DNA of 64,000 bases from an uncultured Lamprocystis sp. (GTDB lineage: Bacteria > Pseudomonadota > Gammaproteobacteria > Chromatiales > Chromatiaceae). Shown one piece after another: positions 1 through 64,000 of the stretch (the first letter of the stretch is position 1; every line of letters begins with the position of its first letter). The notes under the pieces are model-generated. The model worked only from the letters and a program-made list of their open reading frames with translations. It made no database searches and was not told the origin of the DNA. The translations under genes and the position numbers were made by a program. The stretch lies in contig NZ_CAIZIZ010000310.1 in the NCBI RefSeq assembly GCF_903933125.1, positions 1 through 64,000 on the forward strand, in the 5' to 3' direction.

Positions 1-1062
1 CAGCCGACCCGTGCGCGCCAGTCCGTCGCCGTCCTCATCGGCGCTGCGCACCTGGTAGGCGCGCAGCCCGCTGGCCGCGGCCAGGGCCCGCGCCAGTTCG
101 GTCTTGCCGGTGCCGGGCGGCCCATAGAAGAGCGCATTGACGCCGACCGCCGCGGTGGCCGCCCCGTGGCGCAAGACGCCCTCCAGGCGCCCGGCCGCCT
201 CCGCCAACTGCGGAAAGGCGTCCAGGCACCAGGCCCCGGCCGGGGCTGGTTCGATCAAGAGCGCCAGCAGCGCCTCGGCATCCTGGGGGGTAGCCGCCAG
301 CACCTCGCGCAGCAGGCCGGCGGGGGTCAGAAAGTCCTCCAGGTCACTGAAGCCGTCGTCGCACTCCACCAGCCCGAGCGCCCGCAGTGGGGCGCGCCTG
401 GTCAGGGCGTGGTGCACCGTCGCCTGGTCCAGGTCCAGCAGGGTCGCCAGGCGCCCCAGGTTCAGGCGGGCGGCGAGGCGGCCACTGGTGCGCCCGGTGG
501 CGCGCAACAGGGTGCGCAGCGGTTCGCTCAGCTCACGCTGTTCCAGGTAATCGAGCATCCAGACGGCGGTCGCGTCGAGCCGCAGGGCCTCGCCGAGCAG
601 CGCAACGGTCGGGGCGGTCGGCGCCACGGCGTCGGCCGCCGCCAGCCGCCGCAACACCCGGCGCGGGATGGTCTTGAAGAAGGAACGCAGGCGCTCGCGC
701 AGCTCCGCGGCACCGAGTGGGAGAGACGGCACCTCGTCCTGGCCATCGTTGGCCCGGCGGGCGATTTCGTAGTCAAGCCGTCGTGCGCCTTGCACGCTGT
801 CCCACGCTTCCCAATCAACCGCGCCGGGCGGCATCCAGTTCAGCTCTGCATCGGCATAGCGCGACAGCAGCGCCGCCACGGCGTCCGGCTCGAGCAACGG
901 CAGCGTCAATTCCCACAGGGCGGCCAACACATCGGAGTCCTTCAGATCGTGACACAGACGCGCGTCGCCCCGCGCCAGTTGCAGGGCATAGCGGGCGACC
1001 CGGCGCGGGGCCGCCGCAACGGGACTGAAGTCAGCGCGCCAGAGGGTGCGGTGATCGTTCAT
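1..1062 (-). CDS. AAA-family ATPase, C-terminal part missing (runs off the left edge)
   Basis: Reverse-strand reading frame from ATG at 1062 is open to the window edge and contains a Walker A motif (NALFYGPPGTGKTELARALA). The listed + strand ORF 166..1080 is its antisense. Confidence 0.75.
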   Translation of the reverse strand, partial: MNDHRTLWRADFSPVAAAPRRVARYALQLARGDARLCHDLKDSDVLAALWELTLPLLEPDAVAALLSRYADAELNWMPPGAVDWEAWDSVQGARRLDYEIARRANDGQDEVPSLPLGAAELRERLRSFFKTIPRRVLRRLAAADAVAPTAPTVALLGEALRLDATAVWMLDYLEQRELSEPLRTLLRATGRTSGRLAARLNLGRLATLLDLDQATVHHALTRRAPLRALGLVECDDGFSDLEDFLTPAGLLREVLAATPQDAEALLALLIEPAPAGAWCLDAFPQLAEAAGRLEGVLRHGAATAAVGVNALFYGPPGTGKTELARALAAASGLRAYQVRSADEDGDGLARTGRL

Positions 1063-1487
1063 GCGCAGGCCCCCACATAAGGCATGAACCGGCGCTGGTC
1101 AAAGTGGAAACTGACGAAGTCGCCGCGGCCGGGCCCGATCTCCCAGATCATGCCCAACACAAGATCGCGCGGCTCCCGATAATAGGTTGACCCGGCATCG
1201 GACTCCGCGTCGAACAGCGGCGTCTCCAGCACCTCCAGCACCACCACGGGCTGGCCATAGCGCGGGAGGCGGTGGTTGCGCATGCCGGCTTTCCAGACGA
1301 CCAGATCGCCGGGGGCGAAGCGATGCGGTTGGATGAACGACCGGTAGCGCTCCCGCAGGATGGCACCGAGGTCGCCGTTCAGCCCCTCCAGCGGCTCGTC
1401 CGCAAGCAGGTCCAGCGGGGCTTCTTCGCTCAGACCGATCAGGTCAAGCAATTGGCGCGATGACAGGTCTTGGTTCTTCTGGGCCAT
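1059..1487 (-). CDS. Hypothetical protein, overlapping the AAA ATPase start
   Basis: 142-aa ORF with natural composition, 4-nt overlap with the downstream ATPase gene. Confidence 0.6.
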   Translation of the reverse strand: MAQKNQDLSSRQLLDLIGLSEEAPLDLLADEPLEGLNGDLGAILRERYRSFIQPHRFAPGDLVVWKAGMRNHRLPRYGQPVVVLEVLETPLFDAESDAGSTYYREPRDLVLGMIWEIGPGRGDFVSFHFDQRRFMPYVGACA

Positions 1488-1598
1488 GGCGGGTTCCTCC
1501 GGGTTCGTTCAAGTGGGCTTTGCGGCGACTGGCGAGACCTATTCAACCACTGCGGTGCGTCAGTGTTTGTCGCATCTGCGATGCACAAACGCGAGGTC

Positions 1599-1919
1599 TT
1601 AAAGACCCAACTGAACCCGGATCGCACCCTCGACCGCGCGCAGATCGGCCGCGGAGAGGCTCCCGATCTTTTCCATGAGTCTTGACTTGTCCGCCGTGGT
1701 GAGTTGGTCTGCCATCGCTTTGCTGACGGCCCCCTGAATGCTGACCCTGGCCTCGCTCGGATAGAGCCGGTCAGTGCTGCTGGTAAAGGGGACGAGTTGC
1801 ACCCGGTTCAGAAAGCGATTCGCCAGATCATTGCTGACGATCACCGCCGGGCGGCGTTTCTTGATCTCGCCGCCCCGGGCCGAATCGAAATCCACCCACC
1901 ACACCTCACCCCGCCGCAC
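1599..1919 (-). CDS. Type II toxin, MazF/PemK family
   Basis: MRRGEVWWVDFDSARGGEIKKRRPAVIVSND...LVPFTSS...DQLTTADKSRL, a typical PemK/MazF sequence. Confidence 0.9.
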   Translation of the reverse strand: MRRGEVWWVDFDSARGGEIKKRRPAVIVSNDLANRFLNRVQLVPFTSSTDRLYPSEARVSIQGAVSKAMADQLTTADKSRLMEKIGSLSAADLRAVEGAIRVQLGL

Positions 1920-2277
1920 GGTTGGTATCTCCGATCAGTGCATTGCTCCAGTCGAGAGCCTCCGCCTCGCGCTCGGTGTCCGCGGCCATCGCACGATAGC
2001 CGGCCTCCTCCTCCGACTCCGGAGCGAGATCACGCGCCCTTTGCAGCACCACATCTTGAAATTCGGCTGGAACGAGAAACCAGGTCGGATTACCACGGCT
2101 CTGCGGGTTGCCGAGCGGCCAGTCATCTTCGCCGGTCCAGCGGATGGCGACTCCGGGCTCTCCTTCCCACTCGAGCTCGCAGACCGCTCCGCCACCGGGT
2201 CCACCGTCGTAGACGACCCGCACATTGCTAACCCGCTTCTTAGGTCCTTGAACGGCTTCAGGACTGATGTAGCTCAT
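1906..2277 (-). CDS. Putative cognate antitoxin or atypical antitoxin fusion, hypothetical N-terminal domain
   Basis: Overlaps the toxin start by 14 nt. C-terminal tail YRAMAADTEREAEALDWSNALIGD looks like an antitoxin tail. The N-terminal ~90 aa are unrecognised. Confidence 0.55.
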   Translation of the reverse strand: MSYISPEAVQGPKKRVSNVRVVYDGGPGGGAVCELEWEGEPGVAIRWTGEDDWPLGNPQSRGNPTWFLVPAEFQDVVLQRARDLAPESEEEAGYRAMAADTEREAEALDWSNALIGDTNRAAG

Positions 2278-2348
2278 GATCGATGCTCCTCTGTCAGTAG
2301 GCTCTGTGTCGATTTTACACGTATGATAAACGCTTTTCACTATGTAAA

Positions 2349-2384
2349 ATCTTACTTTTAATCTTACATATGATCTTACGTAAG
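2349..2384. repeat. Three direct repeats ATCTTAC with 12-bp period, ending in palindrome CTTACGTAAG
   Basis: ATCTTACTTTTA-ATCTTACATATG-ATCTTACGTAAG read directly. AT-rich island 70-110 bp upstream of the antitoxin ATG. Confidence 0.85.
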
Positions 2385-2426
2385 ACCTTAGAACCCCGTT
2401 CAGTGCTCAAACGCGCGCGGGATCCG

Positions 2427-2442
2427 AAGCCGCTCCCACGGG
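2427..2442 (-). repeat. REP-like half element (cccgtgggagcggctt on the minus strand)
   Basis: 16-nt exact match (inverted) to the left arm of the element at 43099-43114. Confidence 0.5.
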
Positions 2443-2461
2443 CGATCCGGGCGCACCGCGC

Positions 2462-3091
2462 TTACGCGCGTTGATTGGCGCTTCGTCGCGGCCGCTTTGC
2501 AACTGGCCGGCCCGCCAGCAGGCCATCGAGGGCGTTCGCTTCCCCATCCGCCAGCAGATAGACAGCCAAGCCCCCGGCCCGCGCATAACCGGGCAGCAGC
2601 GGGTCGACGATGGCGTCGCGGACCAGGGTCTCCATCGCCTCCGGATCGACCGGGCCGGGTGGGACGGCGGCCATCTTCACCAGGACCAGGGCCTGCGCCC
2701 CCAGCCGCCCGCCCAGCCAGGCGGCGAGTGAGTCGGAGGTCAGGTCCCAGGAGCACGGTAGGTCCGGGTCGGCGAGGACCAGCGGGACCGGCATCCAGAC
2801 CGGGGTGATCCCGACCGCGGACAGCGACCGGATCTCGGCCAGGCTCGTCGCGGGCGCGAAGCCGGAGTGAAGGGCACAGAGGGCGCGGCCGTATTGCTCC
2901 ATGGCGAGCAGCGCCAGATGGTGCGCGGTGGCGTCGTCGAACCCCAGACTCTGCTGGGCGCTGCGCACCTGATCGGCGAAGGGTCCACCGCCGGGCACCA
3001 GGACCAGCTCGCGGCGCCCCGCCAGGACGGCGAGCCAGGCGCGCAACTGCCGCGACCGGGTCAGGCTGCCGCCGAGCTTAACGACCCACAT
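2462..3091 (-). CDS. Amino acid kinase superfamily protein, MfnE-like (methanofuran biosynthesis)
   Basis: MWVVKLGGSL...LVLVPGGGPFADQVR...; located in the C1 cofactor cluster. Confidence 0.75.
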   Translation of the reverse strand: MWVVKLGGSLTRSRQLRAWLAVLAGRRELVLVPGGGPFADQVRSAQQSLGFDDATAHHLALLAMEQYGRALCALHSGFAPATSLAEIRSLSAVGITPVWMPVPLVLADPDLPCSWDLTSDSLAAWLGGRLGAQALVLVKMAAVPPGPVDPEAMETLVRDAIVDPLLPGYARAGGLAVYLLADGEANALDGLLAGRPVAKRPRRSANQRA

Positions 3092-3105
3092 CTTACTGGT
3101 CACAT

Positions 3106-4491
3106 TCAACCAGCCACATGATCGAGCCGGCGCCGTTCCAGCAGATCCAGGAGGGGGGCCGCCTTGTGGAAGGTCTCCCGGTACTCGGACTCGGGGTGCG
3201 AGTCGGCGACGATCCCGCCGCCCGCCCACAACCGGGTGACGCCGTCCGCGTGGACCAGGGTGCGGATGGCGATATTGGTATCCATGGCCCCGTCCCAGCC
3301 CAGATAGCCGATGGCCCCGCAATAGATGCCGCGGCGCTGCGGCTCCAGTTCCTCGATGATCTGCATGGCGCGCAGCTTGGGTGCACCGGTGATTGAACCG
3401 CCGGGAAAACAGGCCCGCAGCAGATCCACCGCCGTGCGGCCTGCCGCCAGCCGCCCGCGGATCGTGCTGACCAGGTGATGGACGCGCGCAAAATGCTCGA
3501 CCTCAAACAGCCGGGGAACCTGGATGCTGCCGATGGCGCAGACCTTGCCCAGGTCGTTGCGCAGCAGGTCGACGATCATGAGGTTCTCGGCCCGGTCCTT
3601 GGGGCTCGCTTGCAGGGCCTGGGCGAGCAGCAGGTCCTCGATCGGGTCAGCCCCGCGCGGCCGGGTACCCTTGATCGGCCGCGTCTCCACCTGATCGCCC
3701 CGCACCTGCAGGAAGCGCTCCGGGGACGAGCACATGACCTGGCAGTCCGGGGTCGCCAGATAGGCACTGAAGGGGGCCGGGTTGCGGGCCCGCAGGTTCT
3801 GATAGGCATCCCAGGGGTCGCCTTGGGTCGGCGCCGCGAAGCGCTGGGCGAGGTTGACCTGATAGCAGTCACCCTCCAGGAGGTAGTGTTTGATGCGGGC
3901 GACGGCCTCGATATATTGGCCGTGACTCAGGTTGGGACGGACCCGATCCAGGACGCGGAAAGGGGCGCGGGGCCGCACCATCCGGCGCCCGGCGAGCACG
4001 GCCGCGAACTGCCCGCGGTACTCGGCGAGGGTAGCCGAATCCTGGGCGACCAGCCGGGTCCGCCTGGACTCGTGGTCCACCACCAGCGCCCAGTCGTAGA
4101 TGCCGACCGCCATATCGGGGGTTCCTTCGGCGTCCTGTGCCAGGCTCGGCAGGCGCTCCAGACGACGCGCCAGGTCATAGGCGAACCAACCAATGGCGCC
4201 GCCGCTGAACGGCAGGTCCGAAACCCCGGGTCGCCGGGGTCCCAAGGCTTCCTGCAGCAGGGTGAAGGGGTCGGCCAGTGAGACCTGGATGGCACGCCCG
4301 GTGCGGACCTCGGTGCGTTGTCCGCGGGTGACCAGCATCGTGCGGGGGTCGGCGCTCAGGATGTCGTAGCGGCCTTGAGCACAGCCTGGCCGACCGCTGT
4401 CGAGGAAGACCGGCCAGGGGCGCTCGACCAGTGCCGAGAACAGCGGCGCACTGTCCGGCTGATAAGGCAGATCAATCACCTGCGGTGTCAT
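3106..4491 (-). CDS. pabB: Aminodeoxychorismate synthase component I
   Basis: Chorismate-binding signatures SPERFLQVRGDQVETRPIKGTRPRG, CFPGGSITGAPKLRAMQIIEELEP and GGGIVADSHPESEYRET. Confidence 0.92.
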   Translation of the reverse strand: MTPQVIDLPYQPDSAPLFSALVERPWPVFLDSGRPGCAQGRYDILSADPRTMLVTRGQRTEVRTGRAIQVSLADPFTLLQEALGPRRPGVSDLPFSGGAIGWFAYDLARRLERLPSLAQDAEGTPDMAVGIYDWALVVDHESRRTRLVAQDSATLAEYRGQFAAVLAGRRMVRPRAPFRVLDRVRPNLSHGQYIEAVARIKHYLLEGDCYQVNLAQRFAAPTQGDPWDAYQNLRARNPAPFSAYLATPDCQVMCSSPERFLQVRGDQVETRPIKGTRPRGADPIEDLLLAQALQASPKDRAENLMIVDLLRNDLGKVCAIGSIQVPRLFEVEHFARVHHLVSTIRGRLAAGRTAVDLLRACFPGGSITGAPKLRAMQIIEELEPQRRGIYCGAIGYLGWDGAMDTNIAIRTLVHADGVTRLWAGGGIVADSHPESEYRETFHKAAPLLDLLERRRLDHVAG

Positions 4492-4528
4492 CGAGTCTCC
4501 AATGTCTGCGAATCCGTGTACATGCCAA

Positions 4529-5599
4529 TCAGGTCACGGGCGGCGCAGCAGCACGCTCCAGCGCCAGCCGGGCAACGGCGGCGGCGGGGGCGCAGTCCGC
4601 CACATCAGGTGCCAGGGCGGGCGGGCCGTCAAACAGCGACTCGAAGCCCAGGTAGGCACGCCCGAGCCGCGCCGCCAGGCGTTTCGCCAGGAAACGTCCG
4701 ACCCCGGCCCCCAGAATCGGCGCGTCCGCGGCCAGCTCGCCGCGAGAAAAAATACAGGTTCCGGCGTCTGCCAAGGTGCGTAACTGGGCCTCCGCCAGGA
4801 CCTCCGCCACCCGGCGCCAGCCGGACAGGTCCGCGGCGGACCCGTCGAGCCCCAGCATCCGGGCGACCCGGCCGGCACTGGCCGCCGGGGTCTTGGCCCG
4901 ACCGTCCGCGCTCGGCATCAGGTCCGCATGGTCGGGGAGTTCCCCGGTCAAGCGGTACAGGTCGGCGGTGGTCGCGAAGTGCTCCGCCATCAAGGGAACC
5001 CAGGACCCGCACCAGGGGACGCGCCGGGCCAGCGCCATCACCGGGGTCCGTACCACCCCGCTATACACCAGTTCTCCCAGCGCCAGGCGTTCGTGGTCCG
5101 CGTAGCCTCGGGCACTGACCCGCCCGTCACGGAAGGGTACCAGGTCCGTGGTGGTGCTGCCGATGTCCACCAGAAGCCCCTGCGGAAAGCGGGTCGCGGC
5201 CAGGCTGGCGCTCGCCATCCAGTTGGCCGAGGCCACTTGGGGGGCAGCGGCCATGGCCGCCGCGGGGTCCAGCAACCCGGCGGGGCCGGCATAGATGCGG
5301 ATGGTCTCGCCGACGAAGCGCCGCGCAATGCAGCCGACCAGGGATGCGACGCCTTGAGCGCGGTCCTCGAAGAGGTCTGCCAACTCTCCGGTCATCGTGA
5401 CCGCGTGGCAGACCGCGCGCTGGGGCAGCTGTCCCAAGACCGCGTCGATGGCGGACTCCAGATGCCCCAGCCCCTGCCAGAGCGGACAGGGTACCTGCAA
5501 TACAACCATCACCCGGCCGGCGCCGTCGAGTTGGACAGCCTTGAGGTGGGCGCCGCCGAGGTCCCAGCCCAACCAGCCGGAGCCCTGATCAGGCGGCAT
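4529..5599 (-). CDS. ASKHA/hydantoinase-like H4MPT-linked C1 pathway protein, MfnF-like
   Basis: GWDLGGAHLKAVQLD...AVTMTGELADLFEDRAQGV...LLVDIGSTTTDLVPFRDG. Confidence 0.8.
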   Translation of the reverse strand: MPPDQGSGWLGWDLGGAHLKAVQLDGAGRVMVVLQVPCPLWQGLGHLESAIDAVLGQLPQRAVCHAVTMTGELADLFEDRAQGVASLVGCIARRFVGETIRIYAGPAGLLDPAAAMAAAPQVASANWMASASLAATRFPQGLLVDIGSTTTDLVPFRDGRVSARGYADHERLALGELVYSGVVRTPVMALARRVPWCGSWVPLMAEHFATTADLYRLTGELPDHADLMPSADGRAKTPAASAGRVARMLGLDGSAADLSGWRRVAEVLAEAQLRTLADAGTCIFSRGELAADAPILGAGVGRFLAKRLAARLGRAYLGFESLFDGPPALAPDVADCAPAAAVARLALERAAAPPVT

Positions 5600-6590
5600 C
5601 GGCAACCTCCAGACAGACATCCACTGCCAAGCCCCCGACCAACCCCGGCCGGGGCAGCCCACTAGACAGCAGGTCGAGGACCAGGCGCGCCGGATTGACC
5701 CCGAGCGATTCGCGCAGGCCCACATAGGAGGTCGTCAGGCGCGGATTCACCTCCAACACCAGGGGACCGGCGGTGGTGACGATCAGGTCGACCCCTACAT
5801 AACCCCACAGGCCGGGCAGCGCCGCGGCAACATCCCCGGCGAGACGGCGCAAGCGGGCATCCGCCGCACCCAGGCCATTGACCACGCAGCCCAGCAGCAG
5901 CAGCTCGTCGTCCATGACGGCAATGCGCTGGCGGTTGACGCTGAGCACAGCGGCCTCCCCGTCTTTGACCAGGAGGCTCAGGCTCGCCGCCGTGCCCTGG
6001 ACAAAGGGCTGGGCCACGTAGACCCGACCATCAGCCAATTGATCCCAATAGCGGCACAAGGCGTCCCGATCCCGACACAGCCGGATACCCAGACAGCCGA
6101 CCCCGTCGTCCGGCTTCAGTACCCAGGGACCGGGGATCATCGGGAGTGGGTCTTGGCGGCCGAAGGTCGGGACCACCGGCACGCCCCAGTCCGCCAGCAA
6201 ACGCACCGTCTGGAGCTTGCTGGCGGCGGTGCGCACCGCCGCGGGGGTGCTGTTGAGGAGTCGGGGACCGGCTGCCAGGATTTGGCGGCTGATCGCATCC
6301 AGGGTGCCCTGCATCTCGGGGGCGATGGGCCAGACGGCATCGACCTGCGCCAGGGTCTGCGCCCAGACGCGGGGAAACTCCGCCGGGCCATACACCAGAC
6401 GAAAGTCCGCGATCAGGCTTGGCGCGGCCAGGCGCGCATCGCGGGTGACGATGCACTCCACGCCGGCTACTGCCGCGAGATCGCAGACCAGTGCCTGTAG
6501 CATCATGTCTCCTTCCCGTACCAGGGAGGCCGGGAGGTCGGCACCGAGCAGGCCACCGCCGGTAACAAATTCGAAGACGAAGATGCGCAT
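5589..6590 (-). CDS. ATP-grasp ligase, MfnD-like
   Basis: MRIFVFEFVTGGGL...PWVLKPDDGVGCLGIRL...GYVGVDLIV...LEVNPRLTTSYVGLRESLG. Confidence 0.78.
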   Translation of the reverse strand: MRIFVFEFVTGGGLLGADLPASLVREGDMMLQALVCDLAAVAGVECIVTRDARLAAPSLIADFRLVYGPAEFPRVWAQTLAQVDAVWPIAPEMQGTLDAISRQILAAGPRLLNSTPAAVRTAASKLQTVRLLADWGVPVVPTFGRQDPLPMIPGPWVLKPDDGVGCLGIRLCRDRDALCRYWDQLADGRVYVAQPFVQGTAASLSLLVKDGEAAVLSVNRQRIAVMDDELLLLGCVVNGLGAADARLRRLAGDVAAALPGLWGYVGVDLIVTTAGPLVLEVNPRLTTSYVGLRESLGVNPARLVLDLLSSGLPRPGLVGGLAVDVCLEVADAA

Positions 6591-6626
6591 GAAGACCTTT
6601 CGGATGAAACCAGGATTGAAACGACT

Positions 6627-7382
6627 ATGAAACTGATTCCGGTCATCGACCTCAAAGGCGGCCTGGTGGTCGCCGCCCGGCGCGGGGATCGCCATGCCTA
6701 TGCACCGATCCAGTCCCCGCTGTGCCCGTCCGCCGAGCCCTTACCGGTCGCGGCGGCCCTTCTGGAACTGTACCCGTTCGATACGCTTTATATCGCCGAC
6801 CTGGACGCGATCGGCGGCGGGCCCAGCCAACTGGAGCTGATCGAACAGATCCACCGCACCCACCCCGGAGTGGAACTGTGGGCCGACAACGGACTGACGC
6901 AGATCCAGCGCCTCGCCGCCGTCGCCCGTCCGGTCATCGGCAGTGAATCACTCGCCGACCTGGAGCACTGGGCGGCACTGCGCTCCGCCCTGGACGCCCC
7001 CATCCTCTCCCTTGACTATCGGGGTCACCAGCCCCTGGGACCGACAGAGCTTCACGAGCGGCCTGAGTTGTGGCCGCGCGAAGTCATCCTGATGACCCTG
7101 GGGCAGGTCGGCAGCGAGGCGGGGCCCGATCTGGAGCGACTGACCGCGTTGCGGCAGTCCGCCCCCACCCAGCGGCTTTATGCCGCCGGCGGAGTGCGCG
7201 GCCCCGCGGATCTGCTCCAACTGCGCGATCTGGGCGTCGTCGGCGCCCTGGTCTCCACCGCCCTGCACCTGGGCCGCTTCACGCCGGACGTTCTCGACGA
7301 TCTGGCGAACGTCAAGCAATCGTTGGAAATTCAAATCTTCGGTATCAACGCGCGCAGCGATGACCCGCCAATGGGTCCCTGA
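6627..7382 (+). CDS. HisA-like TIM-barrel protein of the H4MPT/methanofuran cluster
   Basis: MKLIPVIDLKGGLVVAARRGDRHAY...LYIADLDAIGG...LYAAGGVRGPADL; HisA-like but in a C1 cofactor context. Confidence 0.78.
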   Translation: MKLIPVIDLKGGLVVAARRGDRHAYAPIQSPLCPSAEPLPVAAALLELYPFDTLYIADLDAIGGGPSQLELIEQIHRTHPGVELWADNGLTQIQRLAAVARPVIGSESLADLEHWAALRSALDAPILSLDYRGHQPLGPTELHERPELWPREVILMTLGQVGSEAGPDLERLTALRQSAPTQRLYAAGGVRGPADLLQLRDLGVVGALVSTALHLGRFTPDVLDDLANVKQSLEIQIFGINARSDDPPMGP

Positions 7383-8515
7383 AACCACCCGAGCACCGGG
7401 TCGGGTCCCCGCCGCTGAAACTCCTCCAGACTGGGGCCGCGATAACTGCACCAGGACTGAGTGGTCTCGTAGAGGTCCAGTCCCGCCAGTCCAGGCAAGT
7501 AATCAATGAGTTGCTCCCAAATATACACGCACAACAGCTCGGTGCTGGAGCGCCAGGCCAGTTCCGGGGCGGCATAGTTCAGTGTATGGTGGTCGAACCG
7601 CTCCACCACCCGACGGTTGACCACCCGTTTAAGGTAACCGTAGTCCACCACGCAGCCGGTCACCGGATCGATCCGGCCGCTGACCTTGACGTGCAGGGCA
7701 TAGCGGCCGCCATGCAGGTTGGCGCATTTTGCCGGGTGATCCGTGATGAAGTGGGCGGCATCGAAGACCAGTTCCTTACACACAGTGACGACAGGGGTCA
7801 CTTGCTCAAAACGGTCCAGAGCGCCCGGCATGTCTTGCAGACGCCCCCGCAACAGTTCCAGGAGGCGTTGGGCGTCCACCGGGGTGAGGGTCCGCAGCAA
7901 GGCGGCGCCCGGGCGGTCGGCGGCGTCGAGTTCCTTGAACTGAATTCGGTGCCGCAGGAGTTCGGTGGCCGCCCACCGACCCGCCGCGGCGTCCGCGAAC
8001 TCCAGAAAGAGATAGCCCGCGTGTAATTCCGCCGCGTGGGCGACATACACCGCGAGACTCAGCAGGAAGTCCGGCGGCGGCTCGGGGACAACCCGCAGGC
8101 CGCGGAAGCGATCGAGGTGGATTTTCGGCGCTTTGAGACGGTTGTGGGCGACCACTCGGTGGGTGTCACCCGCATAGGTATAGTCCTGCCCAAAGCAAAA
8201 GCCATAATCGCACAGGGCCGACAGGTCCCACAGCAGCAGATCCAGGCGCCGTATCTCGCCGGGGACCAGGACGAAAGCGCCCTCTTCCCGGAGCAGCCCG
8301 GCCCAGGTCAGCCCACGCAAGACCGCGCGGGCGCGCTCGCCGGGATAGGTGGTAGGCGGCGGGAAATCCGCGACCTGATCCTCCCGGTTCAGGGCCGCCC
8401 GATCCACCACCAACTCCAGCGGCAGGTGGTGACGCAACGCGTATTCCGCAGGCGTCAGGCCCTCTGCCGGCAAACCTGGGGGTACTTGGAAATCGGCGCA
8501 CAACTCGGGATTCAT
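7331..8515 (-). CDS. 6-pyruvoyltetrahydropterin synthase (PTPS/QueD)-like domain with a long N-terminal extension
   Basis: C-terminal KELVFDAAHFITDHPAKCANLHGGRYALHVKVSG...VDYGYLK...FDHHTLN. About 255 aa upstream of the PTPS domain are unassigned. Confidence 0.75.
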   Translation of the reverse strand: MNPELCADFQVPPGLPAEGLTPAEYALRHHLPLELVVDRAALNREDQVADFPPPTTYPGERARAVLRGLTWAGLLREEGAFVLVPGEIRRLDLLLWDLSALCDYGFCFGQDYTYAGDTHRVVAHNRLKAPKIHLDRFRGLRVVPEPPPDFLLSLAVYVAHAAELHAGYLFLEFADAAAGRWAATELLRHRIQFKELDAADRPGAALLRTLTPVDAQRLLELLRGRLQDMPGALDRFEQVTPVVTVCKELVFDAAHFITDHPAKCANLHGGRYALHVKVSGRIDPVTGCVVDYGYLKRVVNRRVVERFDHHTLNYAAPELAWRSSTELLCVYIWEQLIDYLPGLAGLDLYETTQSWCSYRGPSLEEFQRRGPDPVLGWFQGPIGGSSLRALIPKI

Positions 8516-8579
8516 CAGTAATCTTGCCGTAGCGGATGGCGCGGGGCCTTCCTTGGCCCTCGTCACTCGCCCCTTGAGT

Positions 8580-9092
8580 TTAGAGGTGGGCAGCGAAAGG
8601 ATGGCCGGTGCTGCCCTTCTGCTTCACCACATCCGCGGCCTTGGGTTCGCCGGCGACGGCGCGTTTGATGGACTCCTTGGTCGCCTGGTAGTTGTAGTCC
8701 TGGATCTTGGCATCGTCCTCGGCCTGCCAATGGATGAAGACGCCAACGCAGATGAAGATATCGTCCGCCTCAGCAGCCGGGATGGTGCCATCCTCGACAC
8801 AATCGGCCACCGCCATGGCCACGCCGCGCTGGGCGGGTCCGAACATCTGCACCGCCTGCTTGGCCCCCTTGATGGTGACCTTGTTGAACATCAGGGTGCT
8901 GGGCTTGACCGGCAGGTTGGGAGCCACCACCGCGAGCAGGCCGGTAAAGCCGTCCTTATTGTTCACCAAGCCGTTGCAGAAGGCGGTCTCGGCCGCGGAG
9001 CCGCGCGGCCCCATGATCAGGTCGATATGGGCAACCTCGTTGCCATCGCCGACCAGGGACTCACCGACCAGGGTCTTATTGATAACTGCCAT
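8580..9092 (-). CDS. fae: Formaldehyde-activating enzyme
   Basis: [74 protein letters not shown]. Confidence 0.97.
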
Positions 9093-9111
9093 CGCATGCG
9101 CTCCTCAGGTT

Positions 9112-10077
9112 TCAAAGTTCTCGGAAGGAAAGTACCGGGGCCAGGGTGACCGGCCCGGTAACGGGAAGACGACGGGCATCCGCCGCCGATAACAGTGCGC
9201 GGGGCCGGGACTCGATCCCGCGGATCAACAAACAGGCCACGGTGAGGTCCGCTGAGGTTCCGGGGTTGATACCGGCCCCCTTCAGTTCCCGGTCCAGCCC
9301 CCGCAGGGCCGCGGCATAGGACTCGGGCCGCGCGGCGCCGGTCAAGGCGGCGGCGAGGGGCGCGGCCTGCCGGGACACCGCGACGGCCTGCTCCAGCCCC
9401 AGCTTGCGGGCGACATGGGAGTCCGGGTAGCGCCCCAGAAAATCCAGATAGAGACCGGCCGCCGCCCACGCCGGATCCTGCCAGCGGTCGTTGAGCATGG
9501 CCAGCAAAGGAACCGCCCGCTCGAACAAATCGCTGAAGCCTTCGGTGTATTGGCGGGCGATCAGGTCCCGGTGAGCGGCAGGGCGCATCACCTCCAGCGG
9601 CGTACCCTGAGCCACGCCAGACACGTCGTGTTCCACCGACGCGCCGAGCCCTCCGGGGGCGGCCAGGCGGATGGCCCGAAACAGCCAGTCGGTGTCCTGC
9701 CGATCGGCAACCTTGAGCACCGCCTCCAGACGGTGGCGCAGATCGCCACCCGCCGCCGATGGCGCCAGGGCGGCTTGAATCAGCGGGGCGCTCAGCAGCA
9801 GGATACCCAGATTGGTGTTGCAGCCGACCGCCCGCCGGGTAGCGGATACGGCACGGAAGATGCGCTCGCCGAGCCCCAGGCCGGGCCTGGTCAAGGGTCC
9901 GGCACTGACCTGCGCACTGCGCAGAAAGTCCTCCACCGTCATGCCATGTCCGGCCGACTCACGGTGCACGTTGCCGGGCTTCTGCGCATCGAGTTCCAGG
10001 GCGCAGGCCGCCCGATAGGCAGCAGCAATCGCCTGCCGCCGCGCCACGTGCCCCTGATCGCGCCGAGCCGTGGTCAT
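9112..10077 (-). CDS. Triphosphoribosyl-dephospho-CoA synthase (CitG)-like protein of the C1 cluster
   Basis: ACALELDAQKPGNVHRESAGHGMTVEDFLRSA...NTNLGILLLSAPL...GINPGTSADLTVA. Confidence 0.82.
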   Translation of the reverse strand: MTTARRDQGHVARRQAIAAAYRAACALELDAQKPGNVHRESAGHGMTVEDFLRSAQVSAGPLTRPGLGLGERIFRAVSATRRAVGCNTNLGILLLSAPLIQAALAPSAAGGDLRHRLEAVLKVADRQDTDWLFRAIRLAAPGGLGASVEHDVSGVAQGTPLEVMRPAAHRDLIARQYTEGFSDLFERAVPLLAMLNDRWQDPAWAAAGLYLDFLGRYPDSHVARKLGLEQAVAVSRQAAPLAAALTGAARPESYAAALRGLDRELKGAGINPGTSADLTVACLLIRGIESRPRALLSAADARRLPVTGPVTLAPVLSFREL

Positions 10078-11027
10078 CTCCCCACCGCCTCCCGGCGAGC
10101 CGCCCACTGATGCCGACGCAACAGATCGGCTGCCAGAGCCGCGGCGATGTCACAGCCACAGACCTGCTGGAGCCCCCGCCAGGCCGGGACGCCGTTGACC
10201 TCGATCACCCAGGCCCGACCAGCGGCGTCACGCAGGATGTCGACTCCCGCATAGGCCATCTCCAGCGCCTGGGCGGCAGCCTGCGCCAGTTCGCGCAGGT
10301 CCGGCTCCAGTGCGGCCGGGTGGCAGGTCGCACCCTGAGCGACATTGGTAATCCAGCCGTGGGCAGCGGCGCGACGCATTGCCGCGACCGCCCGCCCACC
10401 GACGACGAAGACCCGCCAGTCCTGTGCCTGCGCCGTCGCGCCGGCGACATAGCGCTGAAGGTAATGGATACCCTGGCAGGCGGCCGAGTCCGGTAAGGCG
10501 CTGCCGGCGGCGGTCAAGCGGATGAGTCCTTCGCCCTGGGAGCCGAACAGCGGCTTGCAGACCAACGCATGGCCGGCAGCCACTTCACGCTCGACCACCT
10601 GCTGCGCCTGCCCCGGATCGCGGATGACCCAGGCCGGGGGCGTGGGGATGCCGGCGCTGTGCAGCAGGAAGCTGGTCATGCCTTTGTCGACGCTGCGCTC
10701 GATGGCCCGGCCGTCGTTGTAAACCGGAATCCCCAAGTGGCGCAAGGCGTGCAGCACGTCCAGATAGTAAACGACCTCCTCCAGGGTCCCGCCCGGCACA
10801 CCGCGCACGAAGGCAGCGTCCGGCAGGCCATCGCCGCCGGGCAGACGCAGACCCGGCCCGCCGTCGCCGAGCGCGAAGTGGCACGCCGCCAGCGACACAT
10901 AGCGCGCCTCCCAGCCGTGAACGGCGAAGGCCTCGCACAGCCGCGCTCCGTGCCAACCGGGGTCATCGGTGAAGATGGCGACCACGGGCGCGACCCGCGG
11001 CCGCTGAGCCAGACGCACCGGTGTCAT
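10074..11027 (-). CDS. RimK-type ATP-grasp ligase of the C1 cluster
   Basis: [16 protein letters not shown]...YLQRYV...[17 protein letters not shown]...[26 protein letters not shown]. Confidence 0.85.
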
Positions 11028-12022
11028 GCGCCGATCCCGAAGGAGACCGCGAGCAGGTCCGGATCGATCCGCCCGGCACTGAAGGTCCGCCCGCTGTCCA
11101 GGGCCGTCACGCGAACACGGGCCGGACTGAAGAGCAGCGGATCGATCTGGAAAAAGTCGTACTGATACGCCGCGAAGACCTCCGCGAAGGGCCGCCCATA
11201 GTCGCGGGAGGCACTGCTCGGCAGACGCTGCGCCAAGTCTTGCGCGGCCTCATCCCCACCGGTGACGAACAGGTGGACCTGACCGGCGAAGAGGATGGCA
11301 TCGTTGGTCCGGCCCATGGCGGTGACGAAATCCGCGCAGGGCGGCGACAGCGGGGCGCTCCCCATGCCGTCGCGAATGGCGTGCAGATCGAAGCCCAGGG
11401 TATGGGCCTTGTGCAAGGCCACCTCCAACACCCGCGCCACGATCTGGACGGTACCGGCCAGGCTGCGGGTGGGTGTGAGAATGAGAGTGAGTGCGGCGGG
11501 CGTGATGCCGCAATCGGCGGCAATCTTATCCACCAGGGGGACTGGGGGCACGCGGTCCACCTCCAGCACCAGACAGGCCCGCTCAGCCTGGTCGCGATAG
11601 TCCAGTTCGGCAAACAACGGCTCCTTGCCGGCAAGCGCGCGGCCCGGACCTGAGCCGAGCGCGTGAAAGGCGCCTTTGCCCTCGCCGTGACTCAGACTCC
11701 AACCCGCGTACTGGCTCCCCAGACAGGCCAGCACCGGGTCGGCGGTATGGACTTGTACCGCGATCGGCCAATCGCCGACCACGCCGCCGACGGCCAGCCC
11801 GCCGCGCAGGCCGACCTGCCCGAGTCCGCCCAGGCAAACCTCGGCGATGCGCCGGCCGGCCTCCAGGCCGCCAGGAACCTGGAGGCCCGCATCGACCACC
11901 AGGCAACCGTTCTCCAGGCGGGACAATCCCAAGCGCAGTGCCGGTGCGTCCGCGACCAATGCATCGACCAAGGGGGCGGTCAGGGCGTTGAGGCTGGGCT
12001 CATTCATGGGTTTCATGCTCAC
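11024..12022 (-). CDS. mch: Methenyltetrahydromethanopterin cyclohydrolase
   Basis: Full-length Mch-type sequence: [18 protein letters not shown]...[38 protein letters not shown]. Confidence 0.93.
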
Positions 12023-13142
12023 CGATCAGGTCCAACATCCGCTGCGCCCGCACGGCTAACAGCGACTCCACCGAGCCCGCCGCCGGGCCATCCGCCAGCA
12101 CGGTGCACAGGGGCGCGCCCCGCGGCACCAGGGTACCCGCCGGCGACCGATCCCGACACCACGCAGGCCAGACCAGATCCATAGGGATGCGCAGGTCGGC
12201 CGGGGCATAGACGAGCCGCTGGCCGCAGATACCGGCCGGCGGAGCCCATGACTCCGCCGGTAAGGTGCCAAGGCAGGCGCGCACATGCCGGCTGATCCAA
12301 CCCTCCGCGCATTGACCCTCGTAAAGGCTCATCGTTGCCGATGGCCGGGCATTAAGCTCCAACAGATAGACCCGCCCCTGATGCAGGATGAAGTCCAGGT
12401 TGTTGAGCCCGCGCAGGCCCAGCGCCTCCACGAGGGACTCGGCCCAGCCGATGACCGCCTGCCGCAGGGGGTCGGCGATGGTCGCCTGCCCGATCGCCCC
12501 ACCGTACAGAAAGGGCCGCTGGACCCCGCCGTCCGCGACCAGCAGGCGGTTGAAGCCGATGACCTCCAACCGAGTCCCATCGGCGATGAAGAGGACGGAC
12601 ATCAGCTCACCGGCGAGCTGCTGCTGGAAATAGTGCGGACCCCTGGGCCGCGGGTCGCCATCCCGCCAAAGGCGTACCCCAAGGCCGCCGCTGCCGCCGC
12701 ATTCCTTCAGCAACCAGGGCGACGCATCCCCCGCCGGGGGCGGGTCCAATCGGGTCTGCGGGTGCGGTATCGCGCGCTGCGTCAACAACGCGAAGAGCCG
12801 GACCGGGTCGGCCAGGAGGGCGAGGACCGCGGGGGCGTTCCCCAAGAGCCGTACCGGTTCCGGGAGGGCCGACAGCAAGTCGGGCGACGACTCCAGTCCG
12901 GCCCCATAAACCAAGCCGACCGGCGACGGGCCGGTCGCAAGCCGCTCAATCGCGGCGCTCAACTGCACCGGGTCCAGACCCCAACCGATCATGGGAACCC
13001 GGGTGCAGGAGCCGAGCCCCTGGGTGTCCTGATCACAGAAGGCATCCAGGATCTGGACCCGAAAGCCGCCACGCACCGCCGACTCGGCGATGGCACGGGC
13101 GCTGTTGGCCGCCAGGAACAGCTCGGCGGGCTCAGTCCACAT
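12000..13142 (-). CDS. ATP-grasp superfamily protein of the C1 cofactor cluster
   Basis: [17 protein letters not shown]...[19 protein letters not shown]...[32 protein letters not shown]. Confidence 0.78.
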
Positions 13143-14034
13143 GCCGACGCGCCGCCTCAAAGGCCTCGTCCAGCCCCAGGTATTGGGGCGAACCGGCCTC
13201 GTGCATCTGCCGCAGTAGACCCTGCTGCACCTTGTACTTGATGTTACCGATAGCCAGTGCCCCCAGCCCCAGGGCGCCGCTGGTCGAGCCGGGCACGGGG
13301 ACCCCGTTGTCCATCACGCCGACCCCCGCAATGCCGGCCGGGGGTACGGCATTGACGTCGCAGGCGACCTTCAGCCGGCGGCCCGCGCCGAGCTGGTCGG
13401 CACTCAGGACCTGCACCCCGGCCGCCGCAGCATTGAAGATCAGGTCGGCACCGGCCATCAAATCACGGATGTGCGCGTCGCTGCTCCCGTCCGCACCGCT
13501 CAACCTGACCCCATAGCGCTGATTGCACAACCGGGCGGTCTCCTCGGCCCGGACCAGCCCCAGGTGGCTCACGATGACCGCGTCCGCCCCGGCGCGGGCG
13601 GCGAGGATGGCGGCGGCCGAGCCCACCGGACCGGTGCCGCCGAAGATCAGGCAGCGGCTCGCGGCAAGCCCGCTGCCATGGCTGCCGCGCAGACACCCCT
13701 CGGCCCCGGCGACCATCGCCGCGGCGGTCGTGAAGGCCCCACTGGGATCGGCGAAAACCGAGACCTCGAATGGCGGCACCATGGCCGCACGGGCAGCGGC
13801 AAGCATCTCCAGCGCCAGGTGTACGTCGCGACCGCCCAGGAAAATCCCGGTGCGCGCCACCCCCTTGGGTCCACGGGAGAAGATCGCATCCTGAGTCAGG
13901 CCGGCGATCTCCTCCAGCGTGACCTGGGTATAGGGCGTGCAGGCGCTCCAGCCAGCGTCGTAGGCCATATTGACATCGAAGGGGCTCAGATTCTTGGCCG
14001 CCGTGATCATATGCAGAAGATAGGGCTTGGACAT
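13132..14034 (-). CDS. mtdB: NAD(P)-dependent methylene-tetrahydromethanopterin dehydrogenase
   Basis: MSKPYLLHMITAAKNLSPFDVNMAYDAGW...IFSRGPKGVARTGIFLGGRD...FGGTGPVGSAAA. Confidence 0.93.
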   Translation of the reverse strand: MSKPYLLHMITAAKNLSPFDVNMAYDAGWSACTPYTQVTLEEIAGLTQDAIFSRGPKGVARTGIFLGGRDVHLALEMLAAARAAMVPPFEVSVFADPSGAFTTAAAMVAGAEGCLRGSHGSGLAASRCLIFGGTGPVGSAAAILAARAGADAVIVSHLGLVRAEETARLCNQRYGVRLSGADGSSDAHIRDLMAGADLIFNAAAAGVQVLSADQLGAGRRLKVACDVNAVPPAGIAGVGVMDNGVPVPGSTSGALGLGALAIGNIKYKVQQGLLRQMHEAGSPQYLGLDEAFEAARRHVD

Positions 14035-14067
14035 GCGTTCACTCGGTTGCTTGACGCGGTGCTCGAC

Positions 14068-15081
14068 TCAGTATTCTCGCATCGATTGCAGGGGCGACTG
14101 CAGCACAGCCACCGACGCCCCCTGGTTGTGACCGGCGGTTATCCGATACCGCAGCGGCGTCAACTCACCGAACCGTGCCTTGAGGCCACGCTCCAGCCAA
14201 CACGCTTGATCCGCATCCGCGGTCAGGACGAATCCCGTTGGCCCCCAGGACGATTGGCCGCCGCCCTCAAAGCCCTGCTCCGCCGCCCAATGCAATGCAG
14301 CGGCGACGGCCGGCGAAGCGAAACACCCACCTTGGGCGGGGGCGAAATGGACACCGACGGCCCGCTGAATCTGGCCGATGGCGTCGGCGACCGGCTCCAA
14401 CCGGCCCTCGATCAGCCCCGGTACCAATTGCATCAGGAGCAGTCGGCACAGGTGCCCGGCGGTGGCCGCCGGCGACTCCGGCAGTTCGGCGAAGGCGCGC
14501 GTCTCGCGCTCGCCATGTAGTCCCTGGCGCTGCAGATCCAGCAGCAACAACACCCGCCAATCGGTCGGGAAGGGCAGCCGCATCACGACCGGCGGCACTT
14601 GTTGCGCATGATCGCCGCGTCCGCAGTCGACTATAAATCCTCCCTCATCGAAGGCGCCAATGCCGATCCCCGACCGCTGACCGCGCCCTAAAGTCTGGGC
14701 GATGGCGCGACTGTCCCAGGCCGCGGCGGCGGCCGTCTGTCCCAACAGCCGCTCCAGGGCGGTACCGACCGCCAGTGCCATTTGAGTCCCGGAACCCAGG
14801 CCCGCATGGCCGGGTATCTCTTCGCGCAGTCGGATGTGGGCCCCACCACGCAGACCCCGTGCCGCGGCAAAGGTCCGGGCGTAGGCGACGGCCCGCTCCG
14901 CACCCGGCCCCTCGGCACTGAAACCGTCCGCCCGGTCGGCACTCAAACGGGTGGTGAAGGTGTCGATTGTGAGCCCCAGACTGCCGAACCGCCGGCCCAG
15001 ACCGCCGTTGAGGTCTAGAAACCCAAGATGTAGCCGAGCCGGGGCCTCCACTTGGACACAAAGGGAAGGACGGTTGATCAT
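14068..15081 (-). CDS. Beta-ribofuranosylaminobenzene 5'-phosphate (beta-RFAP) synthase
   Basis: GHMP-kinase fold: VEAPARLHLGFLDLNGGLGRRFGSLGLTID...IPGHAGLGSGTQMALAVGTAL. Confidence 0.88.
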   Translation of the reverse strand: MINRPSLCVQVEAPARLHLGFLDLNGGLGRRFGSLGLTIDTFTTRLSADRADGFSAEGPGAERAVAYARTFAAARGLRGGAHIRLREEIPGHAGLGSGTQMALAVGTALERLLGQTAAAAAWDSRAIAQTLGRGQRSGIGIGAFDEGGFIVDCGRGDHAQQVPPVVMRLPFPTDWRVLLLLDLQRQGLHGERETRAFAELPESPAATAGHLCRLLLMQLVPGLIEGRLEPVADAIGQIQRAVGVHFAPAQGGCFASPAVAAALHWAAEQGFEGGGQSSWGPTGFVLTADADQACWLERGLKARFGELTPLRYRITAGHNQGASVAVLQSPLQSMREY

Positions 15082-15571
15082 GATCGGGGGCCTCGCACGA
15101 TGCTCATAAGGTCTTTCCGGCACTTAGAGTCTCGCGACCTTGGCAGGAATCACAAGCAAACTTGATGCCTGAATCGTCCGCTTGACGTCATGACGCTCAG
15201 CGGTTCACCGCAAGAGGCGGCCTGACACGGGGGCGGACAACGACCCCTTCACGGCCCGTCATGGCCCGGACCCGCTGGCGCGGGGAATCAAACCAGCACC
15301 CTTTGTCCCTCTGCTGAATCACTATGTCACATCAGCGACGTCGGGGAGAAACAGTCGTCGCGCGTGGCGATACCTAGGGGCGTCACCCGGCCCTGCGGAG
15401 GACGTCGAACACGACCGCCGGATTGGTCGCGCATTCGTCTGGCACAGTTCCTGAATCACTTGGCTGTCCGCTGTTCGAGCGCGCCGGCGTGCCCCCGGCC
15501 GGCGCTTCAGCCGTCTCACCCATGGCGCCCCCGGCGCCCTGGCCGCTTCTCTGAGTCCTTGACGCTCCGGA

Positions 15572-16879
15572 GTGTCCCCAACAACGATGTGGCAAACCGA
15601 ACCCGCGGACAGCACCTTGACCTGCCCCTTCTGCGGGCTGGCATGTGACGACTTGCGTGTGGCGACCGATGGCGTCGACCGGCCGACCCTGGTCAATGGG
15701 TGCGCAACCGCCCAACAGGCATTCTCCACGGCCTTGGCGCAAGCGCCCGGATCGCCGCAGATCGCCGGTCGGCCAGTCGCTCTGGACGCAGCGATCACCC
15801 GCGCGGCGGACCTCTTGGCGGCGGCGCATGCCCCCCTGTTCGGCGGGCTCGTGGCCGATGTCAACGGAATGCGCGCGATCATGGACCTGGCCGATCACCA
15901 GGGCGCTCTGCTCGATCATGTCGGCGGCGATGCATTGTTTCGTAACCTGCTGGTCCTTCAGGATAGCGGTTGGATGACCGCAACGCTGACCGAGGTACGC
16001 AACCGTGCTGACCTGATCCTGCTGCTCGGCAATCAGTGCACGCACCGCTTCCCGCGGCTCATCGAGCGAGTTCTCTTGCCGACCGACGCCTTGTTTTCGC
16101 CGCCCGGACAACGCAGCCTCGTGCTGCTCGGCGGCTGGGATCAGGAGTCCCTGCCCGCCGCGCTCGCTGCGGCGAATCCGACTCTCATTCCCGTCGCCAA
16201 CGCGGATTTGGCCGGTGTCTGCGGCCTGCTGCGCGGGTTGATCGCCGGTCGGCCGGTGCGCACCAATGCGATCCCTGGGGTGTCTGGTCTGCAACTGGAG
16301 GACCTGGCGGGACGGTTGCGCACCGCCCGTTACACCGTGGTGATCTGGGCCGCCGCCGAATTGGACTTTCCCCACGCGGAGTTGACGATTCAGGGGTTCG
16401 TAGAACTGGTGCGGGACCTCAACCGCACTACCCGGGCCGCAGCCTTACCGCTGGCCGGGACCCTCGGTGACGTGACGGTCAATCAGGTCTGCACCTGGCA
16501 AACCGGATATCCGCTGCGCAGCGGGCGCCAACAGAACCGGCTGCGCTATGAGCCGGTACTCTACCGCCATCAAGATCTGCTCGCCGGCGGCTACTGCGAC
16601 CTGCTGCTGTGGGTCCAGGCGCTTGCTGGCGCGGCAACAGCGGCCGTGCCGATCACCGCCCGGCCAACTATCGTGCTGGGTCATCCGGGGATGGCCTGCG
16701 AGCGGGTGCCGGAAGTTTTCATTCCGGTGGGACTTCCCGGCGTCGATCACCCCGGTCACTGGTACCGCAGCGATGCAGTGTGCCCCTTACCGCTGGGTCA
16801 AGTGCGCGATGTCGGCCTGCCGTCAGTGGCGCAGGTGATCGGGATGCTTGGCGAGCGGTTGCGAGTCCAGCATGGATAA
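15572..16879 (+). CDS. fhcB: Formylmethanofuran dehydrogenase/formyltransferase-hydrolase complex subunit B
   Basis: N-terminal CPFCGLACDDL, FwdB-like body, first gene of fhcBADC. True start is probably a few codons inside. Confidence 0.88.
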   Translation: MSPTTMWQTEPADSTLTCPFCGLACDDLRVATDGVDRPTLVNGCATAQQAFSTALAQAPGSPQIAGRPVALDAAITRAADLLAAAHAPLFGGLVADVNGMRAIMDLADHQGALLDHVGGDALFRNLLVLQDSGWMTATLTEVRNRADLILLLGNQCTHRFPRLIERVLLPTDALFSPPGQRSLVLLGGWDQESLPAALAAANPTLIPVANADLAGVCGLLRGLIAGRPVRTNAIPGVSGLQLEDLAGRLRTARYTVVIWAAAELDFPHAELTIQGFVELVRDLNRTTRAAALPLAGTLGDVTVNQVCTWQTGYPLRSGRQQNRLRYEPVLYRHQDLLAGGYCDLLLWVQALAGAATAAVPITARPTIVLGHPGMACERVPEVFIPVGLPGVDHPGHWYRSDAVCPLPLGQVRDVGLPSVAQVIGMLGERLRVQHG

Positions 16880-16945
16880 GAAAACCGCGGTCCCCCGTTC
16901 GTCCCGTCGCGCCACCGCACCCCGACCCAACGGAGACCAGGCATC

Positions 16946-18616
16946 GTGTTGACCAAACTTGCCGGCGGCCGATTGTACGACCCTGCCCACGGGATCAACG
17001 GCGAGGTCCGCGACCTCTACCTGCGCGATGGACAGATCCTCGCCAAGGCACCCTTTGGCGAGACCCCGGGGCGCACCTATGACCTCGCCGGCAAGCTGGT
17101 GATGGCCGGGGCCATCGACCTGCACACCCACATCGGCGGCGGCAAGGTCAACATCGCCCGCACCATGCTCCCGGAGGACCAGCGCGCCCTGGTGCGCACC
17201 CGCACAGCGCTGACCCGCACCGGGGGCGGGCACGCCGCTCCCTCGACGTTCGCCGCCGGCTATCGCTACGCCGAAATGGGCTATACGACAGCCTTTGAAC
17301 CGGCCGTCCTGCCGGTGAACGCGCGCCAGGCGCACATGGAGATGGCAGACACCCCGATGCTCGACACCGGCGGCTACGCCATGCTCGGCAGCGACGAGTT
17401 GCTGCTCCAGTTGATGAGCGAGGGGGTAGGCCAGGAGGTCATCAACAACTATGTTGCCTGGTCGCTGCACGCCGCACAGTGCATCGGCATCAAGGTCGTC
17501 AACCCGGGCGGGATCAGCGCCTTCAAGTTCAATGCCCGCAGCCTCGACGTCGACGAGCGTCACCCACACTACCCGCTCACCCCGCGCGATATCGTCCGCA
17601 CCTTGAGCCGCGCCGTGTTCGAGCTGGGCGTCCCGCACCCGCTGCACGTCCACGCGAGCAATCTGGGCATCCCGGGCAACCACACGGCAACGCTGGCGAC
17701 CATGGACGCCGCCGAAGGGTTCCCCATCCATCTGACGCATATCCAGTTCCATACCTACGGCACCGAGGGCGACCGGCACTTCTCCTCCGCCGCCGGGGAG
17801 ATCGCCCAGGCCGTCAACGCCCGCAAGAACGTGAGCATCGACGTGGGCCAGGTGATGTTCGGCCAGACCGTCACCGTCTCCGGCGACACCATGCGCCAGT
17901 ACGCGAACCATCACCACGCCCACCCCCGCAAGTGGACCTGCATGGACATCGAGTGCGATGCCGGCTGCGGGGTGGTGCCTTTCCGCTATCGCGATCAGAA
18001 CTTCGTCAATGCGCTCCAGTGGGCCATTGGTCTGGAGTTGTTCCTGATGGTGGATGACCCCTGGCGGGTCTTCCTCACCACCGACCACCCGAACGGTGCT
18101 CCCTTCACCAGCTATCCGCGGCTGATCCGGCTCTTGATGGACCGCGGTTTCCGCAACGACCAGCTCGCCCGGATCAACCCGGAGGCGGCGGCCATGTCGT
18201 GTCTGGGCTCGCTCGAGCGCGAATACAGCCTCTATGAGATCGCCATCATGACCCGCGCCGCCCCCGCCCGCATCCTGGGCCTGGCCGACCGCGGGCACCT
18301 GGGCGCGGGGGCGCGCGCCGATATCACCGTCTACCACCAGTTGGACGACCCGGAGCAGACCTTCGCCCGGCCCATGCTGGTCTTCAAGGATGGCGAGGTG
18401 GTCGTCGAGGACGGCGCCGTCACCCGCGTCGTGGGCGGCGGTACCCAAGTGGTCCGGCCGGAGTTCGACCCGGCCATCGAGCTGCGCATCGGCCGCTGGT
18501 TCGACCGCTATCACAGCATCCGGATGGCCAACTTCCGTATCTCCGATACCGAGATGGCGGACGGCATCGGCAGCCCGGTCACCGTCCATCCGTGCCGCCC
18601 GCGGGGTGTTGCCTGA
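16946..18616 (+). CDS. fhcA: Formylmethanofuran dehydrogenase complex subunit A (amidohydrolase)
   Basis: MAGAIDLHTHIGGGKVNIARTMLPEDQ...HVHASNLGIPGNHTATLATMDAAEG...LGLADRGHLGAGARADITVY. Confidence 0.96.
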   Translation: MLTKLAGGRLYDPAHGINGEVRDLYLRDGQILAKAPFGETPGRTYDLAGKLVMAGAIDLHTHIGGGKVNIARTMLPEDQRALVRTRTALTRTGGGHAAPSTFAAGYRYAEMGYTTAFEPAVLPVNARQAHMEMADTPMLDTGGYAMLGSDELLLQLMSEGVGQEVINNYVAWSLHAAQCIGIKVVNPGGISAFKFNARSLDVDERHPHYPLTPRDIVRTLSRAVFELGVPHPLHVHASNLGIPGNHTATLATMDAAEGFPIHLTHIQFHTYGTEGDRHFSSAAGEIAQAVNARKNVSIDVGQVMFGQTVTVSGDTMRQYANHHHAHPRKWTCMDIECDAGCGVVPFRYRDQNFVNALQWAIGLELFLMVDDPWRVFLTTDHPNGAPFTSYPRLIRLLMDRGFRNDQLARINPEAAAMSCLGSLEREYSLYEIAIMTRAAPARILGLADRGHLGAGARADITVYHQLDDPEQTFARPMLVFKDGEVVVEDGAVTRVVGGGTQVVRPEFDPAIELRIGRWFDRYHSIRMANFRISDTEMADGIGSPVTVHPCRPRGVA

Positions 18617-18617
18617 G

Positions 18618-19514
18618 ATGGTCATCAACGGCATCGAGATCGAGGACACCTTCGCCGAGGCCTTCGGCATGAATGCCACGCGCCTCATCATCACGGCCAT
18701 CAACCCCCGGTGGGCGCGGATCGCGGGCGAGACCATGACCGGCTTCGCCACCTCGGTCATCGGCTGCGGGGCCGAGGCCGGGATCGAGGCGGAGCTGGCA
18801 CCGGACCAGACACCGGACGGCCGGCCCGGCGTCAGCGTTCTGCTGTTCGCCATGTCCGGCAAGGAACTGGAGAAACAGGTGGAGCGGCGGGTCGGCCAAT
18901 GTGTCCTGACCTGTCCCAGCACCGCCTGCTTTGCGGGAATGACGAGCGAAAAGCCGGTGCCGCTCGGCAAGAACCTGCGTTATTTCGGCGACGGCTGGCA
19001 GTCATCCAAACAGATCGACGGCCGGCGCTATTGGCGCGTCCCGGTGATGGACGGCGAGTTTCTGTGCGAGGAGACCACGGCACGCACCAGCGCGGTGGGC
19101 GGGGGGAACTTCCTGGTCCTGGCCCGCGGACTGCCCGAGGCACTGGCCGCCTGCGAGCACGCGGTCGCGGCCATCCGGCGCCGGCCCAATGTGCTGCTGC
19201 CCTTCCCCGGCGGGATCGCCCGCTCCGGCTCCAAGGTCGGCTCCAAATACAAGGCCCTGATGGCCTCCACCAACGACGCCTATTGCCCGACCCTGCGGGG
19301 CCTGGTGAAGAGCCAACTGGACGCCGACATCGGTGCCGTATTGGAGATCGTCATCAACGGACTGACCGAGGCCGACGTGCGCGAGGCAACACGGATCGGC
19401 CTGGAGACCATCTGCGCACTGGGACCGGAGTCCGGGGTCGTGCGCATCTCCGCCGGCAACTATGGCGGCAAGCTCGGACAGTACCACTTTCATTTGCGGG
19501 AGATCATCGGCTGA
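18618..19514 (+). CDS. fhcD: Formylmethanofuran:tetrahydromethanopterin N-formyltransferase
   Basis: MVINGIEIEDTFAEAFGMNATRLIITAINPRWARIAGETMTGFATSVIGCGAEAGIE. Confidence 0.96.
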   Translation: MVINGIEIEDTFAEAFGMNATRLIITAINPRWARIAGETMTGFATSVIGCGAEAGIEAELAPDQTPDGRPGVSVLLFAMSGKELEKQVERRVGQCVLTCPSTACFAGMTSEKPVPLGKNLRYFGDGWQSSKQIDGRRYWRVPVMDGEFLCEETTARTSAVGGGNFLVLARGLPEALAACEHAVAAIRRRPNVLLPFPGGIARSGSKVGSKYKALMASTNDAYCPTLRGLVKSQLDADIGAVLEIVINGLTEADVREATRIGLETICALGPESGVVRISAGNYGGKLGQYHFHLREIIG

Positions 19515-19667
19515 TCACCCGCGTTTGATCGGCCCACAGGGCGACAACGGCCGGCCTCGATTGAACAAGAGAATGACGCCACCCAGGCCACCGGTTATTC
19601 CTTCTTCATTTGCGTCTATGTGCATTCATTTGCGGCCGAAACTCTTCTTCGAACTCTCAGATTGAAT

Positions 19668-20480
19668 ATGACCGCTCTGACTTTGCAATTGCTGGCTCCG
19701 CCATCCCCTCGTATCGACCTCTCCGCCTTCACCCCGGACGGGCTTGCGGGCCAGTCGGCCGACGAGGTCCGGCGCCTGCCGCTCTGGGTCGGCAACCAAC
19801 AGGTCGAGACCGGCGACCTGTTCAGAGTCACGGGGGACGACACGGACGCGATCCTGATCCGCTCCGACAGCGACCGCCTGGACGGCATCGGCACCGGCAT
19901 GACCAGGGGTTCCATCCGGGTCGAGGGCCGCGCCGGTGCCTATCTTGGCCGCCGGCAGCGCGGCGGTGCCATCGCGGTCACTGGCGACGCCGGCCCCTTC
20001 GCCGGCAGCGGCATGTCCGGCGGGACCATCCGCATCGGCGGCGACGCCGGTGACTTCCTGGGCGCCGCCATCGCCGGCGAGCGCCGCGGCATGCGCGGCG
20101 GGCGCATCGAAGTGCTCGGCAACGCCGGTGACCGCGTGGGCGACCATCAGCGTCGCGGCCAGATCCTGATCAACGGCAACGCCGGGGACTATTGCGGCTC
20201 ACGCATGGTCGCCGGGACCATCCTGGTCCTGGGCCGCACCGGGATCAATACCGGGCTCGCCATGCGCCGCGGCACCCTGCTGCTGACCGCCGAGCCCAAC
20301 CTGCCGCCCACCTTCAACGACAACGGCACCCAGCAACTCGCCTTCCTGGCACTCCTGACCCGCGATCTCGCGACCGCTGGCGGACCCTTTGAGCAACTCA
20401 AGTCGCGCGGGACCCGCGTCCGCCGCTGGCTCGGAGACCTGGGATATGGCGGCCAGGGCGAGGTGCTCGTCTGGGGCTGA
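19668..20480 (+). CDS. fhcC: Formylmethanofuran dehydrogenase complex subunit C
   Basis: GXGXG beta-helix repeats (GDAGDFLGAAIAGERRGMRGGRIEVLGNAGDRVGD...NAGDYCGSRMVAGTILVLG). Confidence 0.95.
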   Translation: MTALTLQLLAPPSPRIDLSAFTPDGLAGQSADEVRRLPLWVGNQQVETGDLFRVTGDDTDAILIRSDSDRLDGIGTGMTRGSIRVEGRAGAYLGRRQRGGAIAVTGDAGPFAGSGMSGGTIRIGGDAGDFLGAAIAGERRGMRGGRIEVLGNAGDRVGDHQRRGQILINGNAGDYCGSRMVAGTILVLGRTGINTGLAMRRGTLLLTAEPNLPPTFNDNGTQQLAFLALLTRDLATAGGPFEQLKSRGTRVRRWLGDLGYGGQGEVLVWG

Positions 20481-20555
20481 AGGCCACGCCTTTAGGATGC
20501 GCGGCTCAACCCACATGGTTTAGGGGACCGATCAAACGACCAGGAACCCACAACC

Positions 20556-20930
20556 ATGTCCGAAGCGTCCGAAGAGAGCGTCTATAGCGAAGACGAGGTG
20601 CGCAGCCGTATCGCCACCGATCTGCCCCATTGGTATCTGGAGGACGGCTGGCTGCGCCGCAAGTACCGCACCAGCGGCTGGAAGGCCACCCTGATGCTGG
20701 TCAACACCATCGGCCACCTGGCGGAGGCCGCCTGGCATCACCCGGACCTCACCGTCTCCTACGCCTTCGTCATCGTCAAACTCGTCACCCACTCGGCCAA
20801 GGGCATCACCGACAAGGACTTCGAGCTGGCCCGCAAGATCGAGGACACCCTGATGTGGCGCCCGGCGGCTGAAAGCGCCCTGGAGGGCACCCCCGACGAC
20901 CCGCGGTTCAAGTACATCAAGTACGACTGA
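20556..20930 (+). CDS. Pterin-4a-carbinolamine dehydratase family protein
   Basis: NTIGHLAEAAWHHPDLTVSYAFVIVKLVTHSAKGITDKDFELARKIE. Confidence 0.85.
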   Translation: MSEASEESVYSEDEVRSRIATDLPHWYLEDGWLRRKYRTSGWKATLMLVNTIGHLAEAAWHHPDLTVSYAFVIVKLVTHSAKGITDKDFELARKIEDTLMWRPAAESALEGTPDDPRFKYIKYD

Positions 20931-20982
20931 GCGGGGTTCGTTTCCGGCTCCACCAGGGGCAGGTCTCGACCAGGTGCGACCG

Positions 20983-21001
20983 TGAATGCTTCTCGCATTC
21001 A
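20983..21001. terminator. Candidate bidirectional hairpin between convergent genes (TGAATGC-TTCTC-GCATTCA)
   Basis: Perfect 7-bp inverted repeat with 5-nt loop, no clear T-tract. Confidence 0.35.
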
Positions 21002-21099
21002 GGTCCGCAGTCGAATGGACCGCTGACACCTTCAACGCTGGCGGGTTAGCGATGTCTTGCCAGGAATTCCCCCGGCGGTTTGGATTAAGCGCTGCCGGT

Positions 21100-21828
21100 C
21101 TAGGCATCGGATGCGTAGTTCGTTACAAGAGCCTCATGCAACTGCCGTATGCCTTCTGGTTGCGGACTATCGGCAACACTGCCAAGGTCGAAGCCTAGGC
21201 AGATCTCGATGTCCTTCTGCGACAGGTAGTTTCCGTGGATCAGTACCTCGCGAATCTGGTCCGCGGCGTCGGGGTACTCGCGTTCATCGGGATCGTGGTT
21301 TTGGCGCAGGAAGTCTCCGTAGCAATGCTCTATGACGGGTCGCGAGTGAACCTGGATCTCGTCCACAACCCGTAGGATCTCGCGGATCTTGATATCCAGC
21401 GCCGCCTGCGTGCTGAAGAAGATGTTGCCATTCGGGTGGGCAGTGTCGTTCCGGTCGTCCACGAGCTTGATATAGGTGCCGATCTTGCTATTGTCGCAGG
21501 CGATGAGCCTGAGGAAGCGCAGGATGCTGCGCTCGGGCACTGTGCTGAAGACGAAGGGTGAGGTGGCCGCAAGCAGATTCTTTTCCACGTCCTTGCCGAA
21601 ACCGATCAGGCCTTTCTCGAAGTCCCTGGGCTCCGTCTGTCTGATCTGCCAGATGTTGAAGTAGATGAAGCTCATGGCGAGCATGTGATAGGCCAAGAAA
21701 GCGAACTGGTACTTGCAGTGGGTGTAGTTTGTCTGGAAGGCACCCCAGAGAAAGGCGATATACTCCTGCTCCTTCGGGCTCTTGAAGGAGCGCGGCAGGT
21801 AGACGCCCAGTTCGATTGCTTCTTCCAT
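21100..21828 (-). CDS. HEPN-like accessory protein of the type I RM operon
   Basis: Alpha-helical 242-aa protein with R-x4-H motif (KLVDDRNDTAHPNG), directly downstream of hsdMS. Confidence 0.5.
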   Translation of the reverse strand: MEEAIELGVYLPRSFKSPKEQEYIAFLWGAFQTNYTHCKYQFAFLAYHMLAMSFIYFNIWQIRQTEPRDFEKGLIGFGKDVEKNLLAATSPFVFSTVPERSILRFLRLIACDNSKIGTYIKLVDDRNDTAHPNGNIFFSTQAALDIKIREILRVVDEIQVHSRPVIEHCYGDFLRQNHDPDEREYPDAADQIREVLIHGNYLSQKDIEICLGFDLGSVADSPQPEGIRQLHEALVTNYASDA

Positions 21829-21831
21829 GGC

Positions 21832-24360
21832 TCAAGCCTTCCGCGGGGCCAGCTCGACCTCGCCCCAGAGGCGGGCCAGGGTGGCCTGGATTTTCTTCTC
21901 AAACCGGGTAATCAGCTCGCGGTTGGCGGCGACGAGCGTCTGCTCGTCTTCGATTTCGGAGACGATGGCTTGCTGGGTGGCTAGAGAAGGAAGCGGAATA
22001 CGATATAGTTTCAAGACCTGCGCGCTCAAGTTACTTTGGTTACCCCCACGTGCATCACTTATGTTTCGCAGATCCTCATATCGCGATTGAAGGACTCTAT
22101 AGAGATAGCTTGGAGCGAAAGTGTCGCTCTTGGGGACAAATGCTGCGCAAGCTTGATTTATCGCCGCGTTAATGCCTAAGACCGCGACCCTGCCGCGTGT
22201 AACGCCCTCTCCATACATCGCCATCAACACGGTGCCCTCCGGTACTATCCACGCCGATGAGTTGCGCAGCCCGTCTTCTGAGATAAACTCGTTTGCGCGA
22301 TCAATCACATTGTAATTGATGAGAGTTGTAGTGACCCAAGGGATCTCTCCGCCCCAATAGTCGGGGTTGCTTCGAGCAGGCGTCCCGCCAGAACGTATCG
22401 CGCAAATGTCACCTATCGCCACCATCGGCCACTCGGGGTGGATGGGGATTTGGGGGCGGTAGTTGTCGAGGACGGCGCGGGCTCCGTCGATGACTCTCTG
22501 GTAGCCCTCGATCTCCGCCACGATCTCCTTCTGCGCCTCAAGCGGCGGAAGGGGAATATGGAAGTTCTCCACGTAATCCCGCGGGACGCGCTGCAAACCG
22601 CCGGTGCCAGTCATCTGAGCAACAGCTGCGCCACGAAAGTTCGGATGCATTATGCAGAAGTAGATCCATTCGGGCAACACCTGCCCACCGCTTCGCAGTA
22701 CATAGAACTCACTCGAACCGAAACCGATGCCATTAAGAAGACGACGGGCGATACCGGCTTTTCCGTTCTCGAAGCATGGGGTGACCTTCGCGAGAAGGAC
22801 GTCATTGTCCTCGAAGTAGGTGTAGCTCGTGGATACTTCGGAGATATGCTTCTCGGAATTGGGTTGAAACGATATGCGGTGCTCATTAAGGTCGGCCATA
22901 GGAACGAATGAGACCCGCGTGTCGGCTTCTCGCATGACCAGCTGGCTTTTCCGTGGATTTACGGTGCAGACATCACCGATGCGGACCAGCGGGAACGAGT
23001 GATTATTCGCTCTCACCTCCCGATAACGCTCCCCGCTCAGATTATAGTCCGCATTCGCGCCGATCCGCTCCTTGGGCACGATCAGGCCAAGCGTCGGCTG
23101 GAAGTCCTCCACCGATTCGCGTGCCCGCAAGCGGCGCAGATACTCGGCGATCTCGACACGCGCCTGCGGAAGGTCGTTCTTGTCAATCTCGCGCCGCTGG
23201 GCACCGAGGCCAAACCCGTCGTTTGCGACCTTGAAGAAGGCGATGGTGCTGGCCTGCTTCGCAAGCGACTTGTCGAGGATGAGGATGGAGGTCTTGACGC
23301 CGGAATAGGGCTGGAACACCCCCGCCGGCAGTGAGACGACGGCGACCAGGAAGTTCTCCACCAGCATCTTGCGCAGTTGGGTGTAGGCCGTCTGGCTCTG
23401 GAAGATGATGCCCTCGGGCACGATGATACCGGCGCGACCCTGGGGCGTCAGATGCTCGGCCATATAGTCGACGAACAGGACCTCGCTGCGCTTGCTCTGC
23501 ACCGAGAAGCGCTTATGCGGCTTGATACCGCCCTTCGGCGACATGAAGGGGGGATTGGCGAGGATGACGGCCGCGTAATCGTTCCAACGCTCCTGGCTGG
23601 TCAGGGTGTCGTACTCGTAGATGTGCGGGTCGGTGAAACCGTGCAGGTACAGGTTGACCAGCGACAGCCGCACCATATCGGGCGAGATGTCGTAGCCCTT
23701 GAAGTTGGCAGCCAGTCGCCCGCGTTCGTCGGGGGTGAGGGTGCTGTTACCGTCCGCGTCGGTGTTCGCCTTGAGAATGTGCTTCCACGACGAGATCAGG
23801 AAGCCGGCCGTGCCGCAGGCGGGATCGAGCACGGTCTCGTCCTTCTTCGGGTCGAGCACGCCGACGATAAAATCGATGATGTGGCGCGGGGTGCGGAACT
23901 GCCCGGCGTCGCCCTGGGAACCGAGCACGGAGAGCAAATACTCGAAGGCGTCGCCCAGACGCTCACTGTGGTCGTACTCGAACTCGTCGATGATCTTGAG
24001 GAAGGCGCGCAGGGTCTCCGGATCACGATACGGCAGATAGGCGTTCTTGAAGATCTCGCGGAAGAGCGGCGGGATACCGGGGTTCTCCGGCATCTTGGCG
24101 ATGGCCTCGGCGTAGCGATTCAGGGCCTCGTGGCCACCCAGCCCGGAGTGCATGAGCTTGGCCCAGCCATACTGAGCGAAGCCGCCGGCGAAGAACTTGC
24201 GGCGGCCGCCCAGTTCCTCGGCCTCGGCGTCCATGTCGTCCATGAACTTGTAGATCAGTGCGATGGTGATCTGCTCGACCTGGCTCTTGGGGTCGGGCAC
24301 CTTGCCCACGAGGATATCGCGGGCGGTGTCAATGCGGCGTTTAGTATCGGTATCGAGCAT
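21832..24360 (-). CDS. Type I restriction-modification fused methyltransferase-specificity protein (HsdM-HsdS)
   Basis: DPACGTAGFLIS and NPPF (ILANPPFMSPKGG) methylase motifs, then two HsdS-type target recognition regions (FPLVRIGDVCTVNPRK...; WPMVAIGDICAIRSGGTPARSNPDYWGGEIPWVTT...) in one ORF. Confidence 0.9.
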   Translation of the reverse strand: MLDTDTKRRIDTARDILVGKVPDPKSQVEQITIALIYKFMDDMDAEAEELGGRRKFFAGGFAQYGWAKLMHSGLGGHEALNRYAEAIAKMPENPGIPPLFREIFKNAYLPYRDPETLRAFLKIIDEFEYDHSERLGDAFEYLLSVLGSQGDAGQFRTPRHIIDFIVGVLDPKKDETVLDPACGTAGFLISSWKHILKANTDADGNSTLTPDERGRLAANFKGYDISPDMVRLSLVNLYLHGFTDPHIYEYDTLTSQERWNDYAAVILANPPFMSPKGGIKPHKRFSVQSKRSEVLFVDYMAEHLTPQGRAGIIVPEGIIFQSQTAYTQLRKMLVENFLVAVVSLPAGVFQPYSGVKTSILILDKSLAKQASTIAFFKVANDGFGLGAQRREIDKNDLPQARVEIAEYLRRLRARESVEDFQPTLGLIVPKERIGANADYNLSGERYREVRANNHSFPLVRIGDVCTVNPRKSQLVMREADTRVSFVPMADLNEHRISFQPNSEKHISEVSTSYTYFEDNDVLLAKVTPCFENGKAGIARRLLNGIGFGSSEFYVLRSGGQVLPEWIYFCIMHPNFRGAAVAQMTGTGGLQRVPRDYVENFHIPLPPLEAQKEIVAEIEGYQRVIDGARAVLDNYRPQIPIHPEWPMVAIGDICAIRSGGTPARSNPDYWGGEIPWVTTTLINYNVIDRANEFISEDGLRNSSAWIVPEGTVLMAMYGEGVTRGRVAVLGINAAINQACAAFVPKSDTFAPSYLYRVLQSRYEDLRNISDARGGNQSNLSAQVLKLYRIPLPSLATQQAIVSEIEDEQTLVAANRELITRFEKKIQATLARLWGEVELAPRKA

Positions 24361-24382
24361 CTCTGTCCAGATGGGTTTGCAA

Positions 24383-24527
24383 TCAGACGGCGACGATGAA
24401 ATCGCTATAGCGAGCCAGGAGCGGATCGCGAGTGAGCAGGCGGGATCAGGTCGCGCGCGGCCTTGGACGGTCGGGGGCTGTCGGTGATGGCCCAGAGGGC
24501 AATGTGCGTGTCGAGCAGGAGATTCAT
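24383..24527 (-). pseudogene. VapC PIN-domain toxin remnant with internal deletion
   Basis: Intact VapC-like N-terminus MNLLLDTHIALWAITDSPRPSKAARDLI joined out of frame to a VapC-like C-terminus LTRDPLLARYSDFIVAV*. Start overlaps the antitoxin stop (ATGA). Confidence 0.75.
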
Positions 24528-24808
24528 GGCGCGCTATCGCCCGCGTCCTCGCCAAGAAACAGCCGTCTCACCTCGGCATTGTTGGCGTCGATGTCGTCCG
24601 GGACAACGAATAGCCCCTTGGCGACACCGATCCGATCGCCCGGCGCCGACTCCCCCTGCATCGACCCCGCCTCGCGCGGCGACGCCGCGGGCGCCAGACC
24701 GAGGTCGGAGACGGCGATCTCGATCGTCTGGTCCTGGAACTGAGCGCGGATGGACTCGATGAATCGCTCATTCAACTCGCTCGCGCGCAGTTGGTAGATG
24801 GTTTGCAT
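24524..24808 (-). CDS. Antitoxin-like protein (partner of the degraded VapC)
   Basis: MQTIYQLRASELNERFIESIRAQFQDQTIEIAVSD; coupled by ATGA to the vapC remnant. Confidence 0.65.
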   Translation of the reverse strand: MQTIYQLRASELNERFIESIRAQFQDQTIEIAVSDLGLAPAASPREAGSMQGESAPGDRIGVAKGLFVVPDDIDANNAEVRRLFLGEDAGDSAP

Positions 24809-24833
24809 ACGGTGCTCCGGGTAACGAGGGGCC

Positions 24834-27371
24834 TCATGCGGCAAATTGGTTCAATGAGACGTAGTCCTTGATGTAATTAGGGACGAGGGCACGGTACTTC
24901 GGCGGCACGGCCTTGAAGTCGCGGGTCGAGAACATCGGGTTGGTCGCCAGGTCGGTGAATTGGCGGCTGTCGATGATGTCGCGGACACGGCCGCTGGTGG
25001 CATAGGCTTTGAAGAAGGTCTTGATGGCCGGAATGGCCGTTGCCTCCTCGGGCTTGCGGTCCGCGACGAACTTGGCGAATTCCTCTTCCAGCAGCTCGTC
25101 CCTGGACTTGAAGCGGGGGATGAGGCCAAAAACCTTCTCCAGGATCTCCCGCAGGGTCAGGCGGCGGTCCACTGCGGCAGCCTTACGCAGCTTGTCCAGG
25201 GTGTAGTATTCCTCGGGCTGGTCGAAGACCTCGCGATTTACGTAGTCAATGACCTGGTCCCAGTGGCCCGCTTCGACGGCGGCCACGATCTTGGGATCCT
25301 CTCGCACGCTGTCCTCGAATCTCTCGAAGAACATGCGGTCGATCCTCATCCCCTCGGCGGTGATCTGCTCGACCCGAAGCGAGGCGATGATGTCACCGCC
25401 CAAGTGCTCATAGGTGCCGCCGGCGACGGGACCGGGGCCGGCGCCGCGGTTGGGCCCCAGGCCTTGGGGCCGCGGCAGTTTCAGCACCTCGTCGTAGTTG
25501 AACTCGGTCTCGAAATACTCGCAGTTGGCAAAGAAGTCGAAAAGCTTGAAGGCGGTCTTCTCGGGCTGCAAGACGCCGTCCTTGACGGCTTCGTCGAAGA
25601 GCTGATCGAGGAAATCGTGCTTGCGCGTGCCGCGTCCCTTAATCTGTATGAAGTCAGTGGGCGAGAAGATGGGGCGGAGCAGACCGAGATTGAGGATATC
25701 GGGACAATCGTAGCCCGTGGTCATCATACCTACGGTCACGCACACGCGCGCCTTACTGGACTTGTAAGCGGGCAGGAAGTTGCCCGAACCAAGCAGGCAG
25801 TTGTTCGTGAAATTGATGGTGAACTGCTGGGCAGCGGGAATCTGTGAGGTGACTTGAACGGCAAAGTCCGACTGGTACTTGCCGGGAAACATGCGGTCTG
25901 CCATCTGATTGAGGATCTGGGTCAACTTGGCGGCGTGGTTCTGGCTGACCGCGAAGATGATCGACTTGCCGATTTCGCGGCTGACGGGATCGCGCAGGGC
26001 ATTCTCCAAGAAGGTCTTGCAGAAGAGTTCGTTGGTGGCTGCGGAGAAGAAGCGCTTTTCGAACTCGCGCTGCTTGTATGACTCTTGCTGGTCATCACCG
26101 GTGTCGTCCGTGACGGCGAGGACAAAACCTTCTTCAGAAAGCAGCTCGGTGGTGATTTCGGTCCTGGCATCCACCACCATCGGGTTAATCAGGAAGCCTT
26201 CTTTCACGCCGTCGAGGAGGGAGTAGCGATATGTCGGCTGGCTGTTTTCACAGCCAAAGGTCCGATAGGTATCGAGCAACAGACGGCGCTCGGCCTCACG
26301 CGGGTCGCGTGTGGTCGGATTGGCGCTGTCGAACCGTTTGAGGTAATCCCGGGGGGTGGCCGTCAGGCCCAGCTTGTAGCCGATAAAGAAGTCGAAGACG
26401 GCGCGGGCATTCCCGCCGATGGAGCGGTGCGCCTCGTCGGAGATCACCAGGTCGAAGTCGGTGGGCGAGAAGATCCGCTGGTACTTGTTGTTGAAGAGGA
26501 GCGACTGCACCGTGGTGACAACGATCTCCGCGCGCCGCCAATCGTCGCGGCTCTCTTTGTAAATGACGGTCTGGAAGTCGGCGGATAGCAGTGTCGAGAA
26601 CGCCTTCTTAGCCTGATCCTCCAATTCCAGCCGATCCACCAGAAAGAGCACCCGGTGGGCGTTGCCGGTGCGCAAGAAGAGCTTGATCACCGCGGCGGCA
26701 GTCAGGGTCTTGCCGGTGCCGGTGGCCATCTCGAACAGGAAGCGATCCATGCCCTCGCTGACGGCTCGTTGTAGGACATGGACGGCTTTGAGTTGGTAGG
26801 GCCGCAGGAAGCGGAGCTTGTTGGCCTTGACGTAGTCAGGGCGCTCCGACTCGTTGCGCCAGGCGGCCTCGGACCGATAGGTTGGGCGCTGTGTCAGCAC
26901 GATATAGTCGTCGGCCACGGGCTCGTCGATGAGACGCTGCGGGTTTGGCGTTACCTTTTGATAGCCAATGACAGAGTCGGGGGTGGGGAAGGACGTGATG
27001 ACGTAAGGGTTGCCTCGTTCGAGGTCCCAAAAATAGTGCAGGTTGCCGTTGGAGAGGATGACAAACCGGCAGTTCAGGGATTTGGCGTATTTTCGGGCTT
27101 GCTCCTTGCCGATCAGGGGGTTCTTGTCCTCGGCCTTGACCTCCAGGACGATCAGCGGGAACCCCAAGACATTCAGCAGCAGGAAGTCGATAAAGCCCCT
27201 GATGGCCTTTTCGAAGTCGTCGCCAAGGGCGGCCAGGTCGGATGCCTTGATCGTCACGCCGGGCTCAAGGCAGATGTTGGCGGGCCGGCCACCTTCTGCA
27301 AAGAAGCGCCAGCCCGCGGCTTCGAGCAGCTTGTTGATCTTGATCCGCGCTGTTGCTTCCTTGGGGGGCAT
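24834..27371 (-). CDS. hsdR: Type I restriction enzyme, HsdR-type subunit
   Basis: EMATGTGKTLTAAAVIKLFLRTG, LVISDEAHRSIGG, VTVGMMTTGYDCPDILNLGLLRP and an N-terminal nuclease-like region (PLIVLEVKAEDKNP). Confidence 0.92.
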   Translation of the reverse strand: MPPKEATARIKINKLLEAAGWRFFAEGGRPANICLEPGVTIKASDLAALGDDFEKAIRGFIDFLLLNVLGFPLIVLEVKAEDKNPLIGKEQARKYAKSLNCRFVILSNGNLHYFWDLERGNPYVITSFPTPDSVIGYQKVTPNPQRLIDEPVADDYIVLTQRPTYRSEAAWRNESERPDYVKANKLRFLRPYQLKAVHVLQRAVSEGMDRFLFEMATGTGKTLTAAAVIKLFLRTGNAHRVLFLVDRLELEDQAKKAFSTLLSADFQTVIYKESRDDWRRAEIVVTTVQSLLFNNKYQRIFSPTDFDLVISDEAHRSIGGNARAVFDFFIGYKLGLTATPRDYLKRFDSANPTTRDPREAERRLLLDTYRTFGCENSQPTYRYSLLDGVKEGFLINPMVVDARTEITTELLSEEGFVLAVTDDTGDDQQESYKQREFEKRFFSAATNELFCKTFLENALRDPVSREIGKSIIFAVSQNHAAKLTQILNQMADRMFPGKYQSDFAVQVTSQIPAAQQFTINFTNNCLLGSGNFLPAYKSSKARVCVTVGMMTTGYDCPDILNLGLLRPIFSPTDFIQIKGRGTRKHDFLDQLFDEAVKDGVLQPEKTAFKLFDFFANCEYFETEFNYDEVLKLPRPQGLGPNRGAGPGPVAGGTYEHLGGDIIASLRVEQITAEGMRIDRMFFERFEDSVREDPKIVAAVEAGHWDQVIDYVNREVFDQPEEYYTLDKLRKAAAVDRRLTLREILEKVFGLIPRFKSRDELLEEEFAKFVADRKPEEATAIPAIKTFFKAYATSGRVRDIIDSRQFTDLATNPMFSTRDFKAVPPKYRALVPNYIKDYVSLNQFAA

Positions 27372-27829
27372 GGCGATCCGTCTCCTGTGGTGGTTGTCGA
27401 TGGGTGTGCCAGGCGAGGCGCGTCGGCGTGAAAACCGCTCGCCCTGGGTGTGAGTCTCGCCAGATGATCGACCTGTTGCAAGTCTTGCTGCCCTCTATGC
27501 CAATCGCGCAGCACCCTCTACCTAAAGCTGAAACGGTACAAACTGTCACCGGGGCGTTACTGCCGTTGACCGCCCTGTCATTGGCTGGGCGGCGCGTTAC
27601 GCCCCGCACGGCGACCCTGCAGCGCCGGCTGTGACGGTCTGTGGCGCCGTCAGGACACAGCCAGACCCGTCTCTTGAAGGCCGAAGTCCAAAGAGAGCAT
27701 CTCACCGACCATGGCACCAAAGTTGCGTCCCGACAGGGACTCTGTCCACGGCCCTTGAGCAGGGCCGACAGTCGTCACCAACACCCTGAGCACACACCGG
27801 GGACTTGCCGAGCAGACGAGGAGTAGACG

Positions 27830-28156
27830 ATGAGATTGTCGAAGACACTGGCCCTGACCACCGCCATCGCGAGCCTGACCTTGGGGCAGGCCGGAAGCCT
27901 GAGCGCGGAGGACGGGGGCACCCTTTACACGGTGCGGGCCTGCCATGCCTGCCATGGGCCGGACGCGAAGACCACGGTGCTGCCGATCTACCCCAAACTG
28001 GCCGGGCAGAATGCCCCCTATCTGCTGGAGCAGATGAAGGCGATCCGTGACGGGACCCGCACCAACGGCCTGTCGTCGGCCATGCGCCCTCTGATGGCGA
28101 GCGTCACCGATGCAGAATTTGAGGCGATTGCCACTTGGCTTTCCGGCCTGAAGTAA
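27830..28156 (+). CDS. Periplasmic class I cytochrome c
   Basis: Signal peptide, CHACHG haem motif, distal Met region (AMRPLMASVTDAEFEAIATWLSGL). Confidence 0.85.
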   Translation: MRLSKTLALTTAIASLTLGQAGSLSAEDGGTLYTVRACHACHGPDAKTTVLPIYPKLAGQNAPYLLEQMKAIRDGTRTNGLSSAMRPLMASVTDAEFEAIATWLSGLK

Positions 28157-28189
28157 ATTCCTAGAATCGGGCGCACGGATCGGTCAAGA

Positions 28190-28420
28190 TCATTGCTGCA
28201 CGAGGTCCCGCTCCAATTGCCTGATGGCCTCGACGACGATCGGCGCAAGCCCGGCGCCCCCGGTTTCCTGCACATGCTCGGCGATCTGACGACGCATACG
28301 CGGGTCCCAGGAACGCTTGAGGTGATTGGCGATTTCGTCCCGCCCCTGCTGGGAGTCCGGCCAGGCGCCAAAAAAGTCGCCAATCTGGTTTGCCATCTTG
28401 ATGAGGTTGTCGATGTCCAT
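28190..28420 (-). CDS. fdsD: NAD-dependent formate dehydrogenase subunit delta
   Basis: MDIDNLIKMANQIGDFFGAWPDSQQGRDEIANHLKRSWDPRMRRQIAEHV. Lies inside the longer listed ORF 28190..29020. Confidence 0.88.
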   Translation of the reverse strand: MDIDNLIKMANQIGDFFGAWPDSQQGRDEIANHLKRSWDPRMRRQIAEHVQETGGAGLAPIVVEAIRQLERDLVQQ

Positions 28421-28455
28421 CGCTTTGCCTTTGACCGGTTGTTGAAGAGTCACCG

Positions 28456-29367
28456 TCATCCGCAACCGCCGCGGATCGCGTCCGGATAGGTATAGACCAG
28501 CATCCGCTCTCCGCGGGCGAAGCCGATCAGGGAGATATGGGCGGCCTGGGCCAAGCGGATGGCCGAGGCGGTGGGGGCGGAGACCGCGACCAGCAGGCCG
28601 ATCCCGGCGGACATGGCCTTTTGAACCATCTCGTAACTGGCGCGGCTGGTGCAGATGACAAATCCGTCCGCGGGCCGCAACCCGGCCCTGGCCAGCGCGC
28701 CGATGAGCTTGTCCAAGGCGTTGTGCCGTCCGACGTCCTCGCGCACCAACCGCACCTCGCCGTCTGCCCTCACCCAGGCCGCCGCGTGGCCGCCGCCGGT
28801 GAGGCGGAACAGGGGCTGGTGCCGGGGCAGTTCGGCGAGTGCCCCGGCGATAGTCCTCGCCGTGGGGGTGCAGGTCTGCCCCACCGAGACTGGCACGATC
28901 GGCCGTTCCAGGGCCGCCAGGCTCTCGACCCCGCAGAGACCACAACCGGTGCGGCCGGCCAGGGTGCGTCGACGCTCCTTGAGGGCAGAGAAGGGGGCGC
29001 CGGCCACGCGCATACGGCACTCAATGCCTTGACGGACCGGCAGGCACTCGCAGTCATAGAGTTCTCGGACGCTGGTGAGGATGCCCTCCCCCAGGCTGAA
29101 GCCCAGGGCAAAGTCCTCCAGGTCGGTGGGGGTCACCAGCATGACGGCATGGGAAATGCCGTTGTAAACCAGGGCGACAGGGACCTCCTCGATGACCTCA
29201 TCGGCACGCTCGACCGCCTGCCCGGCATTGAGTTCCAGAACCTGGAAGCCGCAGTGCTCCGGCCACTCGGTTCCCGTTCCCCCAACTGTGCAGCCGTCAT
29301 CCGGACCCGACCTGGTCGTGGCGCAGAGGCTGCTCAAGTCAGGGCCGCGCATCCGGTCCCGAGGCAC
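28456..29367 (-). CDS. fdhD: Formate dehydrogenase accessory sulfurtransferase FdhD (N-terminal start uncertain)
   Basis: GRTGCGLCGVESL...TGGGHAAAWV...REDVGRHNALDKLIGALAR...SRASYEMVQKA. Confidence 0.92.
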   Translation of the reverse strand: MPRDRMRGPDLSSLCATTRSGPDDGCTVGGTGTEWPEHCGFQVLELNAGQAVERADEVIEEVPVALVYNGISHAVMLVTPTDLEDFALGFSLGEGILTSVRELYDCECLPVRQGIECRMRVAGAPFSALKERRRTLAGRTGCGLCGVESLAALERPIVPVSVGQTCTPTARTIAGALAELPRHQPLFRLTGGGHAAAWVRADGEVRLVREDVGRHNALDKLIGALARAGLRPADGFVICTSRASYEMVQKAMSAGIGLLVAVSAPTASAIRLAQAAHISLIGFARGERMLVYTYPDAIRGGCG

Positions 29368-32206
29368 CCGGCAGCAGCCCGAGTTGGGTCCGATGCAAGC
29401 GCTGATAGCGTTCCTGCCACTGCGAGGGTTGGCTCACCAGGACGACCTCCACGGCGGTGACCTTGTACTCGGGACAATTGGTCGCCCAATCAGAGTTGTC
29501 CGTCGTGATAACATTGGCCCCCGACTCCGGAAAGTGGAAGGTGGTGTAGACCACCCCGGGCTGGACCCGCTCGGTGATGGCGACGCGCAGCGCCGTCTCC
29601 CCGGCGCGGCTCGCCACCCCCACCCAATCGCCCTCACGAATCCCCCGATCCTGCGCGTCCTGGGGATGGATCTCCAGGCGATCCTCGGCATGCCACCGGA
29701 CGTTCTCGGTACGGCGGGTCTGGGCCCCCACGTTATATTGGGAAAGGATGCGTCCGGTCGTCAGGATCAAAGGGTAACGCGGGTTGACCCGCTCGGCGGT
29801 GGGCACATAGCGGGTCACCATGAAACGCCCCTGGCCGCGCACGAAGGCATCCACATGCATGATGGGGGTGCCGTCCGGATGGGCCTCGTTGCAGGGCCAC
29901 TGGATGCTGCCCAAGGCGTCGAGCCGATCGTAGCTCACCCCCTGGAAGCTGGGGGTGAGGCGGGCGATCTCGTCCATGATGGCGGACGGGTGCGGATATT
30001 CCATGGCATAGCCAAGGGCCTTGGACAGGGCCGCCGTCACCTCCCAGTCCGCCAGTCCGGCCAACGGCGGCATGACTTTACGTACCCGCGAGATCCGCCG
30101 TTCCGCGTTGGTGAAGGTGCCGTCTTTCTCCAGGAAACTGCACCCGGGCAGGAAGACATGGGCATACTTGGCAGTTTCATTCAGGAAGAGGTCTTGCACC
30201 ACCACGCACTCCATCGCCGCCATGGCCGCTTGCACGTGCTGGGTGTTGGGGTCGGACTGGACGATGTCCTCACCCTCGCAGTAAAGCCCCTTGAAGCTCC
30301 CGTCCAGAGCCGCCTCGAACATATTGGGGATGCGCAGACCCGGTTCCGGGTCGATCGCCACCCCCCAGGCGTCCTGGAACAGGGCGCGGGTGACGGCGTC
30401 GGAGACGTGGCGGTACCCCGGCAGTTCGTGCGGGAAGGAACCCATGTCGCAGGACCCCTGCACGTTGTTCTGACCCCGCAATGGATTGACTCCCACGCCC
30501 AGGCGCCCGACGTTGCCGGTGGCCATGGCGAGGTTGGCAATTCCCATCACCATGGTCGAGCCCTGGCTGTGTTCGGTGACGCCCAGGCCGTAGTAAATCG
30601 CTCCATTGCCGGCCCCGGCATAAAGCCGGGCCGCGCCACGCACGGCCGCAGCGGGAACACCGGTCACTGACTCCATCGCCTCCGGGGACTGCTCGGGCTG
30701 CGCCACGAAGTCGCGCCAGGCAGCAAAGGCGGCCGGCTCGCAACGCTCGGCCACGAAGGTCTCGTTGACGAGGCCCTCGACGACAATGACGTGGGCCAGG
30801 GCATTGACGATGGCGACATTGGTTCCGGGCAGCAACTTCAAGTGGTAATCCGCCGCCACGTGGGGACTCTTGACCAGATCGATGCGGCGCGGATCGATCA
30901 CGATGAGGCGCGCGCCCTGACGCAGCCGGCGTTTCAATTGGGAGCCAAAGACCGGGTGTCCGTCGGTGGGGTTGGCCCCAATGACCATGACCACGTCGGC
31001 CGCGAGCACCGAGTCGAAGGTCTGGGTACCGGCAGACTCGCCCAGGGTCTGCTTGAGTCCGTAGCCGGTCGGCGAGTGGCAGACCCGCGCACAGGTGTCC
31101 ACATTGTTGTTGCCGAAGGCGGCGCGCACCAGTTTCTGGACCAGATAGGTCTCCTCGTTGGTACAGCGCGAGGAAGTGATACCACCCACCGATCCGCGCC
31201 CGTACTTGGCCTGGATGCGCTTGAGTTCCGCTGCCGCGTAGGTCAGAGCCTCATCCCAGGAGACCGGCTGCCAGGGGTCGTGGATGGACGCGCGGATCAT
31301 CGGCGTCTTGATCCGGTCCGGATGTGTAGCATAACCCCAGGCGAAGCGCCCCTTGACGCAGGCGTGTCCGTGGTTGGCCTGGCCGTCCCTCCAGGGGACC
31401 ATGCGGACCACCGTCGTACCCTTGACCTCCGCTTTGAAGCCGCAGCCCACGCCGCAGTAGGCGCAGGTGGTGATGACCGCACGCTCCGCCTGGCCCAAGC
31501 GCGTGACTGATTTCTCGATCAGGGTGGCCGTGGGACAGGCCTGAACACAGGCTCCGCAGGAGACACACTCGGACGCCATGAAGGACTGGCCCTGGCCGGC
31601 GCTGACATGCGAGTCAAAACCGCGCCCGGAAATGGTGAGCGCAAAGGTTCCCTGGACCTCGGCACAGGCCCGCACGCAACGGCTGCACAGGATGCACTTG
31701 GCAGGATCGAAGCTGAAATAGGGGTTGGACTCGTCCTGTGGCCGGGCACTGACGGCGTCGAAGTGATTCGCCCCGTCCGGACCATAACGGACCTCGCGCA
31801 GCCCCACCACGCCCGCCATGTCCTGGAGTTCACAGTTGCCGTTCGCGGAACAGGTCAGACAGTCAAGCGGGTGATCGGAGATGTAGAGTTCCATGACCCC
31901 GCGGCGGATTCCGGCGAGCTTCTCCGATTGGGTGCTGACCTGCATCCCGTCCTCCACCGGCGTGGTACAGGAAGCCGGGTAGCCGCGGCGCCCCTTGATC
32001 TCGACCAGACACAGGCGGCAGGAGCCGAAGGGCTCCAGGCTGTCGGTGGCACACAGTTTCGGGATACTGATGCCGATTTCCTGGGCCGCACGCAGCACCG
32101 ACGTCCCCGCCGGGACCGACACCGCGAAGCCGTCAATGGTCAGGGTCACCGCCTGCCCGGCGGTGCGGGCCGGGGTGCCGAAATCGGTATCGCGGGGAAG
32201 GGACAT
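29339..32206 (-). CDS. fdsA: NAD-dependent formate dehydrogenase alpha subunit (Mo, FeS)
   Basis: 2Fe-2S domain, CxxCxxxC ferredoxin clusters, CAYCGVGCGFKAEVKG, active-site region CARVCHSPTGYGLKQTLGESAGTQT. Confidence 0.95.
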   Translation of the reverse strand: MSLPRDTDFGTPARTAGQAVTLTIDGFAVSVPAGTSVLRAAQEIGISIPKLCATDSLEPFGSCRLCLVEIKGRRGYPASCTTPVEDGMQVSTQSEKLAGIRRGVMELYISDHPLDCLTCSANGNCELQDMAGVVGLREVRYGPDGANHFDAVSARPQDESNPYFSFDPAKCILCSRCVRACAEVQGTFALTISGRGFDSHVSAGQGQSFMASECVSCGACVQACPTATLIEKSVTRLGQAERAVITTCAYCGVGCGFKAEVKGTTVVRMVPWRDGQANHGHACVKGRFAWGYATHPDRIKTPMIRASIHDPWQPVSWDEALTYAAAELKRIQAKYGRGSVGGITSSRCTNEETYLVQKLVRAAFGNNNVDTCARVCHSPTGYGLKQTLGESAGTQTFDSVLAADVVMVIGANPTDGHPVFGSQLKRRLRQGARLIVIDPRRIDLVKSPHVAADYHLKLLPGTNVAIVNALAHVIVVEGLVNETFVAERCEPAAFAAWRDFVAQPEQSPEAMESVTGVPAAAVRGAARLYAGAGNGAIYYGLGVTEHSQGSTMVMGIANLAMATGNVGRLGVGVNPLRGQNNVQGSCDMGSFPHELPGYRHVSDAVTRALFQDAWGVAIDPEPGLRIPNMFEAALDGSFKGLYCEGEDIVQSDPNTQHVQAAMAAMECVVVQDLFLNETAKYAHVFLPGCSFLEKDGTFTNAERRISRVRKVMPPLAGLADWEVTAALSKALGYAMEYPHPSAIMDEIARLTPSFQGVSYDRLDALGSIQWPCNEAHPDGTPIMHVDAFVRGQGRFMVTRYVPTAERVNPRYPLILTTGRILSQYNVGAQTRRTENVRWHAEDRLEIHPQDAQDRGIREGDWVGVASRAGETALRVAITERVQPGVVYTTFHFPESGANVITTDNSDWATNCPEYKVTAVEVVLVSQPSQWQERYQRLHRTQLGLLPGASGPDARP

Positions 32207-32272
32207 GGTCTTACCTCGTGCGAGTCAGGCCCGCGGTGGTGGGCGACCGCACACAGAGCGGTCGCGGAGCGC

Positions 32273-33835
32273 TCAGAAAAGGACTGGCGTTTCGACCCCG
32301 AAGTCCTGCGGAAAATGCCGCAGGGCCGACCGCACCGGGTAAGGCGCCATGCCGCCCAGAGCGCAGAGTGAACCGTACTCCAGGGTGTCACACAGGGATT
32401 CGAGCAAGGCAAGGTTTGCAGCACGTTCCTGGTCGGCGATGATGCGGTCGATCACCTCCACCCCGCGGCGGGAGCCGATGCGGCAGGGGGTGCACTTGCC
32501 GCAGGATTCCAGCGCGCAAAACTCCATCGCATAGCGCGCCATGCGCGCCATATCGACGGTGTCGTCAAAGGCGACGATGCCGCCGTGGCCGATCATCGCG
32601 CCCATCCGGCTGTAGGTCTCGTAATCCAGGGGTACCTCGAACTGGGACTCCGGGACATAGGCCCCGAGCGGCCCGCCGACCTGGACCGCGCGGATCGGCC
32701 GGCCGTTGGCGGAACCGCCGCCATAATCGTAGAGCAGCGCGGCCAGCGTCAGCCCGAAGGCCTTCTCCACCAGACCGCCGTGGCGGATGTTGCCCGCCAG
32801 TTGGAAGGGCAAGGTGCCATGGGAACGCCCGACCCCGTAGTCCCGGTAAAAGGCCGCGCCGCGCGCCAAAATGATCGGCACCGTAGCCAAACTGATGACG
32901 TTGTTGATGACGGTGGGCTGGCCAAACAGTCCGGCGACGGCCGGCAATGGCGGCTTGAAACGGACCAGACCGGGTTTGCCCTCCAGACTCTCCAGCAGGG
33001 AGGTCTCCTCGCCGCAGATGTAGGCCCCGGCGCCCATACGCACCTCAAGATCGAAGGCACGACCGGAGCCCAGGACGTCCGCGCCCAGGTAACCGGCTTC
33101 CCGCGCCCGGTCGATGGCGACTGCCAGCGTGCGGCAGGCGTGCGGGTACTCGGAACGCGTATAGATATAGCCCGCCGTCGCGCCCACCGCCAGGGCCGCG
33201 ATGGTCATGCCCTCGATCAGGCAATAGGGGTCCCCCTCCATCAACATGCGGTCGGAGAAGGTACCGGAGTCGCCCTCGTCGGCATTGCAGACGACGTACT
33301 TCCGACGGCCTTCGGCCTGTCGTACTGTGGCCCACTTGACCCCGGTCGGAAAGGCGGCACCGCCGCGCCCGCGCAGACCGGCATCAGTGACCTCGCGGAT
33401 CAGTTCCTCACCGGACATCGACATGGCCCGGTCCAGGCCGGCGAAGCCGCCGTTGGCCCGGTAATCGTTGAGGCTCAAGGGGTCGGTCAAACCCATGCGG
33501 GCGAAAGTCAAGCGTTCTTGCCCAGCCAGATAGGGGATATGGTCACTCAGCCCGTGACCTAGCCGATGCGGCCGGCCGCTCAAGAACCCAGCGTCGAACA
33601 GGTCCGGCACGTCCGGCGGCAGCACCGGGCCGTAGGCGATGCGCCCGGCCGGGGTCTCGACCTCCACCAGCGGCTCCAGCCAAAAGAGGCCGCGCGAACC
33701 GTTGCGCACCAGATCAATGGACAGACCGCGGCGGTCGGCTTCGCGCGTGATCGCCTGGGCGACGCGTTCGGCACCCACCGACAGTGCGCTGGAATCGATG
33801 GGCACCAGGACCCGAGGGGACGCGGTTCTGGTCAT
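32273..33835 (-). CDS. fdsB: NAD-dependent formate dehydrogenase beta subunit (NuoF-like)
   Basis: GRGGAAFPTGVKWA, NADEGDSGTFSDRMLMEGDP, ESCGKCTPCRIGSRRG. Confidence 0.95.
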   Translation of the reverse strand: MTRTASPRVLVPIDSSALSVGAERVAQAITREADRRGLSIDLVRNGSRGLFWLEPLVEVETPAGRIAYGPVLPPDVPDLFDAGFLSGRPHRLGHGLSDHIPYLAGQERLTFARMGLTDPLSLNDYRANGGFAGLDRAMSMSGEELIREVTDAGLRGRGGAAFPTGVKWATVRQAEGRRKYVVCNADEGDSGTFSDRMLMEGDPYCLIEGMTIAALAVGATAGYIYTRSEYPHACRTLAVAIDRAREAGYLGADVLGSGRAFDLEVRMGAGAYICGEETSLLESLEGKPGLVRFKPPLPAVAGLFGQPTVINNVISLATVPIILARGAAFYRDYGVGRSHGTLPFQLAGNIRHGGLVEKAFGLTLAALLYDYGGGSANGRPIRAVQVGGPLGAYVPESQFEVPLDYETYSRMGAMIGHGGIVAFDDTVDMARMARYAMEFCALESCGKCTPCRIGSRRGVEVIDRIIADQERAANLALLESLCDTLEYGSLCALGGMAPYPVRSALRHFPQDFGVETPVLF

Positions 33836-34332
33836 GCCGGAGCCTGCGCGTCACGCAAGTCGCCGATCAGGGCGTCCAAGGTCGCCGGGTCCATGCGGCC
33901 GTAGATGGCATCGTCGATCCGAATGGCCGGAGAGCAGGCGCAGTTGCCCAGGCAATAGACCGGCTCCAGGGTCAGGGCACCGTCCGGAGTCGTCTGATGG
34001 AAGTTGATCCCAAGGATGTCGCGGGCCTGGGCCTCAAGGCGGTACGAGCCCATGGCCTGACAGGACTCCGCCCGGCAGATCTGCAACACGTGGCGCCCGG
34101 CCGGGGCGCGGCGGAAATCGTGGTAGAAGTCGAGCACACCCTGGACCTCGGCGCGCGAGACGTTCAGGGCATCACTGATCAGCGGAACCACCTCGGCAGG
34201 GACCCAGCCCATCTGACCTTGGATGGCGTGGAGCAGTGGCAGCATGGCCCCCGGCATAGCGCGGTGGACTTCGATGATGGCGCGCAGTGCTGCCTGGTCG
34301 CTTTCGCGATCGGCGCCGACAAGGTTCGACAT
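33832..34332 (-). CDS. fdsG: NAD-dependent formate dehydrogenase gamma subunit (NuoE-like)
   Basis: EVQGVLDFYHDFRRAPAGRHVLQICRAESCQAMGS...EPVYCLGNCACSPAIRID. Confidence 0.95.
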   Translation of the reverse strand: MSNLVGADRESDQAALRAIIEVHRAMPGAMLPLLHAIQGQMGWVPAEVVPLISDALNVSRAEVQGVLDFYHDFRRAPAGRHVLQICRAESCQAMGSYRLEAQARDILGINFHQTTPDGALTLEPVYCLGNCACSPAIRIDDAIYGRMDPATLDALIGDLRDAQAPA

Positions 34333-34509
34333 GCGGGTGACTCCTCAAGACTGTTGGCGCGTTCGATGCAAAGTTCGCACCGCGTCGCCCCCAAGTGGAC
34401 TAATCGCTGGCCCAGCGCCGACCGTTGCGCCGATTTCGTCACAGGTGTCACCGACCGCGATCAACGCTGAAACTGATGGGCAGAATGGTCGACGATCGGG
34501 TCCTGCGCC

Positions 34510-34634
34510 TCGGCGAAGGGCGTGACCGACAAAGATTTCGAGGTGGCCCGCAAGATCGAGCAGACGGTCATGCGGACAGCGCCTTGGAGAGCACCCCAGA
34601 TGACCCGCGATTCAAGTACGTCAAATACGACTGA
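34510..34634 (+). pseudogene. Decayed fragment of the pterin-4a-carbinolamine dehydratase gene
   Basis: SAKGVTDKDFEVARKIEQTVM then, after a frameshifting deletion, SALESTPDDPRFKYVKYD*. Compare the intact gene at 20556-20930: SAKGITDKDFELARKIEDTLM...SALEGTPDDPRFKYIKYD*. Confidence 0.88.
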
Positions 34635-34705
34635 GCCTAGGTCCGTGTGCCGACCCGGCAGCAATGTCTTGCTGCGGCATCCGCAGTGGCACGATAGGGG
34701 CACAG

Positions 34706-34723
34706 TGTCCCAGCGCTGGCACA
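34706..34723. promoter_or_regulatory. Near-palindromic 18-mer TGTCCCAGCGCTGGCACA upstream of pqqA
   Basis: Near-perfect dyad (TGTsCCAGCGCTGGsACA). A related copy lies at 39303-39320. Confidence 0.5.
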
Positions 34724-34976
34724 GGCACACGCAGTCCGACCCGATCGCCGCCAAGCGCCGACCGACCAGCCGCACGCGGCCGTGCACGCGTTACGGGCTG
34801 GCGTCCGGTGTACCCGGGCAGGCCAGATCACCACCTCGGGCAATGGCACGTGCTTTGCTTGACTTCATCTCACCAAGTTGCGGACAACACGCAACTCTGG
34901 CGGGCCGATTCCACGTTAGGGATCGGCTGCACGTCGAAATGGTCCCATCAATTCCATCGAGGAGGCGACAGCCAAC

Positions 34977-35051
34977 ATGACCTGGTCAACCCCCGCGTTC
35001 GAGGATCTGCGTCTGGGCTTCGAGATCAACCTGTATATCAACAACCGGTAA
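34977..35051 (+). CDS. pqqA: PQQ precursor peptide PqqA
   Basis: MTWSTPAFEDLRLGFEINLYINNR* (24 aa) with the conserved E-x3-Y pair (EINLY), good RBS (gaggag-like), directly upstream of pqqB. Missing from the ORF track because it is short. Confidence 0.93.
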   Translation: MTWSTPAFEDLRLGFEINLYINNR

Positions 35052-35164
35052 ACCGGTTAACCTAAAGATTGAGGCACAAGCGCCCTGAGCCGGCCAGCTG
35101 CCGGCCGGGGCGCACCCACCCCCGCATTTGGCAACCCCAGCTCGACTTAACCCAAGCAGTTAGT

Positions 35165-36079
35165 ATGTATATTCGCGTTCTCGGGTCCGGCGCGGGCGGC
35201 GGCTTCCCGCAGTGGAATTGCAACTGCCCCAATTGTTCCGGCGTCCGCTCCGGTCGAATCAAAGCCACCGCGCGTACCCAATCCTCGATCGCTGTCAGCG
35301 CCGATGGAGGGGATTGGATCCTGTTCAATGCCTCCCCGGACATCCGCGCCCAGTTGGCGGCATTCCCATCCTTACAGCCAGGACGCCAGGTCCGGGACAC
35401 GGCCATCCGCGCGATCCTGCTGGTCGATGCGCAGATCGACCACACGACCGGACTCCTGATGCTGCGCGAGCACACCGCCCCGTGGGACATCTACTGCACC
35501 GCGGCGGTTCGGCAGGACCTGACCACCGGGTTCCCGATCTTCAACATCCTCGGGCACTTCCGCGGGATAAACTGGCACGAGGTGCTGACCGATCAGTCGG
35601 ATTTCACAATTCCCGGCGCCGCGGGACTCGTCTTTACCGCCGTCCCCCTGAAAAGCGAGGCACCACCCTACTCACCCCATCGCCACAATACGGTCCCTGG
35701 GGACAATATCGGCGTCCGCGTACGCGACGAGCGGACCGGCCGGACGCTCTTCTACGCGCCGGGGTTAGGGCGTATCGACGCGTCGGTCCTTGCCTATATG
35801 GAGGCGGCGGATTGTCTGCTGGTGGACGGCACCCTGTGGCGCGACGACGAGATGATCGAATGCGGGATCGGGGATAAACTCGGCAGTGCCATGGGCCACC
35901 TTGACCAATCCGGCCGCGGCGGTCTCATGGAGCATCTGAGCCGCCTGGCCCGGCCACGTAAGATCCTCATCCATATCAACAACACCAACCCCATCCTGGA
36001 CGAGGAGTCCCGCGAGCGCCGCACCCTGGAGCAGGCCGACATCGAGGTCGCCTTCGACGGGATGGAGATCACGCTGTAA
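35165..36079 (+). CDS. pqqB: PQQ biosynthesis protein PqqB
   Basis: [28 protein letters not shown]...; metallo-beta-lactamase fold. Confidence 0.96.
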
Positions 36080-36105
36080 CCCGATAAACACATGTTTTTC
36101 AACAC

Positions 36106-36867
36106 ATGAACGCACACCCTGGAGTGCTGATGGAGACCGATACCGCGACCCCCTGGAGCAGGACAGAATTTGAGCAGCGCTTACGGGACAAGGAGCGCTA
36201 TTACCATATTCATCACGAACTCCATGTGCTGATGAACTCGGGCCAGGTCGACAAGCCCGTGATCCAGGGCTGGGTGGCCAATCGCTTCTATTATCAGACA
36301 TCGATTCCGCTCAAGGACGCGGCAATCATGGCCAATTGCCCGGATCGGGACGCCCGTCGGCTGTGGGTCCAGCGCATCATCGATCACGACGGCACCCACG
36401 GGGATGAGGGCGGCATCGAAGCCTGGCTGCAATTGGGTGAGGCAGTCGGACTGACCCGCGAGGATCTGTTGTCGAACAAACATCTGCTGCCCGGGGTCCG
36501 GTTCGCCGTGGACGCTTATGTGGACTTCGCGCGCCGCCAACCCTGGGAAATCGCCGCCAGCTCGTCACTGACGGAGCTCTTCGCCCCAACCATCCATCAG
36601 GCGCGCCTGGATTCCTGGCCGGGACACTATCCCTGGATCGAGCCTCAGGGCTATGCCTATTTCCGCAAGCGGCTCGCCGAGGCGCGTCGGGACGTCGAAC
36701 ATGGACTCGCGATTACACTCGACTACTACCGCACCCGTGAGCAGCAGGAGCGGATGCTGGAGGTTCTCCAGTTCAAACTGGATGTCCTGTGGACTATGCT
36801 CGACTGCATGTGGGTCGCCTATGTCGCCAAGCGCCCGCCCTACCACAATGTCGGCGGTCGGCCATGA
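36106..36867 (+). CDS. pqqC: Pyrroloquinoline-quinone synthase PqqC
   Basis: [43 protein letters not shown]. Confidence 0.96.
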
Positions 36868-37160
36868 GTGCCCCGGAGCCGATCATCAGCCCGGACACGG
36901 TGCCGCGCCTGTCACCGATGTTCCGCCTCCAGTGGGAAGAGGCCCAGGGCTGTCATGTCCTGCTCTACCCGGAAGGCATGGTCAAGCTCAATGGCCCGGC
37001 CGGTGAGATCCTCAAGTGCTGCGACGGGGTGCGCTCGATCGCACAGATTATCCATGACTTGAGCGTCCGCTTCCCCGCGGCCCCCACCCTGCCCGACGAC
37101 TGCCGCCAATTTCTGAAGACTGCCCATGACAACCAATGGCTCCGTATCGACCCTGCCTAA
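36864..37160 (+). CDS. pqqD: PQQ biosynthesis peptide chaperone PqqD
   Basis: [42 protein letters not shown]. Confidence 0.95.
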
Positions 37161-38271
37161 GCCGCTTTGGCTTCTGGCGGAACTCACTTACCGCTGCCCG
37201 CTCCAATGCCCCTACTGCTCCAATCCCCTCGACATCGCCCGCTACCAGGACGAATTGAGCACGGCGGAATGGGTACGGGTCTTCCGTGAGGCGCGCGCCC
37301 TGGGGGCGGTGCAGCTCGGTCTCTCCGGCGGCGAGGCCCTGGTGCGCCAGGACCTGGAAGAGCTGATCGCCGCGGCCCACGCGCTGGGCTTCTACACCAA
37401 CCTGCTCACGTCCGGTGTGGGCATGGACGAGCGGCGCATTCGCGGCTTCAAGGAGGCCGGGCTCGACCATATCCAGATCAGTTTCCAGGCCAGCAGCGAG
37501 GAGTTGAACAACTTCATCGCCGGTAACGACTCATTCAAGCACAAGCTGGAAATGGCCCGGCTGGTCAAGCACTATGGCTATCCCATGGTGCTGTGTTTCG
37601 TCCTGCACCGACACAACACGGACCACGTCGAACAGATTCTCGATCTGGCCCATGCGCTCCAGGCCGACTATGTGGAACTGGCCACCACCCAATACTACGG
37701 CTGGGCCATGCTCAATCGGGACCAGTTGTTCCCGACTCGTGAGCAGGTCGCGCATGCCGAGGCGACCGCACATCGCTATCAGGAAAAGCTCAAAGGCCGG
37801 ATGAAGACCCTCTATGTCGTTCCCGACTATTACGAGGACCGCCCCAAGGCGTGCATGAAAGGCTGGGGGGCGATCTTTCTCACCGTCGCCCCGGATGGCA
37901 CCGCCCTCCCATGCCATGCCGCCGGCAGCCTTCCGGGGCTGAGCTTTCCCAACGTACGCCAGCATGATCTCGCCTGGATCTGGAACGCGTCACCGGACTT
38001 CAACCGGTTCCGCGGCTTTGAGTGGATGAAGGAGCCCTGCCGCACCTGCCCGGAGCAGACCCGCGACTTCGGCGGCTGCCGCTGCCAAGCCTATCTGCTC
38101 ACCGGCGACCCCGCCAATGCTGACCCGGTCTGCTCCAAATCACCCCATCATGCCGCACTCCAACAGCAGGTCCAGGCCATCGGCGAGACCCAGACGGGAG
38201 CCGTGGCCCCCTTGATCTACCGTAACTTCCGCAACTCCAAGCGGCAGATGGGCATCGCGGCGCCTGATTGA
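37126..38271 (+). CDS. pqqE: PQQ biosynthesis radical SAM protein PqqE
   Basis: [25 protein letters not shown]...[18 protein letters not shown]... and C-terminal SPASM cysteines. Confidence 0.97.
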
Positions 38272-38281
38272 TGAATCCGGC

Positions 38282-39244
38282 CTAACACACGCGACAGGCC
38301 CTTAGCCGATCCGTCTCGCCGACCAGGGCGTCGATCATCGCAGGGTCCGAGATCAGGTGCCCCGCATCTTCGACCAAGAGCAGCCGTGAACCCGGCAGCG
38401 CCTGGTGCAAGGTCCAGGCACCCTCGAGGGGACAGACCAGGTCCAGCCGCCCGTGCACGATGGTGGTGGGTACTGTCGGCAGCCGTTCGGCGTGCTCGAT
38501 GATCTCATTATCCTGAAGGAAATAGCGGTGGCGCGCGTAGTGGGTCGCGATACGCACCTTGGCCAGGACCTGCGCGGCAACGACCGGCGCGGTCGACACC
38601 GCCGGGACGAACGGCCGCTGCCAGGTCAACACCCGCTCCTCCCACGCCGACCAGGCCAAGGCCGCCGCTGACGCCAGCGCCGCGTCCCTGGAACGGACCA
38701 GGCGATGATAGGCCATCGGCAGGCCGGTGCGCGCCGCCTTGGGGACTTGATCACAGAAGTCCCGCCAAGCATCCGGAAGCAGTCGCGCGACCCCATTCGG
38801 CCCGAAGAACCAGTCCAGATCCCGCTGCCGGGCCAGAAAGGTCCCGCGCAAGACCAACCCCATCACCCGCTGCGGGTGGGTCTGCGCGTAGACCAAGGCC
38901 AGGGTCGCACCCCAGGACCCGCCGAACAGCAGCCAGCGGTTGATCCTCAACCCCGTTCGGATGGTCTCCAGGTCCTCAATCAAATTCCGGGTGTTGTTCT
39001 GCGCGATGCCGCCCACGGGGGTCGAGCGCCCGCTGCCCCGTTGATCGACCAGCACGATGCGGTAGTGGTCCGGATCGAAATAGCGCCGGTGATCCGGTTG
39101 GCACCCAGACCCCGGACCGCCATGGAGGAAGACCACCGGGCAACCGTCGACCCGCCCGCATTCCTCCACATAAAGTCGCTGTCCGTCCCCAAGGACCAGG
39201 TGCCGCGCCGCATAGGGTTCGGTCGGCGGATAGAGCACGCGCAT
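38282..39244 (-). CDS. pip: Proline iminopeptidase (alpha/beta hydrolase)
   Basis: VFLHGGPGSGCQPDHRRYFDPDHYRIVLVDQRGSGRSTP...LLFGGSWGATLALVYAQTHP. Confidence 0.92.
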   Translation of the reverse strand: MRVLYPPTEPYAARHLVLGDGQRLYVEECGRVDGCPVVFLHGGPGSGCQPDHRRYFDPDHYRIVLVDQRGSGRSTPVGGIAQNNTRNLIEDLETIRTGLRINRWLLFGGSWGATLALVYAQTHPQRVMGLVLRGTFLARQRDLDWFFGPNGVARLLPDAWRDFCDQVPKAARTGLPMAYHRLVRSRDAALASAAALAWSAWEERVLTWQRPFVPAVSTAPVVAAQVLAKVRIATHYARHRYFLQDNEIIEHAERLPTVPTTIVHGRLDLVCPLEGAWTLHQALPGSRLLLVEDAGHLISDPAMIDALVGETDRLRACRVC

Positions 39245-39302
39245 GGTACAACTCCCGGATCACGTTAACGAACTACGCTCACGAACGCTGGGACGCACAG
39301 AG

Positions 39303-39320
39303 TGTCCCAGCACTGACACA
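39303..39320. promoter_or_regulatory. Copy of the 18-mer (TGTCCCAGCACTGACACA) in the pip/xoxF divergent region
   Basis: 16 of 18 identical to 34706-34723. Match extends through flanking AG...GGC. Confidence 0.5.
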
Positions 39321-39441
39321 GGCGTGACACCTGGAGCGCACAGCCGGGGCGCAACGCCATGACGGACCCGTCGCCGACCCATCCGATGAGGGAACGAGGC
39401 CGAGTGCTGGGGATGACCGACAGTCCAAGTAAGACACCATG

Positions 39442-39464
39442 GCGCTGGGGTTTCGGACCAGCGC
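39442..39464 (+). other. Hairpin GCGCTGG-N9-CCAGCGC in the xoxF upstream/leader region
   Basis: Perfect 7-bp stem read directly. Confidence 0.4.
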
Positions 39465-39707
39465 GGGCAGCCCCCGACCGGCCCAAATCCTGCGTCCTGA
39501 CCATTCCCCGACCGGAAAGAGGCAACGCCTGCGTACGGACGCGACCCTGGCACAGGGTTTGCTGATCTGGTGGAGCCACCTCAACCTAAACCCGCACGCC
39601 ATTGAGCGCGCCCTTGAGCCGAGCGCAGCGGCACCGTCAGCAGTCTGCCTTGAGGCCGCGTCCCTGTCCTGATAATCACAATCCCAGATCGAGGAGGTCT
39701 TGGAAAC

Positions 39708-41504
39708 ATGCAACCGATAAAGCATTCCATCCTAGCCGTCGCGGTAGCCGCCGCAGTGACCTACACCGCATCCAGCGTCGCCAACTCAGGTCTCATCGAG
39801 TTGCAACAGGATCCGAATCAATGGGTGATGCCGTCCGGAAACTACTCCAGCACGCGCTACAGCGCACTCGATCAGATCAACGCGGGCAACGTCAAGGATC
39901 TGCAAGTCGCCTGGACCTTCTCGACCGGCGTTCTGCGCGGCCATGAGGGCGGCCCACTGGTCTTGGGCGACGTGATGTACGTCCACACCCCCTTCCCCAA
40001 CAAGGTCTTTGCGCTGGATCTGAACAACGAGGGCAAAATTCTCTGGAAGTATGAACCCCGCCAGGACAGCAGTGTCATCCCGGTGATGTGTTGCGATACC
40101 GTCAATCGTGGGCTTGCCTATGCCGACGGCAAGATCTTCCTCTCCCAGGCCGACACGACCCTGGTGGCACTCGACGCAAAGACCGGCGCCAAGGTCTGGT
40201 CAGTGGTGAATGGTGACCCCAGCAAGGGCTCCACCTCCACCGCCGCGCCCATGGTCGTCAAAGATATGGTCTACGTCGGCATCAGCGGCGGCGAATTCGG
40301 TGTGCGCGGCTACCTGACGGCCTACAACATCAACGACGGCAAGCTGGTGTGGCGCGGCTATTCCATGGGTCCCGACGCCGACACCCTGATGGACCCGGAA
40401 AAGACCACCCATCTCGGCAAACCGGTCGGCAAGGACTCCGGCACCGCGACCTGGGAGGGTGACCAGTGGAAGATCGGCGGCGGGACGACTTGGGGCTGGT
40501 ACTCCTATGATCCAGCGCTTAACCTGATCTATTACGGCTCCGGCAACCCCAGCACCTGGAACCCGGCACAGCGCCCCGGCGATAACCGCTGGTCAATGAC
40601 CATTTGGGCGCGCGATGCCGATACCGGCATGACGAAATGGGTCTATCAGATGACCCCCCATGACGAATGGGACTATGACGGCATCAACGAGATGGTCTTG
40701 GTCGATAAGGAGATCAAGGGTAAGCCGCGCAAGGCCCTGGTCCACTTCGACCGCAACGGCTTCGGCTACACCCTGGACCGCGTCACCGGCGAACTGCTGG
40801 TAGCCGAGAAGTTCGACCCGGCCGTGAACTGGGCGACCCACGTGGATATGGCGACCGGACGGCCGCAGGTCGTCGCCAAATACTCTACCGACCACAATGG
40901 TGAGGACGTGAACACCACCGGGGTCTGCCCGGCCGCCCTGGGCAGCAAGGACCAGCAGCCGTCCGCCTACTCTCCGCGCACCGGTCTGTTCTATGTCCCC
41001 ACCAATCACGTCTGCATGGACTATGAGCCGTTCAAGGTCTCCTACACCGCGGGCCAACCCTACGTAGGCGCCACCCTGACCATGTATCCGGCCCCCGGCG
41101 GCACCACCCTGGGTAACTTCATCGCCTGGGACGCAGACAAGGGCAAGATCGTCTGGTCGGACCCCGAGCAGTTCTCGGTGTGGGGCGGGGCCCTGGCCAC
41201 CGCCGGTGACGTGGTCTTCTACGGCACCCTGGAAGGCTATTTGAAAGCCGTCGACGCCAAGACAGGGAAGCAACTCTATAAGTTCAAGACCCCGTCCGGC
41301 ATCATCGGCAATGTCCATACCTATACCCACAATGGCAAGCAGTATCTCGCCGTCCTGTCTGGTCTGGGTGGCTGGGCCGGCATCGGGATGGCCGCCGGCC
41401 TGACCGATCCCACCGCCGGTCTCGGTGCCGTGGGTGCCTATGCCTCATTGAGCGACTACACCCAATTGGGCGGTCAACTTACGGTGTTCTCGCTGCCGAA
41501 CTGA
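39708..41504 (+). CDS. xoxF: Lanthanide-dependent methanol dehydrogenase XoxF
   Basis: PQQ beta-propeller dehydrogenase. Vicinal [22 protein letters not shown], with the additional Asp two residues after the catalytic Asp that is typical of XoxF (Ala in MxaF). Confidence 0.97.
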
Positions 41505-41635
41505 CCTGAACGGCCGCTCCCTGGGCCAGCCGGGGATGCGGCCATCCGAGCGGCGCCATTCAAGTCGGCTGCCCAAGGGGCGGCATCTTGGCGTCGGGCC
41601 ATCGCGGCCCACCGCATCCAGCATCGAGACCTGCC

Positions 41636-42184
41636 ATGAGACACGCCATGGGTAACCGGAAGGCTTTGAGCCTCACACTCCTCACCACGCTCACACTCGC
41701 GGGCGCCAGCGCCCTTTACGCCGCGGACTCCCCGCCCGCCAATGCCGCGACGGCCGATTACAAGGCATTCAAGTTCTCCGCCGACCACCCCTATTTTTTT
41801 CAGGACGGGAAGGTCGACTTCGGGACCTATAACGGCTTCCGCCGGTACCACTCGGAATGCCACGTCTGTCACGGACCCGCCGGCATGGGCAGCGCCTATG
41901 CGCCCGCTTTGATGAACTCAATGAAGGTACTGAATTTCGATCAGTTCGTGACCGTGGTCATCCAGGGCCGCAAAGGTCTCGACAACCGGGTCATGCCCTC
42001 CTTCGCCAGCAACCAGAACGTGCTGCCCTACATGAGCGACATCTACGCCTACCTGAAGGCGCGCTCCGACGGGGTCATCGACGTCGCCCGCCCGGCCAAT
42101 TTCCCGAAGGCCAAACCGGACCCGAAGCCGGCGGCACCAGCACCCGCGGCCCAAGCCTCGGCGGCGACTCCCGCCAAGCCCTAG
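41636..42184 (+). CDS. xoxG: XoxF-associated cytochrome c
   Basis: Signal peptide, CHVCHGPAG haem motif, position after xoxF, Pro/Ala-rich C-terminal tail. Confidence 0.88.
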   Translation: MRHAMGNRKALSLTLLTTLTLAGASALYAADSPPANAATADYKAFKFSADHPYFFQDGKVDFGTYNGFRRYHSECHVCHGPAGMGSAYAPALMNSMKVLNFDQFVTVVIQGRKGLDNRVMPSFASNQNVLPYMSDIYAYLKARSDGVIDVARPANFPKAKPDPKPAAPAPAAQASAATPAKP

Positions 42185-42188
42185 ACGG

Positions 42189-43073
42189 ATGGACACCGGG
42201 TACTGCTGTCTCTTGAAACGCACCCCCGCGCCATGCCATCACTGGTTCGGCGCACTGCGTGCACTCTGCTATCTTGCACCTCTGGCGATCCTTGTTACGG
42301 GTTCGCCGGTTCTGGGGGCAACCGATCACGAAGCCCGTTCCGGCCAGTATCTGACGGTCTGTGGAGACCCCAACAACCTGCCTTTCTCCAACCAGCAACT
42401 GGAAGGATTTGAGAACAAGATCGCCGAGCTGATCGCCGCCGGGTTGGACCGCCCGCTGCATTACCGTTGGTGGCCCCAAACCGTGGGATTCGTCCGCAAT
42501 ACGCTCCAGACCCGCTTGTGCGACCTGATCATGGGGATCAGCACGGTCAATGATCTGGTCCAGAATACTAATCCCTATTACAGGTCCGTCTACACCCTGG
42601 TCTATCGGCGCGACGCCGGTCTCAACCTCCAGAGTCTCAAGGATCCCGCCGCTAAGGGCCTGCGCATCGGAGTCGTGGCCGGAACTCCGCCCGTCAGCCT
42701 GCTCACGCGTTACGACCTGCTGGGGCAGACCCGCTCTTATGAACGGGCCGTCGACACCCGACTCTACGCCCCCGCCCGTGATGCCGTGGAAGACGTCGCC
42801 CGGGGTCAGTTGGATTTGGCGGTTATCTGGGGACCGATTGCGGGCGATGCAGCGCGGAAGCAGCCTGTCCCCCTGACCCTGGTGCCGCTGCCCGCGGAAG
42901 AGGATGGTATCCCGCTGGCCTTCAGCATTTCTCTGGGCATCCGTCCTCGTGAAACAGCCTGGAAACACGAGTTGAACGCGCTGTTGGAACGGCTCGCGCC
43001 CCAAATCCTGACGATCCTTCAAAGTTACGGTGTACCGTTGCTGGACATGAATGATCAACTGATCGCACCGTGA
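42189..43073 (+). CDS. xoxJ: XoxJ-like periplasmic solute-binding protein
   Basis: LTVCGDPNNLPFSNQQLEGFENKIAELIAAGLDRPLHYRWWPQTVGFVRNTL; position after xoxG. Confidence 0.88.
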   Translation: MDTGYCCLLKRTPAPCHHWFGALRALCYLAPLAILVTGSPVLGATDHEARSGQYLTVCGDPNNLPFSNQQLEGFENKIAELIAAGLDRPLHYRWWPQTVGFVRNTLQTRLCDLIMGISTVNDLVQNTNPYYRSVYTLVYRRDAGLNLQSLKDPAAKGLRIGVVAGTPPVSLLTRYDLLGQTRSYERAVDTRLYAPARDAVEDVARGQLDLAVIWGPIAGDAARKQPVPLTLVPLPAEEDGIPLAFSISLGIRPRETAWKHELNALLERLAPQILTILQSYGVPLLDMNDQLIAP

Positions 43074-43101
43074 TAACCCACGTGGTGCTTAGATCGCTCC
43101 C

Positions 43102-43222
43102 GTGGGAGCGGCTTGCAGCCGCGATGCAGATCAGCGCGAAGCCAGCGGCGGCAACGGTGTTTACAGGTCGCACCCTGGGCGCAGGCCCGCGTCGCGCCCC
43201 CCCGCTCGCAGGCTGCTCCCAC
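43102..43222. repeat. REPIN-like element: two inverted REP arms
   Basis: Left arm GTGGGAGCGGCTTGCAGC; right arm (revcomp) GTGGGAGCAGCCTGCGAGC. About 120 bp end to end. Confidence 0.65.
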
Positions 43223-43267
43223 CGGGTCCGCCACCCGATCAATTGCCTCGCCCGCCGGCTCCTGGTG

Positions 43268-43801
43268 ATGGGGCTGATCGCCCTGCCTACCGCTCCGTGC
43301 CGCACCGCTGAGCCCGCCCCGCTCTTCGACGCGGACGGTTACCGCGTCGACCAGTTTATCGCGTCCGTCCCTGCCACCGCCCCCGGCGCCACGACCGTAA
43401 ACACCGGGGAGGTCGCGGCCCTGCGCGAGCACGGTCATGTCACCCTGATCGATGTCATGCCCGCGCCGCCAAAGCCCGCCGGTCTGGGGCCGACCGACCT
43501 CTGGCTGCCGCCGCCGCGGCTCAACATCCCAGGCTCGGTATGGCTCCCCAACATCGGCTATGGCCGACTCTCCGACGCGCTCACCGCTTACTGGCAACGC
43601 AATCTGGAACGTCTGACCGGGGGTGACCACGGCCACCGACTGATCGTCTATTGCCGTGCCGACTGCTGGATGTCCTGGAACGCCGCCAAGCGGCTGGCTG
43701 CCGCGGGCTACACCGCGGTCTACTGGTACCCCGACGGCGTCACCGGTTGGGAAGCGGCGGGGCTGCCGCTGGCGGTGAGCCGCCCGGTGCCGCCGGACTA
43801 A
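43268..43801 (+). CDS. PQQ-dependent catabolism-associated CXXCW-motif, rhodanese-like protein
   Basis: IVYCRADCWMSWNAAKRLAAAGYTAVYWYPDGVTGWEAAGLPL. Listed ORF begins at 43070, but its first ~65 codons are largely the REPIN. Confidence 0.8.
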   Translation: MGLIALPTAPCRTAEPAPLFDADGYRVDQFIASVPATAPGATTVNTGEVAALREHGHVTLIDVMPAPPKPAGLGPTDLWLPPPRLNIPGSVWLPNIGYGRLSDALTAYWQRNLERLTGGDHGHRLIVYCRADCWMSWNAAKRLAAAGYTAVYWYPDGVTGWEAAGLPLAVSRPVPPD

Positions 43802-43824
43802 GGCGACCGCGACGATCGAGGTTG

Positions 43825-44871
43825 CTAACGCACACCCGCCGACCGCGGCAGCAAAAAAGCCAACCCGCCCAGCAGCAAGGTCGTGCCGAGCACGAACAGG
43901 TGCAGGTTGACCGCTCCGGCAAGCGCGACGCGGGGGTCCACCCCCAGGGGGACCAGGGCCGCGACCGCGGCCAGTTCATAGCTGCCGCTGCCGGCGATGC
44001 CGTGGAAGGGCAGGACGCTCGACAGTTCGGCCCCCATGACGCCGGCCATGACCCGCCAGAAATCGACCGGAACGAAATGCGCCAGCACGCTGGCGAAGGC
44101 GATGAACTTCAGCGTCCAGGTGACCGCCGTCCACAGATAGACCCGCACGATCCGCCAGGGGTCGCGCGGGGCCGCGGTGGCGACCGTGCGCACCAACTGC
44201 CTGGCGCGCCCGCCCCCGGCGAGCCGCGGCGAGGTCCCCGCGCGGCTGATCAGGACGAGCAGCGACAGTGCGCCGATCCAGGCCAGACCGGCCGCCCACC
44301 AGAACCAGCCGGGATCGCGCAAATACAGAATCAGGATGCCGATCAGACCCAGGAAGTGCATGTCCAGGATGCGGATCCACAGGAGCGCGGCACCGGCGTC
44401 CAGGACGCCGAAGCCGAAATAGCGGCGCATCAGCCAGGGGAAGACCAGTTCTCCGGTGCGCATCGGCAGCAGATTGTTGGCCGCATTGTGCAGGATGGTG
44501 AGCCGCAGCAGCGGCATGAACCGGCCGCGGAACCGCGGACTGAACCAGGCGGACACGCGCACCGCCCGCACGCCATAGCTCAGTGCCGCGAGCAGGACGA
44601 GCCAGGCGATCAGCGTCGGGGAGAAGGCGCGCCAAGGGGCGAGCAGCGGCCCCCAGCCGACGGTGTAATGGACCGCGGCGATCAGCGCGGCGAGCAGTCC
44701 GGCGCCAATGGCCCAATCCCGCGGCCGGCCGAGTCGCAGCGTCGCCGCAGCGCCGTCAGGAGGCTGCCGCGACTCGCCTGGGGGGACGTCCTGACTCAGC
44801 GGCGCCGTTGTTTCGGCGGATAAATCGGCGGCTCGCCCGGCGGGCGGGTCTTGAAGCGGCGATGCACCCAA
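43825..44871 (-). CDS. Lysylphosphatidylglycerol synthase TM-like (UPF0104) membrane protein
   Basis: Multiple TM segments; FMPLLRLTILHNAANNLLPMRTGELVFPWLMRRYFG...LPFHGIAGSGSYELA. Confidence 0.75.
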   Translation of the reverse strand: MGASPLQDPPAGRAADLSAETTAPLSQDVPPGESRQPPDGAAATLRLGRPRDWAIGAGLLAALIAAVHYTVGWGPLLAPWRAFSPTLIAWLVLLAALSYGVRAVRVSAWFSPRFRGRFMPLLRLTILHNAANNLLPMRTGELVFPWLMRRYFGFGVLDAGAALLWIRILDMHFLGLIGILILYLRDPGWFWWAAGLAWIGALSLLVLISRAGTSPRLAGGGRARQLVRTVATAAPRDPWRIVRVYLWTAVTWTLKFIAFASVLAHFVPVDFWRVMAGVMGAELSSVLPFHGIAGSGSYELAAVAALVPLGVDPRVALAGAVNLHLFVLGTTLLLGGLAFLLPRSAGVR

Positions 44872-45743
44872 AAATATTGCTCCGGCATGGTGTGAATCCG
44901 CGCCTCGATCACCTGGTTCATCCGGGCGGCATCGGCCTGCGGGTCACCACTCGGGAAGGGCGTGAGGGGCGGATCGAAGATCAGTTCCAGCCCCTGGCCC
45001 CAGGGCAGATAGCGCGCGAAAGTCGGGATCACCAGGGCGCCGCTCATGGCGGCGAAGCGTCCAAGCATCGGGATCGTCGAAGCCGCCACCCCGCAGAAGG
45101 GCACGAACAGACCACGACGCCCGGCATCCTGATCCGGCAGGTAAAAGAAAGGAATCCCCTGTTTGATGACGCGCAGCAGACCGCGCAAGTCATCGCTGCG
45201 CTCGATCGAGACACTGCCGTACTGGCGCCGCGCCCGTTTGACCTGCCAATCCACCACCGGATCGCGGATCTTCTGATACATGTAGACCCCGGAATGAACC
45301 AAGCCGGTAAAAGCCGCCCCGCCCAGTTCCAGGCCCACGAAGTGCGGGACCAGCACGATCACCGGTCGCCCGGCGGCGATGCAGGCGTCGATGCACTCGC
45401 GGTTGCGGACGTGCACCAGTCGTCCCAGGCGCGCCCGCGAGATGCCCCACCCGACCCCCTGACTCAGGGCCGCGACCCCGAGCCAGCCGAAATGGGCGCG
45501 CAGCACGCGCTCGCGCTCCGTGGGCGCGGCAGCGGCGAGACAGAGCGCCAGATTGCGCCGTGCCACCTCGCGTCGATCCGGCGCAAGCAAATACCCGAGC
45601 CGCCCAAAGCCCTGGCCCAGGGCCCAGAGCAGCGGGAACGGCAGGCGCCCCAGCGCATAGACGAGACCGACCACCAGCCAACTCGGCCAGTGGCGGGGGT
45701 GCCAGAGTCCGTTGCCATCACCTATCGCGTGCGTACCTGACAT
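44796..45743 (-). CDS. Lipid A biosynthesis acyltransferase (LpxL/HtrB-like)
   Basis: VLVPHFVGLELGG...FFYLPDQDAGRRGLFVPFCGVAAST...YFWVHRRFKTRPPGEPP. Confidence 0.9.
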   Translation of the reverse strand: MSGTHAIGDGNGLWHPRHWPSWLVVGLVYALGRLPFPLLWALGQGFGRLGYLLAPDRREVARRNLALCLAAAAPTERERVLRAHFGWLGVAALSQGVGWGISRARLGRLVHVRNRECIDACIAAGRPVIVLVPHFVGLELGGAAFTGLVHSGVYMYQKIRDPVVDWQVKRARRQYGSVSIERSDDLRGLLRVIKQGIPFFYLPDQDAGRRGLFVPFCGVAASTIPMLGRFAAMSGALVIPTFARYLPWGQGLELIFDPPLTPFPSGDPQADAARMNQVIEARIHTMPEQYFWVHRRFKTRPPGEPPIYPPKQRRR

Positions 45744-45766
45744 CTGAACAGCGTCGTTGCAAACTC

Positions 45767-46201
45767 TTATTCGAACATGGCCTCGTCGATCCGCGCCACA
45801 TAGGGCAGCCCGGCAAGGGCGTGGAGTATCTCCCGAAACCGGTCCTGATGGGTATTGCCGAGCACCAGGATCTGGCCGGACGTGCAGCCGATGCGCCCGC
45901 GACTGCCCGGATGGAAGCGGGCGCTGGGGTCGATGGCGGCCACCGCAGCGCGGTACTCGGGGCCATCCGGAATGCAGAACTCATAGTCCAGGGCGCGCAG
46001 GCCAGCGGGCGGACCCTGGAGCCCGGACGCGTTCAACCGATTCAGGTCGAAACCGATCAGCGCCCCGGCGGTGGCGCCCTCCCCCGCCGCCGCGCTGCCG
46101 AGCAGCAGACTCAGCACCAAGCCAACGCACACTCGGCGCCGACACGATAAGTCACTCTGTCGCGTTTGGGAACCGTTCAGGAATAAGCGATGCACATCCA
46201 T
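45767..46201 (-). CDS. Hypothetical exported protein
   Basis: N-terminal signal-like segment. Two Cys near FCIPDG and IGCTSG. Confidence 0.5.
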   Translation of the reverse strand: MDVHRLFLNGSQTRQSDLSCRRRVCVGLVLSLLLGSAAAGEGATAGALIGFDLNRLNASGLQGPPAGLRALDYEFCIPDGPEYRAAVAAIDPSARFHPGSRGRIGCTSGQILVLGNTHQDRFREILHALAGLPYVARIDEAMFE

Positions 46202-46348
46202 TCGGGAGCGCCTTTGGTTTCTCGGTCGTTGTCGTTTGCCTAAACCGCGATCAGCGCGAAAAACGTATTTTTCATGGTGTTGTTGGCCTTGGGGATTTCA
46301 CCAGCCTCGGTTGCGATGCGGCTTAAAATTATATATTTTCTAGAAATG

Positions 46349-46433
46349 TAAACCGCGCCAGCTTCAGTAATCGTCGAGTTCGCCGGGGCCGATCCCATCC
46401 AAAAACATCGCATACCGCGCTGGGCGCGGTTTA
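46349..46433. repeat. Inverted repeat TAAACCGCGCCAGC ... GCTGGGCGCGGTTTA downstream of tamB
   Basis: 14/15-nt arms, one bulge. Right arm includes the tamB stop codon. A further TAAACCGCG lies at 46241. Confidence 0.6.
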
Positions 46434-49400
46434 ACGCTCAAACTTGTAGAAAATATCCCCGCCCGGATTTTCGCCGGTCTCGGTCTGAAGTTCGATATTG
46501 CGGCTCCAGTCATAGCGTAGCTTCACCGCGTCCTTGCGGTCGCCGATACCGCTCTCGTATTCCACGAACAGCTTGGGCGCCACATAGGTCCCGACCGACA
46601 CCGACTGGTCCTCCGGACCCGAATCGCTGCGGGGTGCGATCCCGGTCAACAGGTACTTGGTGATCTCCGCCTGGCTCAGGTTCGGATTACTGTCCGAGAA
46701 GAAGGCGAGTTTCGGCTTGCGGATGTTCCCGAGAACCCGCACGCCGGCGCTGGCGCTGCCGCTCTCGCGCTGGGCCTGGAGCAGCAGACCCGGATTGCCG
46801 ATGGGCGTCATGGCATAGACCAACCGCCCCTGCTCGATCGTCAGGGGGGCGCCGATTTCGGCGCCCAGACCGAACCCGGCGGAGAAACGGTAGATCCCGT
46901 CCACGATCGCCAGTTGGCCATCCCCCAGCATCTCCTTGCCCGGGGCCTGCACCACCCGCAGGTCGCCGGCCAGCCGACCGCGCACCCCAAAGGCGTCGAG
47001 CGTCACGTTGTCGCCGAGCTTCAGACGCAGATCGATGTCGATCGGAAACGGTGGCTTTGCAGTACCGGCCTGATCGACCAACACCACATCCGGTGACGCC
47101 GAGACCGTGCCCGCCGGGATGGCGCGCGGCCGGATACGCGCCTCGGGGACACTGATCTCACCCGAGACGCGGGCGCCCGGCGGTGTCAGATCGACCTGGA
47201 TACGCGGCGAAACCAGGGCGAAATACTCTTTGGTGTCGGCCACCTTGAGCCGATCACCCGCGATCAGGAAGCGGCCGGCCAGACCCATGGGGCCCAGCCG
47301 CGCATCACCGCTCAGCTCCAGCCGTCCACCGCCGATCTGCCCCTGACCCTGAAGATCGATGCGATCCATGGTCGGAGCCAGGAGATTGATGTTCAGATCG
47401 GCGACCTTGAGCCCGATCAGCGGCACCTCGGCGCCGAACTTGCGCAGTGCCGCGTCCCCTTTGACCCCGGGTTTGCCGAGGGTTCCACCCAACGTCAGAT
47501 CAGCAGCGATGCTCCCGCTCACGCCGGTCAGGTCCGGCACCAACCGGGCCAGGCGCGCCAGCCCGTCAATCTTGGCCTTGAGGCCGCCGCGCAGCGGCTG
47601 ATCCGGACGCGCCGGATGGTCCAGCCGCCAGCCCGGCAACTCCGCCGACGCGCTGACCTCGCCCAACCCCTTGAGCGGCAGCGCGAGACGCCCACCCAGA
47701 CCCTTGGTTCCCGCGTCCAGGGTCAGGCGGGTCTTGGAGAAATCCAGCACCTCCGATCGGGCTGCGCCCAGGATCAGGCGGATGCGCCCGTCGGGAACCG
47801 CAGCGACCAGATTGCCGGTCAGTACCGGACCCGAAGCCTGGAAACGGCCCTTGATCTGCGCCGCGCCCTCGGCGCTCTGGTTCGCGGACAACAGGCCCTC
47901 GAACAGCTCGAACCCGAGCTTGTCCAGATCGATATCCGCCGTCCACTGGCCCGCCGCGGTCTGGTTAAAGCCGACACAGCCCCCCGAACCCTTGCCGTTG
48001 CGCAGACACAGAGGTCCGGCAGCGATCCTGGGGCCGGCGAGCACAACCGGCATGGTCTTCTGCAAACGCCAGTTGCCATAGGGCTGATTGTCCAGATCGA
48101 GCCGGGTCAGCGCCCCCTGGTAGGCACCCTGGTCCTTGAGTCCGCCCACGGCCTCCAGCCGGACCGCCAGCGGCTCGCCCGTCAAGACGACGCTCAGGCG
48201 ATGGCTCGGCATGCTACCGTCGCCGCGCACCTTGAGACTGTCCCACCGCAAGGCCCCAACCGCCAGGCCGGTTCCATCGAGTTCGATTTTGAGCGGACCC
48301 GTGGGGGTCAATGCCAAATCCAGGTTCCCGGTCAAACCGGCCATGCGCTGGCCAGCCGCTTCGACGTCCTTGGCGCTCAGGTCCATCCGCACCCGCGGGG
48401 CCTGCACCGTCCCCGCGACCTGGCCCTTGGCCTGGAAGCTGCCCTTGGCCTGCGGCAGCAGACTGGCCAGATCCGGCGAGGCGAGTTCGAAACGCAGGTC
48501 GAGTGTCTCGCCCGCCACGGTGCCGTCAACCCGCGCCATGCTGGGACCCGAGGACGCGGTGAAGCCCGCCACGCGCAACGTCCCCGCGGCCATGCTGACC
48601 TGGCCGGTCGCGGCGATGGGATAACCCCGCAGATTGCCCTGCACGCCCTCCAGCGCCGCCGTGAGGTTTGGCCCCTTGGCCTCCAGGGTGCCCTGCGCCC
48701 TGATCCGGCCGTCGATGCGGCCCGGCCACGCGGACGCATAGGCGCCGGGATTGATCCCGCCGGCCGTCAGATCCGCCTCCCAGGTGACCTGGGGATCCCA
48801 GCCGACGCGGGCGCGGCCCTCGATGCGGCCCTGCAGGGCATCCAACCGCAGGGTCTCGATCACGGTGCCCTGACCATCGCCCGTGCCGCCGACGGACAGC
48901 CGCGCGGGCGGCAGCCCTGGCCCCTGGGAACTGGCCAGCAGGTCATAGCCGAAACGGTTGAGCCCGCCTTTGCTATCCAGTGCGAGACTGATCCGGTCAT
49001 CCAGCCCCGGAGCCAGGCCGGCCGGGTTCAGGTCCTGGCCGCGCAGCTTCAGGTCCCAGGCGAGCGCAGGTGCCCAGGCGAGGTCGCCGCTGACCTCCAG
49101 GGTGCCGCCCAGGGTCTTCAGCACTAATGCGGCGATGCGGGTGCCCGCGGCGGTCCCGCTGCCCTTGAGGTCGAGTTCGGTCGCCGGGAACCCGGGGCCT
49201 TCGGCCGCGGCCGCGACGGCGTAGTCATAGGCATCGAAGGTGCCTGATGCGTCCAACCGGCCGCGCGGGGCCGCGGCTACCAAAGTGCCGGAGAGCGGCC
49301 AGCGCAGCCGCTCCCAAGCACCCTTGAGCTGGAAGCTGCCGGGGTTCGGTTTGAGGTCCAGGCCACCCGCGGCCTTGAACACCGCCCCGGAAACCGACTC

Positions 49401-50474
49401 ATGCAGTTGCAGCGTGCGCAGCGCCAGCGCCCGGTTTTTCCAGACTGCGTCCAGTTCCATCTGGAGTCGGCCGAAGTCAGGCAGGTTCAGCGCCTGGGCC
49501 TCCAGCGTGCCGGTCAGGGTCGCGGCATCCAGGTCACCGCGGGTCTCCAGGCGCCCGCGCACCGCCACCTCCGGGGCTCCCGCCTGAAAGTCCGGCACCC
49601 GCACGTCCTTGATCTGGAGCAGGCCCTCCCAGTTCGGCCGCCCGAGCAAATCCTGGACCTGGGCATCCAGTTCGACCTGCGCAGAGCCGTCCAGGTCGAC
49701 CAGCATGACCAGCCGCTTGAAGTCGCCGCTGAGCTGGCCCCGACCCTTGATCCGCGCCGTCGGCGCCAGGCTCAGATCCCAGTCCAGGCGCAAGTCCAGT
49801 GGATACGCGTCCCGCAATTCCATCCGGCCCTCGACACGCGCCGCGAGCCGGGGTTCCGGCAGGTCGAGTTCCAACCGCAGGAGGTCCAAGTCACTGCCCG
49901 CGAGCCCCCCTGCCAGCAGGGCGCGGTCCACGACAAAAACAGGCACCGCGCTCCCCCGCTGCAGCACCCGCAGCCGCTCCACCAGGACCTCGTCGATCGC
50001 GATCCGAATCGGCAGGCCAATCTGCGGCAACGCAATCGGTTGTGGCTCCCGCTCCTGGCCGGGGACGGTGACGATATCCAGGTCGCGCGCCACCAGCCGG
50101 GCGACCCGCAAGGTGCCGCCGAAAACGCTCAGCGGCGACCAGTCCAGATCGAGACTGCCCAACCGCAGATCCAGGTCGGTGAGATGCACCTCCAGATCCT
50201 CCAGATGCAGCCGCCCCAGGACCCGACCCTCCACCTTGCCGACACGGATCACGCCGGTGGCCAGATCCTGGGCGAGCCCGAGCGCGGCACGCAGGCCCGG
50301 CTGGGTGCCGAGCACCAGCAGCAACACCACCAGCACCACCAGGACAAGTTGGAAGAACAAGCCGCCGAGCAGGCGCAGCGAGCGGATCAGCGGACGGCGC
50401 CGTCGGTCCGCCGGCGCCACCGTCCGCGGGGACGGGTCAGTTGCGGCTGCGGCGATCTGGATCCCGTCAGACAT
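46431..50474 (-). CDS. tamB: Translocation and assembly module inner membrane protein TamB (DUF490)
   Basis: Very long protein with N-terminal TM and a TamB-like C-terminus (GLGAEIGAPLTIEQGRLVYAMTPIGNPGLLLQAQRESGSASAGVRVLGNIRKPKLAFFSDSNPNLSQAEITKYLLTG). Confidence 0.92.
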   Translation of the reverse strand: MSDGIQIAAAATDPSPRTVAPADRRRRPLIRSLRLLGGLFFQLVLVVLVVLLLVLGTQPGLRAALGLAQDLATGVIRVGKVEGRVLGRLHLEDLEVHLTDLDLRLGSLDLDWSPLSVFGGTLRVARLVARDLDIVTVPGQEREPQPIALPQIGLPIRIAIDEVLVERLRVLQRGSAVPVFVVDRALLAGGLAGSDLDLLRLELDLPEPRLAARVEGRMELRDAYPLDLRLDWDLSLAPTARIKGRGQLSGDFKRLVMLVDLDGSAQVELDAQVQDLLGRPNWEGLLQIKDVRVPDFQAGAPEVAVRGRLETRGDLDAATLTGTLEAQALNLPDFGRLQMELDAVWKNRALALRTLQLHESVSGAVFKAAGGLDLKPNPGSFQLKGAWERLRWPLSGTLVAAAPRGRLDASGTFDAYDYAVAAAAEGPGFPATELDLKGSGTAAGTRIAALVLKTLGGTLEVSGDLAWAPALAWDLKLRGQDLNPAGLAPGLDDRISLALDSKGGLNRFGYDLLASSQGPGLPPARLSVGGTGDGQGTVIETLRLDALQGRIEGRARVGWDPQVTWEADLTAGGINPGAYASAWPGRIDGRIRAQGTLEAKGPNLTAALEGVQGNLRGYPIAATGQVSMAAGTLRVAGFTASSGPSMARVDGTVAGETLDLRFELASPDLASLLPQAKGSFQAKGQVAGTVQAPRVRMDLSAKDVEAAGQRMAGLTGNLDLALTPTGPLKIELDGTGLAVGALRWDSLKVRGDGSMPSHRLSVVLTGEPLAVRLEAVGGLKDQGAYQGALTRLDLDNQPYGNWRLQKTMPVVLAGPRIAAGPLCLRNGKGSGGCVGFNQTAAGQWTADIDLDKLGFELFEGLLSANQSAEGAAQIKGRFQASGPVLTGNLVAAVPDGRIRLILGAARSEVLDFSKTRLTLDAGTKGLGGRLALPLKGLGEVSASAELPGWRLDHPARPDQPLRGGLKAKIDGLARLARLVPDLTGVSGSIAADLTLGGTLGKPGVKGDAALRKFGAEVPLIGLKVADLNINLLAPTMDRIDLQGQGQIGGGRLELSGDARLGPMGLAGRFLIAGDRLKVADTKEYFALVSPRIQVDLTPPGARVSGEISVPEARIRPRAIPAGTVSASPDVVLVDQAGTAKPPFPIDIDLRLKLGDNVTLDAFGVRGRLAGDLRVVQAPGKEMLGDGQLAIVDGIYRFSAGFGLGAEIGAPLTIEQGRLVYAMTPIGNPGLLLQAQRESGSASAGVRVLGNIRKPKLAFFSDSNPNLSQAEITKYLLTGIAPRSDSGPEDQSVSVGTYVAPKLFVEYESGIGDRKDAVKLRYDWSRNIELQTETGENPGGDIFYKFER

Positions 50475-50505
50475 GGGCGCTAACCCGGTGATCGGTGTCC
50501 AAGGC

Positions 50506-51336
50506 TCAAGGCTCCAACCCCAGGGCACGCAACCGCGCGGCCAACTGCTCGGCACGCGCGTGCTCCTGCTCGGCGCGGGCTCGCTCCTGCTCGGCACGGG
50601 CACGCTCCTGCTCGGCACGGGCACTCTCCTGCTCGGCACGGGCACGCTCCTGCTCCGCACGAGCACGCTCCTGCTCGACACTGTCACGCGCCGACTGCGC
50701 TTGCGCGGCCTCGTGCTCAGCCTTGGCGGTCGCCTGCGCGGCACGCGCCGCCTCATCACGCAGCCGCGCGGCCAACTCGACCGAGGTCAAGAACGGCTGC
50801 CCCTGCGGATCGAAGATCTCCAGCGTCTCGCCGCTCAATGCAAAGCGGATACCCAGCCGCGGGCTGACCCAGCCCTTCAAGTGGGACATCCGCCGCAGCC
50901 GTCCCTCCTGGCGCAGCCAAACCTCCAGCGTGTTGGGCGAAGGATCATAGACGTAGTACTCCTCAACCCCATAGGCATCATAGAAGGCCAGTTTGTCTGC
51001 CATCTCCTTGACGCTGTTGGCCGGAGAGAGGACCTCGAAGACCACCTGCGGGGCAATACCGCCCTCTTCCCACTGTTTGTAAGAGCCGCGGCGACCCTTG
51101 GGCCGGCCAACGACGACCATCACGTCCGGGGCCACGGGCCCGGTGATCCGGCGCTCAGGAACCGGGTACCAGAAGAGATCCCCGGCGATGAAGACATTCG
51201 GGTCCTGCGCAAAGAGGATCTCGAGATTCTCCTTGATCTTGACCAGCCACTCATACTGCTCGGTGTTCTCCGCCATGGGCTCGCCGTCGCTCTCCGGATA
51301 GGGATCGTCGGGGTCGAAATGTGCGAGAGGATTCAT
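50506..51336 (-). CDS. Uma2-family (DUF820) putative restriction endonuclease with repetitive C-terminal coiled coil
   Basis: DLFWYPVP...APDVMVVVGRPKGRRGSYKQWEEGGIAPQVVFEVLSPANSVKEMADKLAFYDAYGVEEYYVYDP. Confidence 0.88.
   Translation of the reverse strand: MNPLAHFDPDDPYPESDGEPMAENTEQYEWLVKIKENLEILFAQDPNVFIAGDLFWYPVPERRITGPVAPDVMVVVGRPKGRRGSYKQWEEGGIAPQVVFEVLSPANSVKEMADKLAFYDAYGVEEYYVYDPSPNTLEVWLRQEGRLRRMSHLKGWVSPRLGIRFALSGETLEIFDPQGQPFLTSVELAARLRDEAARAAQATAKAEHEAAQAQSARDSVEQERARAEQERARAEQESARAEQERARAEQERARAEQEHARAEQLAARLRALGLEP
50545..50690 (-). repeat. In-frame 21-bp minisatellite encoding (E/S/H)ARAEQE heptads
   Basis: EQERARAEQERARAEQESARAEQERARAEQERARAEQEHARAEQ. Confidence 0.85.
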
Positions 51337-51473
51337 CGCTACGGTCCTCCTCTAGGGTGGGCATCAGTCGGCAGTGTAACCAAGCCGGCCGCGATCGGCA
51401 CGCCGCCGCGCCGCAGCCCAAGGCTTCGACCTTGGCGCCCGCGCGCAAGCGGTATCCGTGAACGATGACGCGG

Positions 51474-53192
51474 CTAAGCCGCTGTTTCGGACCTCACCCG
51501 GCGCGACACCTTGATCGTCGCAAGTGAGGCGATGCCATCCACCTCAAGCTCCGGACTCAGATTGGGCCTCAGCCCACGCGGCTGGCGCGGATGAGGCGCA
51601 AACCCCTCGCCGACCCGCGCCAAGTCGGCCTTGCTGCTGCTGTAATAGCGTGCCGCCTGAAGCGTTTTCGGCAGATTCTTCAGCACATGCCACAGGCTCC
51701 AGCGATGTTGCCACAGGCGTCGCGAGAAGCGCCGTCGATAGCCCTTGCTATCATAGAATCGACGGACCTGCGTGTTATAGAGTGCGTCCATTTCCACTCG
51801 CGAAGCGAAGCCCTTCGGCAGGTAGACAAAGTTGAGACAGTTCATCAGCCGCCAGTCTTCGTTGAACTCGCCCGATTCACCTCCGACGCAGTCATCCCAG
51901 ATCGGCGCCCCATACATGGGACTAAACTTGCTCATATTCATTTCGTCGAGATCGAGCGACAGCATGTAATCGCTGGTCGCGGCGATCGTTTCCGGTGTCT
52001 CGCCGGGCAGCCCAAAGATGAATAGTCCTTTTGGCCTCGATCAAGATTCCGGCCGCTTGGGCTCGCCGGGTGCGTAGTCAGGCCATCCTGGCCGGACACC
52101 GTCAGGGCTGGAAGCCCTGACTACGCATGCCGTTGGCCGGGGTTACGATCAAGGCCGTCCTTTTGCCCGCAGCCCCGCGGCGTGAATCTGCTCGACCGTC
52201 TTACGGACGCTGTCCAGGCTGACGCCGGCCTTATGCCGCTCCATCATGCCCGGATCGGCCGACTCAATCCCCATGGACACCATCAATGCACCAGCGCGCT
52301 TGAGCAGACACAACAACTCGTCCGACGTGTGGCCGGTGCGCACCGCGCAGTTGAAATCCATGCCGAGGGGTTTCGCGATCAGCTTTTCACATAAATCCGT
52401 CACGCGCTTGCGTTGTGCGGTGAAAAGGTCGTCGTAGAAATTGATATGGCGGACACCGAAACGGTCACGCAGGTACTTCATGTGCGCATAGACGTAATCC
52501 GCAGAATTCGTCTTGTACAAGCGCTCAAACACCGTGCGATCACAGAACGAGCACGTGTAAGGGCAGCCGCGGGAGGTGACCATGGTCGCGCCATACCGCT
52601 TGACGTAGGAAAACAGTGGCAGATGGTAACCGCGGGGGAAACCGGCGAGTTTTTCGTAAGCGGGGAAAGGCAGATCGTCGAGATCGAGGATGCGCTGGCG
52701 CCGGGGGTTGGAAACGATGTCCTCGCCGCTGCGATAGCAGAGATTGGCGATCGCGCGTGGATCCCGGTGCTCGGCCAGGTCCAGCATCGTCCCCTCGCCT
52801 TCGCCGATGCACAGATAATCGATTTCCGGAAAGTGTCGCAGCAGCGCTGCGCCAATCGAGGAAACGTGCACATTGCCGAACACGATTCGAACCTGCGGAC
52901 GTTTCGCCTTGACCCGCGCCGCGATCTCGAAGGCATCCATGAAGCCCGAGGTCGTGACCGAAAAGCCGACCAGTTCGGGGTTCGTCGCCAACACGATCGC
53001 GGCATTGGCGTCGATCGAAGCGGGCGCGCCGGGGCCGAGACAATCGTGTACAGCACATGGGTGACCATGCTGTTCCAGCCATGCCGCCAGTTGCAGGATG
53101 CCCAACGGCGCCATGCGATTCGCCAGCAGCGAGAAATCCGGCTGACCGGGTACGAAATTGAATCCGGCCGGGTGAACAAGGGTGATTCTCAT
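51474..53192 (-). pseudogene. B12-binding-domain radical SAM protein gene, interrupted by a MITE-like insertion
   Basis: N-part 52149-53192 (GCPYTCSFCDR) and C-part from 51474. Removing the insertion and one target copy gives GLRAKGLFIFGLPGETPETIAATSDYMLSLDLDEMN in frame. Confidence 0.9.
52025..52164. mobile_element. 124-bp MITE-like palindromic element (52033-52156) flanked by 8-bp direct repeats GTCCTTTT (52025-52032, 52157-52164)
   Basis: Imperfect terminal inverted repeats starting GGCCTyGATC; internal 11-bp arms GCGTAGTCAGG/CCTGACTACGC; target duplication inside a radical SAM gene. Confidence 0.9.
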
Positions 53193-53618
53193 TTATTTTC
53201 AATAACTTGATTTCATCCAAAAACACCGGGAAAAGGTCCGCCTGGACCGGCAGCCACCAACCGAAGAACAGCCGTAGCGCGCACGCGGGAGTTTAGGCCG
53301 CACAAATTATCGAGTAAACTGTCAGTAACGATTTTGGGTACGAAACGGCGGACACCTGTCGCGCCCGGGATCAGGCAACCGTCAATCGGCGCGGAAATAA
53401 AAAGCCCAATGATCGCTAAGATATAGTTTACAAAGGCCAGGGACGCCTGATCTTTGCCGACGGATCGATCGGCGATTTTTTGCAACGGACATTTGATCTG
53501 GATTATCCACAATGCGAACGAATCGGGATATCGCTAACCCACGGCTCGGCGCGGGCTCGCACTGCTGGCCCTGCGCCAAGGGCGTTTGGCTCGATCTCAC
53601 GTAAGCTGCGAAATCACC

Positions 53619-53888
53619 ATGTCTGAAGCCAATCGTGAACTGCAAAGCGAGGTCGCCCGACTTATTGTCGATGCCCTCAATCTCGACATCAAGCCCGAAG
53701 CGATTCAATCCGAGGCCCGCCTATACGGCGAGGGAATGGGCCTCGATTCCATCGACATTCTGGAAGTGGCCCTGGCCGTATCCAAGCACTTCGGCTTTCA
53801 GTTGCGTACGGATAATGCGGACAATGTCCGAATTTTCAATTCTCTGCGCAGTCTCACGGAGCACATTGCGGCGGCCCGGACAAAATGA
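53619..53888 (+). CDS. Acyl carrier protein (aryl-polyene-type cluster)
   Basis: Phosphopantetheine site GLDSIDILE. Confidence 0.9.
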   Translation: MSEANRELQSEVARLIVDALNLDIKPEAIQSEARLYGEGMGLDSIDILEVALAVSKHFGFQLRTDNADNVRIFNSLRSLTEHIAAARTK

Positions 53889-54562
53889 GCCTTACCCCAG
53901 CCTGCGCGGCCCGGCGGACCCTGATCGCCGCCGGGGTTATCGCTTATCCGGTACTGGCGTATTACAGCACCACCCCGGAGGCGGTCAATACCGTTCCGGC
54001 GCTGGGTCTCACTATCTCCCTGACGCCCGTGCTGGCGCTACTTACGTGGTTGGCCTGGCGTTCGCCCCGGCGGGTTGCCATGCTTGCGCTTTGCGTCGCG
54101 GTAGGGTGCCTGCTATGGCGGTACCGGGACACGCTGGAAGGCAATGTCGGCTGGGTCTATTTTATCCAGCATGCCGGCACTTACGTTCTGCTGGGCGCTG
54201 TGTTTGGCATGACTCTGATGCGCGGGCGGCACCCCCTGTGCACCCGTTGTGCACAAGCGCTACGCGGTCATCTCAGCCCGGAGGTGGCCCGCTACACGCG
54301 CTACGTCACACTGGCTTGGACGCTGTTTTTTCTAGGCATCAGCCTGATGTCCACGCTTCTGTTCTTCTTCTGCAGCATGGATGTCTGGTCGGTTTTCGCT
54401 AATTTTCTGACACTGCCACTGATGGCGCTCATGTTTGTCGCTGAGCATCTGGTGCGCCTGCGCAAGTTGCCATACTTGGAACGCCACACCATCATGGATA
54501 GCATCCGCGCCTTCCGCAACATCCCCGAGGCAAGCCCCGGCGTGTCCCTTCGTCCCCGTTGA
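53885..54562 (+). CDS. Membrane protein of the aryl polyene cluster (COG4648-like)
   Basis: Five to six TM helices, ATGA overlap with the ACP gene. Confidence 0.7.
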   Translation: MSLTPACAARRTLIAAGVIAYPVLAYYSTTPEAVNTVPALGLTISLTPVLALLTWLAWRSPRRVAMLALCVAVGCLLWRYRDTLEGNVGWVYFIQHAGTYVLLGAVFGMTLMRGRHPLCTRCAQALRGHLSPEVARYTRYVTLAWTLFFLGISLMSTLLFFFCSMDVWSVFANFLTLPLMALMFVAEHLVRLRKLPYLERHTIMDSIRAFRNIPEASPGVSLRPR

Positions 54563-54581
54563 ACCACCATTGCATCCGAGC

Positions 54582-55946
54582 ATGTCGACACTGCCGCTGA
54601 TTGCCCATCACAGCCCTGATGCCATCGTGGCCTGGCGCGACAGCCGTCCGATCAGCGCCCGGCAGTTTCTCAGTGATGTTGATCAGGTGGCCGGATTGCT
54701 GCCCGCGGGGCGGAGTGTGCTCAACCTGTGCCGCGACCAGTACCATTTTGCCGTGGCCCTGGCGGCGTGCATCGTCAGCGACCGGGTCAGCCTGTTGCCG
54801 TCCACGCACACCCCGGAAATGGTCCGGCAGATGCGACACATCGCCCTGGATGTTTTTTGTATTGCCGACCAGGATGCGGGCGGTGTCGACTTGCCCGTCT
54901 TCCACTATCCCGACCGGATGCCGACGTCCGCTGCTGACCGGATGATCCCCAACATCGATTGCGAACAGGTCATCGCGCAGGTGTTTACGTCCGGATCCAC
55001 GGGCGTACCCGAGCCCCATCTCAAACGCTGGGGCAGCCTGGTGCGCAGCGTGCGTGCGGAGGCGCAACAGCTAGGTGTCACCGCCGGCTACGCCACGCTC
55101 GGAACCGTGCCGGCCCAGCACATGTATGGTCTGGAATCCACCTTACTGATGCCCCTGCAGAGCGGTGGCTCGCTGCATGCCACACGCCCCTTTTATCCAG
55201 CCGATATCTGCGCGGCACTGGCGGCCCTGCCCCGGCCGCGGTTGTTGGTCACGACGCCCTACCACCTGCGGACATTGCTGGCGGAATCAGGCGCCGTGCC
55301 GGCCGCGGACCTGCTGCTGTCCGCCACCGCGCCGCTCGCGCGCGACTTGGCGGTCGAGGCCGAGACCCGTTTCGCAGCCCCTTTGTTCGAGATTTACGGC
55401 TGCACCGAGACCGGCCAGATTGCCTCCCGACGCACCACCCGTGGTGCCGCCTGGCAGACCTTCGCGGACGTCCACCTGCGTTGCGAAGGGGAGACCGTCT
55501 GGGCCGAGGGCGGGCCCGTCACGAGGCCGACACCGCTGAGCGACATCATTGAGTTGGTAGACGCGGACCCGACCCGTTTCCTGCTCCACGGCCGCCATGC
55601 CGAAGTCGTCAATATCGCCGGCAAACGGACCTCGCTCGGTTATCTCAATTACCATCTCAACGCCATCACGGGGGTGCTGGACGGCGCTTTTCTCCAACCG
55701 CCCGAAGGCGATGATCACGCGACGGGCGGCATCCGCCGCCTGATTGCTCTGGTGGTGGCACCGGAGTTGACGCCGACAGCCCTCATGCAGGCGCTGCGCG
55801 AACGCATCGACCCGGTCTTTCTCCCCCGACCGCTGCTGTTCGTGGATGCGCTGCCGCGTAATGCCGCCGGGAAACTGCCGGACCACGCGACCCAGGCGCT
55901 TCTGGCACGCTTGCAATCACCGACGACAACTGACCTCCAGACATGA
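54582..55946 (+). CDS. AMP-dependent acyl/aryl-ACP ligase
   Basis: VFTSGSTGVPEPHLKRW, FEIYGCTETGQIASR, NIAGKRTSLGYLN. Confidence 0.85.
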   Translation: MSTLPLIAHHSPDAIVAWRDSRPISARQFLSDVDQVAGLLPAGRSVLNLCRDQYHFAVALAACIVSDRVSLLPSTHTPEMVRQMRHIALDVFCIADQDAGGVDLPVFHYPDRMPTSAADRMIPNIDCEQVIAQVFTSGSTGVPEPHLKRWGSLVRSVRAEAQQLGVTAGYATLGTVPAQHMYGLESTLLMPLQSGGSLHATRPFYPADICAALAALPRPRLLVTTPYHLRTLLAESGAVPAADLLLSATAPLARDLAVEAETRFAAPLFEIYGCTETGQIASRRTTRGAAWQTFADVHLRCEGETVWAEGGPVTRPTPLSDIIELVDADPTRFLLHGRHAEVVNIAGKRTSLGYLNYHLNAITGVLDGAFLQPPEGDDHATGGIRRLIALVVAPELTPTALMQALRERIDPVFLPRPLLFVDALPRNAAGKLPDHATQALLARLQSPTTTDLQT

Positions 55947-56269
55947 CGGATGTCAGCCTGCCGCTTTCAATCGCTGCCGATCATCCGGCCTATGCCGGTC
56001 ACTTTCCCGGCCGGCCGATTCTGCCGGGCGCGGTGCTGCTGGACGAGGCCCTCCATGCCCTGGCCGCACAGCAGGGGTGCGAGGCGGCCGTCGGTCAGAT
56101 CAAATCGGCGAAGTTTCCGAGCCCGGTTCAACCGGGACAGCCGCTCTGCCTCAACTATGCCGCGACGGCACCAGGCGTGTTCCGCTTCGCGGTCCTGGCT
56201 GGCGGGCGGCTGGCAGCCAGCGGCGTCATGACCTTCGCGGCGACTGGCCAGGGAGCTGAGACCGCGTGA
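55943..56269 (+). CDS. Hotdog-fold 3-hydroxyacyl-ACP dehydratase-like protein
   Basis: HPAYAGHFPGRPILPGAVLLDEAL, a FabZ-like active-site segment. Confidence 0.85.
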   Translation: MTDVSLPLSIAADHPAYAGHFPGRPILPGAVLLDEALHALAAQQGCEAAVGQIKSAKFPSPVQPGQPLCLNYAATAPGVFRFAVLAGGRLAASGVMTFAATGQGAETA

Positions 56270-57204
56270 TCCCTCCCGACCTCGCGCGCCAAGCCGAATG
56301 GGCGCGACGCCAGGAACGCAGCAACATGGCCATGCTGCGCGTGATGACCTGGATCTCGCTGCAGCTGGGGCGCCGCATCGCGCGCGGACTGCTGTTCGGC
56401 ATCAGTTTCTACTTCCTTTTATTTGCCTCGGCCGCACGACAGGCCTCCCACGCCTATCTGCGGCGCGCCCTGGGGCGGGCACCACGGCTGCGCGAACTGT
56501 TTTGGCACTTTCACACCTTCGCCACCTGCACCCACGACCGCGTTTACCTGCTCAACGACCGCTTGGATCTCTTCGATATCCAAGTGCATGGCGCAGCGGC
56601 GCTCGAGGCGGTGCTTGCCGCCGGTCATGGCGCCTTCCTGATCGGCGCCCACCTGGGCAGCTTCGAGGTGGTGCGCGCGGTCGGTCGGCAGCGGCTGGGG
56701 CGACGGGTGACCATGGTCATGTACGAGAATAATGCGATCAAGATCAACGCTGCCTTAGCGGCCATCAACCCTGCGGCAGTGCAGGAAATCATCCCCCTTG
56801 GGCAACTCGATTCCATGCTCCAGGTGCGCGCCCGGCTGGACGAGGGTATGGTGCTGGGTGTCTTGGGTGATCGCACCTTGGACCGTGACCCCGTCCTACC
56901 GGTGAAATTTCTCGGTGAAACAGCCAACTTTCCTCGCGGTCCCATGCGCCTGGCGGCCGCGCTAGAATGTCCGGTGCTCTTCCTGACGGGCTTGCATCTG
57001 GGCGGCAACCGCTACGCCATCCATTTTGAGCCGCTGGCGGATTTCACGGGCATTGAGCGCAAAGGGCGCGATGCGGCCATCCGTGAGGCGCTCGCCGCCT
57101 ATGCCGCCACGCTCGAGCGGCATTGTCGTGGCGCGCCGTTCAACTGGTTTAATTTCTTCGATTTCTGGCGCGGACCCGCGGGTGGCGGGCGCGATGCCGC
57201 ATGA
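56266..57204 (+). CDS. LpxL-like lysophospholipid acyltransferase
   Basis: GAFLIGAHLGSFEVVRAVGRQRLG...LGVLGDRTLDRDP; acyltransferase HxxxxE/D-type motif. Confidence 0.85.
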   Translation: MIPPDLARQAEWARRQERSNMAMLRVMTWISLQLGRRIARGLLFGISFYFLLFASAARQASHAYLRRALGRAPRLRELFWHFHTFATCTHDRVYLLNDRLDLFDIQVHGAAALEAVLAAGHGAFLIGAHLGSFEVVRAVGRQRLGRRVTMVMYENNAIKINAALAAINPAAVQEIIPLGQLDSMLQVRARLDEGMVLGVLGDRTLDRDPVLPVKFLGETANFPRGPMRLAAALECPVLFLTGLHLGGNRYAIHFEPLADFTGIERKGRDAAIREALAAYAATLERHCRGAPFNWFNFFDFWRGPAGGGRDAA

Positions 57205-57794
57205 TGCGGGATAGGCAGCGCTGGGGCGGGGGGGTGATCCTCAGCATTTTTTTGCTCGGATTCCAGCTGTTGACGTTGGCCGCCCAATTCACTGTCGCCG
57301 AACTCATGAGCGCATTCGCCGACAATACGTATGGGACAGTCTCCTTCACCGAGAAGAAGTACATTTCCATCTTGGACCTACCGGTGGAGTCGTCCGGCGA
57401 ACTGCTGTTCGTCCCCCCCGCCCGCCTGGAGAAACGCACACTCAAGCCGAAGGCGGAAACCCTGGTGCTGGATGGCGATGCCCTCACCATTGAGCGACAG
57501 GCCCAGAAACATACGCTGCAACTCAAGGATTATCCGGAGATGGCAGCGATGATCGTGGGCATCCGCGCCACGCTGGCCGGCGACCGCGAGGCACTGGAGC
57601 AAGTCTATCACCTCGACCTCGAAGGCAGTCGTGACCGCTGGACGCTGATGCTGACGCCGCTGGCCGCCCGCGTGGCCTTCGTGCTCGCCCGCATCCGCAT
57701 CGACGGGACCCGGAATGAAGTACGCACGGTCGAGATCGTACTGGCCGACGGCGATCGTTCGGTCATGAGCGTCAGCAAGAGCGCTGCGCCATGA
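57201..57794 (+). CDS. LolA-like outer membrane lipoprotein carrier family protein
   Basis: Signal peptide, TVSFTEKKYISILDLPVESSGELLFVPPARLEKRTLKP. Confidence 0.8.
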   Translation: MMRDRQRWGGGVILSIFLLGFQLLTLAAQFTVAELMSAFADNTYGTVSFTEKKYISILDLPVESSGELLFVPPARLEKRTLKPKAETLVLDGDALTIERQAQKHTLQLKDYPEMAAMIVGIRATLAGDREALEQVYHLDLEGSRDRWTLMLTPLAARVAFVLARIRIDGTRNEVRTVEIVLADGDRSVMSVSKSAAP

Positions 57795-60130
57795 GGCGAG
57801 CTGGCAGTGTCGCGGTCACGCTCTGGCTGGTGTTGCTATCGGCGTGTCTGTGGATGGTGATGCGGACGCATTACACGGCCGACTTGTCCGCCTTTTTGCC
57901 GCGAACCCCGACCCAGGAACAGCAACTACTCATCGATCAACTGAAATCCGGCATCGCATCCCGTCTGATTTTGATCGGCATTGAGGGGGGCGACCAAGCC
58001 GGTCGGGCGCGTGTGTCGCGCGATCTGGCCGCTCGCCTTCGCGCTGACTCCCAATTTCTGCACATTGCCAACGGTGAGTTCCTGGGCCTTGAGCGTGATA
58101 CCCAAGTCTTGCTGGAGAACCGCTATCTGTTGAGCCCGGCAATGAATGCCGATCGTTTCACGGTGGCCGGCCTGCGCCAGGGCGTCGCGGACCACATCGA
58201 CCTGCTTGCCTCCTCGGGCGGGCTGCTCAGCAAGGGATTGCTGCCGCGCGACCCCACCGGTGAGTTCATGCAGTTGCTGGATGCCATGGCAAGCGGTCAG
58301 CGACCGCAAACAGTCGACGGCGTCTGGTTTTCGCGCGACGGTCAGCGGGCCCTGCTCCTGGCCCGCACCCGTGCCGAAGGGGCGGACACGAACGGGCAGT
58401 CCATGGCGGTCGAGGCCGTCCGTAGCGCCTTTGCGACGGTGTCACCGCCGCCAGGCATGTCGCTGGCGCTGACCGGCCCCGGCCCCTTCTCGGTGACGGC
58501 ACGCGCCACCATCAAACGCGACGTGCTCGCGCTCTCCGGTGTCGGCAGCCTGATCATTATCAGCCTGCTGCTCCTGGTCTACCGTTCGCCCATCGCGTTG
58601 CTGCTGGGCATGTTGCCGGTACTGTCAGGCGCGGTGGCCGGCATCGCGGCGGTGAGTCTCGCATTTGGCATGGTGCATGGGATCACGCTCGGTTTTGGCA
58701 TCGCGCTCATCGGCGAGGCGGTGGACTATTCCACCTACCTCCTCATTCAGTCCGAACAGACGAACAGCACAACCAGCAAGACCCGGAGCCACTGGAACGC
58801 GGCCTTCTGGCCGACAATCCGCATCGGCGTGCTGACCTCCGTCATCGGCTTTGCCTCACTGCTCGCTTCCAGCTTCCCCGGCCTTTCCCAACTGGGCCTT
58901 TTTTCGATCACCGGCCTGGTCACCGCCGCCCTGGTGACCCGCTTCGTCCTGCCGACCCTGCTGCCTCGTGACCTGCGCGTGCGCGATCTCACGGCCGCAG
59001 GCCGCCACCTGCAGGTCTGGGTTGAATGGGCTGGCCGGTTGCGCGGACCTGTCCTGGTCTTGTTCATTGCCGCCTGTAGCGTGCTGCTGGCGAAGCATGA
59101 CGACCTGTGGAACCGGGAGTTGGCGGCCTTGAACCCGGTGTCTGATGCCGACCAGGCCCTCGACATGGCGATGCGCGCCGACCTGGGCGCCCCGGACGTG
59201 CGCTATCTGGTCGTCGTGACCGCAAACGATCGCGAGACGGCGCTCGCCACCAGCGAAGGTGTGGCGAGCGCGCTGCAGCGGCTGGAAGGGGCTGGCACGA
59301 TCACGGGTTTCGAGAGTCCCGCCGCCTATCTGCCCAGCCAGGCGCGCCAGCGCCAGCGCCAGGCCAACCTGCCGCCCGACGCCGAACTGCGTTGGCGGTT
59401 CCAGGCGGCCATTGCCGAACTGCCGCTGAAGGCAGATCGCTTCGATCCGTTTTTTGCGGATGTGGCGAAGGCGCGCGGCCAGGCGCCCTTGACCCCGGAC
59501 GATATCCAGGGAACCGCACTGGCAGAGGGCGTCGATGCCCTGCTGATGCAGTCGGGGGGGCGCTGGACCGCCTTACTACCGCTACGCATCGCGGCCACTG
59601 ACAGCCTCGACCCGCGGGACATGCGACTGATGCTTGCGCAAACCGGCCTGTCAGGGGTCTACTTCATTGATCTTAAAGGCGCGGTCGACCAGCTTTACGA
59701 GGGCTATCTGCACGAGGCCATCCTGTTGTCACTTGCGGGTTTGGCCGCGATCTTCGGCCTGCTCTTCGTTGCCACCCGATCCCCCGGCCGCGTGTTCCGC
59801 ATCGCCGCCCCGCTGGTAGTCGCCGTGGCCGTCACCATCGCCGGCCTGGTGCTGGCCGGTCAGCAACTCACCATCCTGCACTTGGTGGGCATGCTGCTGG
59901 TCGTGGCGATCGGCTCCAACTACGCCCTGTTCTTCGACCAGGGGGCTGTTGAAGGGAGCATGTCGCCGCGCGTCCTGGCGTCCATCCTGGTCGCTGTCGG
60001 CACGACGGTGGCCGGTTTCGGCATTCTGGCCTTTTCCACTGTACCGGTGCTCAGCGCGGTCGGCTGCACGGTCGGTCCGGGCGCGCTGCTCGCCCTGGCG
60101 TTTTCCGCCATCCTGACGCGGCGCACATGA
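57791..60130 (+). CDS. MMPL/RND-family exporter
   Basis: 779 aa with two repeated TM halves (GFGIALIGEAVDYSTYLLIQSEQ...; LLVVAIGSNYALFFDQG). Confidence 0.88.
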   Translation: MRRAGSVAVTLWLVLLSACLWMVMRTHYTADLSAFLPRTPTQEQQLLIDQLKSGIASRLILIGIEGGDQAGRARVSRDLAARLRADSQFLHIANGEFLGLERDTQVLLENRYLLSPAMNADRFTVAGLRQGVADHIDLLASSGGLLSKGLLPRDPTGEFMQLLDAMASGQRPQTVDGVWFSRDGQRALLLARTRAEGADTNGQSMAVEAVRSAFATVSPPPGMSLALTGPGPFSVTARATIKRDVLALSGVGSLIIISLLLLVYRSPIALLLGMLPVLSGAVAGIAAVSLAFGMVHGITLGFGIALIGEAVDYSTYLLIQSEQTNSTTSKTRSHWNAAFWPTIRIGVLTSVIGFASLLASSFPGLSQLGLFSITGLVTAALVTRFVLPTLLPRDLRVRDLTAAGRHLQVWVEWAGRLRGPVLVLFIAACSVLLAKHDDLWNRELAALNPVSDADQALDMAMRADLGAPDVRYLVVVTANDRETALATSEGVASALQRLEGAGTITGFESPAAYLPSQARQRQRQANLPPDAELRWRFQAAIAELPLKADRFDPFFADVAKARGQAPLTPDDIQGTALAEGVDALLMQSGGRWTALLPLRIAATDSLDPRDMRLMLAQTGLSGVYFIDLKGAVDQLYEGYLHEAILLSLAGLAAIFGLLFVATRSPGRVFRIAAPLVVAVAVTIAGLVLAGQQLTILHLVGMLLVVAIGSNYALFFDQGAVEGSMSPRVLASILVAVGTTVAGFGILAFSTVPVLSAVGCTVGPGALLALAFSAILTRRT

Positions 60131-60957
60131 CGGTGCCGCCGCCGGTCCACGCGCCGCGCCATTGGCGCCCCACCCCGCTCTTGCAGGCGACGTTCGCGCT
60201 ACACGCCGGGGCCTTGGGGTTGCTCGCGCTGCAACCGGGGTTGTGGCCCTGGAGTTTGGGTGCCTTGGCCGCCAACCACCTGTCGCTGACCGCGGTCGGC
60301 CTCTGGCCGCGCAGCCGCGGCCTTGGCCCCAACTGGGTGCGACTGCCGCCGACAGCGGCCGGGCAGGTCGCGATCACCATTGATGATGGCCCCGATCCGA
60401 AGGTCACGCCGGCGGTGCTCGACCTGCTCGACCACTTCGACGCCCGTGCCAACTTTTTTTGCATCGGTGCGATGGCGCAACGCTACCCCGACCTGTGCCG
60501 GGAGATCGTTCGCCGGGGTCATGCCGTGGAAAATCACAGCCAGCATCATGATCACCACTTCGCCATCCTCGGGCCGCGCCGGATGGCGCGCGAGATCGCA
60601 GCCGGCCAGGACAGCCTGGCCGCTGTCACCGGCCAGCGGCCCTGTTTCTTTCGGCCCACGGCGGGCCTGCGCAGTCCCTTTCTGGAACCCATCCTGGCCC
60701 GGCATGGCCTCTATCTGGCCAGTTGGACCCGCCGCGGCTACGACACCCGCAACCGGGATGCGGATGACGTGGTCCGTCGCTTAACCCATGATCTCGCCGC
60801 CGGCGACATCCTGCTGCTGCATGACGGCAACGCGGCCCGCACCGCGGCCGGTCAGCCGGTGATCCTGGTCGCGCTGCCCCAGGTGCTGGACAGGGCAGCG
60901 GCCAAAGGCCTCAAAACGGTCACCTTGCGCTCCACCCTGGACAGGCCCCCGCGATGA
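60127..60957 (+). CDS. Polysaccharide deacetylase (NodB-like)
   Basis: ITIDDGPDPKVTPAVLDLLDHFDARANFFCIG...GHAVENHSQHH. Confidence 0.92.
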   Translation: MTVPPPVHAPRHWRPTPLLQATFALHAGALGLLALQPGLWPWSLGALAANHLSLTAVGLWPRSRGLGPNWVRLPPTAAGQVAITIDDGPDPKVTPAVLDLLDHFDARANFFCIGAMAQRYPDLCREIVRRGHAVENHSQHHDHHFAILGPRRMAREIAAGQDSLAAVTGQRPCFFRPTAGLRSPFLEPILARHGLYLASWTRRGYDTRNRDADDVVRRLTHDLAAGDILLLHDGNAARTAAGQPVILVALPQVLDRAAAKGLKTVTLRSTLDRPPR

Positions 60958-61694
60958 CGCTCAGCCCCGAGACCCTGCGCAAACGCCTCATCGACCAGGC
61001 CAGCGGCCCTTACCGGGCGGTCGGACGGTTTCCCTACCATTTCGCGCGCGGTAAGCTCCGCCGCGATCCGGTGTTCGTTGGTCTGTTGAAGCGCGGACTC
61101 TTCCCCGACAACGCCCGCATTCTTGATTTGGGCTGCGGCCAGGGCCTGCTGGCGGCCTGGCTGCTTGCCGCCCGAAAACTGTATGATGCGGGTGAGTGGT
61201 CGGCGGACTGGCCCGCCCCCCCACGGGTAACCAGCCTCCGTGGCATCGATCTCTTGACGACTGATATACAACGCGCCCATCGTGCCTGCGGCCAGTGGGC
61301 CTGCTTCGAAGAAGGTGATATGCGGCATATGGACTTTGGCCAAGCTGACGTCGTGGTCATCATGGATGCTGCGCATTACGTTGATGAGTCGTCGCAGGAC
61401 GACATCCTGCGACGGGTGCGTGCCGCGCTGCCGCCCAATGGCCTGTTGTTGACGCGCGTGGGAGACGCCGGCGGTGGCCTGAGGTTCCAACTGAGCCACT
61501 GGATCGATCGCACGGTGGCCTTGTTCCGCGGCATGGGCCACCTGCGCTTGTATCCGCGCCGCTTGCAGGATTGGATCCAGGCGCTGGAGGCGCTGGGTTT
61601 TCGTGTCGAGACCGCCCCCATGAATGGCCTTCTGCCTTTCGCTAACGTGATGCTGATTGCCCGGTTGGACGAAAGCGCCGGGGTAGGGAGATAA
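60954..61694 (+). CDS. Class I SAM-dependent methyltransferase
   Basis: ARILDLGCGQGLLAAWLLAAR. Confidence 0.85.
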   Translation: MTLSPETLRKRLIDQASGPYRAVGRFPYHFARGKLRRDPVFVGLLKRGLFPDNARILDLGCGQGLLAAWLLAARKLYDAGEWSADWPAPPRVTSLRGIDLLTTDIQRAHRACGQWACFEEGDMRHMDFGQADVVVIMDAAHYVDESSQDDILRRVRAALPPNGLLLTRVGDAGGGLRFQLSHWIDRTVALFRGMGHLRLYPRRLQDWIQALEALGFRVETAPMNGLLPFANVMLIARLDESAGVGR

Positions 61695-61698
61695 GTCA

Positions 61699-62925
61699 GT
61701 GCACGCTCAGACGGCCAATGGATCCCTCATGACGCCGGTGCGCCTTTCCCATTTCACTGCCAGCAGTTGCCTCGGCTGCGGACGCACAGCGACGCTGACG
61801 GCGTTACGTCAGCACCGCGGCGGCCTTGCTCCTTGTCGTTTCGAGACGGTAGACGATCTCGAAACACAAATCGGCGCGGTACCTCAGGTGGACGCTGTCG
61901 CTTTGCCCACCCCCTTGGCCGAGTATGAATGCCGCAACAACCGCCTGGCCTTGCTTGGCCTGCAACAGGACGACTTCAGCGCCGCCGTTGAGGACGCCAT
62001 TGCCCGGTATGGCCCGCGGCGGGTGGGAATCCTGATCGGCACCAGCACTGCCGGCATTCTGCAGACCGAACAGGCTTACCGTCGCCGGGACCCGAACACC
62101 GGCGCTTTGCCGGACGACCTTGTCTATCAGACCACTCACAACACGTATTCGGTCGCAGCGTTCATTCGCTGTTATTTCCGCCTCGCCGGACCGGCGATGG
62201 TCGTCTCCACCGCCTGCTCGTCGAGTGCCAAAGTCTTCGCCTCAGCCGCCCGCATGCTGGCCGCCGGCGTCATCGATGCAGCCATCGTCGGCGGTGTGGA
62301 CTCCCTGTGCCTGACGACGCTGTACGGCTTCAACTCGCTGGAGTTGCTTTCCGCCGAACCCTGCCGACCCTTTGATGTTGACCGCAAGGGCCTCTGTATC
62401 GGCGAGGCCGCGGCCTTTGTCCTGCTGGAGCGGCCGGGTTCCAGCCTCGACGCCGATACGGTGCTGCTGCTGGGCGCCGGCGAGTCCAGTGACGCCTATC
62501 ACATGTCCGCGCCCCATCCCGACGGTCTTGGCGCTCAAATGGCCATGGCCGCGGCGCTCCGCTCGGCGGGCTTGCAGTCGACCGACATTGACTACATCAA
62601 CCTGCACGGTACCGCGACGCCGAGCAACGATGCCGCTGAGGGTAAGGCCGTGGCAGCATTATTCGGCGACCGCACGCCATGCAGTTCAGTCAAGGGCGCG
62701 ACCGGGCATACGTTGGGCGCCGCCGGCGGCTTAGAGGCTGTCATCAGCGCCTTGGCATTGCAAGACGGTTTCCTGCCCGGAGGTATCAATACCCGGCACC
62801 TCGATCCCGCCATTCCCATCCACTATCTGACCGCCAATAGCAATATTGTGCCGTCCAGGGTGATGAGCAATTCCTTCGGATTCGGCGGCACCAATTGCAG
62901 CCTGGTGTTCGGACGTTCAGGCTGA
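61699..62925 (+). CDS. Beta-ketoacyl-ACP synthase (FabF-like)
   Basis: VVSTACSSSAKVFASAARML active site Cys; LHGTATPSNDAAEGKAV; SVKGATGHTLGAAG. Internal ATG at 61729 is an alternative start. Confidence 0.92.
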   Translation: MHAQTANGSLMTPVRLSHFTASSCLGCGRTATLTALRQHRGGLAPCRFETVDDLETQIGAVPQVDAVALPTPLAEYECRNNRLALLGLQQDDFSAAVEDAIARYGPRRVGILIGTSTAGILQTEQAYRRRDPNTGALPDDLVYQTTHNTYSVAAFIRCYFRLAGPAMVVSTACSSSAKVFASAARMLAAGVIDAAIVGGVDSLCLTTLYGFNSLELLSAEPCRPFDVDRKGLCIGEAAAFVLLERPGSSLDADTVLLLGAGESSDAYHMSAPHPDGLGAQMAMAAALRSAGLQSTDIDYINLHGTATPSNDAAEGKAVAALFGDRTPCSSVKGATGHTLGAAGGLEAVISALALQDGFLPGGINTRHLDPAIPIHYLTANSNIVPSRVMSNSFGFGGTNCSLVFGRSG

Positions 62926-62926
62926 C

Positions 62927-63736
62927 ATGGCATCCACCACCACCCTCCGGGGTTGGATCGACGGGATCGGCGTGTTAGGCCCCGGCCTGAACACCTGGGC
63001 GCAGGCGCAGCCGATCCTGGCCGGCGCGGTCGTCTATCAGCCGCAGCCAGTACTCGTGCCGGCCGCGGCGGTGCTTCCCCCACCGGAACGTCGCCGCGTC
63101 GGTCTAGCCGCGAAGGTCGCACTGGCCGTGGCGCAGGAGGCCATCGCCAATGCCCGGCAGGATGCCGCAGCGCTCGCGGCCGTGTTCTCATCGTCCGGAG
63201 CGGATTGCGATAACTGCGATGCCATCTGTCAGGTGCTGGCGTCCGAGGATCGCCACATTTCCCCCACGCGCTTCCACAACTCGGTGCATAACGTCGCGGC
63301 CGGCTATTGGAGCATCGCCTCCGGCGCCATGACCCCAGCCACGGCGCTGTGCGCCTATGACGGCAGCTTCGGGGCCGGTTTGCTGGAGGCACTCACCCAG
63401 GTGGTCGTGGACGGCGTTGGCACCCTGCTGGTGACCTACGAGGTGCCTTATCCAGAGCCGCTGCACGCCAAGCGACCCCTTCCCTCAGCCTTCGGTCTGG
63501 CCTTGGTGTTGATGCCGCAGCCAGGCCCTCACTCCCTGGCGCACATTCAAGTCGACTTGGTCGAGGCACCCGCGGACCGGGTGACACTTGCGCAGCTCGA
63601 GGCTCTGCGCTGCCGGATCCCCTCGGCGCGCGGCCTGCCTCTGTTGCAAGTGCTGGCAGAAGGCCGTGGCGCGCGGGTGATTCTGGAATACCTGGACCCG
63701 CTCAACCTAGCCGTGGATGTCCTGCCATGCCGCTAG
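62927..63736 (+). CDS. Short beta-ketoacyl synthase-like protein (N-terminal domain, chain-length-factor type)
   Basis: SSSGADCDNCDAICQVL...FHNSVHNVAAGYWSIASGAMTPATALCAYDGSFGAGLLEAL. Confidence 0.82.
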   Translation: MASTTTLRGWIDGIGVLGPGLNTWAQAQPILAGAVVYQPQPVLVPAAAVLPPPERRRVGLAAKVALAVAQEAIANARQDAAALAAVFSSSGADCDNCDAICQVLASEDRHISPTRFHNSVHNVAAGYWSIASGAMTPATALCAYDGSFGAGLLEALTQVVVDGVGTLLVTYEVPYPEPLHAKRPLPSAFGLALVLMPQPGPHSLAHIQVDLVEAPADRVTLAQLEALRCRIPSARGLPLLQVLAEGRGARVILEYLDPLNLAVDVLPCR

Positions 63737-64000
63737 ACTCCGCGTGGCTGCGTGCCCATCTCCCCCACCAAGGCACCATGTGCCTGTTGGACCGTATCGA
63801 TACCTGGAACGCCCAGGGGATCCGCTGCACGGCGGTGAGCCATCGCGCCCCACAGAATCCCTTGCGCGCTCACGGCCGCTTGGGAGCCGTCTGCGGCATC
63901 GAATACGCGGTCCAGGCGATGGCTGCCCATGGTGCCCTGCTGGCTGCTCCCGCGGCGCCGCCCCGCGCCGGTTATCTCACCAGCGTGCGCGAGGTTGAAC
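63727..64000 (+). CDS. 3-hydroxyacyl-ACP dehydratase-like protein, truncated by the window edge
   Basis: MPLDSAWLRAHLPHQGTMCLLDRIDTWNAQGIRCTAVSH; ORF open at the edge. Confidence 0.75.
   Translation, partial: MPLDSAWLRAHLPHQGTMCLLDRIDTWNAQGIRCTAVSHRAPQNPLRAHGRLGAVCGIEYAVQAMAAHGALLAAPAAPPRAGYLTSVREVE

Follow-up and report, generated by a model that had tools for sequence, protein, structure and literature searches.

The window, the whole 64,000-nucleotide stretch of uncultured Lamprocystis sp. DNA that was analysed, carries a 124-bp element within a B12-radical SAM gene. We consider it highly probable (about 0.9) that this element is a MITE with the terminal inverted repeats (TIRs) of a DUF6399 insertion sequence (IS), that it was moved in trans by the DUF6399 protein acting as a transposase, with an 8-bp target duplication (TSD), and that a doublet of REP-type hairpins forms its interior. 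Judged by its ends, copies and duplications, the element is a true MITE. Its insertion is ordinary in itself, as is the disruption of a gene by such an element. The partner transposase family is apparently unannotated as such by Pfam, NCBIfam and the RefSeq plasmid record, and the interior is apparently unusual.

The element and the gene it interrupts

An earlier note on this DNA had described a non-autonomous MITE that splits a B12-radical SAM gene. This was borne out by the copies, the TSDs and the uninterrupted orthologues in congeners. The perfect duplication GTCCTTTT was found on either side of the 124 bp, where the note had placed it (Table 1). The imperfect inverted-repeat ends that it had reported were also present, 22 nt long and matching at 16/22 positions (73%), together with the 11-bp interior arms GCGTAGTCAGG/CCTGACTACGC at 52072-52082 and 52116-52126 and the second hairpin TCAGGGC-TGGAA-GCCCTGA at 52102-52120. 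The element is short, non-coding and transposase-free, as expected of a MITE with 22-bp TIRs, the pairing of 16/22 applying to the window copy. Its interior consists of GTAG (52074-52077) and a hairpin followed by an inverted hairpin and CTAC (52121-52124), which is the arrangement of a head-to-head GTAG dimer of REP units (PMC3733652). The predicted folding energy of this interior was -34 kcal/mol.

Table 1. Coordinates of the element, its parts and the interrupted gene (window positions unless a locus is named)
Feature	Position	Strand	Basis or remark
124-bp MITE	52033..52156	+	98-92% identical host-genome copies with exactly these boundaries
Left copy of 8-bp TSD, GTCCTTTT	52025..52032	.	read in sequence
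Right copy of 8-bp TSD, GTCCTTTT	52157..52164	.	read in sequence
Left terminal inverted repeat, GGCCTCGATCAAGATTCCGGCC	52033..52054	+	TIR consensus GGCCTYGATCNNNNTYCCGGCC
Right terminal inverted repeat, minus strand GGCCTTGATCGTAACCCCGGCC	52135..52156	-	
Interior cargo, a REP doublet of two GTAG-tagged hairpins in inverted orientation, each with its GTAG outermost	52071..52127	+	
First REP-like unit, GTAG and hairpin TCAGGCC-ATCCT-GGCCKGA	52074..52096	+	52094 is G here, T in consensus
Second REP-like unit, inverted, hairpin TCAGGGC-TGGAA-GCCCTGA and CTAC	52102..52124	-	
N-terminal part of broken gene, B12-binding domain and most of radical SAM domain	52149..53192	-	Pfam PF02310 E 2.5e-16, PF04055 E 1.3e-16
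C-terminal part of broken gene (LFIFGLPGET... to original stop), without start	51474..52032	-	continuous with N-terminal part once flanks are joined; intact in six orthologues
Doublets in a second repeat context	L104:11910, L115:14630, L055:2537, L068:9492		host genome and Ca. T. syntrophicum

Deletion of the element with one TSD copy gave a single 528-codon frame (51474-53192, minus strand) reading AKGLFIFGLPGET, in agreement with the note, and the insertion totals 132 bp, which is divisible by 3 as claimed. The N-terminal part encodes 347 aa and terminates at a TGA within the right TIR, and its radical SAM domain is cut short. The note had attributed the break solely to this stop in the terminal repeat. 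This was incorrect, because the gene frame runs through the element as KGRP*S*PRPTAC...PES*SRPKG, with three in-frame stops. One frame of the element itself stays open, on the + strand. Tolerance of the 132-bp insertion in frame, comparable to that of the Rickettsia palindromic elements, was considered and rejected, as none of the 124-bp copies tested inside long frames is read through. A further copy of 124 bp with the perfect TSD AAAAAGCC lies near a contig end of the host genome (contig C98, L087:19120-19243), and the frame that it hits resembles a Clp-type AAA+ ATPase. Genes of the Uma2 family (50506-51336) and the TamB family (46431-50759), both on the minus strand, neighbour the broken gene in the window.

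The orthologues in six same-genus genomes are open frames with 87-97% protein identity. The note had proposed that relatives be checked for the same insertion, and none of these six orthologues has it. The joined flank aligned with the six congeners without a gap over the empty site, at 88-92% DNA identity. Since the six congeners are continuous at the site, the insertion is private to the host genome among those tested. The note had also called the insertion recent, and this stood only in a relative sense. The TSD is perfect, both gene halves are otherwise undamaged and the element is missing in the six congeners, but the window copy differs at 5/124 positions from the consensus of 28 copies, which places it outside the very latest burst.

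Copies, target duplications and interiors

The host genome is a 7.1-Mb draft in 589 contigs. Its genus takes in Lamprocystis purpurea DSM 4197 and Candidatus Thiodictyon syntrophicum, and belongs to the Chromatiaceae, the purple sulfur bacteria. An interior 20-mer gave 205 matches in this genome with at most 2 mismatches (0 for a reversed-pattern control), and the TIR consensus GGCCTYGATCNNNNTYCCGGCC gave 689 (12 for a control pattern). The earlier note would have been contradicted by a lack of further copies and of 8-bp duplications at other sites; about 200 copies were found in the genome, many with their own 8-bp TSD. Among the best 30 copies, the TSD was perfect in 16 and agreed at 7/8 positions in 3 more.

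The TSDs were also counted in a 1.1-Mb sample made up of 0.71 Mb of the host genome and 0.40 Mb of Ca. T. syntrophicum (G007). It contained 67 short TIR pairs, a number influenced by the choice of part of the sample for containing ends, and this choice does not influence the TSD comparison. A TSD of at least 7/8 was present in 31 of the 67 pairs and in 0/67 when the windows were shifted outward by 1-20 bp. All exact duplications measured either 8 bp (24 cases) or 9 bp (4 cases). TIR pairs 700-3500 bp apart were set aside as mostly weak ends paired by chance. No cargo-free element with end joined directly to end was detected when the 1.1-Mb sample was scanned by pattern. When a plasmid collection was searched with the element, only a weak partial match was obtained, on a Ca. 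T. syntrophicum plasmid. On the chromosome of the same organism, near 5.914 Mb (L107:13843-18680), TIR-bounded elements of several kinds are crowded together, and a stretch with the same size pattern recurs about 2.1-2.4 kb onward.

Most sampled interiors are enclosed by the ends and keep constant offsets (41 and 50) from them, and bare copies are a minority. The fixed position of the REP doublet between the ends suggested that the whole 124-bp composite was amplified. Four interior copies were found in another shared repeat context, in which ...ACCGTGAAAGT precedes and CGC..GAGAGGACTTTCATGTTCCGGGG... follows the doublet (Table 1). Other interiors, 113 to 185 bp long, are also found between these ends with 8-bp TSDs, and several of them begin with GTAG. 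In the host genus one set of ends holds at least nine different interiors, most of which are inverted pairs of REP-type hairpins. For three of the nine query interiors (E, F and I), relatives flank RAYT genes on both sides in the host genome, and query interior C was found close to one flank of a RAYT gene. Another genus of Chromatiaceae (G009, L233-L240) has its own MITE families of 131-134 bp, with the same ends and perfect 8-bp TSDs around unrelated interiors that are not REP-like. Because these ends hold non-REP interiors with 8-bp TSDs, the ends would be the mobile part and the interior the variable one. As far as these families indicate, REP doublets are a frequent yet dispensable filling of the ends.

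The probable partner insertion sequence and its protein

The earlier note had suggested a search for the mobilising transposase, and a likely partner was found, a DUF6399 IS that has its ends and 8-bp TSD in common with the MITE. A scan for pairs of ends yielded a 1916-bp unit in Ca. T. syntrophicum, bounded by MITE-type 22-bp ends, GGCCTTGATCAT..TTCCGGCC, with the TSD GCCGACCG. The 124-bp element thus shares its ends with a larger element that makes an 8-bp TSD, as a MITE should. The organism carries 11 full-length copies of the IS at 100% identity, on the chromosome and a plasmid. Two more of these copies that were checked have the private TSDs AATATTTC and CGAATTCA, and at a third (L122) the duplication did not match. 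The IS encodes a protein of 558 aa (WP_100918590.1). Pfam places the domain DUF6399 (PF19936) at its residues 400-546 (E 5.8e-59), and its N-terminus gives weak Pfam matches to helix-turn-helix domains. An NCBIfam search with this protein gave nothing exceeding the cut-offs. In the RefSeq plasmid record the gene carries the annotation 'DUF6399 domain-containing protein', and no transposase is called there, in Pfam or in NCBIfam. A literature search on DUF6399, outside which most subscription papers lay, gave no paper mentioning the family, and a search with the TIR strings gave only unrelated matches, which were primers or contaminants.

The host assembly has no complete copy of the IS, and all of its copies are degraded or interrupted by contig ends. 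Right parts of 1233 bp stand at the ends of contigs C176 and C215, their DNA being 94-96% identical to the Lamprocystis copy. A 308-bp left end with its TIR is found on contig C395. Contig C239 carries a 324-bp internally deleted derivative (L210:1468-1791) with a 7/8 TSD, TCTAAACA/TCTAAACG. From its structure, this derivative is an intermediate between the IS and the MITE. A diverged DUF6399 IS on contig C326 (L228:2286-4201) has 65-69% protein identity and a broken frame; it measures 1916 bp end to end, without a matching TSD.

With each species represented by one genome, a scan gave 41 DUF6399 loci, including loci in Accumulibacter, Thiocapsa, Desulfobacterales, Chloroflexi and Planctomycetota, the labels of metagenome-assembled genomes (MAGs) being those of the records. 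Where both ends could be located, the loci had GGCCTTGATCAT-like ends and an 8-bp duplication. The DUF6399 gene lies between TIRs with an 8-bp TSD in unrelated genomes, at L153, L165, L168, L171, L173, L177, L184 and others. Loci from Chromatiaceae and Desulfobacter have such ends with exact TSDs, and so do loci from Chloroflexi and Planctomycetota. The duplicated octamer is, for instance, TGGAAAAG in one planctomycete MAG, CCGAGCTA in one from Chloroflexi and AAATTTCG in Desulfobacter. Among 55 Chromatiaceae-level relatives, the excess of TIR matches over the control tracked the presence of the DUF6399 protein (median 51 with and 4 without, p = 5e-6; outside the genus 33 and 4, p = 7e-4), and these p-values serve only as a guide because kinship was ignored. 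One congener (G006) has 438 copies of the MITE ends and zero DUF6399 protein matches; its transposase may have been either lost or left unassembled. Several other genomes free of DUF6399 have 20-30 TIR matches.

Residues D147, D221 and E474 are invariant across 19 diverse DUF6399 proteins. A model of the full-length protein had a pLDDT of 88, and its strands (140-147, 155-160, 165-171, 193-200 and 217-220) follow the order of the RNase H fold. In this model D147 closes the first strand and D221 comes after the last, and about 250 mostly helical residues follow until E474. A fold search with the full-length model gave no significant match, the best transposase being ISCth4 (probability 0.90, E 0.17). 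Since the long helices dominated this search, the beta-strand core was predicted separately (AlphaFold2, pLDDT 72). The best 50 PDB matches listed for the core were all retroviral integrases, with probabilities of 0.98-1.00 and a best E of 4.9e-3. Sequence and profile searches against solved structures gave nothing significant for the DUF6399 protein, and no match to Transposase_mut, which would indicate the IS256 family, was obtained in Pfam or NCBIfam. The model and the integrase matches are good support for an RNase H-like fold, short of proving activity. Together with the invariant residues, these predictions indicated that the DUF6399 protein is very likely a DDE transposase.

Proposed movement of the element and comparison with known systems

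These results suggested the following course of events. The DUF6399 protein would bind the 22-bp GGCCTTGATCAT..TTCCGGCC ends in trans and excise or copy the element, in a cut-and-paste or a replicative manner. Insertion at an 8-bp staggered cut would then give the 8-bp TSD. One copy entered the radical SAM domain, and the B12-radical SAM gene is terminated by the in-frame stops. The REP doublet was presumably captured by the MITE and not the reverse. A RAYT may have inserted the doublet into the MITE, or a deletion in the IS may have joined the ends around it.

The 124-bp unit could instead be a REPIN moved by a RAYT, an HUH single-strand transposase, with the outer ends as passive hitch-hikers or as a favoured target palindrome. 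The interior holds the two inverted GTAG hairpins typical of a REPIN, 16 Y1_Tnp matches occur in the host genome, related interiors flank RAYT genes there, interior copies without ends exist, and REP dimers 'inserted within' palindromes have been described (Di Nocera et al. 2013, PMC3733652). However, the interior lies mostly at its fixed offsets from both ends, the same ends and 8-bp TSDs surround unrelated non-REP interiors in the other genus, and the 124-bp interior flanks 0/15 of the Y1_Tnp loci examined in the host genome. Transposition of the RAYT/IS200 type gives no target duplication, in contrast to the 8-bp duplications found exactly at the outer ends. We consider movement by a RAYT very unlikely. 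A different DDE transposase of the host with similar ends is slightly less probable still. TSDs of 8 bp are made by several known families, such as IS256, ISL3, IS1595 and IS66, and ISCth4, the best transposase match of the full model, belongs to the IS256 family; G006, with its MITEs and zero DUF6399 matches, also fits a different enzyme. Against this, the DUF6399 IS carries the same 22-bp ends as the MITE, including TTCCGGCC, the DUF6399 protein has no transposase match in Pfam or NCBIfam, weak helix-turn-helix matches aside, and no second transposase was met inside such ends in scans that were not aimed at one.

Multiplication of the copies by homologous recombination, gene conversion or larger duplications would explain why some copies have common flanks (L002/L003) and why MITE blocks are duplicated in part of Ca. 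T. syntrophicum (L107). However, the flanks of most copies are unrelated and their 8-bp TSDs private, and the site is empty in the congeners, which makes this very improbable, the least likely of the explanations weighed here.

Mobilisation by the DUF6399 protein would offer a testable reason for the REP dimers reported inside palindromes, namely that composites of this kind may be MITEs whose cargo is REP. A Pfam family of unknown function would also gain a likely role as transposase, together with the ends and the TSD that belong to it. With the ends and the TSD known, hundreds of unannotated insertions could be recognised in purple sulfur bacteria and other phyla. A wider reading, whose chances appear evenly balanced to us, is that an unrecognised IS family, with GGCCTTGATCAT-like ends and 8-bp TSDs in records of at least Proteobacteria, Desulfobacterota, Chloroflexi and Planctomycetota, has the DUF6399 proteins as its DDE transposases, and that in Thiodictyon/Lamprocystis REP doublets from several RAYT families have come to lie between its minimal ends time and again. 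REP hairpins would on this reading have a second, DDE-driven route of spreading, which would account for some REP dimers inside palindromes.

In the DDE transposases of the IS256/Mutator and hAT groups, a large helical insertion separates the second D from the E. DUF6399 resembles them in its predicted beta-beta-beta-alpha-beta-alpha-beta core, in the mainly helical stretch of about 250 residues that leads from D221 to E474 and in the 8-bp TSD. However, the sequence similarity is not significant and the ends differ. Bacterial MITEs are already known, and so are REP dimers within palindromes, which were reported without a mechanism (PMC3733652). MITEs are defined as non-coding elements of 70-300 bp with TIRs common to a larger IS, a target duplication and a high copy number, mobilised in trans (PMC3733652). 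The 124-bp element has the sequence traits of bacterial examples such as RUP, NEMIS/Correia, ERIC, Nezha, MITEAba12 and IS-derived TIR elements, and would likewise be mobilised in trans. It differs from them in that its partner comes from a family without transposase annotation and that at least nine interiors, mostly pairs of REP-type hairpins, occur in one set of ends. Its interior is an HH dimer with GTAG outside, like those of REPINs and GTAG REP dimers with RAYTs (Bertels and Rainey 2011, PMC3116915; PMC3733652), and related interiors flank RAYT genes of the host as RAYT-associated REPINs do. In contrast to REPINs, the copies here lie mostly within DDE-type ends with 8-bp TSDs. REP dimers in Anabaena variabilis and Halothiobacillus neapolitanus are regularly enclosed by an inverted-repeat tract (PMC3733652, section 7). 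The tracts were taken there for target palindromes, and neither a TSD nor a transposase was reported. In contrast, the TSDs and the matching IS mark the corresponding tract of the element described here as a transposon end.
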